Of a DNA stretch of 64,000 bases, positions 1-64,000 are shown in pieces. The position numbers were made by a program, and so were the translations under genes. Source of the stretch: Butyrivibrio sp. Its GTDB lineage: Bacteria; Bacillota; Clostridia; Lachnospirales; Lachnospiraceae. The notes under the pieces are model-generated. The model ran no database searches. It had not been told where the DNA came from and saw only the letters and a list, made by a program, of their open reading frames with translations. The stretch lies in NCBI GenBank assembly GCA_017535785.1, contig JAFXTN010000037.1, forward strand, positions 372,001 to 436,000, written 5' to 3'. Numbering within the stretch: position 1 is the stretch's first letter; each line of letters starts with the position of its first letter.

Positions 1-443
1 AGATCGGATTCATCTTCCAGGGATTTAACTTGATCCAGTCGCTCACAGCTCTTGAGAATGTTGAGCTTCCTCTGATCTACAGAGGAGTCGGCAAGAAGGA
101 AAGAGAGAGACTTGCAAATGCGGCGCTCAACAGTGTGGGACTCGAAAAGAGAAAGACTCACAAACCTAACGAAATGTCAGGTGGACAGCAGCAGAGAGTA
201 GCGATAGCAAGAGCGATAGCTCAGGCACCTCCGATACTGCTTGCGGATGAGCCGACAGGTAACCTGGATTCCGCATCAAGTAAAGAGATCATGAAGATCA
301 TCAAGAGACTATATTCCGAGGGTAGAACTGTTATCATCATCACACATGACCCCGGAATTGCCCAGCAGGCAAAACGAATTATCACAATCTCTGACGGAAA
401 GATACAGAGTGACATTATAAATCCGGATTACAAAGAAGATTGA
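1..443 (+). CDS. ABC transporter ATP-binding protein (MacB/LolD type), 5' end outside window
   Basis: This is the C-terminal part of an ABC ATPase that energises the export system encoded just downstream. The reading frame is open from base 3, so the start lies upstream of the window. Visible in order are the Q-loop (GFIFQGFNL), the signature MSGGQQQRVAIARA, Walker B (ILLADEPTGNLDS) and the H-loop (IIITHDP). The DEPTGNLDS form and the spacing are typical of the LolD/MacB/FtsE group that works with FtsX-type permeases. The stop overlaps the start region of the adaptor gene, so the genes are probably cotranscribed. The Walker A motif cannot be seen because it lies upstream. Confidence 0.95.
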   Translation, partial: IGFIFQGFNLIQSLTALENVELPLIYRGVGKKERERLANAALNSVGLEKRKTHKPNEMSGGQQQRVAIARAIAQAPPILLADEPTGNLDSASSKEIMKIIKRLYSEGRTVIIITHDPGIAQQAKRIITISDGKIQSDIINPDYKED

Positions 444-463
444 TCAAGGGAGTGGAAAAGGAA

Positions 464-2080
464 ATGGCAGAGAACAAAGATTTAAAGAAGGATGTGGAGT
501 TGAAGGAAGAGGAAAAAGAAACTACTCCCGTCGTTGAGAACAAGAACGAGATCAAAGAGACAACGGGCAGTTCCGTTGAGATCTATGATGAAGAAGATGA
601 TGACTTCGAAGTAGAGGAAGTTAAGAAGCCCAAGAAAAAGATAAAGAAAAAATGGATAGTACTCGGCATAGTGGCGCTTCTTATCATCTTTTTGATCGTA
701 AGAGGTTTCCTTGCAGGAAAGAACGCAAAGCTTCCTGTAGAAACAGTTGATGTGGCAAACGGAACGATTGAGAATATTCTTTCTGTTTCCGGAACAGTTG
801 AAAGTGCTGACAGTAAGAGCTATTTTGCAGATGTTACCGCACCTGTGGATCAGCTCAATGTAAAGATCGGAGACAAGGTTACATCCGGAGATGTGCTTTA
901 CACATATGATGCGGCACAGCTTGATCTTGCGGAAAAGAATGCTCAGCTTGCGATCAAGCAGGCCAAGGGTAATTACAGTGCACTTTACGCAGGCCCGGCA
1001 GCCGCCGACAGAGATTATGCTCAGGGAATGAATTCTCAGCAGATCAACGAGAGACTTGATGCCATCACGGCAGAGATGGACGCTCTTGATGACAAGATTC
1101 AGGAAAAGACAAACAGAATGAATCAGACTCTTTCTGATCTTAATAAGACTATGCTTGATGTAAACCAGAACGGTATTGCCGACGGAACGGCTGAGACTTA
1201 CCTTGACGGTAATGACGAATACATCACAAGAAGAGAAAATGACGACAACGACAGTGATGTTTCGGAGGGCAACAAGCAGATGTCACTTGCACTTCAGGAG
1301 TCCATTATTGAAGTACAGGATGCTCTTAAAAATGATCCCGAGATTCAGGGATGGCAGAAACAAAAGACAACTCTTGCTGAGGAGCAGGCTCATCTTTCAA
1401 GTGCCAAGGCCGCTCAGGTAAACGGCGGAACAGCTACAGCTACCAAGGCTTCCATGGAGTCAACACAGCTCACACAGGAAGATACGATTGCAAAGATCCA
1501 GGAAGCAAAGGATGGCGTTAAGGCTGATTTCAACGGCGTTGTAACAGAGGTAGAGGTAGTTGAAGGCGCAACAGTTGCACCCGGAACAAAGATGATCACA
1601 CTTGCAAATCTTGATGATGTGCAGGTTGACGTGCAGGTATCAAAGTCAGACCTTCCAAAGATTTCTGTCGGACAGAAGGTTGATATTACAATAAACGGCA
1701 AGGCTTATAACGGAGAGATCACACAGATCTCAGGCTCAGCTACTAAGAATGCCAACGGCGTAGCGGTTGTAGATACAACAATTAAGGTTACTAATCCCGA
1801 TAAGGACATTATCCTCGGCGTGGAAGCAAGCAATAAGATTCATGCCGAAAAGGCAGAGAACACTATAGTTCTTCCTTACGAGTATGTGCTTACCGATGCC
1901 GATGGCGACTATGTATATGTACTTGAGAACGGCGTTGCTACAAGAAAAAATGTTAAGATCGGTATTTCTACAAGCACAGAGGCTCAGATTGTTGAAGGCC
2001 TTTCTGTGAACGACAAAGTAATTACAACAAATCTTGAAACGCTCACTGACGGAATGCCGGTTGTAGCTATGGAAATGTGA
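464..2080 (+). CDS. HlyD/MacA-type membrane fusion (adaptor) protein
   Basis: A 538-residue adaptor subunit of a MacAB-like exporter. It has an acidic cytoplasmic N-terminus (about residues 1-50), a lysine-rich stop, one membrane segment at about 64-80 (WIVLGIVALLIIFLIV), a beta-barrel/lipoyl half starting near residue 90 (GTIENILSVSGTVES), a long coiled-coil hairpin through about residue 340, the second lipoyl half (DFNGVVTEVEVVEGATV), and C-terminal barrel domains. The ATG at 464 was chosen. In-frame TTG (440) and GTG (452) codons upstream are possible alternatives. The D/N-rich stretch at about residues 240-280 is an unusual loop inside the coiled coil. Partners are the ATPase upstream and the two permeases downstream. 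The substrate is unknown. Confidence 0.9.
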   Translation: MAENKDLKKDVELKEEEKETTPVVENKNEIKETTGSSVEIYDEEDDDFEVEEVKKPKKKIKKKWIVLGIVALLIIFLIVRGFLAGKNAKLPVETVDVANGTIENILSVSGTVESADSKSYFADVTAPVDQLNVKIGDKVTSGDVLYTYDAAQLDLAEKNAQLAIKQAKGNYSALYAGPAAADRDYAQGMNSQQINERLDAITAEMDALDDKIQEKTNRMNQTLSDLNKTMLDVNQNGIADGTAETYLDGNDEYITRRENDDNDSDVSEGNKQMSLALQESIIEVQDALKNDPEIQGWQKQKTTLAEEQAHLSSAKAAQVNGGTATATKASMESTQLTQEDTIAKIQEAKDGVKADFNGVVTEVEVVEGATVAPGTKMITLANLDDVQVDVQVSKSDLPKISVGQKVDITINGKAYNGEITQISGSATKNANGVAVVDTTIKVTNPDKDIILGVEASNKIHAEKAENTIVLPYEYVLTDADGDYVYVLENGVATRKNVKIGISTSTEAQIVEGLSVNDKVITTNLETLTDGMPVVAMEM

Positions 2081-2082
2081 TA

Positions 2083-3297
2083 ATGGGAACTGTCAAAGAA
2101 TATTTAAAAAGTGCAATAAATCAGATGAAGCATAACGGTTACAGGACCTTTATGACGATGCTCGGTATTATTATCGGTATTGCAGCCGTAATTACGGTTG
2201 TTTCGCTCGGAAAAGGTATGACTGATTATGTAAACGGTGAGATCAACGGAATTGTCGGTAACTACGGTTATGTTGTTATCGATAATGCTAAGACTACCGA
2301 GCTTTTTACCCCTGATGATATCAGACTTCTTGAAGAATCCGTATCGGATCTTAAGGGTGTATCTCCTTACTTTGACGAAACGACTGCAAGAGCAAAGGGG
2401 CCAAGAGGAACATATCAGGCCGATGTGACCGGGGGAACGGAAGCTGTAGAGCTTGCTGTCAGCAGAAAGGTTTACAAGGGACAGTATTTTACAAGGCAGA
2501 TGGTGGAAACGGGACAGAAAGTGTGCATCATGATGAAGAATGATGCAAAACACTTATTTGGTACCGAGGAATGCCTCGGCAATGTGGTTGAAATTACTAT
2601 AGCAGGTAAAACTGCGGAATATACTGTTATAGGTCTCCGAGAAGATATAAACAGCGAAATGATAAATACATTTGCCGGAGATATGGATTATTATGTCACA
2701 ATAGAGACTCCGTATACAGCATTTGCTTCGGATTTCGGATACGATATCGATAAACTGAACATGTTCCTGATCTTTGCGGATCAGGATGTTCTTCAAAAGA
2801 AAGTAAAAGAATGCGCGCAGGTACTTGAGAATGCACATGGACTGCGTGGAGCCAACGCTCTTTGGTCATACAGTATGGCGGATATGTCTGAAGAGATCAA
2901 TACGGTCCTTGGCGGTGCGTCAACATTTTTGATATGGGTAGCGGTTATATCGCTTGTAGTTGGCGGAATCGGAATCATGAATATCATGTTGGTATCGGTA
3001 ACAGAGAGAACAAGAGAAATAGGTATTCGAAAGTCAATCGGAGCAAGAACCGGAGCTATAACGGCACAGTTTTTGTCTGAGGCTGCGGTTTTAACTCTTT
3101 CCGGCGGTGTTATAGGTATTATTGTCGGAATAGGATTATCGTTTGTAGTTTGTTCGTTACTACACTTTAAGCTTATAATAACTCCCGGTTCGGTTCTGGG
3201 AGCAACACTTATTTCGGTTGGTATCGGTCTTGGATTTGGAATATATCCTGCCAGAAAAGCAGCCAAAATGAAACCTATAGATGCATTGAGAGTATAA
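2083..3297 (+). CDS. ABC transporter permease, FtsX/MacB type (first of a tandem pair)
   Basis: A 404-residue permease with the MacB plan: an N-terminal membrane segment (GIIIGIAAVITVVSLG), a large extracellular MacB_PCD domain (about 45-270), then three C-terminal segments making the FtsX domain, with the conserved VSVTERTREIGIRKSIGAR between TM2 and TM3 and a final YPARKAAKMKPIDALRV. The ATG at 2083 was chosen because GGA at 2071-2073 is well spaced. A GTG at 2077 would add two residues. It lies 2 bp after the adaptor stop and 3 bp before its paralogue, so one operon is clear. The pair may form a heterodimeric transmembrane unit. Confidence 0.93.
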   Translation: MGTVKEYLKSAINQMKHNGYRTFMTMLGIIIGIAAVITVVSLGKGMTDYVNGEINGIVGNYGYVVIDNAKTTELFTPDDIRLLEESVSDLKGVSPYFDETTARAKGPRGTYQADVTGGTEAVELAVSRKVYKGQYFTRQMVETGQKVCIMMKNDAKHLFGTEECLGNVVEITIAGKTAEYTVIGLREDINSEMINTFAGDMDYYVTIETPYTAFASDFGYDIDKLNMFLIFADQDVLQKKVKECAQVLENAHGLRGANALWSYSMADMSEEINTVLGGASTFLIWVAVISLVVGGIGIMNIMLVSVTERTREIGIRKSIGARTGAITAQFLSEAAVLTLSGGVIGIIVGIGLSFVVCSLLHFKLIITPGSVLGATLISVGIGLGFGIYPARKAAKMKPIDALRV

Positions 3298-3300
3298 AGT

Positions 3301-4512
3301 ATGGGAGTAATAAGAGAATATTTAAAAAGTGCGATTTCAAGTATACGAAACAATAAGGGTAGATCTCTTTTGACCATGCTTGGAATCATAATAGGAATAG
3401 CCGCCGTGCTTACAGTCCTTGTTATCGGTGACGGACTGAGGGCTAAGGTTACCGGAGAAATGGCCGCACTTGATGTTGCTACGATAAACATTTCACTTGA
3501 TGTGGCTAAAACTGATAAGTGCTTTACTCCGGAATATATGGAAGCTATTGAGCGCAATATGAGTTGCATTTACGGAATTAGTCCTTCGGTTTCCATTTAC
3601 GGAAACGGTAAGGGGACAAAGAAATCTTACAATCTTTCTTTTTCCGGAGGGAGCGAGGTGCTTTCCGAGAACGGACAGAATAAGATACTGTACGGAAGAT
3701 ATTTCACACGTGATGATGTAGATGCAGCAAATTATGTGTGTGTTATATCTCAAGTTTCCGCAATGAAATTATTCGGATATGAAAATGCGGTAGGTGAGAC
3801 GATAGAGATCACCAACGGTGATATTACCAAAGATTTCACGGTTGTAGGTATAAGAGAAAACACATCAATGGATGAGTCTTATGCAGAGGGAGAAGATCCT
3901 TCTTTGCGGGGCGATGTTCCATATACAACGGTGGCGCTTGCTTATAACAAAGATGTAAATACCATGTTTACCCAAGTGACTGCATATATGCACAAGGACA
4001 ACAAGGATGAAGCCGCTGCCAAGATGAAGAGCGTTGTTGAAAACGTGCTTGGAATAAGAGGCGAAAGTGCGGTAAAGGTTGATGCATCATCCGGAATGGA
4101 TTCAACAAGCGATACGATTCTTAATGTCGTAACCGCGGTAGTTGCATTGATCGCATCAATATCACTTATTGTCGGTGGTATAGGTGTTATGAATATCATG
4201 ACGGTATCGGTTACGGAGAGAACACGAGAGATCGGTATAAGAAAATCTCTCGGAGCAAGGACTTCTTCGATTCTTACGCAGTTCCTTGCAGAAGCGGCTA
4301 TACTTACATTCCTTGGCGGAATAATAGGTATTATATTGGGACTTACTTTAGCGAGAATAGCATGTGCAATGGTAAACTTCCCGTACACGGTCAATCCGGT
4401 ATTGGTGATCATAGTTGTATTTATTTCAACCGGAATAGGATTGTTCTTCGGAATATATCCCGCTAAGAGAGCAGCTAAGCTCGATCCTATCGAGGCACTC
4501 AGAGCTGAGTAA
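3301..4512 (+). CDS. ABC transporter permease, FtsX/MacB type (second of a tandem pair)
   Basis: A 403-residue paralogue of the preceding gene. It begins with the same REYLKSAI-type sequence, has the same N-terminal membrane segment (GIIIGIAAVLTVLVIG), an extracellular domain of similar size, the cytoplasmic VSVTERTREIGIRKSLGAR motif and the closing YPAKRAAKLDPIEALRAE. The similarity is strongest in the membrane and cytoplasmic parts and weakest in the extracellular domain. That pattern fits duplication followed by specialisation on the outside face. Both permeases are intact. It is the last gene of the operon. Confidence 0.93.
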   Translation: MGVIREYLKSAISSIRNNKGRSLLTMLGIIIGIAAVLTVLVIGDGLRAKVTGEMAALDVATINISLDVAKTDKCFTPEYMEAIERNMSCIYGISPSVSIYGNGKGTKKSYNLSFSGGSEVLSENGQNKILYGRYFTRDDVDAANYVCVISQVSAMKLFGYENAVGETIEITNGDITKDFTVVGIRENTSMDESYAEGEDPSLRGDVPYTTVALAYNKDVNTMFTQVTAYMHKDNKDEAAAKMKSVVENVLGIRGESAVKVDASSGMDSTSDTILNVVTAVVALIASISLIVGGIGVMNIMTVSVTERTREIGIRKSLGARTSSILTQFLAEAAILTFLGGIIGIILGLTLARIACAMVNFPYTVNPVLVIIVVFISTGIGLFFGIYPAKRAAKLDPIEALRAE

Positions 4513-4526
4513 GTTTTTATAGATAT

Positions 4527-4550
4527 AGGATAGGCAAAATGCCTTATCTT
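4527..4550 (+). terminator. weak stem-loop after the exporter operon
   Basis: GATA-GGCA (4529-4536) pairs with TGCC-TATC (4540-4548) around an AAA loop with one bulged T. A modest T/A-rich stretch follows. It lies 15 bp after the permease stop, so it may be a terminator, but the stem is short. Confidence 0.35.
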
Positions 4551-4599
4551 TAAATTAATTAGTTTTCCTTCCAAATAATTGTTTCAAATACATGTGTGT

Positions 4600-4635
4600 G
4601 CGCAGGGGCTGCCCAATTACGGGCGGTCCCTGTGT
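4600..4635 (+). other. strong 15-bp hairpin in the intergenic region
   Basis: GTGCAGGGG-type left arm (4600-4614, core CAGGGGCTGCCC) pairs with the right arm (4621-4635, core GGGCGGTCCCTG) around the 6-nt loop AATTAC, with G-U pairs but no mismatch. Only TTT follows after two bases, so it is not a textbook terminator. It could be a terminator variant, an RNA end stabiliser or part of a small RNA. Confidence 0.55.
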
Positions 4636-4738
4636 CGTTTGGGGATTTGGAAGGGGAATTGATCACGCATATCATTAATTTTTTGGGAATATTTTCCTTT
4701 ATATTGTTAACAAAGTCGTATCAACACACAATTTATGG

Positions 4739-4744
4739 TATACT
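4739..4744 (+). promoter_or_regulatory. probable -10 element for the DUF5717 cluster
   Basis: TATACT lies 35 bp before the preferred GTG start of the DUF5717 gene. No good -35 is visible 16-18 bp upstream. Because this element lies downstream of the ATG at 4735, that ATG is unlikely to be the real start. Confidence 0.4.
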
Positions 4745-4779
4745 ATCTTAGATATATTATGATATTTTGGGGTGACTTT

Positions 4780-7700
4780 GTGAGAGAAATAGTAGACAGA
4801 CTACTTCAGGGAAAATTTGAATATGAAGAAAAGAGCCTGGATTTCTCAACTCCTCGTATCGAACTTTCGATGAGTCCGGGTGAGATCACCGAGGGCTCTT
4901 TTACCATCTTTGGGCCTGAAAACACGCTTGTTGAAGGTGTTGTCAGCGCGACCGATATAAGGATGGAAGTTCTTACGAAATCTTTTTCCGGCTCACCTTA
5001 TGAAGTTTCTTATAGATTCAGCGCTGTCGGTCTTACAAGCGGTGATGTCCTTCGAGGTGACTTGCGCATTATCTCCAATCAGGGAGAATATGTTATTCCT
5101 TTCGTCGTTACCGTAAGGCATGAGCAGATCGTATCAAGCCTTGGTGACATCAAGAACCTGTTTCATTTTGCCAACCTTGCCAAGACTGATTGGGAAGAGG
5201 CAGTTAATCTCTTTTATTCGGATGATTTTCTTTCTGTCATCAAGGGAAATGACGGTGAATATGAGAGTCTTTATCGCGGATTGTCAGCTTCTCCCGGCAA
5301 TGAGCAAAATGTTGAGGAATTCCTTATTGCAATAAATAAAAAACAGCCGATGGCATTTCTTCTCGATCAGAAGGAGCTTGTCATTGATTTTACCGGAGTC
5401 TTTCATGACAACGGTATCCTTATCACACGCAGCGGATGGGGCTACAGCAAGCTCTTTGCAAGACCTGAGTGCGATTTTGTCATGCTCGACAAATATGAGA
5501 TAACTGAGGATGATTTCACGGGAAGCACCAGCCATATCAAGGTTAGGCTCCGTACAGATAAGCTCCATGAGGGCAATAACTTTGGCAAGATAGTTTTTTA
5601 TAATGCTTTTTCAAGGATAGAGATTCCGATAACCGTATCCGTAAATGTTACGGGCAAGCATCCTACTGCTGACTATCAGGAGAAAAAGAGGCTTGTAGTC
5701 CGGCTTATCGAGGTCTATGAGAATTTCAGATGTAAAAAGATATCGTCCAAGGCGTGGCTTTCCGAAACGGGTAAAGTCATAGCAAGGATGAACGCCGTTG
5801 ATGAAAAAGACCTTGCGTTTAGGCTCTATACTGCGCAGTACTATATCACTGCGGGAAGAGTAAATGAAGGTAAGTGGATCCTCGATCAGCTTGCGAGAGA
5901 GGTTGAGGAAGCACCCGGCGATGAGCTTTACAGCTATTATCTGTATCTTTCTTCTCTTTGCAGCAAAGAGGATAGCTACGTTAATGATATTTCTGACAGA
6001 CTTGAGGGAATATACAGAAGGAATAAGGACAACTGGCGTATAGCTTGGCTTCTTCAGTATGTTTCCGAGGAATCCGCTATGAGCGCATCGAGGAAGTGGA
6101 TGATGCTCAGTGAGCAGTTTTCATATGGCTGCACGAGTCCGATCCTGTACCTTGAGGCGATGAATCTTTTGAATGATTCACCTTCTATCCTGACGCGTCT
6201 TGAAGACCATGAGCTCTGTGTTCTGGAGTACGGCGCCAAGAAGCAGATGATAACTCTTAATCTGATCGATCAGATAGTCTACCTGTCTGCGAGAGTCAGA
6301 AATTACGACAAGAGATTATTCAGGATATTGAAGGCCTGCTATGAGATAAAGCAGGGAGACGATGTGCTTGAGGCTATCGTAGCTCTTTTGATCAAGGGCG
6401 GTGAAACCGGCAAGTTCTCTTTTGAATGGTATAAAAGAGGTGTCGAGAGAGAGCTTAGGATCACAAGGCTTTATGAGTATTACATGATGTCCATATATAC
6501 TGATGAGAACGGGCTTCTTCCGTGTGACATCAACAAGATGGTCCTTATGTATTTCTCATATCAGAGTGATCTTGAATATGATAAGAATGCGATACTTTAC
6601 AGGTATATACATGAGAGAAGGGAAGATTATCCCGAGCTCTATGATGCTTATGTTCCGCAGATAGAGAAGTTTCTTATGGCTCAGCTTGATAAGGGCAGAG
6701 TAGGTAAGGATCTTGGCTATCTCTACAAGAATCTCATCACCAAGCAGATGGTCGATGCGGCCAATGCATCAAAGGTATTGACTGCGCTCTATACCTGCGA
6801 GATCACGATAGAAGATCCGAAGATCTGCGGAGTTTTGGTCGTATACGACAAGTGCGAAAGAGAGATGAGATATCCCGTTACAAACGGACGGGCTTATGTG
6901 CCTTTGTACGGAAATGATTATACGGTTCTTTTGATCGATCACGACGACAACAGATACGCCAAGAGTATTCCGTATACCAATACTAAGATGATGTTGCCGG
7001 GCAAGATCGCGGGCTATGCTATTCCTTATATCCAGAAGGGAAAAGAAAACCTTGATCTGTTCCTGTGCGACCTTGGTAAAAATGCGTACACGATCGACAT
7101 GGACAATGTCGGAAGATACAGAGATCTTGCGGAATCGGGACTTGTGCGTAAGTCCTGCAGAAATGAGATAAGAAACAATCTCATAAGATTTTATTATGAG
7201 AATGACTTCACAAGGCAGCTCAATGAATATCTTGTGGATATAGATCCGACGGACATGACCGCTAAGGAGAGAAACGAGCTCATAGAGCTTATGGTCATGG
7301 CGGGACTTTATGAGAAGGCGTATGAGTGGATCCTTATCTACGGCTGCTACGGAATTGATGCCAAGATCATCCTTCGCATGTGCGGAAGGCTCCTTGACAG
7401 AGATGTTTATCCGACTGACGCTGCGGCAACTGAGATAGCTCACTATTCATTTGCAAACGGCAAATATGATGAGCAGCTCTTATCTTTCCTTGTGAGATTT
7501 TTCTCCGGTACGTTAAAAGAGATGAGGGATATCTGGAAGGCTGCCGAGGCATTTGGAATAGATACCTTCACGCTTTGCGAGAAGATGATAATCCAGATGC
7601 TGTACTGCGGATCTTACATCGGTGAGCGCACGGAGATATTCAGATCCTATGTTCAAAACGGCGCCAATACCGAAGTTGAGATGGCGTTCCTTGCGCAGAG

Positions 7701-8370
7701 TGCATATGACAGCTTCGTGCACGGCAATGTGACCGATGTTTATATGTTTGACAGGATAGAGGTCCTTGCGCTTCGCAATGCTCCTTTGCAGGATATCTGC
7801 AAGCTTGCGTACCTCAGATATTATGCTGTTGAAAAGAGCTCCGAAGAGAGCGTGCATCCTGATGTTGCGGAGCAGTTCCTGAAAGATCTTTCGACTAAGG
7901 GAATCTATTTTCCTTTTTATCAGGAGTATGCGGATATCGTTCCTGATATGTCGTCGTTTGGAGATAAGACGATGCTTGAGTACAGAACGACTCCGGGAAC
8001 GCGCTGCACGGTCCACTACAGACTTGCGGCATTTGAGGACGAGGAGTATCGTTCACTTAACATGCAGGAGATGTACGACGGTATCTATGTTACCGCGTTT
8101 GTTCTTTTCTTTGGTGAGCAGCTTCAGTATTACATCACGGAAGAGAAGCCTGACGGAGAGGATGCTCTGACAGAGAGCGGTACGATACAAAAGAGTGATA
8201 TTGTAAAGAATCAGACCGGAACCAGCAGGTACAATCTCATCAACGACATCATGATAGGTGAGACCTTGCAGGATTATGATACGGTCGATAAGTTGCTTTC
8301 CGAGTATCACAAGAAGAATTATATGTGCAATAAATTGTTTAGCCCGCTTCATGGTGAAGCGAAAGAATAA
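4780..8370 (+). CDS. DUF5717 family protein, very large cytoplasmic protein of unknown function
   Basis: A protein of about 1196 residues that I recognise as the Lachnospiraceae family DUF5717. No function is established. There is no signal peptide or membrane segment. The N-terminal third looks like two Ig-like beta domains (GEITEGSFTIFGP near residue 35 and RIEIPITVSVNVTG near 290). The middle is a long helical repeat, TPR- or HEAT-like (AGRVNEGKWILDQL, LYEKAYEWILIYG). The last part is beta-rich (TPGTRCTVHYRLAAF). GTG at 4780 was chosen because a GGGG ribosome binding site lies 7 bp upstream. The ATG at 4735 has none and precedes the likely promoter. It is the first of four closely spaced genes and may be a scaffold for the DUF5716 ATPase that follows. 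Confidence 0.85.
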   Translation: MREIVDRLLQGKFEYEEKSLDFSTPRIELSMSPGEITEGSFTIFGPENTLVEGVVSATDIRMEVLTKSFSGSPYEVSYRFSAVGLTSGDVLRGDLRIISNQGEYVIPFVVTVRHEQIVSSLGDIKNLFHFANLAKTDWEEAVNLFYSDDFLSVIKGNDGEYESLYRGLSASPGNEQNVEEFLIAINKKQPMAFLLDQKELVIDFTGVFHDNGILITRSGWGYSKLFARPECDFVMLDKYEITEDDFTGSTSHIKVRLRTDKLHEGNNFGKIVFYNAFSRIEIPITVSVNVTGKHPTADYQEKKRLVVRLIEVYENFRCKKISSKAWLSETGKVIARMNAVDEKDLAFRLYTAQYYITAGRVNEGKWILDQLAREVEEAPGDELYSYYLYLSSLCSKEDSYVNDISDRLEGIYRRNKDNWRIAWLLQYVSEESAMSASRKWMMLSEQFSYGCTSPILYLEAMNLLNDSPSILTRLEDHELCVLEYGAKKQMITLNLIDQIVYLSARVRNYDKRLFRILKACYEIKQGDDVLEAIVALLIKGGETGKFSFEWYKRGVERELRITRLYEYYMMSIYTDENGLLPCDINKMVLMYFSYQSDLEYDKNAILYRYIHERREDYPELYDAYVPQIEKFLMAQLDKGRVGKDLGYLYKNLITKQMVDAANASKVLTALYTCEITIEDPKICGVLVVYDKCEREMRYPVTNGRAYVPLYGNDYTVLLIDHDDNRYAKSIPYTNTKMMLPGKIAGYAIPYIQKGKENLDLFLCDLGKNAYTIDMDNVGRYRDLAESGLVRKSCRNEIRNNLIRFYYENDFTRQLNEYLVDIDPTDMTAKERNELIELMVMAGLYEKAYEWILIYGCYGIDAKIILRMCGRLLDRDVYPTDAAATEIAHYSFANGKYDEQLLSFLVRFFSGTLKEMRDIWKAAEAFGIDTFTLCEKMIIQMLYCGSYIGERTEIFRSYVQNGANTEVEMAFLAQSAYDSFVHGNVTDVYMFDRIEVLALRNAPLQDICKLAYLRYYAVEKSSEESVHPDVAEQFLKDLSTKGIYFPFYQEYADIVPDMSSFGDKTMLEYRTTPGTRCTVHYRLAAFEDEEYRSLNMQEMYDGIYVTAFVLFFGEQLQYYITEEKPDGEDALTESGTIQKSDIVKNQTGTSRYNLINDIMIGETLQDYDTVDKLLSEYHKKNYMCNKLFSPLHGEAKE

Positions 8371-8388
8371 ATAGTAAGGGATAAAAAG

Positions 8389-9690
8389 ATGCTTTTTGGA
8401 AATTCCGATGAAAAGCGCTTTGTGCTCGGCTATGACTTGGGTGAAAAGGTCTCTCAGATAAGTTTTTTGGCATCTGATGCGGATATGCCCGAGACACTGT
8501 CGGTACTGGCGGGATCAGAACTTTATAATATTCCAACCGTCCTTTGCAAAAGAAATGACGTAAACCAGTGGTTCTACGGCAAAGAAGCCGTTCGACACAT
8601 CGAGGACGGAGACGGGATACCCGTGTACTCTCTTGTGAGCAGTGCAAGGGAGGGAAAGCCTGTGGTTGTCGGCAACGCGGAATATGACCCGATAGCTCTT
8701 TTGACTCTGTTTGTAAAAAGAAGCTTATCGCTTCTGTCCATGGAATTGTCACTTGATAACGTAGACGCGATCATGTTCACGACAAGGTCGCTCGATCACA
8801 GGATGATACAGGTTTTAAATGCCGTTACTTCGGCGCTTGAGCTTAAGACCAGCAATATCTTTTATCAGAGTCACGAAGAGAGCTTTTACAATTACATGCT
8901 CTACCAGCCCGATGATCTTATGCATCACTCGGTGCTTGCGTGTGACTACGATCTTGATGAACTGCATGTATATGAGATGGCGATCAATCAGAATACGACG
9001 CCGCTTGTAGCTACGATAGACGTTAAGAGCTTTGACGACCTTAAGGTCGGAAACGGGGGATTCCCCAAGGATGTCACTGCGTATCACAAGGTGTGTGAGA
9101 AGCTTGATGATGAGTTCCTTACCGTTATGCAGAAGGTCTGCAATGAGAAGATCATCTCTACGGTATTTCTTTTGGGCGACGGGTTCAAGGAGAAGTGGCC
9201 GAAGAGATCGCTTGAGTTCCTTTGCAGGACAAGACGTGTGTTCCAGGGAAACAACATGTTCAGTAAGGGCGCGAGCATAGCTGCAAGAGAGAGGATCAAG
9301 CCCGGCGATAAGGCATCAAAGGTGGTGTTCCTCGGAGAGGATAAGCTTAAGTCCAATCTCGGAATGCATCTGTTAAAGTGCGGAACTGAAGTGTACTGCG
9401 CGATCCTCGATGCGGGTATCAACTGGTATGAAGCTCAGACCGGAATGGATATCATTATGGATCAGAGCGGTATCCTCAATATAGAAGTTACGCCTCTTAC
9501 AGGCAAGAAGCCCAGGATAGTCCAGCTGTATCTCGACGGGCTTGAAAGCAGACCCGTGGGAACGACGAGACTTAGATTGTCGGTGAACATGAATTCCGTA
9601 AACGAAGTAAACATCAAGGTTACGGATATGGGATTCGGAGAGATCTATCCCGCGACGGGAAAAGTCTGGGAGCAGACGATAGAACTGTAA
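8389..9690 (+). CDS. DUF5716 family protein, Hsp70/actin-like ATPase fold
   Basis: A 433-residue protein I recognise as DUF5716. It shows the landmarks of the Hsp70/actin ATPase fold: phosphate-1-like FVLGYDLGEKVSQISF at residues 10-25, a degenerate phosphate-2 region (LACDYDLDELHVYEM near 183), and an adenosine-type region (VFLLGDGFKEKWPKR followed by FSKGASIAA near 260-300). The C-terminal 100 residues are beta-rich, as in a substrate-binding module (LNIEVTPLTGKKPRI). ATP binding is an inference from these motifs. The gene lies 18 bp after the DUF5717 gene. What it acts on is not known. Confidence 0.8.
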   Translation: MLFGNSDEKRFVLGYDLGEKVSQISFLASDADMPETLSVLAGSELYNIPTVLCKRNDVNQWFYGKEAVRHIEDGDGIPVYSLVSSAREGKPVVVGNAEYDPIALLTLFVKRSLSLLSMELSLDNVDAIMFTTRSLDHRMIQVLNAVTSALELKTSNIFYQSHEESFYNYMLYQPDDLMHHSVLACDYDLDELHVYEMAINQNTTPLVATIDVKSFDDLKVGNGGFPKDVTAYHKVCEKLDDEFLTVMQKVCNEKIISTVFLLGDGFKEKWPKRSLEFLCRTRRVFQGNNMFSKGASIAARERIKPGDKASKVVFLGEDKLKSNLGMHLLKCGTEVYCAILDAGINWYEAQTGMDIIMDQSGILNIEVTPLTGKKPRIVQLYLDGLESRPVGTTRLRLSVNMNSVNEVNIKVTDMGFGEIYPATGKVWEQTIEL

Positions 9691-9738
9691 ATGCGGTTCT
9701 TACACTTTTTTGCTTACTGATAAGGAAAGGTTATTTGA

Positions 9739-10575
9739 ATGACTAAGCCTATTTTGTGCATCGGCACATATGCGGAAACTCCATATCATATAGAAAAGAT
9801 AGGCAGAAATGTCTATTGCATTGAAGAGCTGTGCTACTGCCTTGTTCACAACGCTTTTTTGGTGGACGAGGAATGCTTTGTTCAGGATCTTTTTGACTGG
9901 ATAGAAAAAGAGTGTTCTCTTGTCAGGCTCTCGGATGAGCTTAGGAGCATGGCGGCAAAGAGATGTTCTCTTTCTGCACTTGTCGGAACACTCCTTGATT
10001 ATGTCGGCTACAACACCCGCAAGGAGATAGATAAGACGGAGGAGATCCTTCGTGAAAATGCGGGAATGGATATTTACAGGAAGAAGCTTGCAAGAGCGGA
10101 TTTCCTTATGAACAGCGGCAGATACAACATGGCGTTTCGGGAGTATGAATATCTTTTGTCCAACATGCCCGAGATGGATCGCAACATGAGGGCGGGCATT
10201 GAGCACAACGAGGGTGTCATGTTTGCCAGACTGTTTCTTTTTGATAAGGCAAAAGATATGTTCATGAGAGCGTACGAGGACAGCGGAAATAGGGAGTCCT
10301 ACATCCAATATCTAATGGCTGTCAGGATGGAGCTTCCTGATAAAGAGTACGTTTCTTATATTGCAGAGAATGAAGATGCTTATGAGGCTTCACTTGAGAT
10401 AGAAAGACGTCTTAAGGAGTGCGATGAACTCTACAGCGCATGCGGAGACAATATCACGATGCGAGCTCTTTCCGTATACAAGGCGGAAGGAAATATGCAT
10501 GAGTATTACACGCAGGTCGGGGAGATGACCGAGAAGCTTAAGGCGGATTACAGGGAACTTGTAAAGGAAACTTGA
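9739..10575 (+). CDS. TPR-like helical protein of the DUF5717/DUF5716 cluster, function unknown
   Basis: A 278-residue, all-helical, probably cytoplasmic protein. The N-terminal part (ILCIGTYAETPYHIEKIGRNVYCIEELCYCL) is a distinct small domain. From about residue 115 there are TPR-like helix pairs (ARADFLMNSGRYNMAFREYEYLL, FDKAKDMFMRAYEDSG). No enzyme motif is visible. It starts 48 bp after the ATPase gene and ends 11 bp before the next gene start. A role as an adaptor within the cluster is an inference from its repeats. Confidence 0.75.
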   Translation: MTKPILCIGTYAETPYHIEKIGRNVYCIEELCYCLVHNAFLVDEECFVQDLFDWIEKECSLVRLSDELRSMAAKRCSLSALVGTLLDYVGYNTRKEIDKTEEILRENAGMDIYRKKLARADFLMNSGRYNMAFREYEYLLSNMPEMDRNMRAGIEHNEGVMFARLFLFDKAKDMFMRAYEDSGNRESYIQYLMAVRMELPDKEYVSYIAENEDAYEASLEIERRLKECDELYSACGDNITMRALSVYKAEGNMHEYYTQVGEMTEKLKADYRELVKET

Positions 10576-10586
10576 GGGGACAAAAG

Positions 10587-11780
10587 ATGGGACTTTGGAA
10601 CAAGTTTTTTGGAAGTAACAGAGACGAAGAGTGGGAGAAACAAGCTGAACTCGAGAACTGGAACGACATTGTCTACACGAGAAAAGAAGTAGACATGGAC
10701 GATCCCGTTCAGCGAAGAGAGTATATAGGAAGCTGCCTTCAGCAGATGGAGGAGGCTTCGAGAGAGCTTGAAGCTCTTGAGTTTGAATACAATGATGTCA
10801 CAAGTCACTTAAGGGATATCGAGGAGATAGATGCGCTTCCTCCGGAACAGAGGGCGGAGATCAACGACTGTGCGCAGAAGATCCTTGATTCGCTCAAGCA
10901 GCAGGATAAGTTTGACAGAAGAAAGAGCCGCATGACGGACGATGAGTTTGAGCATATGGAGATGCTCAAGGAACAGGCCAAAGAGGGTGCGGAGAAGCTT
11001 CTTGAAGCTGAGATGTTCCAAAAGAAGATAAGAAACGATCTTAAGAGACTGGACAGCGAGCATGAGGCTTATCTTTACAGAGAAGAAGAGATAGAGAACA
11101 CGATCGAGAATTCCAAGAAGCTTATAACCGTTATAGCGGTGTCGCTTGCTTTTGCCATAGTTTTCTTGATGATACTCCAGTTTGCTTTTAAGCTTAACGT
11201 GGTCTACGGATATATGATCGCCATCTTACTTAGTGCGGTGTCTGCGGTTACATTATATATGAAGTACACCGGCGCGATCGTTGAGCAAAAGAGTGTGAGA
11301 AAGTCGATATCAAGACTTATCATGCTGCAGAACCAGGTTAAGATAAGATATGTAAACAACACGAACCTTATAGATTATCTGTGTCTTAAGTACAGAGTTA
11401 TGAATTCCGGTGAACTCAGTGATATGTACAACAGATATCTAAAGGAGAGAAAAGAACGAGAGAAGATCGAGGATGCCAGAAGGCTGCTGGATTCGAACCA
11501 GAGAGATCTTGTGTATATGCTAAGGCACTACAGAGTGCGTGATCCCGAGATATGGATACACCAGCCGCAAGCTCTTTTGGACCATAATGAAGAGGTAGAG
11601 ATAAGGCACAGTCTCAATGTTCAGAGACAATCTCTGAGAAAGAGAATGGAATACAACAGGGATGTTGTTGCAGGTAATGCCAAGAGCGAAGTTGAAGATA
11701 TGGCACGCCAATATCCCGAGTATGCACAGGAAATTTTGGACATGGTATCCCGCTATGAGGACAAATACCCGGGCGCATAA
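10587..11780 (+). CDS. coiled-coil membrane protein of the DUF5717/DUF5716 cluster, function unknown
   Basis: A 397-residue protein with a long charged coiled coil (about residues 35-175), two adjacent membrane segments (LITVIAVSLAFAIVFLMILQF and YGYMIAILLSAVSAVTLYM, about 178-230), and a second charged helical region to the C-terminus. Both ends should be cytoplasmic. ATG 10587 is preferred because GAGGGGA at 10574-10580 is well spaced. An upstream TTG at 10572 lacks this. It is the only membrane protein of the four-gene cluster and may anchor it to the membrane. No known family was recognised. Confidence 0.75.
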   Translation: MGLWNKFFGSNRDEEWEKQAELENWNDIVYTRKEVDMDDPVQRREYIGSCLQQMEEASRELEALEFEYNDVTSHLRDIEEIDALPPEQRAEINDCAQKILDSLKQQDKFDRRKSRMTDDEFEHMEMLKEQAKEGAEKLLEAEMFQKKIRNDLKRLDSEHEAYLYREEEIENTIENSKKLITVIAVSLAFAIVFLMILQFAFKLNVVYGYMIAILLSAVSAVTLYMKYTGAIVEQKSVRKSISRLIMLQNQVKIRYVNNTNLIDYLCLKYRVMNSGELSDMYNRYLKERKEREKIEDARRLLDSNQRDLVYMLRHYRVRDPEIWIHQPQALLDHNEEVEIRHSLNVQRQSLRKRMEYNRDVVAGNAKSEVEDMARQYPEYAQEILDMVSRYEDKYPGA

Positions 11781-11787
11781 CTTATGA

Positions 11788-11816
11788 TTGCCTCAGACTC
11801 CGGATGATGATAAAAT
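11788..11816 (+). promoter_or_regulatory. promoter of purF
   Basis: TTGCCT (11788-11793) and TAAAAT (11811-11816) are separated by 17 bp, 48 bp before the purF start. This separates purF from the upstream cluster. Confidence 0.55.
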
Positions 11817-11863
11817 GTTCGGTGTTTGGGGTATTTCTTTTTTTGTAGCATTTAGGAGAACAA

Positions 11864-13309
11864 ATGAATTACGAAGGTAGGACTGAGAATTACAAGCGTC
11901 TTGGCGAGGAATGCGGTGTTTTTGGTATGTACGATTTTGACGGCGGCGACGTTGCGGAATCCATATACTACGGACTTGTTTCCTTGCAGCACAGAGGACA
12001 GGAAAGCTGCGGAATTGCTGTCAGCGACACGAATGGGCCAAAGGGTAAGGTATCGAGTTACAAGGACATGGGACTTGTGAATGAAGCCTTTACGCCGGAT
12101 ATTTTGGATACCCTAAAGGGTGATATCGGTGTCGGACATGTCAGATATTCTACAGCAGGCAGCAGCACGCGTGAAAACGCACAGCCGCTTGTTCTTAACT
12201 ATGTAAAAGGTACATTGGCGCTTGCGCACAACGGTAACCTTATCAATGCCCCGGAGCTCCGTCATGAGCTTTCTTATACCGGTGCGATCTTTCAAACAAC
12301 CATTGATTCTGAAGTAATTGCATATCATATAGCGAGAGAGCGTCTTGCAACCAAGTCGGTTGAGGAAGCCGTAGCAAAGGCAATGCTCAAGATAAAGGGC
12401 GCATACAGTCTTGTTGTAATGTCACCCAGAAAGCTTATCGGTGCAAGAGATCCTTACGGATTTAAGCCACTTGTTATAGGAAGAAGAGAGAATTGTTATG
12501 TTCTTGCATCCGAGACATGCGCGCTCGATACAGTGGGTGCCACATTCATCCGTGACGTTGAGCCCGGTGAGATAGTTACCATTTCTCCTGAGTTCGGCAT
12601 CAGATCCGACAAGTCTATGTGCATCACACCGGATAAGCATGCGAGATGCATATTTGAATATATCTATTTTGCAAGACCCGACAGCACTATCGACGGCATA
12701 AGCGTATATGATGCCAGGATCGCAGCCGGAAGATACCTTGCAATGGATTCACCCGTTGACGCAGACATGGTCGTAGGTGTTCCGGAGTCCGGAAATGTTG
12801 CGGCTCTCGGCTACGCACTTCAGTCGGGTATCCCATACGGACAGGCCTTCGTAAAGAATTCATATATAGGACGTACATTTATAAAGCCCAAGCAAAAGAA
12901 CCGGGAATCAAGCGTTCAGGTTAAGCTCAATGCACTTGAGAGTGCGGTTGCGGGCAAGAAGATCATCATGATCGATGATTCGATCGTAAGAGGAACGACT
13001 TCCGACAGGATTGTAAGGATGCTCAGAGACGCAGGAGCAAAGGAAGTCCACATGAGGGTTTCATCACCCCCGTTCTTGTGGCCTTGCTACTTTGGAACCG
13101 ATGTTCCCGCAAGAGAGCAGCTTATCGCATACAACAGAAACGTAGATGATATCTGCAAGATAATCGGCGCGGATTCGCTTGCTTATCTCGGAATAGACAG
13201 ACTTGAAGAGATGGTAGGCGGTAATCTTGGTATCTGCAAGGGATGCTTTACAGGTTCTTATCCGATGGAGCCCCCGAGCGAAGATATCCGCGGTGAATAT
13301 GATAAGTAA
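11864..13309 (+). CDS. purF: amidophosphoribosyltransferase
   Basis: Catalyses the first committed step of purine synthesis, turning PRPP and glutamine into phosphoribosylamine. The 481-residue protein has a 16-residue propeptide ending in GEE, then catalytic Cys17 (CGVFGMYDF) that becomes the N-terminus. This matches the self-processing class found in Bacillus. An N-terminal glutaminase domain is followed by a PRTase domain with the PRPP loop IIMIDDSIVRGTTS (near 365). Cysteines in ARCIFEYIYFARPDS and in CKGCFTGSYP match the positions that hold a 4Fe-4S cluster in the Bacillus enzyme. AGGAGA lies upstream of ATG. It is followed by purB. Confidence 0.97.
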   Translation: MNYEGRTENYKRLGEECGVFGMYDFDGGDVAESIYYGLVSLQHRGQESCGIAVSDTNGPKGKVSSYKDMGLVNEAFTPDILDTLKGDIGVGHVRYSTAGSSTRENAQPLVLNYVKGTLALAHNGNLINAPELRHELSYTGAIFQTTIDSEVIAYHIARERLATKSVEEAVAKAMLKIKGAYSLVVMSPRKLIGARDPYGFKPLVIGRRENCYVLASETCALDTVGATFIRDVEPGEIVTISPEFGIRSDKSMCITPDKHARCIFEYIYFARPDSTIDGISVYDARIAAGRYLAMDSPVDADMVVGVPESGNVAALGYALQSGIPYGQAFVKNSYIGRTFIKPKQKNRESSVQVKLNALESAVAGKKIIMIDDSIVRGTTSDRIVRMLRDAGAKEVHMRVSSPPFLWPCYFGTDVPAREQLIAYNRNVDDICKIIGADSLAYLGIDRLEEMVGGNLGICKGCFTGSYPMEPPSEDIRGEYDK

Positions 13310-13357
13310 AAAGAAATTGCTATATAAATACAGATAATAAATTTTTTGGAGGACAAA

Positions 13358-14791
13358 ATGAGTACAGATCGTTATACAAGCCCACTTTCCGAGCGTTATG
13401 CAAGTAAGGAGATGCAATATATCTTTTCCCAGGACATGAAGTTCAAGACCTGGAGAAAGCTCTGGATCGCACTTGCAGAGATAGAGAAAGATCTCGGCCT
13501 TAACATAACACAGGAGCAGATCGATGAACTCAAGGCTCACAGCGAAGACATCAACTACGATGTAGCAAGAGCAAGAGAGAAGGAAGTTCGTCACGACGTA
13601 ATGAGCCACGTATATGCATACGGACAGCAGTGCCCCAAGGCTAAGGGAATCATCCACCTCGGCGCTACAAGCTGCTACGTTGGTGATAACACAGATATCA
13701 TCATCATGACTGAGGGCCTTAAGCTTGTAAGAAAGAAGCTCATCAACGTTATCGCAGAGCTTTCAAAGTTCGCTGACAAGTACAAGGCTCAGCCTACACT
13801 CGGATTTACTCATTTCCAGCCCGCTCAGCCTACAACAGTAGGAAAAAGAGCTACACTCTGGCTTCAGGATTTCACAATAGATCTTGAGGATCTCGATTAT
13901 GTACTTGATAACATGAAGCTTCTTGGTTCAAAGGGAACAACAGGAACACAGGCTTCTTTCCTTGAACTTTTTGACGGTGATCTTACTAAGGTTGATAAGC
14001 TTGATCCCATGCTTGCAGATAAGCTTGGCTTCAAGGGATGCATGGCAGTTTCAGGCCAGACCTACAGCCGTAAGATCGATATGAAGGTATTAAACGTTCT
14101 TGCCGGAATTGCTTCTTCAGCAACAAAGATGGCACAGGACATCAGACTTCTCCAGCATCTTAAAGAGGTTGAAGAACCCTTTGAGAAGAGCCAGATCGGT
14201 TCATCCGCAATGGCTTATAAGAGAAATCCTATGAGAAGTGAGCGTATCTGCTCTCTTGCAAGATACGTGATCATAGATACACTCAATCCCGCTATTACAG
14301 AGGTTTCTCAGTGGTTCGAGAGGACTCTTGACGATTCAGCCAATAAAAGAATTTCAATTCCCGAAGGATTCCTTGCAACGGATGGAATACTAGATTTGTG
14401 TATTAATGTAGTGGATGGTCTCGTTGTTTATCCTAAGGTTATTGAAAAAAGACTTATGTCTGAGCTTCCTTTCATGGCAACGGAAAATATCATGATGGAC
14501 GCCGTGAAAGCAGGCGGCGACAGACAGGAACTTCACGAGAGGATTCGTGAGCTGTCAATGGAAGCCGGTAAGACAGTCAAGGTTGAAGGAAAAGACAATA
14601 ACCTCCTTGAACTCATCGCAGAAGACCCCTCTTTCCCTCTTTCTCTCGATGAGCTCAAGGCATCAATGGATCCTGCCAAGTATGTAGGATGCAGTGCACA
14701 TCAGGTAGAGAAATTCTTAAATGATGTTGTTGATCCTATTATCGAAGCAAACAAGGACGTTCTGGGTGTAACAGCAGAGATCAACGTCTGA
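13358..14791 (+). CDS. purB: adenylosuccinate lyase
   Basis: Cleaves SAICAR and adenylosuccinate, releasing fumarate, in purine synthesis. At 477 residues it is of the usual length. The family signature SSAMAYKRNPMRSERI near residue 285 carries the mobile catalytic loop, and HLGATSCYVGDN near 105 is the other active-site strand. The start is ATG 13358, with GGAGGA at 13348-13353. An in-frame TTG at 13346 lies before the ribosome binding site. It sits 48 bp after purF, probably in the same transcript. Confidence 0.97.
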   Translation: MSTDRYTSPLSERYASKEMQYIFSQDMKFKTWRKLWIALAEIEKDLGLNITQEQIDELKAHSEDINYDVARAREKEVRHDVMSHVYAYGQQCPKAKGIIHLGATSCYVGDNTDIIIMTEGLKLVRKKLINVIAELSKFADKYKAQPTLGFTHFQPAQPTTVGKRATLWLQDFTIDLEDLDYVLDNMKLLGSKGTTGTQASFLELFDGDLTKVDKLDPMLADKLGFKGCMAVSGQTYSRKIDMKVLNVLAGIASSATKMAQDIRLLQHLKEVEEPFEKSQIGSSAMAYKRNPMRSERICSLARYVIIDTLNPAITEVSQWFERTLDDSANKRISIPEGFLATDGILDLCINVVDGLVVYPKVIEKRLMSELPFMATENIMMDAVKAGGDRQELHERIRELSMEAGKTVKVEGKDNNLLELIAEDPSFPLSLDELKASMDPAKYVGCSAHQVEKFLNDVVDPIIEANKDVLGVTAEINV

Positions 14792-14811
14792 TGTCGTGTT
14801 AAGGAGTGCGT

Positions 14812-15675
14812 ATGAAAATAAGCGATATTATCAGGGAAAAGGAAGTTACACTTTCGTTTGAGGTTTTCCCTCCCAAGACTGATGACGGCTATGCGGCAGT
14901 TGAACAAGCAGCTGCCGAGATTGCGGCTCTAAAGCCCGACTTCATGAGTGTTACTTACGGAGCCGGCGGCGGAACAAGCAAGAACACAGCCAATATATCA
15001 GCAGATCTGCAAAATAAATACGGCGTCAACGTTCTCTCACATCTTACCTGCGTTTCTTCAACAAAGGAAGATGTGAGGGCCATGATATCCACTTATAAGG
15101 AAAAGGGTATCGAGAACATTATGGCGCTTAGAGGAGATATCCCGAAGGAAGGACGTATCTGTTATGACTACGACCACGCCACTCAGCTGATCTACGATAT
15201 CAAGTCCGTGGATGACAGTTTTTGTATCGGCGGTGCTTGCTATCCAGAAGGACATGTTGAGTGTGCAAGACAGTCTGAGGATATCCTGCATCTTAAGGAG
15301 AAAGTTGATGCAGGATGTGATTTCCTCACAACTCAGATGTTTTTTGACAATTCTACTCTTTATCAGTTCCTGTATCGCATCAGGGAAAAGGGTATTGATG
15401 TTCCGGTTCTTCCCGGCATCATGCCTATCACCAATGCCAAGCAGGTTGCAAGAAGTGTAGCTTTGTCGGGATCGACTATTCCGCAGAAGATGAAGATAAT
15501 GGTGGACAGATTTGCGGATAACCCTGAGAAGATGAAGGAAGCCGGCATTATATATGCCTGCGACCAGATAATAGATCTTATTTCAAACGGAGTAAGCCAC
15601 ATTCACGTTTACTCAATGAACAAGCCGGACATTGCGGCCGGAATGATGCGCAATCTTGCATCAATAATCAGATAA
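14812..15675 (+). CDS. metF: methylenetetrahydrofolate reductase
   Basis: A flavoprotein that reduces 5,10-methylene-THF to 5-methyl-THF for methionine synthesis. The 287-residue TIM barrel begins with the characteristic LSFEVFPPKTDDG. It also has MSVTYGAGGGTS, ALRGDIP near 108, and DFLTTQMFFDN near 175. ATG 14812 was chosen, with AAGGAG at 14801-14806. A GTG at 14806 overlaps that site. It lies 20 bp after purB, so folate and purine genes may be cotranscribed. Confidence 0.95.
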   Translation: MKISDIIREKEVTLSFEVFPPKTDDGYAAVEQAAAEIAALKPDFMSVTYGAGGGTSKNTANISADLQNKYGVNVLSHLTCVSSTKEDVRAMISTYKEKGIENIMALRGDIPKEGRICYDYDHATQLIYDIKSVDDSFCIGGACYPEGHVECARQSEDILHLKEKVDAGCDFLTTQMFFDNSTLYQFLYRIREKGIDVPVLPGIMPITNAKQVARSVALSGSTIPQKMKIMVDRFADNPEKMKEAGIIYACDQIIDLISNGVSHIHVYSMNKPDIAAGMMRNLASIIR

Positions 15676-15736
15676 TCGGATAATCATATAATGAAATCAC
15701 CTTCGCGTTGCCGCGACAGCTTAAGGAGGAAAGAGC

Positions 15737-16738
15737 ATGGATATCAATGATCAGAGCAAGATAACCACTGAAGATTTTGAATATTCCCAGGAGGTTATCA
15801 AGAAACTTTCAGATTATTTTGAGGCTAAAGTTGTAGGACAGAAACAGCTTAAGTTCTCTCTTATAGCGTCCATCATTGCTGATGGACATATTCTTATCGA
15901 GTCTGTTCCCGGACTTGCTAAAACAACTGCAGCAAAGGCTATCTCCGATGCCGTAGACGGACAGTTTGCCCGTATACAGTGCACGCCGGATCTTTTGCCC
16001 GGTGATATCATCGGAACACAGATCTACAATCAGGCTACATGTAAATTCGAGACTATGCTCGGTCCCGTATTTGCAAACTTTGTACTTCTTGACGAGGTAA
16101 ACCGTTCAAGTGCAAAGACACAGTCGGCCATGCTTGAAGCCATGCAGGAGAAGCAGGTTACAATCGGCGGAAAGACTTATCGTATGCCGGAAGATATATT
16201 CATAGTAATAGCTACACAGAACCCTATTGAGCAGGAGGGAACATACCCTCTTTCAGAGGCTCAGACCGACAGATTCCTGATAAAAGAAGTTATCACATAT
16301 CCTACAGCAGCTGATGAAGTAGAGATCTTAAGCCGTATTGAGACAGGCGCGATCTCTGAGTCTACACCTGCAGTCCTCACTATCAAGGACATTGATAAGG
16401 TTCAGGATATCGTGGATCAGGTTTATGTTGATGAGTCGGTTAAGTGGTACATTTCAAGTATCGTTGTTGCCAGCAGAAGAGCTAATCAGATCCCCGGATT
16501 TGAGCTCGGCAAATATGTAAGGATCGGTGTAAGCCCTCGTGCATCCATCGCTTTCCTTAAGATGGCAAAGGCAGCAGCTCTCATGCAGGGAAGAACCTAC
16601 GTTACTCCCGATGACGTAAAGCTTGTAAGACATCAGGTATTGAGACACAGGATCGGTCTTAACTACTCTGCTGTAGCTGATAATATCACTGTTGAAACAG
16701 TCATAGACGGAATCGTTAACTCAGTAAAGACTCCGTGA
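15737..16738 (+). CDS. MoxR-family AAA+ ATPase
   Basis: A 333-residue chaperone-like AAA+ ATPase of the MoxR type, which in characterised cases assembles or activates metalloenzyme or envelope complexes together with von Willebrand A proteins. Walker A is the MoxR form VPGLAKTTAAK near residue 56, Walker B is FVLLDEVNRS near 115, and sensor 1 is IVIATQNP near 160, followed by the lid domain. AAGGAGG lies 8 bp before the ATG. It is the first gene of a six-gene operon (DUF58, small membrane protein, two vWA proteins, TPR protein) that matches the Bat/aerotolerance layout. Confidence 0.94.
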   Translation: MDINDQSKITTEDFEYSQEVIKKLSDYFEAKVVGQKQLKFSLIASIIADGHILIESVPGLAKTTAAKAISDAVDGQFARIQCTPDLLPGDIIGTQIYNQATCKFETMLGPVFANFVLLDEVNRSSAKTQSAMLEAMQEKQVTIGGKTYRMPEDIFIVIATQNPIEQEGTYPLSEAQTDRFLIKEVITYPTAADEVEILSRIETGAISESTPAVLTIKDIDKVQDIVDQVYVDESVKWYISSIVVASRRANQIPGFELGKYVRIGVSPRASIAFLKMAKAAALMQGRTYVTPDDVKLVRHQVLRHRIGLNYSAVADNITVETVIDGIVNSVKTP

Positions 16739-16744
16739 TAGAGA

Positions 16745-17650
16745 ATGCTTATGAATATTGATTACGAGTATTTATCCAGGATAAGAAGAGCGGTAGCTCT
16801 TTATACCAACAGAAAAACTTCAAATATTCTGGACGGCGATTTCCATTCTATCCACAAAGGAAGAAGTATGGAGTTCGACGACCTCAAGGAATATAACATA
16901 GGAGACGACGTTCACGACATAGACTGGAAGTCTTCATCGAGAATGGGAACCACTCTTGTAAGAAGATACGTGACTGACAGACGTCACAATGTTATGTTCA
17001 TCTGCGACTGCGGACGTAAGATGCTCGGAGATACTCTGAAAGGAGAATCGAAGAGAGAGCTTGCGCTTATGACCTTTGGAACACTTGCCTATATCACAGG
17101 CAGAAACGGTGCCGATTTTGCTCTTGCGCATCCTGCTCCGGGAAGCATGTCCATCAGTCTCTTTAAGTCGGGAGCCGAGCACCTCGAAGCTCTTTTGTAC
17201 GAGTATGAGAAGCATGTGGGAGAAGACATGGGACTTACACTTGAGGAAGCGCTTAAGAATGTTGTCAGCGTCGTTCACAAGAAGATGATAATCGTTCTTA
17301 TTTCCGATATGGAAGGCATTGCCAGTGTCAGCGGAAATGTGATGAGAGCAGTTACCTCGGAGCATGATCTTCTGGCGTTTGGAATAGAAGATGCGATGCT
17401 CACAGGCGGAGATACATTCGACAACGATCTCGGAAGATATGAAAAGAGATTTCTTTCCTTTAATGACAGGCTTCACAAGCTTGAACTTGAAGAGAGAAAT
17501 GAGATATACGGCATAGCTTCCGACAATACCAAGCACAGTAAGGTATCACTTGTCAGCATCTCCTCTCAGAGCGAGATCATAGATTCTTCGATTGTTTTGT
17601 TTGAAAGGTACAGACATGGAAACTACGGTTACATTAAGACCACCGTTTGA
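16745..17650 (+). CDS. DUF58 domain protein, MoxR partner
   Basis: A 301-residue protein whose core motif GDDVHDIDWKSSSRM (near residue 55-70) is the DUF58 signature, with RRYVTDRRHNVMFICDCGRKM following. It has the vWA-like fold but lacks a clear metal-binding DxSxS. DUF58 genes almost always follow moxR. ATG 16745 was used. ATG 16751 is equally possible, since the ribosome binding site is weak. It begins 6 bp after moxR and overlaps the next gene by 35 bp, consistent with translational coupling. Confidence 0.9.
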   Translation: MLMNIDYEYLSRIRRAVALYTNRKTSNILDGDFHSIHKGRSMEFDDLKEYNIGDDVHDIDWKSSSRMGTTLVRRYVTDRRHNVMFICDCGRKMLGDTLKGESKRELALMTFGTLAYITGRNGADFALAHPAPGSMSISLFKSGAEHLEALLYEYEKHVGEDMGLTLEEALKNVVSVVHKKMIIVLISDMEGIASVSGNVMRAVTSEHDLLAFGIEDAMLTGGDTFDNDLGRYEKRFLSFNDRLHKLELEERNEIYGIASDNTKHSKVSLVSISSQSEIIDSSIVLFERYRHGNYGYIKTTV

Positions 17651-18116
17651 GTACAGCTGGTGGGTTATATTAATTGGCATAGTTTTAGCGGCACTTGGAC
17701 TTTTTCTTTTGATAAGAGCTCTTTTTAAGATCTTTTACAAGAAAAAAGCTCCCAAGCAGGAAGCGCCTAAGCCTGAGGGCTACAGAAGGCCGATGCCGCA
17801 GCATCTTTTTATCATAAAAAAGAAATATATTGCAGGTATCAACAAGCTCAGAAGCGAGTATGAAAAAGAGAACCTGACAAAGAGAGACGCTTATCTTAAG
17901 CTTTCGCTTATGATAAGAGGATATGTGCATGAGGCGACGGGAATCGACGTTGAGAAATGCACTCTTAATGATGTAAAGACGATGGGTATCAGACATCTTG
18001 ATGAGCTTATGGAAGAGTATTATGTGCCGGAGTTTGCTGAGGAAAACAGAGCGAAGAGCAGAGATTTTGTTACTTCGTGCAACACGGCAGTAGGGGTGAT
18101 CAGAGAATGGAGCTGA
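17616..18116 (+). CDS. small single-span membrane protein of the MoxR/Bat operon
   Basis: A 166-residue protein with one membrane segment (WWVILIGIVLAALGLFLLI, about residues 14-35), a short lysine/proline-rich linker (YKKKAPKQEAPKPEG), and a helical cytoplasmic domain. The plan resembles the DUF4381-type membrane proteins of MoxR-vWA operons, but I could not confirm the family. ATG 17616 was chosen because GAAAGG lies 7 bp upstream. The gene starts inside the end of the DUF58 gene and overlaps the next start by 10 bp. Confidence 0.8.
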   Translation: METTVTLRPPFEYSWWVILIGIVLAALGLFLLIRALFKIFYKKKAPKQEAPKPEGYRRPMPQHLFIIKKKYIAGINKLRSEYEKENLTKRDAYLKLSLMIRGYVHEATGIDVEKCTLNDVKTMGIRHLDELMEEYYVPEFAEENRAKSRDFVTSCNTAVGVIREWS

Positions 18117-19216
18117 TGTATAAATGGATGGTCTATGTCGGAATAGCCGTTATGGCTGCGACGATCATCCTTATGATAAGCATTCAAAAAAAGAAAAAGA
18201 AGGATTATGAATCCGGGATCCGCGTTGCAAATACGTCTAAGATCAGATCGACCAAGCTGTACAGGTCACTTTCCGTACAGTACAAAGTCTTTAGGGTACT
18301 GCTTGCAGCAGGTCTTATAGGCAGTATGCTTTCTGCTATCGTTCTTGCGGCAAGGCCTTTCAAGAACGACGATATCATGAGCGGTGTGAAGAAGAGAGAT
18401 ATCATCCTTTGTCTTGATGTTTCCTATTCGCTCTATGAGCTTAATTCCGAATTTACGGATTACTTAAAGGGCGTCGTTCAGGGGCTTGAGGGAGACAGAA
18501 TAGGTATCAGTGTCTTCAATACTTCAACGATCACATATGTTCCGCTTACGGACGATTATGATTATGTACTTCAAAAGCTTGATGAGCTGGGAGAGTATTT
18601 TGCTCTGCAAAAAGAGTATTACGAGGATTACTATTCCAAGTACGGATATTACGGAGAGATCCCTGCGGATAAAGAACAAAGATATGAAGAGCTTCTTGAG
18701 AAGCTTGATTATTTTGACGCGGGAACAACATATAACAGTTCCCTCAAGGGATCTTCACTGATTGGAGAAGGACTTGGCTCTGCGCTGTTTTCTTTTCCCT
18801 ATATAGATGATCCCGACAGAACAAGAGTAATAATCATGTGCACCGATAACGAGCTCAATGATTTCATGCCTCAGATCATGGATCTTGATGAGGCGGCTAA
18901 GGCTTGTAAGAATCACAAGGTGACCATGTTTGGAATATTCCCGAGCGAAGATAAATTCTATCTTCCGGAAGAATACGACTATGAGGAGTGTTCTACCGAG
19001 TTCCAGAGGGCGGTCGAGATGACGGGAGGTAAGTTCTACATAAGAACACCGCAGCAGCCCGTATCTGAGATCGTAAAAGATATCCAGAAGCAGGAGGCGA
19101 TGGTCGTTAAGATCATAATGGCCAAGCAGGCTTTGGATATGCCCCGTGTACCGTTTATTTTATTAATGATTAGCCTTGCGTTTTTTAGCTTGGCAGGATT
19201 GGTGTTGCAAAAATGA
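18107..19216 (+). CDS. membrane-anchored von Willebrand factor A protein (BatA-like)
   Basis: A 369-residue protein with membrane segments at both ends of the chain (WMVYVGIAVMAATIILMI and VLLAAGLIGSMLSAIVLAA at the N-terminus, FILLMISLAFFSLAGLVL at the C-terminus) and a vWA domain between them. The metal-site motif is canonical (LCLDVSYSLYE, D-x-S-x-S), with GTTYNSS and IIMCTDNE as later metal-site loops. A tyrosine-rich insertion of about 20 residues (EYYEDYYSKYGYYGE) sits between the first strands and the GTTY loop, which is unusual. AGGGGTGA precedes ATG 18107. It overlaps its neighbours on both sides. Confidence 0.9.
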   Translation: MELMYKWMVYVGIAVMAATIILMISIQKKKKKDYESGIRVANTSKIRSTKLYRSLSVQYKVFRVLLAAGLIGSMLSAIVLAARPFKNDDIMSGVKKRDIILCLDVSYSLYELNSEFTDYLKGVVQGLEGDRIGISVFNTSTITYVPLTDDYDYVLQKLDELGEYFALQKEYYEDYYSKYGYYGEIPADKEQRYEELLEKLDYFDAGTTYNSSLKGSSLIGEGLGSALFSFPYIDDPDRTRVIIMCTDNELNDFMPQIMDLDEAAKACKNHKVTMFGIFPSEDKFYLPEEYDYEECSTEFQRAVEMTGGKFYIRTPQQPVSEIVKDIQKQEAMVVKIIMAKQALDMPRVPFILLMISLAFFSLAGLVLQK

Positions 19217-20175
19217 GTGTACAACCTGTTTTACCTATTGCGGTATTGCTACTTATACTGGCGGCACTTGCTACTATCACCATATACGCTGCAGGAAAGA
19301 GCCATATCGGCAAAAAAGAAAAAATATTTACTATCATAAGGCTTTCACTGATCTATGTGCTTGCGTTTATCGTGGGACTTAGACCTGTATTAAAGGACGA
19401 TGAGTACGAATTCACCGCGAAGAATCTCGACGTCTTGTTCGTTGTGGATACTACCATTAGTATGTGGGCGCAGGACTACGACGGCTCCGATCCAAGAATC
19501 AAGGGAGCTATCAAGGATGCCAAGTATATCGCGGATGAGCTTGTAGGAAGTAATTTTGCGCTTGTGACATTTGACGATCAGGCACATGTTATTTCGCCTT
19601 ATACACAGGACCTTGCGTATGTCGAGGAGCTTATCGATACGCTCGCTCCGCCCGACAGTTCTTATGCTATGGGAAGTGACATGTCTCTTCCTTACAAGGA
19701 TATGGAAGCACTCCTTCTTTCCTCTTCCAAAAAAGAGAACAGAAAGACTGTAGTGATATTTATAAGCGACGGAGAGATCACAAACGGAAGAGAGCTTACT
19801 TCGTACAAAGCGCTTAAGGAATTTGTGGATTCCGGCGTTGTGCTCGGCTATGGAACGAAGGATGGCGGCAAGATGAGAGCCTCAGGCTACGGATATATCA
19901 TAGATGAGTCAACCGGAGAGCAGGCTCTTTCAAGGATAGATGAAAACAACTTAAAGGCTATCGCCGATGATCTTGGGCTTATCTACAACAATATGAACAG
20001 CGGAAAGGCTGCTCTTGAGAGCTCCGTTCAATACATCAAGGAATCATCAAAGACTGTTGCGGATAAGATCACCGGTGTAGAGAAGTACAAAGATATTTAC
20101 TATGTCTTTGCAGCTGCGCTTGCAGTTTTACTGCTTCTTGAAGCTTGCATGATAATCAGAAGAGGGAGGTTATGA
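19213..20175 (+). CDS. membrane-anchored von Willebrand factor A protein (BatB-like)
   Basis: A 320-residue paralogue of the preceding vWA protein, starting in a 4-bp ATGA overlap. It has two N-terminal membrane segments (about residues 6-27 and 38-58), the vWA domain, and one C-terminal segment (YYVFAAALAVLLLLEACMII). The metal-site motif is DTTISMWA, that is D-x-T-x-S, slightly different from the canonical D-x-S-x-S. SYAMGSDMSLP provides the second loop and FISDGEITNGRE the third. It is likely to act with the first vWA protein and the TPR protein as a membrane complex served by MoxR. Confidence 0.9.
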   Translation: MSVQPVLPIAVLLLILAALATITIYAAGKSHIGKKEKIFTIIRLSLIYVLAFIVGLRPVLKDDEYEFTAKNLDVLFVVDTTISMWAQDYDGSDPRIKGAIKDAKYIADELVGSNFALVTFDDQAHVISPYTQDLAYVEELIDTLAPPDSSYAMGSDMSLPYKDMEALLLSSSKKENRKTVVIFISDGEITNGRELTSYKALKEFVDSGVVLGYGTKDGGKMRASGYGYIIDESTGEQALSRIDENNLKAIADDLGLIYNNMNSGKAALESSVQYIKESSKTVADKITGVEKYKDIYYVFAAALAVLLLLEACMIIRRGRL

Positions 20176-20177
20176 TC

Positions 20178-21110
20178 ATGAAAAAAACTCCTCTTAAATA
20201 TATACTTATGATCGTGTTTTCTGTGCCTTTGATCATTATGGCTGTTTCATTTTTGGGAAGAGTCATCATCAATCATGGATTTGTAAAGGCATATAAGGAT
20301 GATGTTTATAAGACGGAGAGCGAGCAGAAGCTTATGTATCTCAATTTCCCCGAGAGCTTTATTCCTTACTACAATCTCGGTAACGTAAGCTATGAGAGAA
20401 AAGAGTATGAGGCTGCGGTAGGATATTATAAGAAAGCGCTCTCGCTTTATCCCGATGCCAAAAGAGAATGCTCGATAAGGATCAATCTTGCGCTTGCGCT
20501 CTGCAATACTATAGATTTTTACGATCTTGATTCTCAGGAAAAGATCGATACTGCTATTTTTATTCTGAACATGGCAAGAGATACGCTTCTTGAAAACGGT
20601 TGGGCTGTGGACGAGGGTGATGATTACAGAGATAAGGATGCGCAGCAGCTAAAAGAAGACATCGATAAGATGATCGAAAAGCTTAAGAATCCCGAGCAGT
20701 CCGAATCAAATGACGATCAGAACAACAATAATAATAAAGACAATCAGGATGATCAGAATAACAGCGGCTCCGGCGGTGGCAGCGGTAAAGAGAACAAGCA
20801 GAAAGAGAAGCTTGATAACAACAAAAAGGGCGCAATGCAGGAGCGCAGAAAAGAACAGCAGGAATACGATAACGAACAGAAAGAAAAAGAAAAGAACAAT
20901 TCCGGCGATCAGAATGATCAGAACAATGGCGGAGACGATCAGGAACAGAACGGCGGCGGAGGTGACGACCAGGATCAGAACGGCGGCTCCGACGGTAACG
21001 ATCAGAACGGCGGTAATAACCAGAATGGCGGTTCAAACGGCGATGGCAACGATAACATGGGCGGCCAGGGCGGAGAATCCGAAGGCGGTGGCTATATCAA
21101 ACAGTGGTAA
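20178..21110 (+). CDS. TPR membrane protein with D/N/Q/G-rich tail (BatC-like)
   Basis: A 310-residue protein with one N-terminal membrane segment (YILMIVFSVPLIIMAVSFLG), a TPR region at about 60-110 (SFIPYYNLGNVSYERKEYEA), and a long low-complexity tail rich in Asp, Asn, Gln, Gly and Lys from about residue 175 to the end. This is the BatC plan. ATG 20178 is preferred over 20172, since GGGAGG at 20163-20168 is 9 bp away. The tail DNA carries imperfect tandem units around GATCAGAACGGCGG. It is the last gene of the operon. Confidence 0.88.
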   Translation: MKKTPLKYILMIVFSVPLIIMAVSFLGRVIINHGFVKAYKDDVYKTESEQKLMYLNFPESFIPYYNLGNVSYERKEYEAAVGYYKKALSLYPDAKRECSIRINLALALCNTIDFYDLDSQEKIDTAIFILNMARDTLLENGWAVDEGDDYRDKDAQQLKEDIDKMIEKLKNPEQSESNDDQNNNNNKDNQDDQNNSGSGGGSGKENKQKEKLDNNKKGAMQERRKEQQEYDNEQKEKEKNNSGDQNDQNNGGDDQEQNGGGGDDQDQNGGSDGNDQNGGNNQNGGSNGDGNDNMGGQGGESEGGGYIKQW

Positions 21111-21132
21111 TTTCGGGTAAAATTTGAAATGG

Positions 21133-21167
21133 ATGCAGGTAAAAGTTAGCTTTTACCTGCATTTTTT
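21133..21167 (+). terminator. terminator of the MoxR/Bat operon
   Basis: A perfect 13-bp stem (21133-21145 with 21150-21162, ATGCAGGTAAAAG) with a TTAG loop, followed by a run of T. Confidence 0.93.
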
Positions 21168-21252
21168 GTGTAAAAAAGGCTCCGAAACCAGAAAAAACAG
21201 GAAAATTTGTGTTTTTTTGTTGAAAAAGTGCACAATTATCCACAAGATGATG

Positions 21253-21258
21253 TATAAT
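21253..21258 (+). promoter_or_regulatory. -10 element for the four-repeat secreted protein
   Basis: A consensus TATAAT lies about 90 bp before the start codon. A weak -35-like TGCACA sits 18 bp upstream (21229-21234). Confidence 0.45.
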
Positions 21259-21349
21259 ATGAAGTGAAAATACGGATATTTTGTATTTTTGGATGCTCTA
21301 TTTAATTTGAGTTTAATTTTTCTTTATGTGTTTGAAAGGGGAACATGTT

Positions 21350-22381
21350 ATGAAAAAGAGTTTATCAGCATTTTTGAGTGTGACGCTTGCGGTGCTTATG
21401 GGCTTGGCAGCTGCCTTGTTCATGCCGATAACTGCTAAGGCAGCCATGGAGATCACCTTCGAGGGAAAGGCTACCGATAAGACTACAGGGGATGTATTAT
21501 ATCTTCAGACATCCGGAGGAACTGTAGAGATCAAGATCGATTCCAATACCGATACATCAGAAGCCAAGTTCATCTTCAAGGGCGACAAGGTAATTGCCGA
21601 TTGCTACAGAGGCGATGACGAGTATTGGCACGCATCTAAGGTTAAAAGTGACAATAAATCAGAAAACGCAGACGTTGATAAGGGCAAGTCTTCAACCGTA
21701 AGAGGTAAGATCGCTAAGGGAACAACAAGCTCCAAGATCTATCTTAAGACAAACAGCGGAACAATGGAGATCAAGGTTGATGAATCAACCGACTTAAGCA
21801 AAGTAAAATATCTTGTCATTGATAAAAAAGTTGAGATTGTATGTGCAAGAGGAAGCGATGCATATATGCATGCGATATCTGTTTCCGATTCAGAAGGCGG
21901 CGGAAGCATGAGCACAATAAATGCTAAGGGAACTGAGATTTCCGGCAAGGTCGTTAAGGGAACAACCACATCTAATCTCATACTTAAGACGTCAGACGGA
22001 AATAAGGAATATGTTCTTGATGTTGCTACTGATGCAACCGAGTGCAGAGTTCTTATTCCCGATGAGCACATCACAGCTTTTTATTACAAGGGAAATGATT
22101 CCAAGTATCATATCTCCAAGCTCATCAATGATGATGATAATTGTGCATCTACTGTTGAGACCGATAAGAATACCAATGCGGTAGTATCGGGACGTGTTAC
22201 ATCAGAGACTACAGAGGAGATCTTATTCCTTGAGTTAAGCAACGGAATAATGGAGATCAAGCTTGATTCTACAACCAACTTCTCAAGATGTCCCGTTATT
22301 GTACACAACACCAACTTAAAGGTTGAGTGTGAGAGAGGTAATGACGGATACTATCACGCAAAATCTATAATAGTAGGCTGA
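21350..22381 (+). CDS. secreted protein with four internal repeats, function unknown
   Basis: A 343-residue exported protein. The signal peptide covers residues 1-31 (MKKSLSAF..., cleavage likely after AKA). The mature protein consists of four repeats of about 75-80 residues, each with the pattern [V/I/F]xGK...KTTx..[I/L]xLxT.xGxxEIK[I/V]D..T, then a strand, then RGxDxYxHAxxI. The repeats begin near residues 35, 115, 195 and 270. Each looks like a small beta-barrel. No anchor or catalytic motif is visible. AAAGGGG precedes ATG 21350. The gene has its own -10 and terminator, so it is monocistronic. Confidence 0.85.
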   Translation: MKKSLSAFLSVTLAVLMGLAAALFMPITAKAAMEITFEGKATDKTTGDVLYLQTSGGTVEIKIDSNTDTSEAKFIFKGDKVIADCYRGDDEYWHASKVKSDNKSENADVDKGKSSTVRGKIAKGTTSSKIYLKTNSGTMEIKVDESTDLSKVKYLVIDKKVEIVCARGSDAYMHAISVSDSEGGGSMSTINAKGTEISGKVVKGTTTSNLILKTSDGNKEYVLDVATDATECRVLIPDEHITAFYYKGNDSKYHISKLINDDDNCASTVETDKNTNAVVSGRVTSETTEEILFLELSNGIMEIKLDSTTNFSRCPVIVHNTNLKVECERGNDGYYHAKSIIVG

Positions 22382-22409
22382 TATAGCTATTGATAAGAGA
22401 CTTTCTAAG

Positions 22410-22442
22410 CTCTCCGCATTCAAATATGCGGAGAGTTTTTTT
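22410..22442 (+). terminator. terminator of the four-repeat protein gene
   Basis: A 10-bp stem, CTCTCCGCAT (22410-22419) with ATGCGGAGAG (22426-22435), followed by seven T. Confidence 0.92.
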
Positions 22443-22451
22443 GTAACAAAC

Positions 22452-22480
22452 TAGACATTTTCTCCTTTAAGTGTTACAAT
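22452..22480 (+). promoter_or_regulatory. promoter of the LprI-like gene
   Basis: TAGACA (22452-22457) and TACAAT (22475-22480) with 17-bp spacing, 66 bp before the start codon. Confidence 0.5.
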
Positions 22481-22546
22481 TAATTTCATATTTTGATTCA
22501 AGGGAATTATTTAAAGTAAATAAGCTTATAAAAGGAGAGAAAAAAA

Positions 22547-23548
22547 GTGAGTAAAAGAGGGAATAAAAGTGTACTTAGTACAGTAATTTTGGTTTTAGCT
22601 ATTTTAATGGCATTAGGCATTGCATTCATAGCAGTGTGTTACTTTGCTTTTTCTAGCGATACCGATGTTACTGTCGGAAAGGTTGAAGCACCTGTTTCAG
22701 AGGAAGCAGAGATTGAAGACTTTAGCGATTCCGATACAGAGGAAAACAATAAATCTGAAGAGACCAAAGATACCGCTAAGCAGGGAAAGAGCATTCAGGA
22801 TGAGATTGCCGAGGTTGAAGCTAAGGTAAAAGAAAATTCGAGTAGCTGGGATTCAGAAAATGCCACTCAGGATGATATGAACAATTCTGCGGCTGAAACT
22901 GCAAACCTTTGGGATGCAGAGCTTAATTCTCTTTGGAGCAGACTTACTGAAGAAGTGGATGCTTCCAAGAAGGATGAGCTTACAAAAGAGCAGAAGGCAT
23001 GGATTGCCGAGAAGGATGCTAACACTCAGGTTGCGGGCTTATATGCTCATGGCGGATCGATGTCTGCTATGCTTGAAGCTGAGGAAATCGCAGCTATGAC
23101 ACGTGAACGTGTTTATGTCCTTGCCGGATATCTGGCAGGAGCCAGAGGAGAGAGCTTCTCCGTTCCTTCAGATGTTCAGAAGGAATTAGATAGCAATAAG
23201 TCTCTGGATCAGACATTTGAAGAGTTGTCAGGTGAGTGGATATTTGATGAGAGCAGAGGCGCTGCGATCGGTGTACAGAAAACAAGTGAGTGTGAGTATG
23301 GCGTACCCGGAAGTAAGTGGACTGTTTGGATCACAGGCGGTGATGTGCTCAGTGATCTTGACTTATACGGATACAGTGGTATGACAGGAACTGTAGTGCT
23401 TAAAAAGGACAATCCGGACGGAAGCTTATTCTATGAGATCACTACATCCGAAGGTGGCGATAAGGAATTGATCCTTTCATGCGAACCATCTTTTGAAGAG
23501 CTGGTACAGTCTTTAAATGAGCCTATCTTTGCTAAAAAAGTGAAATGA
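22547..23548 (+). CDS. membrane-anchored protein with LprI-type domain
   Basis: A 333-residue protein with one N-terminal membrane anchor (VLSTVILVLAILMALGIAF, about residues 9-35), a Glu/Asp/Ser-rich linker, then an LprI/DUF1311-like helical domain at about 100-195 (DDMNNSAAETANLWDAELNSL, KEQKAWIAEKD). This family includes lysozyme inhibitors. The C-terminal 110 residues form a beta-rich domain (ELSGEWIFDES...) I do not recognise. The start is GTG 22547 with AAAGGAGA 8 bp upstream. It is monocistronic and convergent with the cyclophilin gene. Lysozyme inhibition is only suggested by the family. Confidence 0.75.
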   Translation: MSKRGNKSVLSTVILVLAILMALGIAFIAVCYFAFSSDTDVTVGKVEAPVSEEAEIEDFSDSDTEENNKSEETKDTAKQGKSIQDEIAEVEAKVKENSSSWDSENATQDDMNNSAAETANLWDAELNSLWSRLTEEVDASKKDELTKEQKAWIAEKDANTQVAGLYAHGGSMSAMLEAEEIAAMTRERVYVLAGYLAGARGESFSVPSDVQKELDSNKSLDQTFEELSGEWIFDESRGAAIGVQKTSECEYGVPGSKWTVWITGGDVLSDLDLYGYSGMTGTVVLKKDNPDGSLFYEITTSEGGDKELILSCEPSFEELVQSLNEPIFAKKVK

Positions 23549-23568
23549 TAAAAAAGTAAAATGATATA

Positions 23569-23611
23569 AAAGCTTCCCGAACAGCGAAAATGCTTGTTGG
23601 GAAGCTTTTTT
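23569..23611. terminator. terminator between convergent genes
   Basis: AAAGCTTCCC-AACA pairs with TGTTGGGAAGCTTT with one bulged G and is flanked by T on the right and A on the left, so it can work in both directions. Confidence 0.88.
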
Positions 23612-23625
23612 TATCAGAAAATTTA

Positions 23626-24147
23626 TCAATACTTTTCAGGTTCGGGATAATCAACGCCGAAAGTATCTACTGTGACTGTCTTCATAACCTGGTTGGTTAC
23701 GGGGCGATCGTTGTAATCTGTATCTACTTCAGCAATATTGTTTACAACGTCCATACCTTCTGTGACTTTACCGAATGCGGCGTAATCTCCGTCAAGGTGA
23801 GGAGCATTCTTGTGCATGATAAAGAACTGAGAACCTGCTGAGTTGGGCATCATTGATCTGGCCATTGAAAGAACACCCTCTGTGTGCTTAAGGTCATTCT
23901 TGAAGCCGTTTGAAGCAAATTCGCCCTTGATACCGTAGCCGGGGCCACCCATACCTGTTCCCTCGGGATCTCCGCCCTGAAGCATAAATCCGCGAATAAC
24001 TCTGTGGAAGATGAGTCCGTCATAGAAATTATTTTTGATAAGTGAAATGAAGTTGTTAACGGTGTTGGGTGCGATCTCAGGATAGAGCTCTGCTTTGATG
24101 ACATCACCGTTTTCCATTGTAATAGTGACAATAGGATTCTGAGCCAA
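23626..24147 (-). CDS. peptidyl-prolyl cis-trans isomerase, cyclophilin type
   Basis: A 173-residue single-domain cyclophilin with no signal peptide, so cytoplasmic. Active-site motifs are FHRVIRGFMLQGGDP (near residue 48), GVLSMARSMMPNSAGSQFFI (near 92) and LDGDYAAFGKVTEGMDVV. GGAGGA precedes the ATG on the minus strand. It catalyses proline isomerisation during folding. It is monocistronic, bounded by terminators on both sides. Confidence 0.96.
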   Translation of the reverse strand: MAQNPIVTITMENGDVIKAELYPEIAPNTVNNFISLIKNNFYDGLIFHRVIRGFMLQGGDPEGTGMGGPGYGIKGEFASNGFKNDLKHTEGVLSMARSMMPNSAGSQFFIMHKNAPHLDGDYAAFGKVTEGMDVVNNIAEVDTDYNDRPVTNQVMKTVTVDTFGVDYPEPEKY

Positions 24148-24206
24148 TTTCTTTTCCTCCGTAGTATTTATTTTTTGTACCTCGATAGTATATCATTTTT
24201 GAGGAT

Positions 24207-24243
24207 AAAAAACACACCCCTTTGACAATGCCAAAGGGGTGTG
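24207..24243 (-). terminator. terminator of the chemoreceptor gene
   Basis: A perfect 12-bp stem (24213-24224 with 24232-24243, CACACCCCTTTG). On the minus strand it is followed by TTTTTT (24212-24207). Confidence 0.92.
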
Positions 24244-24267
24244 GATATAAGCTTATGATATTAAGAT

Positions 24268-26058
24268 TTAGATATTTACAAACTTTCTTGTACTTGTATT
24301 AAGTCTGTCGGTTACGTCGTTGTTTGTATCCATTGCAGTGCTGATACCTGTGATCTCATCAACAATATCCTGTGAGTTGCCCGCTGACTGGTTGATCGCA
24401 TCGGATGACTGATGAACGGAATCGGTAATGGAAGAAACCGCTTCTGTCATTTCGTTCATGATACTGTTGAGCTGCTTGGTCTGTTCTGAAATATGATCAA
24501 GCACGTCGTTGATGAACGATGCGGTTGACTCATATTTTTCACCTGTATCAACGAATGAATCATAGTCGCTGAGAACTGTGGAGTTGATGAAATCAAGCAC
24601 ATGCATAGCGTTATCAGCAAGCGATTTAACCGCTGTTGTAACTTCGTTACTGATGATCTGAATGTTTCCGGCAGTCTGTCTTGAGTTTTCAGCAAGTGAA
24701 CTGATCTCTTCGGCAACAACCGCGAAGCCTTTTCCTGCTTCACCTGCTCTTGCTGCCTCTATAGAAGCGTTAAGCGCAAGGAGGTTTGTCTGAGAAGCGA
24801 TGTCGAGGATGACATTTGTAAGTTCACTGATCTGAGCAACCTTCTCACTGTCTTTAACCGACTGCTCGAGAACCTGTGAAAGGGTCTCCATCTTATTTCC
24901 GGTATTATCCTTCTTAGACTGTGCATCATTCTTGATATCAACAGCTTCGTTACGGATCTCTTCGGCTTTGGAAACACCTTCGTTTACTCCGGAATTGATA
25001 TTATTGGTTGCATTTCTGACTTCATTAAGTCTCTGGTCGATAGTTCCTGCAGTCTCAGATACGTTCTGCATACTTGCGGAAAGCTCTTCGAGAGCTGCGG
25101 ATGTATTTGTGATATTATCACTTGCCAGATGGATCTGTCTGGTCATGTTATCGGATGATTCTGTAAGAACAACGGTACCGTCCTTGACCTCTTTCAGAAC
25201 TCCCTGCAAGGTTTCGATGAAGTGGTTGAATCCGTTCTTTACATTAACAAGCTCGGATGAAGTTTCCGTCTGCAAACGAACGGTAAGATCACCCTTGTCA
25301 TGATTGATATCATCAATGATATTATTGATCTCTGCAGCGATGGAATTAACCTTTTTACCAACTGTTCTATAGTTAATGAAAAGAGAGATTGCGATAGCTG
25401 CTATGTAAATAAGAGTAACGATATTGACTAAAGCAAGAGCGCTGTTGGTGCTGGCAGAAACTTTAGCCTTACTTTCTGCCTGACCTTTTTTGATCTCTTC
25501 ATCCATTATTGAGAGCTGTTCTTTAAGACCTTCAAGGTTTCCGGCTGCTTCACCGTAGACAACGGCTACGATAGTATCAACATCGCCCTTTTCTCCGGCT
25601 TCAATGACACGTACATATTCATCTCTGTACGGGGTATATAATTCCTTGATCTTATTAGCTGCATCAAGTCCGACGGTATTTCCGCTAAATCCCGATATTA
25701 CGGTAAACCCGCTTACCATACCTTCAACGGCTTCGTCCATTTCGGTAAGGCAGTTCTTCATCTCGGGGATCTTGGTCTCAAGCTGTCCAAGACCTTTGAT
25801 CGTTTCGTACATGGCAGCCATAGCAAAGCCGTCATTATCGATGATACGCATATCTACTTCAAAGACGCGTATATCATCCATTAGGCCTTCGATAAGCTCT
25901 GATGAATCCTGGGCTGTACTTGACATGTTGTTCATCTGAGCGATTACGGATACGATAGTCAATACAAACAAAAGAAGCAGAGCAACATAACTGATTACGT
26001 TCATTCCTGTAACTGTTTTGAAAAACGGGATTTTCTTTACTCTTGATTTTTCTTCCAT
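24268..26058 (-). CDS. methyl-accepting chemotaxis protein
   Basis: A 596-residue chemoreceptor: a first membrane segment ([22 protein letters not shown], about 15-36), an extracellular helical sensor (about 37-200), a second segment ([19 protein letters not shown], about 209-228), a HAMP region, and a signalling domain whose hairpin tip carries [31 protein letters not shown] near residue 430. It relays ligand or envelope signals to CheA/CheW. The ligand is unknown. No che gene is nearby, so it is an orphan receptor. A minus-strand promoter is visible upstream. Confidence 0.96.
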
Positions 26059-26098
26059 ATCAGCCTCTCTTTCAGAAATAACGACGCGTTATACTAAA

Positions 26099-26126
26099 AT
26101 TATAACGTAATTACGATTCAAAACAA
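26099..26126 (-). promoter_or_regulatory. promoter of the first chemoreceptor gene
   Basis: On the minus strand, TTGTTT (26126-26121) and TATAAT (26104-26099) are separated by 16 bp, about 40 bp before the start codon. This is a sigma-A-type site, unlike the sigma-28-type site of the second receptor. Confidence 0.55.
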
Positions 26127-26186
26127 TTGGCTTTCCGAAGAATTAAGAGCAATTTTCTAATTATTTTATACTTTTCCGAAAATGGC

Positions 26187-26215
26187 TTTACAAGGGGAAT
26201 TTGCTATGCTATAAT
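26187..26215 (+). promoter_or_regulatory. strong promoter of tRNA-Trp
   Basis: TTTACA (26187-26192), 17-bp spacer, TATAAT (26210-26215), with an extended -10 TGC just before it. It lies 38 bp before the tRNA. Confidence 0.85.
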
Positions 26216-26253
26216 TTCATTCGTTGGTGCGAAATGCACTGTTTATGATACCT

Positions 26254-26325
26254 AGGGGAATCATACAATGGCTAGTATCACGGTCTCCAAAACCGTTCAT
26301 GCGGGTTCGAATCCTGCTTCCCCTG
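26254..26325 (+). tRNA. tRNA-Trp (anticodon CCA)
   Basis: A full cloverleaf of 72 nt. Acceptor AGGGGAA pairs with TTCCCCT (7 bp, discriminator G). The D stem is ATAC/GTAT with a GG-containing loop, the anticodon stem is ACGGT/ACCGT with loop CTCCAAA (anticodon CCA at 34-36), the variable loop is TCAT, and the T arm is GCGGG-TTCGAAT-CCTGC. The 3' CCA is not encoded, so it must be added by nucleotidyltransferase. The gene stands alone, with its own promoter and terminator. Confidence 0.95.
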
Positions 26326-26330
26326 TTAAT

Positions 26331-26364
26331 AAAAGCCTGAAAGCATGTAGCTTTCAGGCTTTTT
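26331..26364 (+). terminator. terminator of tRNA-Trp
   Basis: AAAAGCCTGAAAGC (26331-26344) pairs with GCTTTCAGGCTTTT around ATGTA. T-rich sequence follows. The stem is A-rich on the left and may also serve the convergent minus-strand gene. Confidence 0.92.
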
Positions 26365-26388
26365 GTTTACGCTGTCTATTATATATTT

Positions 26389-26841
26389 TTATTCTTCTAT
26401 CAGTCTTCTGTATAAGAAACCTTCTTTTACATATACTGCTGAAAAAGCTTCGTCTGTATAGCTTTCCTTTTGTACTGTGATAGTTCCGTCGGGATTTACG
26501 GATTCTTTTCCTTCATATTCTGCTGCAAAATTATTGATCGCTATACGCACACCTATTAGGAGTATGGCGATAACTGTAACAAGAACCATTCCCACTATAG
26601 GTAGGATCTTTGTCTTTTCACCTCTGGGATCGGTATCGCCGATTCCTTTCAGTAATGTCGCCACGATACATATGGTGGCTATGATCCACAGCACATTGAT
26701 GACAGTGGAACAGTCGAGATATATGTATTCCCGAAGCTCCAAGCCGTCCGGAACGGTGTTTTTAATAAACGTGATTGCAATTGTAAGTACAACAAGCGTA
26801 AATAACATAAAGCTTGCCGCGATCTTTCCTATTTTCCTCAT
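26389..26841 (-). CDS. small membrane protein, function unknown
   Basis: A 150-residue protein with three predicted membrane segments (ASFMLFTLVVLTIAITFI, TVINVLWIIATICIVATLL, ILPIVGMVLVTVIAILLIGV) and a C-terminal extracellular or cytoplasmic tail (NPDGTITVQKESYTDEAF). No family was recognised. The ATG at 26841 is preferred because TGGGGAAAA lies just upstream. An in-frame start ten codons earlier precedes that site. It is transcribed alone, away from the flavin reductase gene. Confidence 0.7.
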   Translation of the reverse strand: MRKIGKIAASFMLFTLVVLTIAITFIKNTVPDGLELREYIYLDCSTVINVLWIIATICIVATLLKGIGDTDPRGEKTKILPIVGMVLVTVIAILLIGVRIAINNFAAEYEGKESVNPDGTITVQKESYTDEAFSAVYVKEGFLYRRLIEE

Positions 26842-26883
26842 AATTTTTCCCCATAAGAACACCCTAAGCATTAATACTTAACT

Positions 26884-26912
26884 ATTATACAAAATATAAA
26901 TTTATTTTACAA
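26884..26912 (-). promoter_or_regulatory. promoter of the small membrane protein gene
   Basis: On the minus strand, TTGTAA (26912-26907), 17 bp, TATAAT (26889-26884), about 43 bp before the ATG. Confidence 0.65.
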
Positions 26913-26964
26913 GGAGAGTAACATGTAAAAATGTAATAATAATATACATATAATTTTTATATAA

Positions 26965-26993
26965 TGAACAAAAGAGTTTGTTTGTGGTATACT
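26965..26993 (+). promoter_or_regulatory. promoter of the flavin reductase gene
   Basis: TGAACA (26965-26970), 17 bp, TATACT (26988-26993), 34 bp before the ATG. It is divergent from the minus-strand promoter nearby. Confidence 0.6.
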
Positions 26994-27027
26994 GTTCTCT
27001 AAATTTAAGCTTTATACAGAGGTGCTT

Positions 27028-27600
27028 ATGGCTAAAGAAATATGGAAACCCGGCAATATGCTTTATCCGATACCGGCTGTAATGGTCAGCTGCGGAAGGC
27101 CCGGAGAGAAACCTAATATAATAACTGTTGCGTGGGCAGGTAATATCTGCAGTAGCCCTGCGATGTTGTCTATATCCGTGCGAAAGGAACGGTTTTCCTA
27201 CGATATTATTAAGGAAACCGGTGAGTTTGTTGTGAATCTCACAAGCGCTTCGCTTACGAGAGCGGCGGACTGGTGCGGTGTCCGTTCGGGAAAAGATTTC
27301 GATAAATTTAAAGAGATGAAGCTTACACCTCAGAAATCAGAGAAGGTATCGGCTCCCGGAATTGAGGAGAGCCCTGTTAACATCGAGTGTAAAGTTAAGT
27401 CGGTCGTTGAACTTGGAAGCCATGATATGTTCATTGCGGAAGTTGTCTGCGTTACTGTTGATGACAGATTCATGGACGAAAAGGGAAGATTTGACCTTAA
27501 AGCTGCGGATCTCGTTGCTTATTCACATGGGGAATATTTTACGCTTGGCAAAAAACTGGGAAAATTCGGCTATAGCGTTGCCAAAAAGAGAAAGAGATGA
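27028..27600 (+). CDS. flavin reductase family protein (FMN-binding split barrel)
   Basis: A 190-residue protein of the flavin reductase-like/flavoredoxin family. Features are YPIPAVMVSCGRPGEKPNIITVAWAG at the N-terminus, followed by SISVRKERFSYDIIKETGEFVVNL, which forms the FMN-binding strand and loop, and VESSPV-type IEESPVNIECKV later. Members bind FMN and shuttle electrons, or reduce flavin with NAD(P)H. The redox partner is not evident here. ATG 27028 was chosen (AGAGG 5 bp upstream). It overlaps the VanZ-like gene by 4 bp. Confidence 0.88.
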   Translation: MAKEIWKPGNMLYPIPAVMVSCGRPGEKPNIITVAWAGNICSSPAMLSISVRKERFSYDIIKETGEFVVNLTSASLTRAADWCGVRSGKDFDKFKEMKLTPQKSEKVSAPGIEESPVNIECKVKSVVELGSHDMFIAEVVCVTVDDRFMDEKGRFDLKAADLVAYSHGEYFTLGKKLGKFGYSVAKKRKR

Positions 27601-28136
27601 AATATTTTATTCTATATGTAAAACAAACATTGCGATTCGTACTTAAGCCATTGTCTTTTGTACCCGCGATCATAATGATGTGTGTTATTTTCATGTTTTC
27701 CGGACAGAACGGACAAGAGAGCGATCAGCTAAGTTACAAGGTGGGCGTCAAGGTCTTTACCGTTGCCAATGAGACATTGGATAAAGGTTGGACAAGTGAG
27801 CACATTGAGGATCTTTCGCTTCGTTCGCAGCATTATATAAGGAAGGCGGCTCATTTTACGGAGTACTTTTTACTTGCGGTATCGGTGGCGTTTCCTCTAT
27901 ATGTATATGGTTTGAGAGGGATCAGGCTCATGGTATTTGCAGGATTGTTCTGCGTGGGATATGCTGTGCTGGATGAATATCATCAATCCTTCATCGACGG
28001 GCGTACTCCCGGAGTTAAGGACGTATGCATAGACAGTGCGGGAGCTTTTCTTGGAACGATCGTTACCAGAATTGTCGGCTGGACGGGAAGGATGACGATA
28101 TTTCGAAAACTGTCCAAAAAATATATTGACACATGA
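27597..28136 (+). CDS. VanZ-family membrane protein
   Basis: A 179-residue protein with VanZ features: an N-terminal membrane segment with FSGQNGQESDQLS just after it, the conserved IRKAAHFTEYFLLAV (residues about 80-95), and VLDEYHQSFIDGRTPGVKDVCIDSAGAFLG near 130-155. Three or four membrane segments are visible. The family is named for a teicoplanin resistance protein, but most members are of unknown function. Its stop codon lies inside the infC promoter region. Confidence 0.88.
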   Translation: MKYFILYVKQTLRFVLKPLSFVPAIIMMCVIFMFSGQNGQESDQLSYKVGVKVFTVANETLDKGWTSEHIEDLSLRSQHYIRKAAHFTEYFLLAVSVAFPLYVYGLRGIRLMVFAGLFCVGYAVLDEYHQSFIDGRTPGVKDVCIDSAGAFLGTIVTRIVGWTGRMTIFRKLSKKYIDT

Positions 28137-28155
28137 ATATTGACTGTGATATATT
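28126..28155 (+). promoter_or_regulatory. promoter of the infC-rpmI-rplT operon
   Basis: TTGACA (28126-28131), 18 bp, TATATT (28150-28155). It overlaps the end of the VanZ-like gene. A second TTGACT (28140-28145) lies within it. Confidence 0.65.
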
Positions 28156-28159
28156 ACTT

Positions 28160-28288
28160 TAGTATTTGAAAACAAAGCAGAGTATCCACTCTCACCCTGC
28201 GGCATTGCCAGTAGGCGTTAATAACTTTTCGATACAGATTATTTTTCTGTGTGTGATTAGGTGGATGCATTGCGCATTCACCTTTTTT
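28160..28288 (+). promoter_or_regulatory. infC leader with transcription attenuator (L20-leader type)
   Basis: The untranslated leader ends in a terminator: GGTGGATGC (28260-28268) pairs with GCATTCACC (28274-28282), followed by six T, directly before infC. The earlier ATCCAC (28184-28189) can pair with GTGGAT (28261-28266) of the terminator, giving a mutually exclusive antiterminator. In Firmicutes, L20 or IF-3 operon leaders work this way, so feedback by L20 is likely here by family analogy. Confidence 0.7.
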
Positions 28289-28310
28289 AATTATTTCGGA
28301 GGATAAGGCC

Positions 28311-28820
28311 ATTAGCGAGTTATTTATTAACGAACAGATCAGAGCTAAAGAGGTTCGCGTGATCGGAATCGACGGCGAGCAGCTCGGAGTTATGTCAATT
28401 CAGGATGCCAGAAAGGTTGCTGATGACGAGGGTGTAGATCTTGTAATGATCGCTCCCACCGCTAAGCCCCCTGTTTGCAGAGTTGTTGATTACGGTAAGT
28501 TTAAGTATGAGCAGCTTCGCAAAGAGAAGGAAGCTAAGAAGAAACAGAAGACTGTAGAGATCAAGGAGATCAGACTTTCTCCCAACATCGATACCAACGA
28601 CCTTAATACCAAGGTCAATGCAGCCAAGAAATTCCTTGAGAAAGGAAACAGAGTTAAGATCACACTTCGTTTCCGCGGAAGAGAGATGGCTCACATGGGC
28701 GCAAGCGTTCATATTCTTACAGATTTTGCAGAGGCACTTGCCGATGTAGCTGTTATTGAGAAGCAGCCCAAGGTTGAGGGACGTAGTATGACAATGTTCC
28801 TTGCCGAGAAGAAGAACTAA
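28311..28820 (+). CDS. infC: translation initiation factor IF-3
   Basis: A 169-residue IF-3, which binds the 30S subunit and checks the initiator tRNA. The gene begins with ATT at 28311: the frame ISELFINEQIRAKEVRVIG matches the IF-3 N-terminus, and CGGAGGA at 28297-28303 is correctly spaced. The first in-frame ATG (28359) would remove this conserved part. The C-terminal domain has KEIRLSPNIDTND and FRGREMAHMG. ATT starts are known for infC, where IF-3 itself discriminates against them and so controls its own synthesis. Confidence 0.96.
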   Translation: MSELFINEQIRAKEVRVIGIDGEQLGVMSIQDARKVADDEGVDLVMIAPTAKPPVCRVVDYGKFKYEQLRKEKEAKKKQKTVEIKEIRLSPNIDTNDLNTKVNAAKKFLEKGNRVKITLRFRGREMAHMGASVHILTDFAEALADVAVIEKQPKVEGRSMTMFLAEKKN

Positions 28821-28888
28821 GGTTTTTACCATTATTTTGGTTGAACATATATCATGATAATTAAAAACATTTTTAGGAGGATTTAGTT

Positions 28889-29089
28889 ATGCAGCAAAAG
28901 ATGAAAACAAAGAGAGCTGCTGCCAAGAGATTTAAGGTTACAGGCACAGGCAAGCTCATGAGAAACAAAGCGTATAAGCGCCACATCTTGACAAAGAAGT
29001 CCACAAAGAGAAAGAGAAACTTAAGACATGCCGGACTTGTTGACGCTACAAATGTAAAGACAATGAAGAGTATTTTGCCTTACGCATAA
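28889..29089 (+). CDS. rpmI: 50S ribosomal protein L35
   Basis: 66 residues, standard length. [20 protein letters not shown] and [15 protein letters not shown] are family signatures. The usual first residues PKMK are replaced by QQKMK. AGGAGG is 8 bp upstream. It lies between infC and rplT, as in nearly all Firmicutes. Confidence 0.98.
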
Positions 29090-29137
29090 ATCAAGCGGTA
29101 AGAGTTTTGGTAGTTAAATTTTTAGGAGGATATATAG

Positions 29138-29494
29138 ATGGCAAGAGTTAAAGGCGCATTAAATGCCAAGAAGAAGCACAATAGAGTATTAAAGCTTGCA
29201 AAGGGATACAGAGGAGCAAGATCTAAGCAGTATAGAGTAGCTAAGCAGTCAGTTATGAGAGCTCTTACTTCAGCATTCGCTGGACGTAAGCAGAAGAAGA
29301 GAGATATGAGATCTCTTTGGATCACTCGTATCAACGCAGCTGCAAGAATCAACGGACTTTCATACAGCAACATGATGCATGGTCTTAAGCTTGCAGGCGT
29401 AGACATCAACAGAAAGATGCTTGCTGAGCTCGCAGTTAACGATCCTGAGGGATTCAAGACACTTGCTGAGCTTGCTAAGACAAAGATCGCGTAA
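29138..29494 (+). CDS. rplT: 50S ribosomal protein L20
   Basis: 118 residues, standard length: [20 protein letters not shown], a long basic N-terminal helix, and [19 protein letters not shown] in the globular part. It organises 23S rRNA early in 50S assembly. It is the likely feedback regulator acting on the leader upstream of infC. AGGAGG precedes the ATG. Confidence 0.98.
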
Positions 29495-29573
29495 TTGATT
29501 TTTTGTTGCAAACTTACGTTGTGTATTACAGGCGGCAACGCCAATTGATATATATAGTTTTTTACGATAGAAT

Positions 29574-29608
29574 ATAGGAGTCTCGAATACCGAGACTTCT
29601 ATTTTTTT
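29574..29608 (+). terminator. terminator of the infC-rpmI-rplT operon
   Basis: A 12-bp stem (29574-29585 with 29591-29602) around AATAC, followed by seven T. Confidence 0.92.
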
Positions 29609-29650
29609 ATAGGATATTAGCCATGCAGGCAGTTTTTAGGAGGTAAATAA

Positions 29651-31090
29651 ATGGCTGTTTTAAACAATATCGAACCCAAAGAGGTTTTTCATTTTTTTGA
29701 GGAGATATGCAGTATTCCTCACGGCTCTCAGAACTTGCAGAAGATAAGTGATTATCTTGTTTCTTTTGCCAAGGAAAGAGGTATTGAAGTTTCTGTGGAC
29801 CAGCATTTAAATGTTATCATGAAAGCGCCCGGAACCGCCGGTTATGAGGACAAAGATCCTATTATTTTGCAGGGACACATGGACATGGTTGCGGTTAAAA
29901 ATCCGGACAGCGATATCGATCTTGTAAATGACGGACTCAGGGTTAAGACCGACGGAGAGTATGTATGGGCAGACGGAACAAGCCTTGGAGGCGATGACGG
30001 TATTGCCGTAGCATACATTCTGGCACTCCTTGATTCCAAGGAAATCCCTCATCCGCCGCTTGAGATCGTTATCACGACCGATGAAGAGATAGGCATGGTC
30101 GGTGCTGCGCTTCTTGATCTTTCAGGTCTAAAGAGTAAGCAGATGATCAACATCGACAATGAGGAAGAGGGCGTATTTATCACAAGCTGTGCGGGAGGAG
30201 CGGGATTCCGTTCTGAGCTTCCCGTAAAGAGAGAAGAGAAAACCGGTGTGAAGTGCAAAGTTTCTGTATCGGGACTTCTCGGAGGACATTCCGGGGAGAT
30301 GATCGATAAGGGAAGAGGCAACGCCAACATCATCTGTTGCCGTGTCCTTCACGAAATGCTTGATGGTGTGGCATTCAATATCATCAGCGTAGACGGCGGA
30401 AGTGCGGACAATGCGATCCCTTCAGAGTGTACAAGCTATATCATGGTTGACGAAAAAGATATTGATAAAGCAATAAGCTCCATCAAGAGCTCTTTTGACA
30501 ATATAAAGGGCGAGCTTGAGCTCAAGGATCCCGGACTTGTTATTTCCATAGTAAAAGAGGGAAATGAGAAAATTTCTTGCATGGATGATAAGACGACGAG
30601 AGATCTTTTGAACATGGTAGAGATCATGCCTGACGGTGTGCAGGTTATGAGCGCAGCTATCGAAGGGCTTGTTGAGACATCTCTCAATATGGGTATGATC
30701 ACTACCCTGGAAGATAAGGTGTACGTTGTTCAGGCAATCCGAAGCAGCGTTGATTCAGCTAAGGAAGCGCTCAAGAGGAAGATCATGGACATTGCTGAGA
30801 TGTTTGGATGCAAAGTTCTTGTTGCCGGTGAATATCCCGGATGGAAGTTCAGACAGCATTCAAAGCTTCGTGATCACATGGTTGAGGTCTATAAAAAGCT
30901 CTACGGAAAAGAGCCTAAACTGGAAGCTATTCACGCGGGTCTTGAATGTGGTATCTTAAGTAATAAGATCGATGATCTTGATTGTATCTCGATCGGTCCC
31001 GATATGCAGGACATTCATTCCGCAAAGGAGAAACTATCGGTTCAGTCAACAGCCAGAGTGTGGGAATATCTCAAGGCGGTGCTTGCCTGA
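29651..31090 (+). CDS. pepD: aminoacyl-histidine dipeptidase (M20 family)
   Basis: A 479-residue zinc dipeptidase of the PepD/PepV M20C type that hydrolyses Xaa-His and other dipeptides in the cytoplasm. Metal and catalytic motifs are ILQGHMDMVA (His and Asp, near residue 80), GTSLGGDDG (near 115), TTDEEIGMVGA (catalytic Glu, near 145) and NIDNEEEG (near 175). HAGLECGIL near 430 carries the last ligand. AGGAGG lies 8 bp before the ATG. It follows the ribosomal operon terminator, so it is a separate transcript. Confidence 0.95.
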   Translation: MAVLNNIEPKEVFHFFEEICSIPHGSQNLQKISDYLVSFAKERGIEVSVDQHLNVIMKAPGTAGYEDKDPIILQGHMDMVAVKNPDSDIDLVNDGLRVKTDGEYVWADGTSLGGDDGIAVAYILALLDSKEIPHPPLEIVITTDEEIGMVGAALLDLSGLKSKQMINIDNEEEGVFITSCAGGAGFRSELPVKREEKTGVKCKVSVSGLLGGHSGEMIDKGRGNANIICCRVLHEMLDGVAFNIISVDGGSADNAIPSECTSYIMVDEKDIDKAISSIKSSFDNIKGELELKDPGLVISIVKEGNEKISCMDDKTTRDLLNMVEIMPDGVQVMSAAIEGLVETSLNMGMITTLEDKVYVVQAIRSSVDSAKEALKRKIMDIAEMFGCKVLVAGEYPGWKFRQHSKLRDHMVEVYKKLYGKEPKLEAIHAGLECGILSNKIDDLDCISIGPDMQDIHSAKEKLSVQSTARVWEYLKAVLA

Positions 31091-31138
31091 GAGAAAGGCT
31101 GTTGATCGAAAACAAAGCTTATAAAAGAGGAAAGAAAA

Positions 31139-31699
31139 TTGGATAATTTAAAGATCAGGATAATTGACGAAGTGATCCGTCAATTCAACGAAAAAGGGAT
31201 GAAGTTTACCATGGATGACATATCCGCGGCGCTTCATATCAGTAAGAAGACTATCTACAAGGAATTCAAGGATAAGGATCAGCTCTTTATGGAAACCGTG
31301 GATTACGGTTTCTCGGCTCTTAAGGAAAAAGAGGCTCAGATAATAGCCGATGATTCCCTGGGGCTTGTTGAGAAGCTTTCAAAGCTTATAACCTGTCTTC
31401 CCGATAAGTATCAAAACATTGATTATAGGTTGATCTATCAGTTAAAGGACAAGCATCCGGAGATCTATGAGAAGTTTACGGGACGGATCTCCAGAGACTG
31501 GAAGGACACCGAGATCCTAATAAAAGAGGCTATGGACAGAGGACTTATAAGAGAAGTTCCGATCACGGTCGTAAAGCTCATGCTTGAAGGTGCTGTTGAG
31601 AAGTTCCTTGGAACCGAGGATCTTACTAAGGCAAGGATAGACTATGAGGCTTCGCTTGAGATGATGATAGACATCCTGCTAAATGGTATCAGTGCCTGA
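31139..31699 (+). CDS. TetR-family transcriptional regulator
   Basis: A 186-residue regulator. The N-terminal helix-turn-helix is typical: IIDEVIRQFNEKGMKFTMDDISAALHISKKTIYKEFKDKDQLF. The C-terminal ligand domain is not assignable. The start is TTG 31139, with GAGGAAAG upstream. The next ATG would cut into the first helix. It lies 48 bp after pepD and may be cotranscribed. Its target is unknown, and no efflux gene is next to it. Confidence 0.9.
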   Translation: MDNLKIRIIDEVIRQFNEKGMKFTMDDISAALHISKKTIYKEFKDKDQLFMETVDYGFSALKEKEAQIIADDSLGLVEKLSKLITCLPDKYQNIDYRLIYQLKDKHPEIYEKFTGRISRDWKDTEILIKEAMDRGLIREVPITVVKLMLEGAVEKFLGTEDLTKARIDYEASLEMMIDILLNGISA

Positions 31700-31717
31700 A
31701 TATGATCAGACAAATAA

Positions 31718-31748
31718 AAAGAGTAGTGGCCGATGGCTACTACTCTTT
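31718..31748. terminator. terminator between convergent genes
   Basis: A 14-bp stem, AAAGAGTAGTGGCC with GGCTACTACTCTTT, loop GAT. Symmetric A/T flanks allow use by both convergent genes. Confidence 0.85.
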
Positions 31749-31767
31749 ATTCATGCAGTAATAAATA

Positions 31768-32079
31768 TTATGCGTTGTGCTCGATAAGGTAATCATTAAG
31801 GGCATCCACGATCTCTTCTCCGTCGATTCCGTGAACCGCACATGCTTCAGCAAGTGACTCCATCTGAGATGCGGGGCAGTAGATGCAGCCCATTCCGCAC
31901 TCCATAAGGAACTGTGCTGCAAGAGGGTGCTTTGCTATAAGATCGCCTACGATCATATCTGCAGTAACGAGAGCCTCGTTAACGGCAGTCTCTTCGTTCT
32001 TTACTTCTTCGTTAGCCAAAATAGTCTCCTCACTTTCGTTCTCTGTATCATTTCCAAAGAATAAATCTTTTAAGCTCAT
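31768..32079 (-). CDS. DUF1858 domain protein (redox disulfide type)
   Basis: A 103-residue protein. An acidic N-terminal half (EEVKNEETAVNEA) precedes the DUF1858 domain, with VTADMIVGDLIAKHPLAAQFLMECGMGCIYC and PASQMESLAEACAVHGID. The CGMGCIYC cysteines are the family hallmark (hybrid-cluster-protein-associated, ScdA N-terminal-like). A redox or Fe-S related role is suggested by the family only. The start at 32079 is preferred because AAGGAG lies 9 bp upstream on the minus strand. It is monocistronic. Confidence 0.85.
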   Translation of the reverse strand: MSLKDLFFGNDTENESEETILANEEVKNEETAVNEALVTADMIVGDLIAKHPLAAQFLMECGMGCIYCPASQMESLAEACAVHGIDGEEIVDALNDYLIEHNA

Positions 32080-32226
32080 AGAGTGAACTCCTTTTGCACA
32101 AAAAAGATTGCGCGAAATCATTTTAGCGCACACTATCTTTCCCTGCAAGTCCTTTTTTTATTGTTCATAATTCTTTTATTTTTGATGTTATAATAAGAAT
32201 TATTAATTCGAGAAAAAGGGGAGTTT

Positions 32227-32949
32227 ATGTCAAAAAATATTTTTATAACCAATGATGACGGTATAGAATCTGACGGAATTGCAAGACTTGCTGAGGTTGC
32301 AAAAGAATTTGGCGATGTGTGGATAGTTGCGCCCGAGAGCCAAAGAAGTGCGGCTTCTCACAGCATAACTTTAAGACACCCTATCGATGTACATCCGTTC
32401 AGCGATTTCCCTGTTGAGGGAGTGCATGCTTTTTCCTGCAGCGGAACGCCCGGAGATTGCGTGAGAGTTGGGACGCTCAATATCATGCCTAAAAAGCCGG
32501 ATGTTGTGCTTTCAGGGATCAATTTCGGTTATAACGTAGCTTCTGACATTCAGTATTCCGCAACGGCAGGAGCGGCCTTTGAAGGCGAATTTCAGGGGTA
32601 TCTTTCTATCGCGCTTTCTGAGGGAATAACAGGCTGCCATGAGGTTACAGACAAGTATCTTAGAGATATATTAAAAGAGCTTATGGATAAGCCCTATGTT
32701 CCGGGGCAGATATGGAATGTCAATTTTCCGCACTGCAGATTGGAAGAGTGTAAAGGCGTTTTATACGACAGGCTTGTATCAAGGAAGGCGTTTTATACAG
32801 ACAGATACAGGGCTGTGGAGGAATTTTCCAACGGCGGTGTAAGCCTTATGGTCGATGGTATCTATTCTCCGGAGCATGAAGATTTGACAGACTTCGGTGC
32901 AGTATTAGATAATTACGTATCTGTAGGTGTTGTAAAAAATCTTAGCTGA
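32227..32949 (+). CDS. surE: 5'/3'-nucleotidase SurE
   Basis: A 240-residue metal-dependent nucleotidase. The N-terminal FITNDDGIESDGI holds the Asp pair for the metal. APESQRSAASHSITL, SGTPGDCVRVG and LSGINFGYNVASDIQYSATAGAAFEG are the other active-site motifs. It removes phosphate from nucleoside monophosphates, often under stress. GGGGAG precedes the ATG. It is followed 67 bp on by the DUF3160 lipoprotein gene. Confidence 0.96.
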   Translation: MSKNIFITNDDGIESDGIARLAEVAKEFGDVWIVAPESQRSAASHSITLRHPIDVHPFSDFPVEGVHAFSCSGTPGDCVRVGTLNIMPKKPDVVLSGINFGYNVASDIQYSATAGAAFEGEFQGYLSIALSEGITGCHEVTDKYLRDILKELMDKPYVPGQIWNVNFPHCRLEECKGVLYDRLVSRKAFYTDRYRAVEEFSNGGVSLMVDGIYSPEHEDLTDFGAVLDNYVSVGVVKNLS

Positions 32950-33016
32950 TCATTATCAAAAACAAACACTATAGGCATAAGACATGGACATACAGCTGTT
33001 TATAAAAGGAGAAAAT

Positions 33017-35278
33017 ATGAAAAAGAAAATAGTATCATGTATTTTGGCCGTGGCGCTGATCACGTCAGGCTGTTCTTTGGGTAAGGATATCGGTGAAACA
33101 AACGGTATATCCATCTCAGGAAACCAAGAGGGAGAGAATGCTGGCGTAGATGAGCAAGGACAGACTTCCTCTGAAGACGGCTCACAGCAGAGCGCAGATG
33201 TAAACATAAGTGTTTCTGCAGGCCCCACACTTCTTGGTGATTCTGAAGAAAAGTACTACGACGAAAATCTCGTTCCGCAGATCCCAAGCTACAGTGTAAA
33301 TGAAGATCTTTCAAATGTTGTTATAAGCTCTCGTCAGGAATACCATTGGAATCCTGAGCGTGCGAGTGAATATAATGATGTTAACGCTAACAGGGCAGCA
33401 CTCGCCAAGAATAATTTTGTTGTTATACGCGAGGCTGACTGCGAATTCTTTGATGTATACGAAGGCAATCGATATAATCAGACACCTAACTTTATTACGG
33501 TCGATTCCCTTATGCACACCTATCACTTGTATTTTTCATATCTGATGAAGCAGTGTGAAAAGGGCAAGCTTTCGGATGACCTTAAAACGCTCAGCGCGCA
33601 GATGCTTGAAACATCTAAGAAACAGTATGAAGAGTGTAAAGGCACTGATTTTGAAGGCGCGGCGCTCAGAAACCTTGAGTTCTTCTATATAGGAAGCAAG
33701 CTCCTGGATGACGGCGTTTCTGCTCCTGTCAGCGACAGCTCTTTTGACAGTGTTGTAAACGGCGTGATAGATAAGATAAACAGCGCTGAGGGCATTGAGG
33801 TATGCCCGATCACAGAGCTTAATGAGGATTATTCTCAGTATAAGCCGAGGGGCTACTACGAGGGCGATGAGCAGCTTGAGAAGTATTTCAGAGCTATGAT
33901 GTGGTACGGAAGAGTTGCATTTGCTCTTGATAAAGAGGATATGGTGAGAAGTGCGATCCTTCAGAGCATTGCGATAGGCGAAGGCAAGGAAACATGGGAA
34001 GAGATCTACAGCATCACTTCATTCTTTGCAGGAAGCTCAGACGATCCCGGATATGTTCAGATGTCAGAGATAGTAAACAGCTGCTTTGGCGGCAATGACA
34101 TTGCGTCCGTTAAGGACAATAAAGATGGCTTTAATAAAGTCATGAGCGCGGTAAAAGAGATTCAGGCTCCCGCGATCAATTCTGTTGCAGTAGAGGACGG
34201 AGAAGAGAGTGTTATCCCTTCATACAGATTTATGGGACAGAGATTCTCGATCGACGCTGCGATCATGCAGAAGCTTATCTACAGTGCGGTAAAAGAAAAC
34301 AGCACAGGTGAGAAGCGTATGCTTCCCGATGCTCTTGATACGGCTGCGGCACTTGGCTCAGACAAGGCTATGGAGATACTTGAAAGCCAGGGTGCGACGG
34401 AATATCAGAATTATAAAGAGAATATGGAGACTGTCAAAGGCCTCTTTAATAACGATGATCCCGCTATATGGAATGCAAGCCTCTACTCAGGATGGCTCAA
34501 TACGCTCAGACCTCTCTTTGAAGAGAAGGGCGAGGGATATCCTTCATATATGCAGAATCCGGAGTGGACCAAGAAGAACCTTGAGACCTATGCCGGCTCA
34601 TACGCTGAGCTTAAGCACGACACCATCCTCTATGTGAAGCAGAACATGGCGGAGATGGGTGACGGCGACGAAGAGACTCTTGATGACAGAGGCTTTGTAG
34701 ACACACAGCCTGTTGTATTTAGCAGATTTAAATTCCTTTCAGAGAAGACCAAGGAAGGACTCGATAGATTCGGCATTCTTGATGATCAGAAAAAAGAGGA
34801 CCTTGATAAGCTTTCTGAGATCGCGGGAACTCTTTTGACAATTTCGGAAAAAGAGCTTAAGAATGAGAAGCTTTCCGATGAAGACTATGAGTTTATAAGA
34901 TGCTACGGCGGATATCTTGAGCACTTCTGGAAAGAAGCTTCCAATGAGGGCGGAGAATCAGTAACAACCAGTGATCAGGCTCCTTGCCCTATCATCGCCG
35001 ATATAGCAACAGATCCAAACGGAAGTGTTCTTGAAGTCGGAACAGGCTTTGCTGACACAATATATGTAGTATTCCCGATCGACGGTGAGCTTCATCTCGG
35101 AAGCGGAAGCGTTTATTCGTTCTATCAGTTTGAACAGCCTATTGACGAGAGACTTACTGATGATGAGTGGAGAGACAGACTTCGTGGCGGACACATGGAT
35201 GAAAATTGGAACTGGGTTGAAAATTCGAACCAGCCCACTTCACCTGATTGGACATCAAGCTACAAAGTAGGACAATGA
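33017..35278 (+). CDS. DUF3160 family lipoprotein
   Basis: A 753-residue surface lipoprotein. Residues 1-18 form a lipoprotein signal with lipobox ITSGC, followed by a low-complexity Glu/Gly/Ser-rich spacer to about residue 75. The rest matches the large helical DUF3160 family (RAALAKNNFVVIREADCEFFDVYE, PNFITVDSLMHTYHLYFSYLMKQ, DQAPCPIIADIATDPNGSVLEVGTGFADTIYVVFP). No function is established. ATG 33017 has AAAAGGA 6 bp upstream. Its end overlaps the CapA-like gene, so the two are coupled. Confidence 0.85.
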   Translation: MKKKIVSCILAVALITSGCSLGKDIGETNGISISGNQEGENAGVDEQGQTSSEDGSQQSADVNISVSAGPTLLGDSEEKYYDENLVPQIPSYSVNEDLSNVVISSRQEYHWNPERASEYNDVNANRAALAKNNFVVIREADCEFFDVYEGNRYNQTPNFITVDSLMHTYHLYFSYLMKQCEKGKLSDDLKTLSAQMLETSKKQYEECKGTDFEGAALRNLEFFYIGSKLLDDGVSAPVSDSSFDSVVNGVIDKINSAEGIEVCPITELNEDYSQYKPRGYYEGDEQLEKYFRAMMWYGRVAFALDKEDMVRSAILQSIAIGEGKETWEEIYSITSFFAGSSDDPGYVQMSEIVNSCFGGNDIASVKDNKDGFNKVMSAVKEIQAPAINSVAVEDGEESVIPSYRFMGQRFSIDAAIMQKLIYSAVKENSTGEKRMLPDALDTAAALGSDKAMEILESQGATEYQNYKENMETVKGLFNNDDPAIWNASLYSGWLNTLRPLFEEKGEGYPSYMQNPEWTKKNLETYAGSYAELKHDTILYVKQNMAEMGDGDEETLDDRGFVDTQPVVFSRFKFLSEKTKEGLDRFGILDDQKKEDLDKLSEIAGTLLTISEKELKNEKLSDEDYEFIRCYGGYLEHFWKEASNEGGESVTTSDQAPCPIIADIATDPNGSVLEVGTGFADTIYVVFPIDGELHLGSGSVYSFYQFEQPIDERLTDDEWRDRLRGGHMDENWNWVENSNQPTSPDWTSSYKVGQ

Positions 35279-36786
35279 TGAGATCAACCGGAAAATTGTT
35301 TTCTGTAATTAAAAAATATAAATGGCTACTGCTATCCTTTGGGATAGTAGTAGCTATTTGCGTTGTACTTCTCCTTGTCGGAAATGATCACATCCCTTCC
35401 TGGGTCAACTGGAAGGATAAAGAGATCTCTTTTGACAGTGCTGAAGATGAGGGATATTCAGGAGTAGAGATAAGCTTAAGAAATAAAAAGCTCCGGGTCT
35501 TAAATAAAAACGGCGAGATCACCTTTACGTCGGAAAAGGGCTTTAAAGTGCAGGATGTGTTCGCGACGGACATAGACAGAGACGGCGATAAGGAGATGAT
35601 AGCTCTTTTGTGGAAACGGGGTAAGTATGGGAAACACAGGCCTTTTTGGGTAAAGAGCGATGAAAAGAGCTATTCCCAGCATATCTTTTTATATGATCTA
35701 AATCCCGACGGAAGCGTTGCGCATAAATGGGGCGCGTCTGAGATCGGAGTGGATGCGCTCAACATGAAAGTCATGGAGAAGAATGCTTCGATCCTTCTTA
35801 TCGAGGACAAAGACAAAAAGTGTACGCTTTGGACCTGGGAAGGCTGGGGGCTTAAGAATATCGAAAACGAAGTCAGCGTAGCGGCGTTCGGAGATAATCT
35901 CATCCATGAGCCGATTTATGAGCATGCGAGAAACGTTGAAGACGGAAGCTTTGACTTCTTGTATGAGCCGTTTATCAAGGAGATACAGGACGCGGATATC
36001 GCGGCTTTAAACGCTGAAACGGTGCTTGTCGATAACGAGTCTATGGTCGGAGGCTATCCAAGCTTCGGCTCTCCCTTGGAAGTCGGAGAAGCTATCAAAA
36101 AAGCAGGCTTTGATGTAGCGTCATGTGCCAACAATCATGTGCTCGACAGGGGACTTACGGGAATCGATATCACAACTTCTTTTTACAAGGACAACGAGAT
36201 AACCTGTGTGGGCATTCAGAGTAGCGATGATGCAGATTACAGGCCGTATGAGATCATCAGTAAAAACGGGATAAGGATAGCGCTGTTTTCATATACCTAT
36301 GGAACAAATGCAGGCGATATCTCTAAGGATCACCCAAATGTGGTGCATTATCTTCCAAAGTACATAGAAGCATCGGAGCAGGACAGTAGCAACAATAAGC
36401 TTTCGGATGATGCGGATAAGCTTGTAGAAGATCTTAAGTCTGCGAGGGAAGAAGTTGATTTCGTGATAGTATTTGCGCACTGGGGAGAAGAATATAACAA
36501 GGAGATAACTAAGGAGCAGGAGTGGTATACGAAGCTCTTTGCCATGGGAGGCGCGGATGTTATCTTAGGCTCGCACCCTCATGTCGTTCAGGAGACTAAG
36601 ATGGTTGAAAGACCTGACGGAGGAGATATGCTTGTTTATTACTCTCTTGGAAATTTCAGGGCCGTGCAGGGGCAGAGCGAAGATACCAAGAAGGGTGCCG
36701 AGGCTTATTTTACCATCGGATATTCTTTTGACGGTGTGGAGATACTAAACTACGAGACCAAAGAGATAGATGCATATTGGAAATAA
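35278..36786 (+). CDS. CapA-family (PgsA-like) metallophosphoesterase, membrane anchored
   Basis: A 502-residue protein with one N-terminal membrane segment (WLLLSFGIVVAICVVLLLVG), a beta-rich region at about 40-195 resembling a VCBS/propeller-type repeat (FATDIDRDGDKEMIALLW), and a C-terminal CapA domain: VAAFGDNLIHEPIYEH, DVASCANNHVLDRG, VIVFAHWGEEYN and VILGSHPHVVQ carry the metal-binding Asp, Asn and His. The family is tied to poly-gamma-glutamate or capsule synthesis, but no other pgs gene is here. ATG 35278 is preferred, and 35275 is possible. It overlaps the DUF3160 gene by one base. Confidence 0.88.
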   Translation: MRSTGKLFSVIKKYKWLLLSFGIVVAICVVLLLVGNDHIPSWVNWKDKEISFDSAEDEGYSGVEISLRNKKLRVLNKNGEITFTSEKGFKVQDVFATDIDRDGDKEMIALLWKRGKYGKHRPFWVKSDEKSYSQHIFLYDLNPDGSVAHKWGASEIGVDALNMKVMEKNASILLIEDKDKKCTLWTWEGWGLKNIENEVSVAAFGDNLIHEPIYEHARNVEDGSFDFLYEPFIKEIQDADIAALNAETVLVDNESMVGGYPSFGSPLEVGEAIKKAGFDVASCANNHVLDRGLTGIDITTSFYKDNEITCVGIQSSDDADYRPYEIISKNGIRIALFSYTYGTNAGDISKDHPNVVHYLPKYIEASEQDSSNNKLSDDADKLVEDLKSAREEVDFVIVFAHWGEEYNKEITKEQEWYTKLFAMGGADVILGSHPHVVQETKMVERPDGGDMLVYYSLGNFRAVQGQSEDTKKGAEAYFTIGYSFDGVEILNYETKEIDAYWK

Positions 36787-36812
36787 GGAAATAAAGGGCA
36801 TAAAAAGGTCAT

Positions 36813-36849
36813 AAAAAGGGCGCCGCATGAGAAATTCATGCGACGCCTT
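36813..36849 (-). terminator. terminator of the second chemoreceptor gene
   Basis: CGCATGA/TCATGCG plus outer CG and AAGG/CCTT pairs around GAAAT, with a mismatch and a bulge. On the minus strand it is followed by TTTTT. It may also serve the convergent CapA-like gene. Confidence 0.75.
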
Positions 36850-36853
36850 AAGT

Positions 36854-38647
36854 TTAGTTCTGTTCGCTCGGAAGCTGAACCTTGAAGTATTTAACGTTGG
36901 TTGTGAGCTCTTCTGCAATCTTCTGAAGATCCTGAGCCTGTTCAACAACTGATTCCATATTGGTATCAAGTTCCATGAGAGAAGCGCTTGTCTGCTGAGT
37001 TGAAGCGGCATTCTCTTCGGAGATACTTGAAAGAGATTCAACGGAGCTAAGGATGCTGTTCTTGTCGGAACTCATCTGTTCAACGAGAGAAGCGATGTGC
37101 TTGTTGCCTTCTTCTGTCTCTTTGAGGAGCTGAAGCATCTGATCGAAGGATTCGCTCATTTCCTCAAGGGCAGCAGCCTCATTGGTCGTAGCTTCCTTGA
37201 TGCTCTCTGTGAGCTCTTTATTGGTATTGGAATAATCTGTAATGGTTGAGAGCATGTTGGTGATCTCTCCCGCGAGATTATTGGTATCGCCTGCAAGGTT
37301 CTTGATGTTATCAGCAACAACAGAGAAACCTCTTCCCGCTTCACCTGCTCTTGCAGCCTCGATAGAAGCGTTTAGAGCAAGGAGGTTGGTCTGGCTTGCT
37401 ATTGAAATGATAGACTCGGCTGCGGTAGAGATCTGCTCAACAACGTTAGCAGTCTCGTTAACGGACTCAGCAACCTTGGTAGCCATCTCATCTGTCTTCT
37501 GATCCTGGATCTTGATCTGCTCAAGCTGGTCCTTAACCTTAGAGGATTCGCCGTATACAAGGCGTCCTTTTTCAAGGTTCGAATTAGCGGATTCAAGAAC
37601 GCTCTCAACTGAAGAACCGATATTGATCGTAATTGAAGATGTACTCTGAACATCCTGTGCCATTGCCGTTGCGCCGGAAGCAAGATCGTTGACTGCAGAG
37701 CTTATGTCTGTAGTTGTTCTCTGTGAACTTGCGATCGAATCCTTTGCAAGCTCGGCCTTGCTGTTTACGGTGTCGGCGTGATCTATGACTTTAACGAGGG
37801 CGTTTCTGAGTTCGTGACGCATTCCTTCAAGTGCAGATCCTATCTTATTAAAGTCTTTTACAATACTTGTAGGATAGATCTTGGTAACAAAGTCACCTGA
37901 AGCAACTCTTTCAACGGACTTGGTTATCTTCTTAAGGCTGTTGACTATGTTGATGAGCATAACGAATGTGAATAAGAGTAGTAAAGCCGCGATGATACCG
38001 AAGATCATTGAGCTTGCAACTATCTTCTTGGTAATATTGACCTTATTTATGCCCTTTTCTTCCTGAGCCCATATTTCAGCGATATCAACCATACCGTTAA
38101 GGGCATTTCTTGCGGCATCAAAGTTATCGGAGAGTCTCTTTATCTCGCCGGAACCTGCGTTATATTCCTCGCCGCTGAGCAGTGTGTTCTTGTAGTCATC
38201 CTGCCAAGCCTGAAAATATGTATTGAAAGTTTCATGTAACTGTGAAAATGTCATGCCATCCTCGGAAGTGATGCCATTATATAGATAAGCATCCTTCTGG
38301 GCGAGAGCAGTTGCTTCATCTACTCTTTGCGCAGTCTCATCTATATTAGTCGCAACATCTTCCATATAACCGGTAAGAGCGGACATGCTGGCATACTTAA
38401 AGTTGGCAATGTATCTGGTTATAGAAAGCATTGCCTGATGCATATCTCTGTCAGCATTAATGAGATCCGAATTGATCGTGTAGAGCATATCATAATACAT
38501 CTCTTCATCACTCTTGTTAATGCTTGTCATCTGAACATTGCTGAAAATGATACTTGCTATAAGTGCAATGATAAGAGGAAATGTGATAAGAAGTAAGATG
38601 GTGGACATGCCGGCACGAAAACCTGAATTCCTTTTCTTCTCTTTCAT
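36854..38647 (-). CDS. methyl-accepting chemotaxis protein
   Basis: A 597-residue chemoreceptor with a first membrane segment ([20 protein letters not shown], about 16-36), a four-helix-bundle sensor (about 40-200), a second segment ([21 protein letters not shown], about 214-236), HAMP, and the signalling hairpin with [31 protein letters not shown] near residue 430. The sensor differs from the receptor at 24-26 kb. GGGGGT precedes the ATG. It has a sigma-28-type promoter, which ties expression to the flagellar regulon. Confidence 0.96.
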
Positions 38648-38688
38648 GGAAATACCCCCGTATTCATAAAAAAGTGGTGTTTATACAA

Positions 38689-38715
38689 TTATCGGCTATT
38701 TTTTATAAAAAGTTA
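38689..38715 (-). promoter_or_regulatory. sigma-28 (SigD/FliA)-type promoter of the second chemoreceptor
   Basis: On the minus strand, TAAC (38715-38712), a 15-nt spacer and GCCGATAA (38696-38689). The consensus is TAAA-N15-GCCGATAA, so eleven of twelve bases match. It lies about 42 bp before the start codon. Confidence 0.8.
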
Positions 38716-38729
38716 ATAGGTTTCATGCA

Positions 38730-41429
38730 TTATTTATTTATCTTTTCTCTGATCTGTTCATTCGTAGCTTCGATCTCTTCCCACAATTCCCGCGCCGACA
38801 TCCTGATAGCGCCCGATCCGAACACGATGATCTGCTCGATAGCGTCGGAAGTTGCGACTTTGACGCGGTATTTTTTACTTATGATATGAGCGGCTTTTTC
38901 TATGTACTGATCCGCGGTCTCGGCTTCTTTTGTATAAATGACAGTGAGATTGCCCTGCTTCTCGACGTGCTCCTTGCCGCCGCGAACCCTGTAGGCGTCA
39001 AATACCAGGATGAGTTCCTCTCTACGGTAGCCCTGGAAATTGGACAAGATATCGATAAGAGAATCCCTGGCCGCCTTGATGTCGGTCATTGCGAGGTCTT
39101 TTAGCTTAGGAGAAGCATAGATAATATTGTATCCGTCTATCAAAAGAAATTCCTTATTCGGATCTTCGTCCTTCTTGCCCTGATTGCTGTGCTTTTTCTC
39201 TTTTTCCTGCTCAACTTCATAATCCCTTACGCTTTCATCCGGGGTAAAAGAGCTTTCGTCAAATTCCGTTTTGGAGTTTCCGACTCTGGGCTTTACCTTT
39301 CCGTAGGTCCTTTCAAAGATAGCCTTGAGCTCATCCTCCGCAGCAAAGTAGTCTTTTTGCTTCTCGGAAAAAGAGCGGGTATCTTCCTTGGATTCTCTTC
39401 TTGCCTGAAGCTTGCGAAGAGCCTCCATATCTATGTTGTCGACAAGATCCGTTGAAGCGCTGTTTGAAGAATCCTTGCTCCAGCCGGTGTCTACGTGCAT
39501 GTGCCCTCTGACTTCATCCCAAGGAATGATCGTAGCAGCTCCGTGCTGGCAAAAAACAGAAGATGACGGATTATCCGTATCAAGATCGGGATAGTAGTCA
39601 TATTCTTCGAGAACTTCCTCAGTGTTGTGGCAGGGGCTGTAGCCGCTGAGCGTTGTGAAGATACGTCCCTCGCCGTGAGTGTAGGATGACAGCTCCTGAG
39701 CGTAATTTCCAAGGCAAGCCACAGGGACTGTACCTGTTATCACGGAAAAAGAGCCTTCTATGGTAGGAACAGATACGGTGCCGTTCATTCGTTGCATGTC
39801 ATTGAGGGCACGTCCCACGCTGTCTCCGGGGATCTCAAGTCTGTATTCGAGAATCGGTTCGAGCAAAACAGAATCGGCCTGCATAAGTCCCTGCCTTACG
39901 GCTCTGTAGGTGGCCTGTCTGAAATCGCCGCCCTCTGTGTGCTTTTCGTGAGCTCTTCCTGCGATGAGTGTGATCTTTACATCAGTAAGCTCGGAACCTG
40001 TGAGGACTCCGAGATGCTTTTTTTCCGCAAGGTGAGTGAGGATGAGCCTCTGCCAGTTGAGCGCAAGCTCATCTGTACTACAATTACTGTCAAAAGAGAT
40101 CCCGCTTCCGGGTTCTGTCGGCTCAATAAGAAGATGCACTTCGGCATAGTGGCGGAGCGGCTCAAAGTGGCCTACGCCTTCGACGGGGCCTGCGATAGTT
40201 TCTTTATATACGATGTGCGCAGGTCCAAAGTCTGCGTCTATATCAAATCTTGTCTTTAATATATGGCGAAGGATTTCCTTTTGAACTTCGCCCATTACAC
40301 GAACCTCTATAGATTTAGTCTCTTCCGAGAAAGAAACGCGGAGCATGGGCTCCTCTTCCTCGAGATTTTTAAGGTCGTTGTAGACGGTGATGGGATTGAT
40401 ATCCTCGGGAAGTAGAAGTGCGCAGGAAAGGATCGGATGAAGGACCTCCGATACAGTGTCGCCTTCAAGGCTTCCAAGGCCTGCTCCGGGAGAAGTACTC
40501 TTTAATCCCGTGACAGAACATATCATTCCGGCTTCCGCGGTTTGCACCGCTTCAAATTTATCACCTGCGTATATCCTTATCTGATCGACCTTATCATCGC
40601 CGATGACATCTCTTACGTGAAGAGTTCCGCTTGTTATCTTCATGTGAGTCAGTCTGTTTCCCGAAGGATCACGGCTTATCTTAAATACTCTGGCACCGAA
40701 GGGGGCATCGGCCACAGCTTTTCCTTCTGATGATCCGGAGCCGGTACCTATGAACGGAGCAAGCTCCGATACGAGATCCATAAGCTCTTTTACCCCTTCC
40801 GATCTAAGGGCGGAGCCAAAGAGAATGGGGAAGCATTCTCTGTTTTTTACAAGAGTGTAGACGTCGGATTGCTCTATCTTTTTCCCATTTAGATAATCTG
40901 AGAGAAGCGCTTCATTACACATGGCGAGCTCTTCCCGGATATCGTGATCGTCAATACCGCTACTTAGATCAATGCATGATGAAGAAAGCGAAGACCTTAT
41001 ATCCTCAAGGCAGCGCTCTTTGTCAGCAAGTGGCTGATCCATCTTATTTACGAATATGACTGTTGGAATGTTGTAGTGCTTAAGAAGCTTATACAGGAGC
41101 TTTACCTGTCCCGTCACGCCGTCTGCGGCGCTTATCATAAGGATAGCGATATCAAGCACCTGAAGCGTTCTCTCCATCTCCGGAGAAAAATCGGTATGAC
41201 CCGGAGTGTCGAGAAGATCGAATCTGGTTTCGTTATATTCAAATACAGCCTGCTTGGAAAAGATGGTTATCCCGCGGGCTCTTTCAAGTTCGTATGTGTC
41301 AAGAAAAGTGTCCTTGTGGTCGACTCTTCCTGCTTTTCTGATGGCTCCGGACAAGAACAGTATCGCTTCGGAGAGCGTCGTCTTTCCGGCATCAACGTGG
41401 GCCAGTATGCCCATTGTCAGGTTGTGCAT
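38730..41429 (-). CDS. fusion of TetM/EF-G-like translational GTPase with Rae1/YacP-type NYN nuclease domain
   Basis: An 899-residue protein. Residues 1 to about 650 are a translational GTPase of the ribosomal-protection group: G1 AHVDAGKTT, G2 RGITI, G3 DTPGH, G4 NKMDQ, G5 GSALR, then domains II-V including SFSEETKSIEVRVMGEVQKEI. A charged linker follows, and the last 150 residues are a complete NYN/PIN-like domain: FLLIDGYNIIYA, LILVFDAYRV, KEAETADQYIEK and VATSDAIEQIIVFGSGA, closely resembling B. subtilis YacP (Rae1), which cuts mRNA in the ribosomal A site. All four acidic positions are kept. The start at 41429 has GGAAGGA upstream. An earlier in-frame start lies outside it. The drug-resistance label of the GTPase half should not be assumed. 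Confidence 0.9.
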   Translation of the reverse strand: MHNLTMGILAHVDAGKTTLSEAILFLSGAIRKAGRVDHKDTFLDTYELERARGITIFSKQAVFEYNETRFDLLDTPGHTDFSPEMERTLQVLDIAILMISAADGVTGQVKLLYKLLKHYNIPTVIFVNKMDQPLADKERCLEDIRSSLSSSCIDLSSGIDDHDIREELAMCNEALLSDYLNGKKIEQSDVYTLVKNRECFPILFGSALRSEGVKELMDLVSELAPFIGTGSGSSEGKAVADAPFGARVFKISRDPSGNRLTHMKITSGTLHVRDVIGDDKVDQIRIYAGDKFEAVQTAEAGMICSVTGLKSTSPGAGLGSLEGDTVSEVLHPILSCALLLPEDINPITVYNDLKNLEEEEPMLRVSFSEETKSIEVRVMGEVQKEILRHILKTRFDIDADFGPAHIVYKETIAGPVEGVGHFEPLRHYAEVHLLIEPTEPGSGISFDSNCSTDELALNWQRLILTHLAEKKHLGVLTGSELTDVKITLIAGRAHEKHTEGGDFRQATYRAVRQGLMQADSVLLEPILEYRLEIPGDSVGRALNDMQRMNGTVSVPTIEGSFSVITGTVPVACLGNYAQELSSYTHGEGRIFTTLSGYSPCHNTEEVLEEYDYYPDLDTDNPSSSVFCQHGAATIIPWDEVRGHMHVDTGWSKDSSNSASTDLVDNIDMEALRKLQARRESKEDTRSFSEKQKDYFAAEDELKAIFERTYGKVKPRVGNSKTEFDESSFTPDESVRDYEVEQEKEKKHSNQGKKDEDPNKEFLLIDGYNIIYASPKLKDLAMTDIKAARDSLIDILSNFQGYRREELILVFDAYRVRGGKEHVEKQGNLTVIYTKEAETADQYIEKAAHIISKKYRVKVATSDAIEQIIVFGSGAIRMSARELWEEIEATNEQIREKINK

Positions 41430-41535
41430 AATAATACATCCTTCCGTAAAAACAAATGGCATCTTTTATTATGCATTATATCGGGCAGGGTAGTAAACAA
41501 TTATTGCGGAAAGCGTGATTATAGCCCGAAGTATC

Positions 41536-41564
41536 TTGAAAAAAGAGGTGCGGAAGTGTAAAAT
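41536..41564 (+). promoter_or_regulatory. promoter of the zinc-ribbon membrane protein gene
   Basis: TTGAAA (41536-41541), 17 bp, TAAAAT (41559-41564). An ATTATTG/CAATAAT inverted repeat lies directly downstream. Confidence 0.65.
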
Positions 41565-41604
41565 TATTGAAATACTATATCAATAATTTTAGGGGGTACA
41601 TTTA

Positions 41605-42147
41605 ATGAAAACATGTCCTAATTGCGGCACACAGATGGCCGATGAAGCTAAATTTTGCGAGAGCTGCGGCGTAAGTCTTGAGCAGAATAATGCAGGAGCT
41701 CAGGCAGCACAGCCTGTAGATAATAATCAGGGCGCTCCTATGAACGGTCCCGCACCTGTGCCTATGCAGCCGGTAGCACCTCAGTACAACGGATATCAGC
41801 AGTACTACGATCCCAAGGATCACACAGCTGAATTTGATCCCAGAGATATCGCAGACAATAAGTTTTTTGCTACATGTGCATATCTTTTTGGAATATTCGG
41901 GATCATCATTGCGCTTATCGTAAACAACTCATCTTTTGCAAGATTCCATGCAAAGCAGGCTGTTAAATATGAGATCTGCGCGCTCGTGGTTCTTATCCCG
42001 ATGATCATTCCTTTCCTTGGATGGTTTATTTCAGGATGTTGTTTCCTCGCATTGTTTGTAGTAAAGATCATTGCGATCGTAAATGTTCTTAAAGGAAAGG
42101 CTGTAGAGCTTCCTATCATCAGCGAGATCGGATTCTTAAAGGGCTGA
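41605..42147 (+). CDS. zinc-ribbon membrane protein (DUF4870-like)
   Basis: A 180-residue protein. The N-terminal zinc ribbon CPNCGTQMADEAKFCESCG (C4, C7, C19, C22) is followed by a proline/glutamine-rich linker and three membrane segments. ARFHAKQAVKYEICALVVL, between the first and second segments, is typical of DUF4870/Tic20-like proteins. Function is unknown in the family. AGGGGG precedes the ATG. It is monocistronic. Confidence 0.88.
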   Translation: MKTCPNCGTQMADEAKFCESCGVSLEQNNAGAQAAQPVDNNQGAPMNGPAPVPMQPVAPQYNGYQQYYDPKDHTAEFDPRDIADNKFFATCAYLFGIFGIIIALIVNNSSFARFHAKQAVKYEICALVVLIPMIIPFLGWFISGCCFLALFVVKIIAIVNVLKGKAVELPIISEIGFLKG

Positions 42148-42175
42148 TGCGTTTATAAGAATATGACTTATATTC

Positions 42176-42210
42176 CCGGTTCTTCTTAATGAAAGAAGAG
42201 CCGGTTTTTT
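42176..42210 (+). terminator. terminator of the zinc-ribbon protein gene
   Basis: A 12-bp stem, CCGGTTCTTCTT (42176-42187) with AAGAAGAGCCGG (42193-42204), followed by six T. Confidence 0.93.
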
Positions 42211-42689
42211 GATTATCTGATAACAGGAAAACGGTGCAAAGTAAACTTCTTATGACTTTCTTAAGATTTGCGGCAGACTTTCTTAAGTTTGGACTAAAGC
42301 TATTTACATTGCTTTTTTGCGGTGATAATCTACGCTCATCGGAAACGTGAACACGACAACCTGTTTTTACATATCATCACGTCGCGCAGGACGATCGTTC
42401 TGCATTGCTCATTTTCGGAGCAATTTTCCAGACACCAGCTTGTACGGATTCATCTTGGCAACCTGTTTTAGAATACTTGTTTACTTACACATCTATGCGC
42501 GGGTGTGGGATTCCCGACGCTCTTTCGTTCCGGAAGGCCTTGGCAGGGCGGATAAACTGCCGGAGCTTACTGTGAATGTCTATAAATCCTACAAGTTGGT
42601 GAATAATAAAAAATCTTTTCAGACCGAAATCCTGATGATATCATAATGGTAAAAAGAAGACCATTATTATGTCTTGAGAGATTTTGGGT
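42211..42689. other. gene-sparse region upstream of the ECF sigma gene
   Basis: About 480 bp with no convincing gene. It holds two direct copies of GACTTTCTTAAG 22 bp apart (42254, 42276) with a third degenerate copy ahead, a near-perfect 18-bp palindrome (42386-42403, GCAGGACGA/TCGTTCTGC), and an 8-bp stem ATAATGGT/ACCATTAT (42643-42667) just before the sigma gene. The open frame 42347-42646 has no ribosome binding site and no recognisable domain. Confidence 0.5.
42254..42287 (+). repeat. direct repeats, possible response-regulator site
   Basis: GACTTTCTTAAG occurs at 42254-42265 and 42276-42287, two helical turns apart. A looser ACTTCTTATG begins at 42245. The spacing suits OmpR/PhoB-type dimers bound in tandem. 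Confidence 0.45.
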
Positions 42690-43259
42690 ATGGATCCTGA
42701 TAAAAAAACACTTCCAACTGACGACGAATTATATAACGGATATTTAGGCGGAAACGCACAGGCGGGCGATGAGCTTATGCTTCGCTACGGTGATGCGCTT
42801 ACGGCTTATCTTTTTTCATTTATAGGTGATCATCATGATGCCGAGGATCTGATGCTCGATTCATTTGCATCTATACTTGTTCGTAAACCCAAGATCGGAG
42901 AGGGCTGCTTTAAGGCATATTTATTTAAGACCGCCAGACATAAGGCGTGCCGCCTCTGGAGAAAAAAGCTTAAGCAAAACGAGTTCAGTCTTCCCGATGA
43001 CATAATCTCGGAAGAAGTTTCCCCCGAGAGAAAGACAGTTATTGATGAAAATATCAGTGCACTTCACAAGTGCCTGAATCTCATACCTACGCAGTACAGA
43101 GAGGCGCTTTGGCTTAAATATGCTATGGATCTGAGCTACGATCAGGCCGCGCAGATCATGGCCTGCAGTAGAAAGAAGATCGACAATCTTCTCATGAACG
43201 GGAAGAAGACACTTAGGAAAGAGCTTGAAAGAGAAGGAATAACACGCTATGAGATCTGA
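42690..43259 (+). CDS. ECF-type RNA polymerase sigma factor
   Basis: A 189-residue sigma-70 family protein with only regions 2 and 4. Region 2 covers DELYNGYLGGNAQAGDELML through GDHHDAEDLMLDSFASIL and FKAYLFKTARHKACRLWRKK. Region 4 is LIPTQYREALWLKYAMDLSYDQAA plus the recognition helix CSRKKIDNLLMNGKKTLRKEL. ATG 42690 is preferred over the TTG at 42684. It overlaps by 11 bp a small membrane protein gene that is a candidate regulator, and a PrsW-type protease gene follows in the same operon. Confidence 0.92.
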   Translation: MDPDKKTLPTDDELYNGYLGGNAQAGDELMLRYGDALTAYLFSFIGDHHDAEDLMLDSFASILVRKPKIGEGCFKAYLFKTARHKACRLWRKKLKQNEFSLPDDIISEEVSPERKTVIDENISALHKCLNLIPTQYREALWLKYAMDLSYDQAAQIMACSRKKIDNLLMNGKKTLRKELEREGITRYEI

Positions 43260-43563
43260 GGAAAGAGTACAGGAACTGCACCGCAAAATGGCTGTGCTTC
43301 AAAAAAAGAAAGCGCAAAAAGCGATCATGATACAGACAGCAGTGGCTTTTGCTGCGTGCTTGGCTCTGGCGATAACATCGGCTGTTATGATAGCCCGTCT
43401 TCCGGCTGCTTATTCAGTGGGCGTGCCGGGCAGCATGACGGGAAGTGTCTTTGCTGAGAACGGAGCTCTCGGATATATCATGGTTGCGATCATTTCATTG
43501 TGTCTTGGAATTGCATTTACACTTTTTTGCGTTCTTCTGAGAAAAAGAATGAAGGAAGAATGA
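43249..43563 (+). CDS. small two-span membrane protein, candidate anti-sigma factor (paralogue 1)
   Basis: A 104-residue protein with a short cytoplasmic N-terminus (EERVQELHRKMAVLQKKKAQK), a membrane segment (about 25-48), a short extracellular loop, a second segment (about 72-97) and a charged C-terminus. Its start lies inside the end of the sigma gene, which is typical of anti-sigma factors. It matches in length and pattern the protein at 44959-45273. No known anti-sigma domain is recognisable, so that role is inferred from position and from the PrsW gene downstream. Confidence 0.75.
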   Translation: MRSEERVQELHRKMAVLQKKKAQKAIMIQTAVAFAACLALAITSAVMIARLPAAYSVGVPGSMTGSVFAENGALGYIMVAIISLCLGIAFTLFCVLLRKRMKEE

Positions 43564-43567
43564 GTCT

Positions 43568-44215
43568 ATGATCGATGTTATTGACACCGCCGTTCAGATA
43601 GTAGTACTTCTTATCTGTCTGGCGATCTCGATGTATTTCATAGTTAAGACCAAAGAAAAATCATGGGTGCTCATGCACCTGTATTATTTGAGCTATCTTC
43701 TTGGCAATCTGTATTGGCAGGCAGTTGCCTTTTATTACGGGGCCACACCGGAGATTTCGGTCGTTTCAGACCTTAGCTGGTATGCTTCGTATATCTTTCT
43801 GTGCCTTTTCCTTTTTATGGAATGTGAAAAGCATCTGGGAAAAGATTTTAATTCCAAAGCTAAATGCACAGGGATAAAGCGCATTATCCCGTTTCTTCCG
43901 ATCCCCTTCGTGTCGGGGATGGCTCTTTTGTATATGAAATACGGAAAGATTGTAAGTAACGTTATATATGCGATACTGATGGCAGTCCTTTTGTATAATG
44001 CGATCCGTAATATTCTTTGCTTCAATGACAGATATATACGTTACATCAGCTTCGTCGTAATACTTAATTGTTTAGCTGAGTATGGCTCATGGACGTTTTC
44101 TTTTTATTACTATGATATAAGTACCTGGGCCAATCCGTACTATTGGTTCAATGCGCTTATAGCGGTCATTTTCCTTATTTATTTGATAGTAAAAAAGAGG
44201 GAGGTGGCAAGATGA
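43568..44215 (+). CDS. multi-span membrane protein of the sigma/PrsW operon, function unknown
   Basis: A 215-residue protein with about seven membrane segments and almost no soluble part: VVLLICLAISMYFIV, LYYLSYLLGNLYWQAVAFYYG, WYASYIFLCLFLFME, IIPFLPIPFVSGMALLYMKYG, VIYAILMAVLLYNAI, ISFVVILNCLAEYGSW and WFNALIAVIFLIYLIV. Many aromatic residues lie in the segments. No family was recognised. It lies 4 bp after the small membrane protein and overlaps the PrsW-like gene by 4 bp, so it may be a sensor for this circuit. Confidence 0.75.
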   Translation: MIDVIDTAVQIVVLLICLAISMYFIVKTKEKSWVLMHLYYLSYLLGNLYWQAVAFYYGATPEISVVSDLSWYASYIFLCLFLFMECEKHLGKDFNSKAKCTGIKRIIPFLPIPFVSGMALLYMKYGKIVSNVIYAILMAVLLYNAIRNILCFNDRYIRYISFVVILNCLAEYGSWTFSFYYYDISTWANPYYWFNALIAVIFLIYLIVKKREVAR

Positions 44216-44841
44216 CATACATGGAAAACACGTTCATCTGTCTGGCGGCGCCGCTCTTTTTGGCAATCCTTTGTCTTAAGGAAAGTTGGCGAAGGGCGCT
44301 TACATTTCTTCTTGCGGGCATGATATGTTGCCTTTTATCGGCATATGTCAGCAGCTTTTTTGCTGCGGTCTTTAATGTCGACCATGCGACGGCATCTCAC
44401 GCTGTGGCGCCGGCTGTTGAAGAATGTATCAAGTTTTTGCCGATCCTTTTTTACTTAGTCATATTTGAAGCGGGAAAAGAGGATTCGATAAACGGAGTGA
44501 TCCTTGTATCCGTTGGCTTTGCGACATTTGAAAATGTATGCTTTTTGACTTCGTACGGAACAAAAGATCTTTTGAGCATCATGCTGAGGGGCTTTGGAAC
44601 CGGTGCGATGCATGTTCTTTGCGGTACGGCGATAGCGATAGGTCTTTTCTCTCTTTGGGATAGGGCTTGGATCAGAGTGATGGGAACCGTTGCAGCTTTG
44701 TGCTTTACGATAACCTTCCATGCGATCTTCAATATCATGGTCAGCACAAACGGTATCAGTCTTTGGATAGCAAGTGCGATCCCGATGGCGCTTATTATCA
44801 TTGTTTTTGCGCTTTCTCAGAAAAATATCGGACTAAAATGA
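44212..44841 (+). CDS. PrsW-family intramembrane metalloprotease
   Basis: A 209-residue polytopic protein. The conserved PrsW features are present: EExxK (E70, E71, K74 in APAVEECIKFLP), FATFENV (E107), RGFGTGAMHVLCG (H134) and HAIFN (H170, N174). In B. subtilis, PrsW cuts the anti-sigma RsiW and releases sigma-W. Presence in an operon with an ECF sigma and small membrane proteins strongly suggests the same logic. The start in an ATGA overlap has GGGAGG upstream. Confidence 0.88.
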   Translation: MTYMENTFICLAAPLFLAILCLKESWRRALTFLLAGMICCLLSAYVSSFFAAVFNVDHATASHAVAPAVEECIKFLPILFYLVIFEAGKEDSINGVILVSVGFATFENVCFLTSYGTKDLLSIMLRGFGTGAMHVLCGTAIAIGLFSLWDRAWIRVMGTVAALCFTITFHAIFNIMVSTNGISLWIASAIPMALIIIVFALSQKNIGLK

Positions 44842-44892
44842 TGGATCTGAATAAAAAAATAAATTTTTTTCAAAATCTCCTTAGGAGTTTTG

Positions 44893-44929
44893 CAATTATC
44901 TGACACTATATAAGTGAGAGGGATAATTG
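44893..44929 (+). promoter_or_regulatory. inverted repeat upstream of the second small membrane protein gene
   Basis: CAATTATC (44893-44900) and GATAATTG (44922-44929) form a perfect 8-bp inverted repeat 21 nt apart that encloses TATATAAG. It could be an operator or an RNA stem. A small CTCC/GGAG hairpin (44871-44892) precedes it. Confidence 0.4.
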
Positions 44930-44958
44930 TACGCTTTAAAAGGAGGTTTTTTATTTTG

Positions 44959-45273
44959 ATGACAGGGGAAGAGAGAGTTGCGGAACTTCATAGGAGGATG
45001 AAAGGACTTAGGCGAAAGAGAGAAAGCAGGTTGATGAATGCCATGGGCGTGGTCAGCACTGCGTTATTTGCATGTCTTTTTGTCATGATCCAGAATCTGG
45101 GAGTCGGACAATACGGAACAACTTATAATCTATACAGCGGTTCAAGTCTTCTTTATGAAGACGCGGGGGGATATGTGCTCACAGCGATCGTTGCTTTTGT
45201 AGTGGGAACGATCGTAACGGTGTTGTGCGTTCGAAAGCACAATAAGGACAAAGAAAATGAGGAAGAAAAGTAA
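44959..45273 (+). CDS. small two-span membrane protein (paralogue 2)
   Basis: A 104-residue protein, the same length as the protein at 43249-43563. The N-terminus EERVAELHRRMKGLRRKRE aligns with it, as does the second membrane segment (GGYVLTAIVAFVVGTIVTVLCV). The two proteins flank the multi-span and PrsW-like genes, which suggests duplication within the module. ATG 44959 was chosen since it aligns with the start of its paralogue. AAAAGGAGG lies 12 bp upstream, and a TTG at 44956 would be closer. Confidence 0.75.
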   Translation: MTGEERVAELHRRMKGLRRKRESRLMNAMGVVSTALFACLFVMIQNLGVGQYGTTYNLYSGSSLLYEDAGGYVLTAIVAFVVGTIVTVLCVRKHNKDKENEEEK

Positions 45274-45346
45274 CTGTAGCCATATAAAGTATTTGCTCCG
45301 ATCATCCGATATATCTTTTGAAGAGTGGCGTAAGCCCCTTCTGTCT

Positions 45347-45366
45347 ACATCATTTTGATGTTTTTT
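45347..45366 (+). terminator. terminator of the sigma/PrsW module
   Basis: A short 6-bp stem ACATCA/TGATGT with loop TTT, followed by TTTTT. Confidence 0.6.
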
Positions 45367-45538
45367 AATCCGAAACCACAATATTTATGGCAAAATAAAT
45401 CATTTTGCTGGTTATTCTTGATTATTTTTGTTATAGTGAATATATCAAGAGTTATTTTTTATCGATATTCCAATCATTTATTTATGTGGTCAATCGGTTG
45501 TGCGCGGATATATCGGTATTTTGAGGAGAAGAAGTGAT

Positions 45539-46234
45539 ATGGTGATTGCGAAAAGAGAGCAGGCAGTCATTGATCAGTCAGAGAACAAGATTATTGAACT
45601 AATCTATCAGGAAATCTATGATCATAAAGCAAATATCTACAAGTGGTTTAAACGCTGCTTTGACATTATTGCGTCGGGAGTAGCGCTTATATTGCTTTCA
45701 CCGATTTTTGTCATTACCGCATTGGCTATACTTATGGAAGACGGAGGCCCTATATTCTTTACCCAGCTTCGTGCCGGCAAGAATATGAAGCCGTTTAAGA
45801 TATACAAATTCCGCAGCATGTACAGAAATGCTGAGGCGCAGTTCCAGCGCATGCAGGAGCGCAACGAGCAGACCGGACATGCATTTAAGATAAAAGACGA
45901 CCCGAGAGTGACCAACGTCGGACGTTTTATCCGTAAATATTCAATTGACGAGCTTCCGCAGCTTATCAACATCATCAAGGGCGATATGAGTATCGTTGGT
46001 CCCAGACCCATCCTTGTTGATCAGATGGAAGCCTGCAATGCTTACGAGAAGCAGAGACTCGTTGTAAAGCCCGGTCTTACCTGCTATTGGCAGGTTGGCG
46101 GAAGAGCCAACATCAAATGGGATGAGTGGGTTGAGCTTGATCTTAAATACATCAAGGATATGGGAGTTGTGACGGATATTAAACTCATTCTAAAGACAAT
46201 CCCTGTAGTTTTCGAGTCTGAAGGCGCATATTAA
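45539..46234 (+). CDS. undecaprenyl-phosphate sugar phosphotransferase
   Basis: A 231-residue bacterial sugar transferase, which transfers a sugar phosphate to undecaprenyl phosphate to begin exopolysaccharide or glycan synthesis. It has one membrane-associated helix (IIASGVALILLSPIFVITALAIL, about 40-64), GGPIFFTQLRAGKN, FKIYKFRSM, DDPRVTNVGRFIRKYSIDELPQL (catalytic DE) and MSIVGPRP. ATG 45539 has GAGGAG about 10 bp upstream. No other polysaccharide gene is adjacent, and a terminator follows, so it is a lone gene. Confidence 0.94.
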   Translation: MVIAKREQAVIDQSENKIIELIYQEIYDHKANIYKWFKRCFDIIASGVALILLSPIFVITALAILMEDGGPIFFTQLRAGKNMKPFKIYKFRSMYRNAEAQFQRMQERNEQTGHAFKIKDDPRVTNVGRFIRKYSIDELPQLINIIKGDMSIVGPRPILVDQMEACNAYEKQRLVVKPGLTCYWQVGGRANIKWDEWVELDLKYIKDMGVVTDIKLILKTIPVVFESEGAY

Positions 46235-46284
46235 TCTTGATTTTAATAATACTCAGATAATATAATAGTAAAAGTCGATAATAA

Positions 46285-46311
46285 CCCGGCAATTCATGTT
46301 GCCGGGATTTT
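46285..46311 (+). terminator. terminator of the sugar transferase gene
   Basis: CCCGGCAA (46285-46292) pairs with TTGCCGGG (46299-46306), loop TTCATG, then A and five T. Confidence 0.9.
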
Positions 46312-46329
46312 TGTACGGAGAATCAGGTT

Positions 46330-47769
46330 ATGACATCATTTGAGACATCAAACAGAAAAGAAGCGATCAAATACAGATTATCACTCAAGGAGTGTCTTAT
46401 AGGGGAACCCGGCTTTTATAGCAAGGTTGCTATGGTTGCCATTCCCATGATAGTTCAGAATACACTTTCAAATATCGTAGGACTTTTGGATAATGTCATG
46501 GTCGGACAGGTGGGTACCATACCCATGTCTGCGGTCGCGATCGTCAATCAGATACTCTTTATATTTTACCTGTGCATATGGGGCTCACTTGCGGGAGCCG
46601 GGATATTCAGTACGCAGTTTTTCGGAAAAGGAGATATGGATGGAGTCAGATACTCTATCAGATACAAGCTCTTAACTGCTGCTGTGATATGTACAGTGGC
46701 AGTTATTTTTTTGTTTAATACATCAAACTATCTTGTGTCACTGTATATAGCTGAAGGAACGGAGGCTGCCGTAAGAACGCAGACTCTCAGCTTCGGAGTA
46801 TCTTACTTAAATATCATGCTCATAGGACTTATACCTTTTAGCTTTACACAGGCGTACGCAAGCGCGATGAGAGAGTCGGGAAAGACTACGCTTCCTATGA
46901 TCGCAAGTATGATAGCTATGGGAGTTAATTTTATTTTTAATCTGCTCCTTATCTTTGGTCTTTTGGGATTCCCGAAAATGGGAGTTCTTGGTGCCGCAGT
47001 AGCAACAGTCATATCCAGATTTGTGGAGTTTTTCATAGTTGTTTACGGAGCGCATAAGCCAAACGGACAATACGGCTTTTTCAAAGGACTTTACAGCGGA
47101 TTTCGTATTCCAAAGGAGCTGATCTGGCCTATAATGTCGAGATCGCTTCCTCTTTTGTGCAACGAGTTTTTGTGGAGCCTTGCTCAGGCTGCGCTTCTTA
47201 GGGCATATTCATTGAGAGGCATTTCGATAATCGCAGCGATGAACATAAGCGGAACACTGGCTCAGATATTTAACGAGGTCTTTTTATCGATCGGAAACTC
47301 TACCGGTATCATCGTCGGACAGGAGCTTGGTGCGGGAAGGCTTGTTTCCGCAAGACGTACGGCATTTAGAATGGCATTTCTCAGCTTTTTAAGTACACTT
47401 GTAATGGGTGGACTGCTTGCGCTTGTTGCACCGTTCATACCGCAGTTTTACAGCGTAGAACCCGAGATAAAGTACATGGCAACGAGATGTATCTTGGTAG
47501 TTGCGCTGTGCATGCCCATCCATTCATATGCAAACGTATCGTATTTCACGCTCAGATCGGGCGGAAAGACAGCGATCACCGTTGCTTTTGACAGTTGCTT
47601 TGCCTGGGCTGTATCTGTGCCCGCGGCTTTTATCATAAGCAAATACACGACAATACCTGTTGTGACGGTATTCCTCATTGTTTCGCTGATCGAGTTCGGA
47701 AAGTGCATTATAGGTTTCATACTTGTAAAGAGCGGCGTATGGGTAAGAAATATCGTAGGACAAGCGTAA
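46330..47769 (+). CDS. MATE family efflux transporter
   Basis: A 479-residue transporter with about twelve membrane segments. VAIPMIVQNTLSNIVGLLDNVMVGQVGT is the typical MATE N-terminal segment pair, and the second half repeats the fold (SLPLLCNEFLWSLAQAALLRAYSLRG). It is likely driven by Na+ or H+. The substrate cannot be told from sequence. A ribosome binding site (GGAGAATCAGGTT) lies before ATG 46330. It is followed 40 bp on by the radical SAM gene. Confidence 0.93.
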   Translation: MTSFETSNRKEAIKYRLSLKECLIGEPGFYSKVAMVAIPMIVQNTLSNIVGLLDNVMVGQVGTIPMSAVAIVNQILFIFYLCIWGSLAGAGIFSTQFFGKGDMDGVRYSIRYKLLTAAVICTVAVIFLFNTSNYLVSLYIAEGTEAAVRTQTLSFGVSYLNIMLIGLIPFSFTQAYASAMRESGKTTLPMIASMIAMGVNFIFNLLLIFGLLGFPKMGVLGAAVATVISRFVEFFIVVYGAHKPNGQYGFFKGLYSGFRIPKELIWPIMSRSLPLLCNEFLWSLAQAALLRAYSLRGISIIAAMNISGTLAQIFNEVFLSIGNSTGIIVGQELGAGRLVSARRTAFRMAFLSFLSTLVMGGLLALVAPFIPQFYSVEPEIKYMATRCILVVALCMPIHSYANVSYFTLRSGGKTAITVAFDSCFAWAVSVPAAFIISKYTTIPVVTVFLIVSLIEFGKCIIGFILVKSGVWVRNIVGQA

Positions 47770-47809
47770 AGAGCGTATGGCGCCGTGACAGTCATATCAC
47801 AGGAAAAAG

Positions 47810-48733
47810 ATGGCAAGAAAACTTTCAACATACCTAAAAGAACTATACGGTGAAAAGATATACAGACTATCTCTGCAGTCTGGGTGCACCTGCCCCAACA
47901 GAGATGGTTCTATCGTGATGCCTGACGGAAGCAGGCTTACTGGCGGATGCACTTTTTGCTCTGAAGGCGGAAGCGGCGAATTTGCTGCGGAAGTTGCACC
48001 TATCGAGGATCAGATAGAGGAAGCCAAGAAGCGCATCAAAGCTAAGACGGATGCTAAGAGCTTTATCGCTTATTTTCAGTCGTATACAAACACCTACGGA
48101 GATATAAACAGGTTAAAAGAGCTGTATACTAAGGCAGCTTTGAGAGATGATATCAAGATCCTTTCGATAGGGACAAGACCTGATTGCGTTGGCCCCGAAG
48201 TGATCGGGATGCTCAAGGAGCTTAAGAAGATAAAGCCTGTTTGGATAGAGCTGGGACTTCAGACTATACATGAAAAGACCGCGCTTGAGATCCACAGAGG
48301 TTATACTCTCGATGTGTTTGAGGATGCATATAAAAGGCTTAAGGACGCGGGGATAGAGGTTATCGTTCATGTCATCATGGGCCTTCCCGGGGAGAGCAAA
48401 GAGGATATGCTTGAGACTATAAAATATCTGTCAGCGCTCGATCCTGTCCTTGATGGCATTAAGATACAGAATCTTCAGCTTTTAAAAGGGACACAGATGT
48501 ATGAAGATTACAAAAATACCCGATTAGATGACAAAAATAAGTATGCGTTCATGTCCATGGAGGAGTATACTGATTTTGTATATGCTTGTTTAGCTCTTTT
48601 GCCCAAAGAGACGGTAGTACATCGTATGACGGGCGACGGACCCAGGAGCTTACTGGTTGAACCCAAGTGGTCTACGGACAAAAAACGAGTTTTAAATATG
48701 CTTACTAAGAAGTGTGACGGTTTGCTGTTGTGA
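47810..48733 (+). CDS. radical SAM protein, TIGR01212 (YhcC-like)
   Basis: A 307-residue radical SAM enzyme. Unlike the common CxxxCxxC motif, the cluster cysteines are spaced CTCPNRDGS...GGCTFC near residues 26-49, as in the YhcC/TIGR01212 family. SIGTRPDC, WIELGLQTIHEKT and VHVIMGLPGESKEDM follow in the barrel. The substrate is unknown. AGGAAAAAG precedes the ATG. It is followed by a lipoprotein gene 64 bp on. Confidence 0.92.
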   Translation: MARKLSTYLKELYGEKIYRLSLQSGCTCPNRDGSIVMPDGSRLTGGCTFCSEGGSGEFAAEVAPIEDQIEEAKKRIKAKTDAKSFIAYFQSYTNTYGDINRLKELYTKAALRDDIKILSIGTRPDCVGPEVIGMLKELKKIKPVWIELGLQTIHEKTALEIHRGYTLDVFEDAYKRLKDAGIEVIVHVIMGLPGESKEDMLETIKYLSALDPVLDGIKIQNLQLLKGTQMYEDYKNTRLDDKNKYAFMSMEEYTDFVYACLALLPKETVVHRMTGDGPRSLLVEPKWSTDKKRVLNMLTKKCDGLLL

Positions 48734-48797
48734 AAACACGAGTCGGACAGACATAGAGAAATACTCCGGCCCCATTAACAGAAAGTGAGGACAGAGG

Positions 48798-49664
48798 ATG
48801 AAAAAGACAGTTTTAGCGGCGACTTTAGTTCTTTTGATGAGCCTTGGTGCATGTGCGTTTGAGGCTCCCGGCAAGGAAGTTAATTACAAATATGAAGTTG
48901 ATGAGAATTTCAAGATAGATCCGGGAGTTCTTTCTTTTACAGCGCTCAAGGCATCTGCGGAAGATGCATTTGTGCTGGAGACCGAGAATCATACTTTTGT
49001 AATGGATACCGGTACAAACAAAAAAGGCAAGAAAGTAGTGGAACTGCTTAAGTCTCACGGTGTTGAGAAGATAGATGCCGTTTTTATCTCACATTACGAC
49101 AAGGACCATGTCGGCGGTGCTGACAGAGTCATTGACAACTTTGATATCGGTGCGGTTTATACCACATACAGATCAAAGGCGACCGATGAGATGACGGAAT
49201 ATTATGCCGCATTAAAAAGAAAAGGCATGAATGAGACCGTTGTTACGGAAGAGACTACGTTTGAAGCGGATGGAATGACATTTACAATTTATCCTGCTCT
49301 TTCCAAAACCTATGCTGAAGATATCAGCAACAACTCATCACTAGCGGTAAAGGTCACGAATGGAAATAAATCCATTCTATTTACGGGTGATGCGCTTGAA
49401 GAGCGAATAGATGAGCTTGTTAAGACAGACGGGCTTGAGTGCGATATCCTGAAGGTACCGCATCACGGCAGATATAAAGCCAATATCAAGCAGCTTGTCG
49501 ATCATGTTAAGCCCGAGTATGCGGTGATCACTTCAAGTAAAGGCGATCCGGCCGCTCCGGAAGTAGTTGATGCGCTTGAGCAGGCAGGTGCCAAGATATA
49601 TTACACAAGAGATGATCCGATCACGTTCACGATAACGGCGGACAACATAGAAGTTTCGCGATAA
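48798..49664 (+). CDS. metallo-beta-lactamase-fold lipoprotein
   Basis: A 288-residue exported protein. The lipoprotein signal ends in SLGAC (Cys19). The MBL fold shows FISHYDKDHVGG (HxxxDH, near residue 95), NNSSLAVKV, ILFTGDA (near 198) and VPHHGR (near 225). The pattern matches the ComEC-like/competence-type hydrolase domain but without the membrane channel, so it is a free-standing extracellular enzyme. The substrate could be a nucleic acid or phosphodiester, but that is uncertain. AGTGAGGA is the ribosome binding site. Confidence 0.88.
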   Translation: MKKTVLAATLVLLMSLGACAFEAPGKEVNYKYEVDENFKIDPGVLSFTALKASAEDAFVLETENHTFVMDTGTNKKGKKVVELLKSHGVEKIDAVFISHYDKDHVGGADRVIDNFDIGAVYTTYRSKATDEMTEYYAALKRKGMNETVVTEETTFEADGMTFTIYPALSKTYAEDISNNSSLAVKVTNGNKSILFTGDALEERIDELVKTDGLECDILKVPHHGRYKANIKQLVDHVKPEYAVITSSKGDPAAPEVVDALEQAGAKIYYTRDDPITFTITADNIEVSR

Positions 49665-49680
49665 ATAAGGCGTTTTTTAC

Positions 49681-49721
49681 AAAGCATGTCAGTATGTATT
49701 TACATAACTGACATGCTTTTT
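49681..49721 (+). terminator. terminator of the MBL lipoprotein gene
   Basis: AAAGCATGTCAGT (49681-49693) pairs with ACTGACATGCTTT (49707-49719), with an inner ATGTA/TACAT extension, followed by T. Confidence 0.92.
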
Positions 49722-49776
49722 CTTTGGAAGGATTTTACTTCCATTTTTATCTTAAAAATAGTAGAATTATAGCGTT

Positions 49777-51114
49777 ATGGATTTGTTTGAATATATGCGT
49801 GAAAACAATATGGAAAAAGAGTCTCCGCTTGCCGCAAGAATGCGCCCCAGAACCCTTGACGAAGTCGTGGGACAGCAGCACATTATTGCTAAAGACAAGC
49901 TTCTTTATCGAGCTATTTCTGCAGATAAACTTAGTTCCATAATTCTTTACGGTCCTCCCGGAACGGGAAAGACCACTCTCGCCAAGGTCATAGCCAATAC
50001 GACCAAGGCGGAATTCACCCAGATAAATGCCACCATAGCCGGCAAGAAAGACATGGAAGAGGTGGTAAAAAAGGCCAAGGACAACCTTGGTATGTATGGT
50101 AAGAAGACCATACTGTTCATAGACGAGATACACAGATTCAACAAGGGACAGCAGGATTATCTACTACCCTTTGTTGAGGACGGAACTGTGATACTTATAG
50201 GAGCAACCACCGAGAACCCCTATTTTGAGGTGAACGGGGCTCTTATATCTAGATCGGTTATCTTTGAGCTCAAGCCCCTTACGGCAGATGACATCAAGAC
50301 ACTCCTTAACAGGGCTGTTACTGATTCAGAGCGCGGAATGGGCAGCTACAAAGCGGTTCTTGAGCCCGACGCCGCAGACTTTTTGGCAGATCTTGCAGAC
50401 GGAGATGCAAGACATGCATTAAATGCCATAGAGCTGGGTATCATGACCACCGAGCGAAGCGAGGACGGTCTTATACATATAACCAAGGAAGTTGCAGAGG
50501 AGTGCATACAGAAGAAGGTCGCCAGATACGATAAGGACGGTGACAATCACTACGACACGATATCTGCTTTTATCAAGAGCATGAGAGGCTCCGATCCGGA
50601 TGCTGCCGTTTATTACCTGGCACGCATGCTTAACGCCGGAGAGGATCCCAAGTTTATCGTAAGGCGTATGATGGTCTGTGCTTCCGAGGACGTTGGAAAT
50701 GCAGATCCGCAGGCACTTCAGGTTGCTGTCGCAGCTTCACTTGCAGTCGAGAGGCTCGGAATGCCTGAAGCACGAATCACACTTGCGCAGGCAGCAAGCT
50801 ATATCGCAACGGCGCCTAAGAGTAACGCCGCGATCATGGCAATAGATGACGCCATGAGGGCGGTCAGGGATACCGGTAACCTTCCGATACCACCGCATCT
50901 TCAGGATGCGCATTACAAGTCCGCAGCCAAGCTGGGACATGGGATTGGTTACAAATATGCCCACGATTATCCTAACAACTATGTCGAACAGCAATATCTT
51001 CCCTACGAGCTTAACGGCAAGGAATTCTACAGTCCTTCAGGGAACGGATATGAGAACAAGATAAAAGAACATATGAAAAAAATTAAAGGACAAGGGAAAA
51101 AGACAGATCCATGA
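49777..51114 (+). CDS. rarA: replication-associated recombination protein A (AAA+ ATPase)
   Basis: A 445-residue RarA/MgsA protein, a clamp-loader-like AAA+ ATPase that acts at stalled replication forks. Features are PLAARMRPRTLDEVVGQ at the N-terminus, Walker A YGPPGTGKTTLAK (near residue 60), Walker B ILFIDEIHRF, the sensor region GATTENPYFEVN, and the C-terminal oligomerisation domain with FIKSMRGSDPDAAVYYLARM. It is not preceded by a good Shine-Dalgarno sequence. It overlaps the DUF5722 gene by 4 bp. Confidence 0.95.
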   Translation: MDLFEYMRENNMEKESPLAARMRPRTLDEVVGQQHIIAKDKLLYRAISADKLSSIILYGPPGTGKTTLAKVIANTTKAEFTQINATIAGKKDMEEVVKKAKDNLGMYGKKTILFIDEIHRFNKGQQDYLLPFVEDGTVILIGATTENPYFEVNGALISRSVIFELKPLTADDIKTLLNRAVTDSERGMGSYKAVLEPDAADFLADLADGDARHALNAIELGIMTTERSEDGLIHITKEVAEECIQKKVARYDKDGDNHYDTISAFIKSMRGSDPDAAVYYLARMLNAGEDPKFIVRRMMVCASEDVGNADPQALQVAVAASLAVERLGMPEARITLAQAASYIATAPKSNAAIMAIDDAMRAVRDTGNLPIPPHLQDAHYKSAAKLGHGIGYKYAHDYPNNYVEQQYLPYELNGKEFYSPSGNGYENKIKEHMKKIKGQGKKTDP

Positions 51115-52913
51115 AAAGAAAAAAGCGCAGATTGCGTACAGGGAAAAGAGCCCGCCGGAATAGAAGATTAGTGATCCTGACAGGTTTAGCCGCAGTTGCT
51201 GCGCTTGTTTTTGTTGTTGTAATGATAGCTACGCTTATCATCAACATGAGAAAGCCCGGTGAAGAGCTTGCTTCGGAGCCTGTACTTGAGGCTTCCTTGG
51301 AGGAGCAGGAGACCAGGCAGGTCGAGTATGTACATCCGTCCATATTAAAAGATATCGTGGAGGCAGGTAAATCTGTTTCCAGAGCACTCTCCGAGAGACC
51401 CGCAACAGTTGAGATGACTCCCGAAAACACAGCGGAGTTTGCCAAGATCGACAACTGCAGCATAGGAGAAGGCGGCAAGGTTGAGATCGCCGTTAAATCC
51501 GAGGGTATCCCCAAGAGTGATGATAAATACTATTATCTCTTTGAACAGGCAACCTACGATGATGAGTTTTCGCCCGAGCTTGAGCCTATTTCCAAGATAT
51601 ATAAGGGCGACGATACATCTTTTTCCGTAGATCTTAAAAAGGGTGCCGCAGATTCCAGACTCTTCTCTAAATTCAGAGTCGGAGTCAAGAAGGACGGTCA
51701 GTTTGTCAGCATAAGCCACCCTAAGTATATAACCAATCCCGGAGCATGCGCGGGTGGAAACTACGGCGGAATGCCTCATAGTTCCATTAAGGGATTGCTT
51801 CCTTATCCGCTTAGGCTCTCTGAGCTTTCGGACCTCGGAGTAAATTACTGCTCATATAATATTCCGCTTTCACATATCCTCACAACATCGGGAGGAATTG
51901 ATTATACATACGGCGGTGTCACATATCATTTCAATGCGCAGGTCATGAACAATTACGATGATCTGTTCAGGAAGCTCAACAGCATGGGAATAGATATTGC
52001 GGCCATCATATTAAATGACGCAAGTACCGCTGCTTTCCCTGAGATAACACATCCAAGCGCAAGAAGCGGATCCACCGCACCTTACTATATGTTTAATGCA
52101 TCTGATGAAAGAGGCGTTAAGGCATGTGCGGCGATAGGAAGCTTTTTGGCAAACCGATACTCTGGCTCGGGACACGGCAATGTCAGCATGTGGATCATAG
52201 CCAACGAGGTCAATGCAAGAAAAGAATATAACTTTATGCAGCACGTTGATGTAGGCACTTATACAGCTGCTTACACAAGAGCGTTCAGAGTCTTTTACAA
52301 TGCTATAAAGAGCCAGAACGCAGGTGCCAAGGTTTATATACCGATAGATCAGAGATGGACATACAACACAGAGAAGACCGGAGACTACGATGCCAAGGAT
52401 GTACTTGATATCTTTTCATCATCCATTTCCGAATACGGAAACATCGACTGGGGACTTGCATCACATCCGTATTCCTTCCCCAACGGAAACACGGCATTCT
52501 GGAATCCTTCCAAGTATGTCACTCATTCTGAATCAACTCCATGTATCACAATGGAGAACATAGAAGTCCTTACCGGATACATGCAGAGAGAGAATATGCT
52601 TGATACGCAGGGAAGAGTGAGATCCATCATCCTTAGTGAGGTCGGTTATTCTTCGACATCCGGAGAAGCTGTTCAGGCAGCGGCCTTTGCTTATGCCTAT
52701 ACCAAGATGGTGCAAAACGGTCATATTGATGCGCTCATGCTTTCAAGACAGGTGGATGCCGGAGATGAGATCGCAGCACTCGGCCTTGCCCTCGGTCTTG
52801 AGAATACCGGCGGCGGACACAAGATGATCTACAATGTATTCAAATACATAGATACCGATAAGCGAAACGAGGTAGTGGCATTCGCTTATGATATAGTAGG
52901 AAAAACGTTCTAG
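51111..52913 (+). CDS. DUF5722 protein, predicted membrane-anchored glycoside-hydrolase-like enzyme
   Basis: A 600-residue protein with an arginine/lysine-rich N-terminus, one membrane anchor (VILTGLAAVAALVFVVVMIATLII, about 21-44), a beta-rich domain (about 95-215), then a domain of about 380 residues that I recognise as DUF5722. It looks like a TIM barrel: MWIIANEVNAR near 365 and IILSEVGYSSTSG near 508 give the NE and E pattern of clan GH-A hydrolases. Activity and substrate are inferred only from these motifs. It is coupled to rarA upstream, and malic enzyme follows after 13 bp. Confidence 0.82.
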   Translation: MKRKKRRLRTGKRARRNRRLVILTGLAAVAALVFVVVMIATLIINMRKPGEELASEPVLEASLEEQETRQVEYVHPSILKDIVEAGKSVSRALSERPATVEMTPENTAEFAKIDNCSIGEGGKVEIAVKSEGIPKSDDKYYYLFEQATYDDEFSPELEPISKIYKGDDTSFSVDLKKGAADSRLFSKFRVGVKKDGQFVSISHPKYITNPGACAGGNYGGMPHSSIKGLLPYPLRLSELSDLGVNYCSYNIPLSHILTTSGGIDYTYGGVTYHFNAQVMNNYDDLFRKLNSMGIDIAAIILNDASTAAFPEITHPSARSGSTAPYYMFNASDERGVKACAAIGSFLANRYSGSGHGNVSMWIIANEVNARKEYNFMQHVDVGTYTAAYTRAFRVFYNAIKSQNAGAKVYIPIDQRWTYNTEKTGDYDAKDVLDIFSSSISEYGNIDWGLASHPYSFPNGNTAFWNPSKYVTHSESTPCITMENIEVLTGYMQRENMLDTQGRVRSIILSEVGYSSTSGEAVQAAAFAYAYTKMVQNGHIDALMLSRQVDAGDEIAALGLALGLENTGGGHKMIYNVFKYIDTDKRNEVVAFAYDIVGKTF

Positions 52914-52926
52914 AGGAGAAGACATT

Positions 52927-54075
52927 ATGAACAACGCAGAAAAAGCACTTAAGATGCATGAAGAATGGAATGGAAAGCTTGAGATATTATCCAAAGCAAA
53001 AGTTAATTCAAAAGAGGATCTTGCAATAGCATACACACCCGGTGTTGCAGAGCCTTGTAAGCTTATCGCAGAGGATAAGAGTCTTGCTTACAAATATACG
53101 ATAAAATCCAATACCATCGCTGTAGTATCAGACGGAAGTGCGGTTTTGGGACTTGGAAACATCGGACCTTACGCAGCAATGCCCGTTATGGAAGGAAAGG
53201 CAGTTCTCTTTAAGGAATTCGGCGGAGTTAACGCTGTTCCGATCTGCCTCGACACACAGGATACAGAGGAGATCATCAAGGCCGTTACTTACCTTGCACC
53301 CGGCTTTGGCGGAATCAATCTTGAGGATATTTCTGCACCGAGATGCTTTGAAATAGAAGAAAGACTTAAAGAAAAACTCGACATTCCCGTATTCCACGAC
53401 GATCAGCACGGAACAGCCATCGTTGTTCTTGCGGGTATTATCAACGGACTTAAGGTAGTAGGTAAGAAAAAGGAAGACTGTAAGGTTGTTGTAAACGGAG
53501 CGGGAAGTGCAGGAATCGCGATCACAAAGCTCCTTCTTCGCTACGGCTTTAAGAACGTTACAATGTGTGATAAGTCAGGTATCCTTCATAAGAAATCTGC
53601 AGATCTTAACTGGATGCAGGAGAAGATGATGGATGTTACGAATCCCGATCAGCAGACGGGAAGCCTTGCGGATGCACTTAAGGGAGCTGACGTATTTGTC
53701 GGCGTTTCCGCACCCGGTATCGTGACCAAAGAGATGGCTCAGGGAATGAACAAGGATGCTATCATGTTTGCCATGGCCAATCCCGTTCCCGAGATCATGC
53801 CGGACCTTGCCAAGGAAGCAGGAATCAGAGTTATCGGAACAGGAAGAAGTGATTTCCCCAACCAGGTAAATAACGTTCTTGTATTCCCCGGAATCTTCCG
53901 CGGAGCGCTTGAAGGCGGAGCTAAGCAGATTACCGAAGAGATGAAGCTTGCGGCAGCAGAAGCCCTTGCCGGGCTTGTTGCGGAAGATGAACTCTCTGAT
54001 GTGAACATTCTCCCCGCAGCGTTCGATCCCAGAGTTGCGGATGTTATTTCAGCAGCAGTTAAGGCACATATTTAA
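52927..54075 (+). CDS. malic enzyme (malate dehydrogenase, decarboxylating)
   Basis: A 382-residue short-form malic enzyme, converting malate to pyruvate and CO2 with reduction of NAD(P). Motifs are [10 protein letters not shown] (near 38), [30 protein letters not shown] (metal-binding, near 156) and the Rossmann [10 protein letters not shown] (near 196). [13 protein letters not shown] near 278 is conserved. It has the usual length and no phosphotransacetylase fusion. AGAGGAGA is the ribosome binding site. It sits between the DUF5722 and DUF4364 genes, probably in one operon with rarA. Confidence 0.95.
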
Positions 54076-54090
54076 TTTGGAGGCATCACT

Positions 54091-54609
54091 GTGAGTTCAC
54101 AGTATCTTACTTTATATAAGATGATAGTTCTGTACATGCTTAAGCGATGCGATGTACCGCTTAGCAAGGCACAGATATACGATTTTATCTTAGAGAACGA
54201 ATACACTACATTTCTGACACTACAAGAGGTCTTTTCCGAGCTTGCGGTGTCAAAGCTCATTATAGAAAAGACGGTAGCAAACAGAACCTTCCTTGAGATC
54301 ACATCGGAAGGAGATGAGACGCTTAAGTTTTTCGGAAACAGGATCAATCCTTCGATCAGGCAGCAGATAGATGAGTATCTTCGTGCCAACAGTATGAAGC
54401 TTAGAAACGAAGCTTCCATACTTGCGGATTACAGGAAAACAGGCGACAACGAATACACCGCTCACCTTGTTGCAAGAGAGAACGGGCAGGACATAGTTGA
54501 GCTTAACTTCCCGGTTCCTACGGAAGAGATCGCTCAGAGTATCTGCAACAACTGGCAGGAAAAGAATCAGGAGATTTATCAGTTCCTTGTTTCACAACTT
54601 ATGCTGTGA
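54091..54609 (+). CDS. DUF4364 family protein, winged-helix-like
   Basis: A 172-residue protein matching DUF4364: MIVLYMLKRCDVPLSKAQIYDFILENEYTTF at the start suggests a winged-helix DNA-binding fold, followed by LEITSEGDETLKFF and a C-terminal beta part. The start is GTG 54091 with GGAGG 8 bp upstream. The target is unknown. It is the last gene of the rarA group. Confidence 0.85.
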   Translation: MSSQYLTLYKMIVLYMLKRCDVPLSKAQIYDFILENEYTTFLTLQEVFSELAVSKLIIEKTVANRTFLEITSEGDETLKFFGNRINPSIRQQIDEYLRANSMKLRNEASILADYRKTGDNEYTAHLVARENGQDIVELNFPVPTEEIAQSICNNWQEKNQEIYQFLVSQLML

Positions 54610-54664
54610 ATAAGTCTTACCAAAAATAAGCATAAAATAACAAGTACATACATTCATAATTAAA

Positions 54665-54717
54665 TGCCATGAGACTAGAATAATTCATATAAGAGATTAT
54701 ATGGGAGGTCCATGGCA
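54665..54717 (+). promoter_or_regulatory. structured leader around the ribosome binding site of the GH94 gene
   Basis: TGCCATG-GAC (54665-54675) pairs with GTCCATGGCA (54708-54717) with one bulged A. Inside it CATATAA/TTATATG (54686-54703) forms a GAGA-loop hairpin. The Shine-Dalgarno GGAG (54704-54707) lies between the two stems and the outer stem includes the first base of the start codon. This suggests translational control or an operator. Confidence 0.45.
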
Positions 54718-57104
54718 TGAAGTATGGCTATTTTGACAACGATAATAAAGAATATGTGATCGACAGGATTGACCTGCCGACATCCTGGACAAATTATCTC
54801 GGCGTCGAGAAATTTGCCACAGTCATAAATCATACGGCCGGCGGCTATTCATTCTACGATAGCCCCGAGTATCACAGAATCAGTAGATTTCACGGAAACA
54901 GCATTCCGATGGACAGACCGGGATATTATGTATATCTCAGGGATGCCGATTCATCCGACTATTTCACAATTTCATGGCAGCCTGTAGCAAAGGCGCTTGA
55001 TAAAGCTAAATATACCTGCAGACACGGCTTATCATATACCGTTTATGAGTGTGAATATGACGGGCTTAAGTGTTCTCAGAAGATGAGCGTTCCGTTATCC
55101 GAGAACGTTCTTTTATGGGACGTCAGGGTAAAAAACACTGAGAATAAGGTCAGAAACCTTTCTATATTTTCATATCTTGAATTCTCATTCCATTCAATAG
55201 CAATTGATAATCAGAATTTCCAGATGAGCTTGTACTGTGCGGGCGCTTCATATGAAGACGGAATAATAGAAGAAGATCTTCATTATGAGCCTGACGGATT
55301 CCAGTACTTTGCTTCAAACTTCGATCCCGACGGATATGACTGCGAAAGAGATATTTTCCTCGGAATGTATCACACAGAAGATAATCCCGTGGCAGTCGAG
55401 ACCGGCAAGTGTTCATCTTCCGAGCAAAAGGGCGGAAATCACTGCGGAAGTCTTCAAAAGAACTTTAGCCTTAATCCCGGAGAAGAAGTAAGATTTATCT
55501 TCATGCTCGGAGAAGGTGACAGGAGCGAAGGAAAAAGAGTAAAAGAAAAATACAGCGATCTTGCCAATGTAGACAGAGCCTATGAAGAGCTTGCAAAGTA
55601 TTGGGATAAGAAAATATCCAAGCTTGTTATCGATACTCCCAGCGAAGGCATGAACACAATGATAAATACATGGACTTTGTATCAGTCCGAGATCAATGTT
55701 ATGTTCTCAAGATTTGCTTCGTTTATAGAGCTTGGCGGAAGAACGGGACTTGGATACAGAGACACCGCTCAGGATGCTATGACGATACCGCATTCCAATC
55801 CCGAGAAATGTAAAGAGAGAATAATGCAGCTCTTAAACGGTCTTGTTTCCGAAGGCTACGGACTGCATCTTTTCGATCCCGCATGGTTTGAAGAAGAACC
55901 CGAGTCCGATGGATTTAAGTCACCGACGGTTATTCCGGTATCTGCAAGCGACAGAGTTCACTCCAAGGAAGACGCCTGCGCGGATGACGCCCTCTGGCTT
56001 GTTCCCGCAATTACAGAGTACATAAAAGAGACGGGAGATCTCGGATTTGCCGACATGGTACTTCCGTACGCGGACGGCCCCGAGGGAACAGTCTATGAAC
56101 ACATGAAAAAGATCCTTGATTTTTCCGAAAGAGAAGTCGGTCAAAACGGCGTGTGCAAGGGACTTAGAGCAGACTGGAACGACTGCCTTAACCTTGGCGG
56201 CGGAGAGAGTGCAATGGTAAGCTTCCTTCATCACTGGGCACTTACTCATTTCATAGAGCTTGCGAATAAACTCGGAAAAAGCGAAGATGCAGAGCATTAC
56301 GGCAAAGTAGCCGATAAGCTTAAGGTATTAAGTAACGAAGTCCTCTGGGATGAAGAGTGGTTTATAAGAGGTATAACCAAGAACGGTAAGAAGATCGGAA
56401 CCTCCAAGGACGAAGAAGGAAGAGTACACCTTGAGTCCAACGCCTGGGCGGTTCTTTCAGGAGCGGCAACGGGAGCCAAGGCTTTAAAGGCAATGGAAGC
56501 TGTTGATAAATATCTTTTTACCGAGTGGGGAATACTTTTAAATACTCCTCCGTACACCAAGATAGATCCGTCTATCGGCTTTATCACCAAGGTGTTCCCG
56601 GGACTTAAAGAAAACTCATCGGTATTTTCTCATCCCAATCCTTGGGCTTGGGCAGCCGAGTGTGTTCTCGGAAACGGAAACACCGCAATGAAATTCTATG
56701 ATGCGCTTTGTCCTTATTATCAGAACGACAAGATAGAGACAAGAGAGGCCGAGCCTTATTCATATTGCCAGTTCATCATGGGACCTTCACATAAACAGTT
56801 CGGAAGAGCGAGACATCCGTTTATGACGGGCTCCGGAGGATGGTCATATTTCTCGGCAACAAGATATATTCTGGGAATCAGACCTTCGTATGACGAGCTT
56901 GTGATAGATCCTTGCATACCCGATATCTGGGCAGGCTTTAAGGTTGAAAGGATCTGGCGCGGAGCAAAATATTCTATAGAGATAACAAATCCCGACCATG
57001 TTCAAAAGGGAGTTAAAAAGATCATATTTGACGGCGAAGAAGTGGCTAAGATACCGGCTTGCGAGGCAGGCACCGACCATAGCGTCAAAGTAGTAATGGG
57101 TTAA
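54717..57104 (+). CDS. GH94 disaccharide phosphorylase, N,N'-diacetylchitobiose phosphorylase type
   Basis: A 795-residue GH94 enzyme that splits a beta-linked disaccharide with phosphate into a sugar 1-phosphate and a free sugar. YGYFDNDNKEYVI, NHTAGGYSF, GYRDTAQDAM, GLRADWNDCLNLGGGES (catalytic Asp) and FSHPNPWAWAAE are present. From memory, the sequence follows Vibrio diacetylchitobiose phosphorylase more closely than clostridial cellobiose phosphorylase, which has FRDSNQDLLG at the aligned site and a shorter DWNDCLNLN stretch. There is no signal peptide, so it is cytoplasmic. GGGAGG precedes the ATG. A phosphohexomutase follows after 19 bp. Confidence 0.9.
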   Translation: MKYGYFDNDNKEYVIDRIDLPTSWTNYLGVEKFATVINHTAGGYSFYDSPEYHRISRFHGNSIPMDRPGYYVYLRDADSSDYFTISWQPVAKALDKAKYTCRHGLSYTVYECEYDGLKCSQKMSVPLSENVLLWDVRVKNTENKVRNLSIFSYLEFSFHSIAIDNQNFQMSLYCAGASYEDGIIEEDLHYEPDGFQYFASNFDPDGYDCERDIFLGMYHTEDNPVAVETGKCSSSEQKGGNHCGSLQKNFSLNPGEEVRFIFMLGEGDRSEGKRVKEKYSDLANVDRAYEELAKYWDKKISKLVIDTPSEGMNTMINTWTLYQSEINVMFSRFASFIELGGRTGLGYRDTAQDAMTIPHSNPEKCKERIMQLLNGLVSEGYGLHLFDPAWFEEEPESDGFKSPTVIPVSASDRVHSKEDACADDALWLVPAITEYIKETGDLGFADMVLPYADGPEGTVYEHMKKILDFSEREVGQNGVCKGLRADWNDCLNLGGGESAMVSFLHHWALTHFIELANKLGKSEDAEHYGKVADKLKVLSNEVLWDEEWFIRGITKNGKKIGTSKDEEGRVHLESNAWAVLSGAATGAKALKAMEAVDKYLFTEWGILLNTPPYTKIDPSIGFITKVFPGLKENSSVFSHPNPWAWAAECVLGNGNTAMKFYDALCPYYQNDKIETREAEPYSYCQFIMGPSHKQFGRARHPFMTGSGGWSYFSATRYILGIRPSYDELVIDPCIPDIWAGFKVERIWRGAKYSIEITNPDHVQKGVKKIIFDGEEVAKIPACEAGTDHSVKVVMG

Positions 57105-57123
57105 TTATGAGGAGGATGATAAA

Positions 57124-58548
57124 ATGATCAAATTCGGTACAGGCGGATGGCGAGCCATCATAGGTGATGAGTTCATAAGAAGTAATATAGAGCTTCTTGC
57201 TAAAGCCCTTGCAACCAAGATGAAAGACGAAGGCGTCGCATCAAAAGGAATAGTAATAGGATATGACAGGAGATTCCTTTCAAAAGAAGCAATGCAGTGG
57301 TCAGCACGAGTTTTTGCAAAGGAAGGGATAAAGGCTTATCTCATAAACAAGTCTGTTCCAACACCCGTAGTTATGTTCTATGTTATGAAGCATGAGCTTT
57401 CTTACGGAATGATGGTAACCGCGAGCCACAATCCCGCTCTTTATAACGGTATAAAAGTATTTACCGCCGGCGGAAGGGATGCTGATGAGATCCAGACAGC
57501 ACAGATAGAAGAGTATATCAAGAAGGTAGATACAGGCGAACCGGTTGAATACATGGAATACGATGCCGGCAAAGAGGCGGGACTCATAAATGAGATATAT
57601 CCTCTAAATGAATATATAGACAGCATCATTTCCAGAATAGATATGGATGCCATCAAGGAAAAGAGCCTTCGAGTTGTCTTGGATCCTATGTACGGCGTAA
57701 GTGAGACATCTCTTAGGATAACTCTTCAGACGGCAAGATGTGAGGTTGAGACTATCCACGACAGACACGATACACTCTTTGGAGGTAAGCTTCCCGCACC
57801 TACGGCGGCTACTCTTCATCAGCTTCAAAATGTCGTTACTGACGGACATTATGATATAGGTATCGCAACCGACGGAGACGCCGACAGAATAGGTGTCATC
57901 GACGATAAGGGCAGATTCTTACATCCCAATGAGATAATGGCTCTTTTGTATTACTATCTCGAAGAGTTCAAAGGCTGGAAGGGTCCTGTTGTAAGAAATG
58001 TCTGCACGACACATGTCCTTGACAGGATGGCTGAGGAATACGGCGAAAAGTGCTACGAGGTTCCTGTTGGCTTTAAGCATATCTCAGCTAAGATGAATGA
58101 GACGGATGCGGTTATCGGAGGAGAATCATCGGGAGGCCTTACCGTACGAGGACATATCAAGGGAAAAGACGGTGTGTATGCCGCAATGCTCCTTGTAGAG
58201 ATGATCGCTGTTACCGGTAAAAAGATGTCTGAGATCATAGAGGACCTTGAGAAAAAATATGGAAAGATCGCGATGGAAGAAAACGACTATCACTTCACAC
58301 AGGAGAAAAAGGAAGAGATCATGGACAGACTCCTTATCAAAAAGGAGCTTCCGGAGTTTTCCTTTGATGTGGATAAGGTGAGCTATCTCGACGGCAGCAA
58401 GGTTTACTTTAAGAATGGCGGCTGGATAATAGCAAGATTTTCAGGCACAGAGCCGCTTCTTAGGATCTATTCCGAGATGCCGGACACCGAAGATGCAAAG
58501 AAGCTTTGTAAATTATACGAGGAGTTTTTGGAACTGAAGCATGAATAA
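57124..58548 (+). CDS. phosphohexomutase (phosphoglucomutase/phosphomannomutase superfamily)
   Basis: A 474-residue alpha-D-phosphohexomutase with FGTGGWRAIIGDEF at the start, the phosphoserine loop VTASHNPALYNG (near residue 98), the metal loop TDGDADRIGV (near 248), the sugar loop GGESSGGL (near 335) and the phosphate loop RFSGTEPLLRI (near 440). Coming directly after the phosphorylase, it probably converts the sugar 1-phosphate (GlcNAc-1-P or Glc-1-P) to the 6-phosphate. The sugar cannot be decided from motifs alone. AGGAGG lies 7 bp upstream. It overlaps the acetyltransferase gene by 8 bp. Confidence 0.93.
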   Translation: MIKFGTGGWRAIIGDEFIRSNIELLAKALATKMKDEGVASKGIVIGYDRRFLSKEAMQWSARVFAKEGIKAYLINKSVPTPVVMFYVMKHELSYGMMVTASHNPALYNGIKVFTAGGRDADEIQTAQIEEYIKKVDTGEPVEYMEYDAGKEAGLINEIYPLNEYIDSIISRIDMDAIKEKSLRVVLDPMYGVSETSLRITLQTARCEVETIHDRHDTLFGGKLPAPTAATLHQLQNVVTDGHYDIGIATDGDADRIGVIDDKGRFLHPNEIMALLYYYLEEFKGWKGPVVRNVCTTHVLDRMAEEYGEKCYEVPVGFKHISAKMNETDAVIGGESSGGLTVRGHIKGKDGVYAAMLLVEMIAVTGKKMSEIIEDLEKKYGKIAMEENDYHFTQEKKEEIMDRLLIKKELPEFSFDVDKVSYLDGSKVYFKNGGWIIARFSGTEPLLRIYSEMPDTEDAKKLCKLYEEFLELKHE

Positions 58549-59095
58549 TAAAAACTTATTTGATACTTTATATAAAGACTTCCTAAGCCCTGAGAATCTG
58601 GCGAATATATCATCTGACAAAACCTATGAAGAGATGATACTCATGCTTGATTCCTACGAGGAGAACAAAGAATTATACATCCCCGAAAATATAGTATATG
58701 ATTATTATAAAGGGGACTTTGAAACATTTCTTGATGCTGTTAGAGTGGTTGATGAGTCCTGGGCTGACATATACAAACCAGGTGACAGGATTTACTGTGG
58801 TTTCTGCGGGGGCAGAGTTGTCAGCTTTTGTATGATCGAAGATATGGGAATGTATGAGGAAGAAGGTATTACCTACAAGGTCGGAGGGCCCGGATGCGTA
58901 GGAACGATCCCCGAATTCAGGAAAAAAGGGATCGGTCTTAAGATGATCGATAAGGCGACCCTGATCCTTAAAGAGCTTGGATACGACATAAGCTATGTGC
59001 ATTACACGGGAGTTGCTCCCTGGTATGCCAAGCTTGGGTATAAGACCATCATCAAGTGGAATAAAGAGGGTAAATGGGAAAGCATGAGGGGTTAA
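58541..59095 (+). CDS. GNAT-family N-acetyltransferase
   Basis: A 184-residue protein with a C-terminal GNAT domain: GGPGCVGTIPEFRKKGIGLKMID carries the acetyl-CoA binding R/Q-x-x-G-x-G/A-type motif (near residue 120-140), followed by YVHYTGVAPWYAKLGYKTI. The N-terminal 90 residues are acidic and helical. The acceptor is unknown. Overlaps with both neighbours make it part of the operon of phosphorylase, mutase, kinase and regulator. Confidence 0.88.
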   Translation: MNNKNLFDTLYKDFLSPENLANISSDKTYEEMILMLDSYEENKELYIPENIVYDYYKGDFETFLDAVRVVDESWADIYKPGDRIYCGFCGGRVVSFCMIEDMGMYEEEGITYKVGGPGCVGTIPEFRKKGIGLKMIDKATLILKELGYDISYVHYTGVAPWYAKLGYKTIIKWNKEGKWESMRG

Positions 59096-60720
59096 ATAAA
59101 AAGAAGAGAGGCTTGTTTAGGGGTAAGCTTGGCTTATCCTCTTTACAGCGCTCTCTTTTTCTTATATTCATGGCATCGTGGATACTTCCGATCGCGGTGC
59201 TGTCTGCATTTATCTTTATTCAATATCAGGATGCATATGTAAAAAGAACCGAAAGAGAAATGGTAAATGAAGCCAAGGTCTCAGCGGTACTCATAAAATC
59301 TCAGATTGACGATGCAAGCTACAAGCTTCATAAAGAGTCGGTCGGAGGTGAGTGGGAGAGGCGCTCGCGAAATGAGAAATTCCTTGTCTGGGCAAGATCC
59401 GAGCTAAACAGGAAATTCTATATGGACGGGCACTATTCCTGTGTTGCACTCTACTATGAAGACGGTGAATCACCGAGTGCATATGTCGGAAAGAACGGCT
59501 ACGAATATGATAAGTACATAGAATATATAGAGCCGGTGATCAAGGATAAGATCGAAAAAAAAGAAAAGGGAACCAAGGTGGTAGTTGCCAATAACAGGAT
59601 ATACCTTGTTCAGAATCTTTTTTATTCCGCATATGACAGGCGCTACGCCACGATAGTTGCCGGTCTCGATAAGCAAAAGCTCTTTGCGGATATTCCGATA
59701 GATACATCCAGCGCCATTTATATTTCTTTTGACGATGAAAAAGAATTTATTACCTATAGGGATTCGGATAAAGAAATTGAAGAAGATAAGAAGGAAGTGC
59801 TTGAGTATCTTTCTTCCGGAAAAGACATCTATAGGAGAAACTTCAATATAATACCTTATTTCAGAAGGTACTATGAGGGCTACAGATGTGCTACCACCAG
59901 CATGTATTATGAGATGCAGTTCTTTTATCTGCAGAATTCAAAAGACCTGTATTATGAGCTTTTTAGGATCAACATCATCGTATTTATCACGATAATAGGA
60001 ATGATACCGATCATGCTGCTTTCCTATTACTACATGAAAAAGAATACCGAGTATACCCAGAAGATGATGACGAAAGATGCGCAGATAGCGGCGCTTCAGG
60101 CGCAGATCAATCCTCATTTTCTTAATAATACTTTGGAGATGATGAACTGGCAGGCGAGAATGTCGGGAGATGTCGAGGTCAGCAAGATGATAGAGTCGCT
60201 TGCGACAGTGCTTGATTCGGGCATCAACAGAGATAATGATAAGCTTGTTCGCCTTGCGGATGAGCTTAGATGCGGCGATGCATTTTTGTATATCATGAGC
60301 ATGAGATTCGGAGAAAGACTTAAGGTTGAAAAGCTTATCGACAGCTCAACTCTTGGAACTTACGTGCCGCAGCTCATCCTGCAGCCGATACTTGAAAATG
60401 CAATAAAGCACGGTGTTGAGAGCGTCAACAGAGGAACCGTGTGGCTTAATATTTTTGAAGAAAACAACGAGCTGATCATAGATGTTATCAACAGCGGAAA
60501 AGATATTTCGAATGAGGATGTGGACAGGATCAGAAAGATCATCAGCGGCGAGCTTAAGCTCAAAAAGAGTGAGCCCGGAACACATACATCCATCGGTATC
60601 TATAATGTTAATAAGAGGATCGAGCTGATCTTTGGGGAAGAATACGGACTGAGTGTAAGCAAGTCCGGTGATAACAACATGCAGTTTAGAATGGTCATGC
60701 CGATCAGTAAGGGAGATTGA
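59074..60720 (+). CDS. sensor histidine kinase, YesM type
   Basis: A 548-residue sensor kinase with a first membrane segment (LIFMASWILPIAVLSAFIFI, about 30-50), an extracellular sensor of about 240 residues, a second segment (IIVFITIIGMIPIMLLSYYYM, about 292-316), and the His_kinase domain with phospho-acceptor AQINPHFLNNTLEMM (near 347), followed by the ATPase with LQPILENAIKHGVE and SIGIYNVNKRIELIFG. This kinase class pairs with AraC-type response regulators to control sugar operons. ATG 59074 overlaps the acetyltransferase by 22 bp. Confidence 0.95.
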   Translation: MGKHEGLNKKKRGLFRGKLGLSSLQRSLFLIFMASWILPIAVLSAFIFIQYQDAYVKRTEREMVNEAKVSAVLIKSQIDDASYKLHKESVGGEWERRSRNEKFLVWARSELNRKFYMDGHYSCVALYYEDGESPSAYVGKNGYEYDKYIEYIEPVIKDKIEKKEKGTKVVVANNRIYLVQNLFYSAYDRRYATIVAGLDKQKLFADIPIDTSSAIYISFDDEKEFITYRDSDKEIEEDKKEVLEYLSSGKDIYRRNFNIIPYFRRYYEGYRCATTSMYYEMQFFYLQNSKDLYYELFRINIIVFITIIGMIPIMLLSYYYMKKNTEYTQKMMTKDAQIAALQAQINPHFLNNTLEMMNWQARMSGDVEVSKMIESLATVLDSGINRDNDKLVRLADELRCGDAFLYIMSMRFGERLKVEKLIDSSTLGTYVPQLILQPILENAIKHGVESVNRGTVWLNIFEENNELIIDVINSGKDISNEDVDRIRKIISGELKLKKSEPGTHTSIGIYNVNKRIELIFGEEYGLSVSKSGDNNMQFRMVMPISKGD

Positions 60721-60721
60721 T

Positions 60722-61474
60722 ATGAAGAAGGTAGTCATCATAGATGATGAGCCCATCATTGTACAGGGGTTGTCAAAGGGCATTGAATGGGACAAATACG
60801 GATGCGAGGTCGTTGGAACGGCAGGCGACGGAGTCGAGGGAAAAAGAGTTATCGAAGAGCTTCATCCCGATATCCTTTTCCTTGATATATGTATGCCTCA
60901 GATGGACGGCCTTACAATGATAGCAGGACTTAAGTCCGAGCATTCGGATATGCAGATCGCAATTTTAACGGGCTTCAGAGATTTTGAATATGCGCAGAAA
61001 GCGATCAACCTGGGCGTTTGCAGGTTTTTATTAAAGCCCTCCAATATGGATGAGATCGATGAAGCGATAACTCACATGGTAGAGATGTCAAACAAGGCAA
61101 AGGGCCCGGATGGATCAGCGGTCGAAGGTGAAGCCTTGGAAGAGAAGACTGCGGATAATTTTATTGTCAGAAATGCTCTTAATTATATAGAAGAACATTA
61201 CAACGAGAAGATTCTTTTGTCCGATGTCGCAGACAAGGTCTATGTTAGCCAGTGGCATCTCAGTAAGCTCCTTAATAAGGAGACTGAAAAGAACTTCTCC
61301 GAGATCTTAAATTCTGTTCGCATAAAAAAGGCAGCAGAGCTTTTAAAAGATCCTTCGAAGAGGATAAGCGATGTTGCGGAGGAAGTCGGATTCTTGGATG
61401 TAGCCCATTTTTCAAGGGTTTTCAAGAAGGTAAAAGGCATATCCGCAAACGAATACAGAAATCACACAAAATAG
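60722..61474 (+). CDS. response regulator with AraC-type DNA-binding domain, YesN type
   Basis: A 250-residue regulator. The receiver domain shows VIIDDEP (acidic pocket), LFLDICMPQMDG (phospho-acceptor Asp near residue 54), ILTGFRDFEYAQKA (Thr) and FLLKPSNMDE (Lys). The C-terminal AraC domain has LSDVADKVYVSQWHLSKLLNKETEKNFSEIL and ISDVAEEVGFLDVAHFSRVFKKVKGISANEYR. It is the partner of the kinase one base upstream and probably activates the ABC importer genes that follow. The ATG at 60722 has GGGAG just upstream. Confidence 0.95.
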   Translation: MKKVVIIDDEPIIVQGLSKGIEWDKYGCEVVGTAGDGVEGKRVIEELHPDILFLDICMPQMDGLTMIAGLKSEHSDMQIAILTGFRDFEYAQKAINLGVCRFLLKPSNMDEIDEAITHMVEMSNKAKGPDGSAVEGEALEEKTADNFIVRNALNYIEEHYNEKILLSDVADKVYVSQWHLSKLLNKETEKNFSEILNSVRIKKAAELLKDPSKRISDVAEEVGFLDVAHFSRVFKKVKGISANEYRNHTK

Positions 61475-61558
61475 TACAAAAATGAACAAAATGGTGCCGT
61501 GACTTAGAGATTTGCAGACTCTACAATATTCTTAGAGAAGTAAAAAAGGGGGCTGCAA

Positions 61559-62500
61559 ATGTCTAAGACTAAGAAACGAGCAAGTCTAAAGAAAACTATA
61601 TTTCTGACAAGCATGGTCTTGCCGGGGGCAATATGGTTTTTTTTCTTGAGATATCTTCCTATGGCGGGAATTGTTCTCGCATTCAAGAACTATAAAGTTT
61701 ATCCCAAAAATCCAACATTCTGGAATAATCTGATGCATTCTGCGTGGTCAGGTTTAAAGAACTTCGAGTTTTTATTCGCCACAACGGATTCCTGGATATA
61801 TATCAGAAACACTATCTGTTATAACGTTGTATGGATCGCATTGGGGCTGGTGATCGCAGTTGCTTTCGCAATCATGCTGCATGAGCTTACAAATAAGTTT
61901 GTTGCAAAGACTTACCAGACACTTATGTTTTTCCCATATTTCTTAAGCTGGGTTGTAGCAAGTTATTTCCTGCTTGCATTCCTTGATCCTACAAAGGGAC
62001 TTATCGATCATTTCCTTATGGCCAAAGGTCTTGAAAAGATAGACTGGTACAATACGCCAAAGTATTGGCCGTTTATCCTGACGATATGTAATCTTTGGAA
62101 GAATATAGGATATTCATCAATCCTGTATCTGGCAGCCATAACCGGAATAGATACGACGCAGTACGAAGCGGCGGCTATCGACGGAGCTACCAAGTGGCAG
62201 CAGATATTCTACGTGACAATTCCTAACTTAAGACCGATGATCTGCATTCTTCTTATCATGAATGTCGGCAAGATCTTCAATTCCGATTTTGGTCTGTTCT
62301 ACACGGTACCTCTTAATTCGGGATCTCTTTTCTCGGCGACGCAGGTTATCGATACCTATATTTACAGAGTTTTGACGGCAACCAATAATATCGGAATGTC
62401 GACGGCGGGAGGTCTTTTGCAAAATGCCGTAGGCTTCGTGTGCATTATGTTTGCCAATAAGGTGGTAAAAAAGATTGATGAGGACAGCGCACTGTTCTAA
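61559..62500 (+). CDS. ABC sugar importer permease, LplB type
   Basis: A 313-residue permease with six membrane segments: FLTSMVLPGAIWFFFLRYLP at the start and LAFKNYKVYPKNPTFW as the typical LplB loop. The EAA loop EAAAIDGATKWQQIFYVTIP near residue 200 contacts the ATPase. The ATPase gene is not in the window and may be shared (MsmK type). AAGGGGG precedes ATG. It is the first gene of the importer operon, after an 84-bp gap that could hold the regulated promoter (TGACTT-16-TACAAT near 61500-61527). Confidence 0.95.
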   Translation: MSKTKKRASLKKTIFLTSMVLPGAIWFFFLRYLPMAGIVLAFKNYKVYPKNPTFWNNLMHSAWSGLKNFEFLFATTDSWIYIRNTICYNVVWIALGLVIAVAFAIMLHELTNKFVAKTYQTLMFFPYFLSWVVASYFLLAFLDPTKGLIDHFLMAKGLEKIDWYNTPKYWPFILTICNLWKNIGYSSILYLAAITGIDTTQYEAAAIDGATKWQQIFYVTIPNLRPMICILLIMNVGKIFNSDFGLFYTVPLNSGSLFSATQVIDTYIYRVLTATNNIGMSTAGGLLQNAVGFVCIMFANKVVKKIDEDSALF

Positions 62501-62509
62501 GGAGGATAT

Positions 62510-63430
62510 ATGGCTAACGCTAAGACTAAAAGAAGAAGGATAAATTCCATATCCGTTCCGGCAGAAATAATATGCCATATCGTGCTTATTCTGTTCTGTC
62601 TTTTGTGTATCGTGCCGTTTATATTTGTTGTGATAATCTCTTTCACATCACAGGAGAGCATAAGGGCGATAGGATATTCTTTTATCCCAAAGACAACGTC
62701 GCTGGAAGCATATAACTATGTTATGAAGCTGGGAGACCAGCTGTGGAGATCGTATTTCAACAGCTTCTTCATCACGATAGTTGGAACGATACTTACGATG
62801 CTCGTTACTATACTTTATTCCTACGGGCTTTACAGAAAGGATTTCAAATTCAGGAAGTTCTTTACCTTCTGGGCGTTCTTTACAATGCTCTTCGGAGGTG
62901 GACTTGCACCTACATACGTTGTTTGTAAGACGGTGCTTGGACTTTCTGACAGCTACTGGGCGGTCATAATACCGATGCTCCTCAATCCGTTCAATATCAT
63001 TGTCATGAGGACTTTTTTCCAGAGTTCGATCCCCGAGGAGCTTATAGATGCTGCTGCGATCGACGGAGCAGGCGAATATACGACACTTTTTAAGATCATC
63101 ATTCCCATTTCAAAACCGGGAATAGCAACGGTCGGATTGTTATCGGCACTGGCGTATTGGAACGAGTGGTTCATTCCAATGCTATATATAAGAGAAGCTA
63201 AGTTCTTCCCGCTTCAGTATCTGCTCATGCAGATGCAGACAAAGGTAGATTTCCTTGTGAAGAACTCATCCATGATCGGTGCGGAGGCAAGCAATATCGT
63301 AAGCGATCTTCCGTCTGATTCACTTAGGATGGCGCTGGTTGTTCTTATCGTAGTTCCCATCGCTTGTGCGTATCCTTTTTTCCAGAGATACATTGTTTCG
63401 GGACTTACGATAGGTTCGGTAAAAGGATGA
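62510..63430 (+). CDS. ABC sugar importer permease, YtcP/AraQ type
   Basis: A 306-residue second permease with six membrane segments. IVPFIFVVIISFTSQESI is at the N-terminus and the EAA loop is DAAAIDGAGEYTTLFKIIIP near residue 184. The C-terminal ending RYIVSGLTIGSVKG is typical of the partner permease of LplB-type systems. AGGAGG precedes the ATG, 9 bp after the first permease. The extracellular binding protein gene follows after 43 bp. Confidence 0.95.
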   Translation: MANAKTKRRRINSISVPAEIICHIVLILFCLLCIVPFIFVVIISFTSQESIRAIGYSFIPKTTSLEAYNYVMKLGDQLWRSYFNSFFITIVGTILTMLVTILYSYGLYRKDFKFRKFFTFWAFFTMLFGGGLAPTYVVCKTVLGLSDSYWAVIIPMLLNPFNIIVMRTFFQSSIPEELIDAAAIDGAGEYTTLFKIIIPISKPGIATVGLLSALAYWNEWFIPMLYIREAKFFPLQYLLMQMQTKVDFLVKNSSMIGAEASNIVSDLPSDSLRMALVVLIVVPIACAYPFFQRYIVSGLTIGSVKG

Positions 63431-63473
63431 TGTTAATGATGCACGAGACGTGCTTTAAAAAAAGGAGGGTTAT

Positions 63474-64000
63474 ATGAAGAAGAAACTAATGGCAGTATTG
63501 TTATCATGTACTATGGTACTGGCTGCAGTCGGATGTGGGGCTTCAGGAGGCAGTGCACCTAGTTCCGGCGGCGCAGGTGATGCAGATCAGGGTTCTGCGG
63601 TTAACGCTGAGCAGGCTGCTCCTGCAGAAGTTGATGCGGCTTCTCTTGAGCCTGTTACTCTTAAGATGTATTTCCACGGCAGTAACGTAACTGATGACAG
63701 TAAAGTACTTGAAGAGGTTAACGCATATCTTAAAGATAAGATCAATGTTACTCTTGAGCCTATCTGGGGTACTTGGGGTGACTTTGATCAGAATGCGGTG
63801 CTTGCGCTTCAGGGTGGAGACGATATCGATATTTACTTTACATGCTCTTGGAGTGCTGATGAGTACAACAAGTTTGCCAGAGACGGTTATTGGGTAAGAC
63901 TTGATAATCCCGAGAACAACCTCATTGAGAAGTACGGACAGGACCTCTGGAAGCTCCTTCCCGAAGTTCTTATAAACGGTGCTACTATCAATGGTTCTGA
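63474..64000 (+). CDS. extracellular sugar-binding lipoprotein, 3' end outside window
   Basis: The first 175 residues of a solute-binding lipoprotein of the type paired with LplB/YtcP. Residues 1-21 are the lipoprotein signal (MKKKLMAVLLSCTMVLAAVGC, lipobox AVGC). A low-complexity Gly/Ser/Ala spacer follows (to about residue 58), then VTLKMYFHGSNVTDDSKVLEEVN, DINV-type strands, and the ALQGGDDIDIYFTCSW segment. AAAGGAGG is 9 bp before the ATG. The frame is open at the window end. Confidence 0.93.
   Translation, partial: MKKKLMAVLLSCTMVLAAVGCGASGGSAPSSGGAGDADQGSAVNAEQAAPAEVDAASLEPVTLKMYFHGSNVTDDSKVLEEVNAYLKDKINVTLEPIWGTWGDFDQNAVLALQGGDDIDIYFTCSWSADEYNKFARDGYWVRLDNPENNLIEKYGQDLWKLLPEVLINGATINGS

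Follow-up and report, generated by a model that had tools for sequence, protein, structure and literature searches.

Rae1 (YacP) of Bacillus subtilis is an endonuclease that acts in the ribosomal A site, is dependent on translation and destabilizes mRNAs (PMC6613710, PMC10100781). In the ribosomal protection proteins, loop III is described as important in the displacement of tetracycline, although some changes in this loop leave Tet(M) active (PMC4750697). Atkinson 2015 (PMC4342817) devoted one sentence to proteins of ten Clostridiales species in which a YacP-like NYN domain is combined with a Tet-like GTPase, and suggested an RNase-based resistance mechanism for such Tet-NYN proteins. We draw on parts of each of these papers. 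In the part of Atkinson 2015 used here, its additional files aside, there is no mention of a domain IV signature, a single branch, the replacement of yacP, its remnants or the loss of the tail. In the literature searched, in which that on Rae1 was covered in part, we found no other description of the fusion and no functional test of it. The architecture is already in print, and the novelty lies in the evidence for replacement, not in the fusion. We add data on the domain IV tip and profile scores, a GTPase tree with the fusions on one branch, the exclusion of stand-alone yacP, its empty slot and remnants, and the changes in the tail.

The window is a stretch of 64,000 nucleotides from Butyrivibrio sp. 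It encodes a protein with the architecture of the Tet-NYN fusions as defined by Atkinson 2015, in which one protein of Clostridiales combines both parts; the named carriers found here are Butyrivibrio and relatives. Its features are as follows, all on the minus strand; residue numbers throughout are those of a 910-aa reading of the gene.

38730..41429, minus strand: fusion gene joining a Tet/EF-G-like translational GTPase to a Rae1/YacP nuclease, 899 aa (single ORF, Pfam, RBS)
40755..41420, minus strand: G domain, residues 15-236, with G1-G5 motifs and PGH histidine (Pfam and alignment)
40224..40700, minus strand: EF-G domains II and III, residues 255-324 and 347-413 (Pfam)
39876..40214, minus strand: EF-G domain IV, residues 417-529 (Pfam)
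39915..39959, minus strand: domain IV segment aligned with loop III of TetO/TetM, residues 502-516, GRAHEKHTEGGDFRQ; TetO has GLYYSPVSTPADFRL (alignment)
39624..39869, minus strand: EF-G domain V, residues 532-613 (Pfam)
39495..39623, minus strand: C-terminal extension of domain V, 43 residues, 614-656 (alignment)
39147..39494, minus strand: variable, charged linker, residues 657-772 (alignment)
39300..39332, minus strand: conserved linker island ELKAIFERTYG, residues 711-721 (alignment)
38733..39146, minus strand: NYN_YacP/Rae1 nuclease domain, residues 773-910, C-terminal tail absent (Pfam, PDB-sequence match, alignment)

The longest reading of the ORF runs from 38730 to 41462 (minus strand) and gives 910 aa with no internal stop. 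The ATG at 41429 is residue 12 of that reading. The sequence GGAAGGA ends 9 nt upstream of this codon, and the consensus of relatives starts at about the same place, so 41429 is the better start. A gene for a methyl-accepting chemotaxis protein follows on the same strand.

A sequence-only reading of this DNA had proposed that a ribosomal-protection-type GTPase and a full Rae1/YacP nuclease domain are joined in one protein. The joining is borne out. The Pfam domains lie in order within the one ORF: GTP_EFTU (15-236, 1.8e-51), EF-G_D2, EFG_III, EFG_IV (417-529), EFG_C (532-613) and NYN_YacP (PF05991, 773-910). The last of these matches at 3.1e-47 with 161.1 bits against a curated cut-off of 24.6, which places the domain in the family. 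All the motifs listed in that reading are present in the translation, namely AHVDAGKTT, RGIT, DTPGH, NKMD and GSAL, which we take to be G1 to G5, and in the nuclease half LLIDGYN, VFDAYRV, ETADQYIEK, ATSDAIEQ and GSGAIR. With the five motifs, the PGH histidine (H89 in 56 of 57 aligned rows) and domains II to V, the GTPase is of the EF-G type. The word full was too strong; the match covers positions 1-140 of the 166 in the profile, and the C-terminal tail is absent. A frameshift or a faulty assembly join can be ruled out as the origin of the fusion. The ORF is uninterrupted here and in three genomes of the same genus (L062-L064), and both parts lie in one ORF in 80/80 named loci; these are the best-scoring of at least 590 confirmed relatives and hence favor the fused type, with L215 and L245 cut by a contig end. 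Among the matches listed, the nearest named relative is a contig of a Butyrivibrio MAG, the best segment of which is 87% identical. Carriers named in the best 80 of at least 590 include Butyrivibrio proteoclasticus, Anaerovorax odorimutans, Fusibacter sp. 3D3, Intestinimonas butyriciproducens and Eubacterium xylanophilum.

PF05991 is found in 137 of 150 genomes of the family sample, and 125 of the 141 rows listed are in frames of at least 800 aa, corresponding to 124 genomes since G110 supplies two such rows. The 13 family genomes that lack PF05991 all lack the GTPase as well (E<=1e-60). In the class sample PF05991 occurs in 162 of 243 genomes, and among the 150 rows listed at least 79 are of 800 aa or more and at least 65 are of 216 aa or less. 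The phylum sample has it in 138 of 249 genomes, with 17 of 140 rows reaching 800 aa. Eleven of these 17 fall outside the class of the window, eight of which (families f73, f114, f117 and f128) read as single ORFs. Genomes with the fused and with the stand-alone form are both found within each of families f1, f21, f22, f25, f44 and f114. Two near-full-length matches to the fusion are present in a plasmid collection, in records of Monoglobus pectinilyticus and Agathobacter rectalis. Fusions with broken frames were seen in G119, G033 and G333, and in G362 and G192 as judged from open frames. G115 lacks part of the GTPase, and G054 has a 249-aa NYN protein with no GTPase match in the stretch read.

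The GTPase half resembles Tet(O) and Tet(M) (4v6v, 3j9y) in having domains G to V, and is about 30% identical to Tet(W)/Tet(O) records, but differs from them in the sequences at the tip of domain IV, in the C-terminal extension and in the added nuclease. The fused proteins share a domain IV signature, EPLRHYAEVH / LTGS / GRxHxKHTxGGDFR, with a set of GTPase-only relatives, and it is absent from TetO; row L128 was left out of the fused consensus. In 15 aligned GTPase-only proteins of Clostridia, with 42-48% identity, the signature has few changes. H508 is found in 61/62 fused and 15/15 GTPase-only rows, where TetO has V, and K507 in 59/62 and 15/15, where TetO has P; L148 and L150, which lack the signature, are outside the GTPase-only counts. 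The GTPase-only relatives differ in having no nuclease and in lying on the opposite side of a fully supported branch. Plasmid records of such relatives carry the name translation factor GTPase family protein as well as TetM-family names, as in Ligilactobacillus salivarius, the likeness there being by record name and match, domain IV loops aside.

In a tree of 80 GTPases the fused (63) and GTPase-only (17) proteins form the two sides of one branch with an SH-aLRT of 100. Fused rows shorter than 700 aa and GTPase-only rows shorter than 600 aa were left out, and L103, which is cut by a contig end, fell outside both classes by E-value. The tree has no outgroup; a root on the GTPase-only side would imply a single fusion event. 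Several independent fusions are not required, as one change suffices. The tree of the NYN domains (101 rows, L129 and L104 left out) has five state changes and places the genus of the window near stand-alone sequences. A quick tree of the 95 rows left on removal of six with long branches still needs three changes. When the tree was constrained to a clade of the fused proteins and the stand-alone proteins of family f1, a group defined post hoc with a tree already at hand, the likelihood was higher and the constraint was not rejected (p-AU 0.773). The GTPases of families f9, f21, f22, f25, f44, f48, f57 and f65 cluster with part of those of f1. The fused genes have no common neighbor, with any one cluster common to at most 6 of 63 loci. 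The varied neighbors and the mixed-family grouping of the GTPases suggest that the fusion has spread horizontally.

Domain V is followed by an extension of 43 residues, identical in length in 57/57 aligned rows. C611, which lies just before it, C638, H640 and H656 are near invariant (56, 57, 56 and 56 of the 57 rows respectively) and might form a metal site. From N613 to the NYN domain the distance varies between 110 and 186 aa across the same 57 rows. The linker is variable apart from an island ELxxIFERTYG, in which the E, I and T positions occur together in 48/57 rows.

The closest PDB sequences to the NYN half are chains 5mq8 and 5mq9 of YacP from B. subtilis, with E-values near 1e-29 (1.2e-29 for 5mq8). 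It shares with them the acidic NYN positions, and D776, N779, D822, D851 and D873, presumably the catalytic positions of the domain, are present in 63/63 fused and 38/38 stand-alone rows. It differs from B. subtilis Rae1 in being covalently fused, in lying outside the cysS-mrnC-rlmB-sigH operon and in having no tail. The tail is defined here as a feature of the aligned stand-alone proteins and is not a published criterion; all figures for it were computed without correction for relatedness. The window protein has 14 aa after E896, compared with 38-47 aa in 38/38 stand-alone proteins. Twenty of the 63 fused rows, including that of the window, have 20 aa or fewer after this position, as against 0/38 stand-alone rows. 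The other 43 fused rows retain a tail, and over all rows tail length is not significantly different between the fused and stand-alone proteins (p 0.14). Yet the retained tails are altered. Over the last 10 residues the median net charge is −1 in the 43 fused proteins with a tail and +2.5 in the 38 stand-alone proteins (p 1e-06, kinship ignored), and a hydrophobic-E-x-hydrophobic-R motif in the tail end is found in 28/38 stand-alone and 11/63 fused rows (kinship again ignored). R166P was recovered among the loss-of-function alleles of B. subtilis rae1 (PMC6613710). From its number this residue should fall in the C-terminal tail. We infer that the tail aids the binding of free Rae1 to the ribosome, and that attachment of the GTPase half made it dispensable.

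A separate functional yacP in the same genome would have weighed against a role of the fusion as the Rae1 of this organism. The genome of the window (assembly 90.8% complete) has one PF05991 match, which is the fusion. Neither the PF05991 search nor the slot where rlmB meets the sigma-factor gene yielded a second yacP, and the gap in that slot is closed to 3 nt. The same exclusion holds across the samples. None of the genomes of the class sample has two PF05991 matches above the cut-off, the second matches of G265, G318 and G351 all being below it. Four genomes of the family sample have two YacP matches. Those of G061 and G145 appear to be parts of a single gene interrupted by contig ends, and those of G110 are one gene with a split match. 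The fourth, G030 (5% contamination), has the fusion and a second YacP fragment of 139 aa at a contig end. Two matches also occur in the phylum sample, as a pair of stand-alone copies in G530 and as two fragments in G618. With the exception of G030, the fused and stand-alone forms exclude each other in these samples. Of seven f1 genomes with the stand-alone form that were tested for the GTPase, six have a GTPase-only relative and one (G005) has none.

Across 39 stand-alone yacP loci, which include one contig-cut fusion (L104), the fetched stretch contains the sigma-factor gene in 33, rlmB in 33, mrnC in 28 and cysS in 24. Each neighbor cluster was named from the Pfam matches of a single representative, and the gene names, sigH especially, assume synteny with B. 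subtilis. In family f1, 6/8 stand-alone yacP genes lie in the cysS-mrnC-rlmB-sigH operon. The window's genome has this operon without yacP, and the fusion lies outside it. We read the rlmB locus in 42 fused genomes. In 21 of these rlmB adjoins the sigma-factor gene, and none of the 21 has an intact yacP in the gap; the other 21 have no sigma-factor gene within the flanks read, and their slot is outside this count. Matches to yacP at E<1e-3 were found in three of the 42 loci, with the best piece in the gap each time. In G170 the gap holds a yacP broken into two frames, which are 46 and 64% identical to its intact counterpart in G199, a genome of the same genus (2.5e-17 and 2.5e-14). In G261 there is a C-terminal piece of yacP with 44% identity (7e-07). 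The gap of G244 has a weak piece, 48% identical over 31 aa (2e-04), and a weaker one overlaps rlmB. The first two are clear yacP remnants, the third a weak one. Of these two genomes of genus g179, G199 carries an intact stand-alone yacP without any GTPase match, and G170 has the fusion and the broken yacP; the pair provides a natural comparison. The remnants show loss of yacP in carriers of the fusion, but not the order of events. In our reading the fusion probably arrived first and the free enzyme was then lost.

How might such a protein act? It could protect the ribosome against tetracycline or another drug, with the GTPase clearing the drug and the nuclease adding an RNase step to the resistance. 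The domain order is that of EF-G and Tet proteins, the best NCBIfam match is tet_protect (432.7 bits), relatives are named as TetM/TetW/TetO/TetS family in database records, and PMC4342817 puts the fusion in the Tet subfamily. However, the cut-off of tet_protect is 775, and six relatives (two fused, four GTPase-only) also fall short of it, at 393-448 bits. The loop III element YSPVS is lacking, with AHEKHTEGG at the aligned place in the window protein, and the loop III consensus is GRxHxKHTxGGDFR and not GLYYSPVSTPADFR. That difference is not proof against protection, because some loop III changes spare the activity of Tet(M) (PMC4750697). Frames of fused size are present in 124 of the 150 family genomes, and the fused and stand-alone forms exclude each other; this pattern too is unlike an acquired resistance gene. 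We therefore consider drug protection improbable, and the proposal in the sequence-only reading that this is something other than simple tetracycline protection is supported by the domain IV tip, the profile score and the distribution.

A second possibility is that the nuclease processes the precursors of rRNA or tRNA, with the GTPase recruiting it to ribosomes or pre-ribosomes and mRNA not being the target. Stand-alone yacP lies near mrnC, with its RNase III domain (28/39), and rlmB, an rRNA methylase (33/39), and PMC4342817 cites an earlier proposal of a role in rRNA and tRNA maturation. Against this, the characterized relative Rae1 destabilizes mRNAs in a translation-dependent manner (PMC10100781, PMC6613710), and of the alternatives this seems to us the least probable. 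It might also be that the two halves act separately, the GTPase being an unrelated translation factor and the fusion merely a means of co-expressing Rae1. The linker is long and variable, and GTPase-only relatives with the domain IV signature are found with no PF05991 match in five of the 14 signature-bearing genomes of the class census (G321, G176, G216, G173 and G202, absence in G321 and G216 being judged among the matches listed). From these five genomes it follows that the Tet-like GTPase can act without the nuclease. Yet in the fused clade GTPases without a joined NYN domain are found only in broken or contig-cut frames, the extension is of one length, the linker island is conserved, and the tail of the free enzyme is lost or altered. 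Separate action is thus unlikely, if a little less so than drug protection.

The best explanation is that the fusion is the Rae1 of this bacterium, a GTPase-targeted, ribosome-dependent mRNA endonuclease that has replaced the free enzyme. We give this a probability of roughly 0.6, with cleavage by the fusion itself presumed from its relatives. It is based on the intact architecture, the conserved GTPase and NYN acidic residues, the single GTPase branch, the exclusion of yacP and its remnants, and the loss or alteration of the tail. Delivery of Rae1 to the ribosome would have been handed to the covalently attached Tet/EF-G-like GTPase. In its GTP form the GTPase half might use the factor-binding site to dock on a ribosome whose A site is empty or blocked, whereupon the His/Lys-rich tip of domain IV would enter the decoding region. 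Hydrolysis of GTP would release domain IV, and the nuclease, on its linker of 110-186 residues, could then take the vacated A site and cut the mRNA. The ribosome would be freed for rescue, or the message turned over. Ribosome binding, what is sensed, the order of events and cleavage are all putative. The cycle is proposed because Rae1 is known to act in the A site and the domain IV loops of Tet proteins act at the tetracycline site (PMC10100781, PMC6613710, PMC4342817, PMC4750697).

A more specific form of this explanation is tentative, and we would not bet on it. Hydrolysis of GTP may set the moment at which the tethered nuclease enters the A site. The protein would then be a single-chain, GTP-gated cutter of mRNA that detects blocked ribosomes and initiates their rescue; it might have a single origin and have displaced free Rae1 while spreading horizontally through several families. 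It would be a bacterial counterpart of eukaryotic no-go decay, in which the GTPase and nuclease factors are separate.

If the fusion is indeed the Rae1 of these bacteria, many Clostridia of the gut and rumen have exchanged a free A-site mRNA nuclease for a GTPase-driven one, and the ribosome-clearing type of GTPase is tied directly to the cleavage of mRNA. This also gives a testable idea for the role of the nuclease-free Tet-like GTPases of commensals. It suggests that proteins of this kind that bear TetM/TetW/TetO/TetS family names should not be taken as resistance genes without a test.

Two loci encode versions of the fusion of 1076 aa (L129, in genome G110) and 1080 aa (L239). In the former the match to the NYN nuclease domain falls into two pieces, which suggests that the protein carries an insertion. 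At a third locus (L257, in genome G033) the GTPase (711 aa) and NYN (190 aa) parts lie in overlapping frames, which may be a genuine split of the gene or a frameshift introduced by sequencing. The fusion also has near-full-length matches encoded on two unannotated faecal contigs labeled as phage, MT835563.1 and MT835514.1, which may be bacterial contamination or transduced DNA.

Of the 43 plasmid records with a match, 33 come from Ligilactobacillus, and many Ligilactobacillus salivarius plasmid records carry GTPase-only matches. Among the 18 GTPase-only plasmid matches listed (H3-H20), 17 are annotated as members of the TetM/TetW/TetO/TetS family. One sampled genome (G252) has two GTPase-only copies (L137 and L138) together with a stand-alone yacP.

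Three features lie in the window itself, with residues numbered on the 910-aa reading of the fusion.

39300-39332, minus strand: conserved ELxxIFERTYG island, surrounded by variable linker
39495-39632, minus strand: near-invariant C611, C638, H640 and H656, around the domain V extension
42684-44841, plus strand: a sigma-70-type factor, a short ORF, another ORF and a PrsW-type intramembrane protease, encoded consecutively, with only the first and last of them identified by Pfam matches

C611, C638 and H656 are common to all 15 aligned GTPase-only rows. The four Cys and His residues could form a metal site, and the linker island may be a docking motif.
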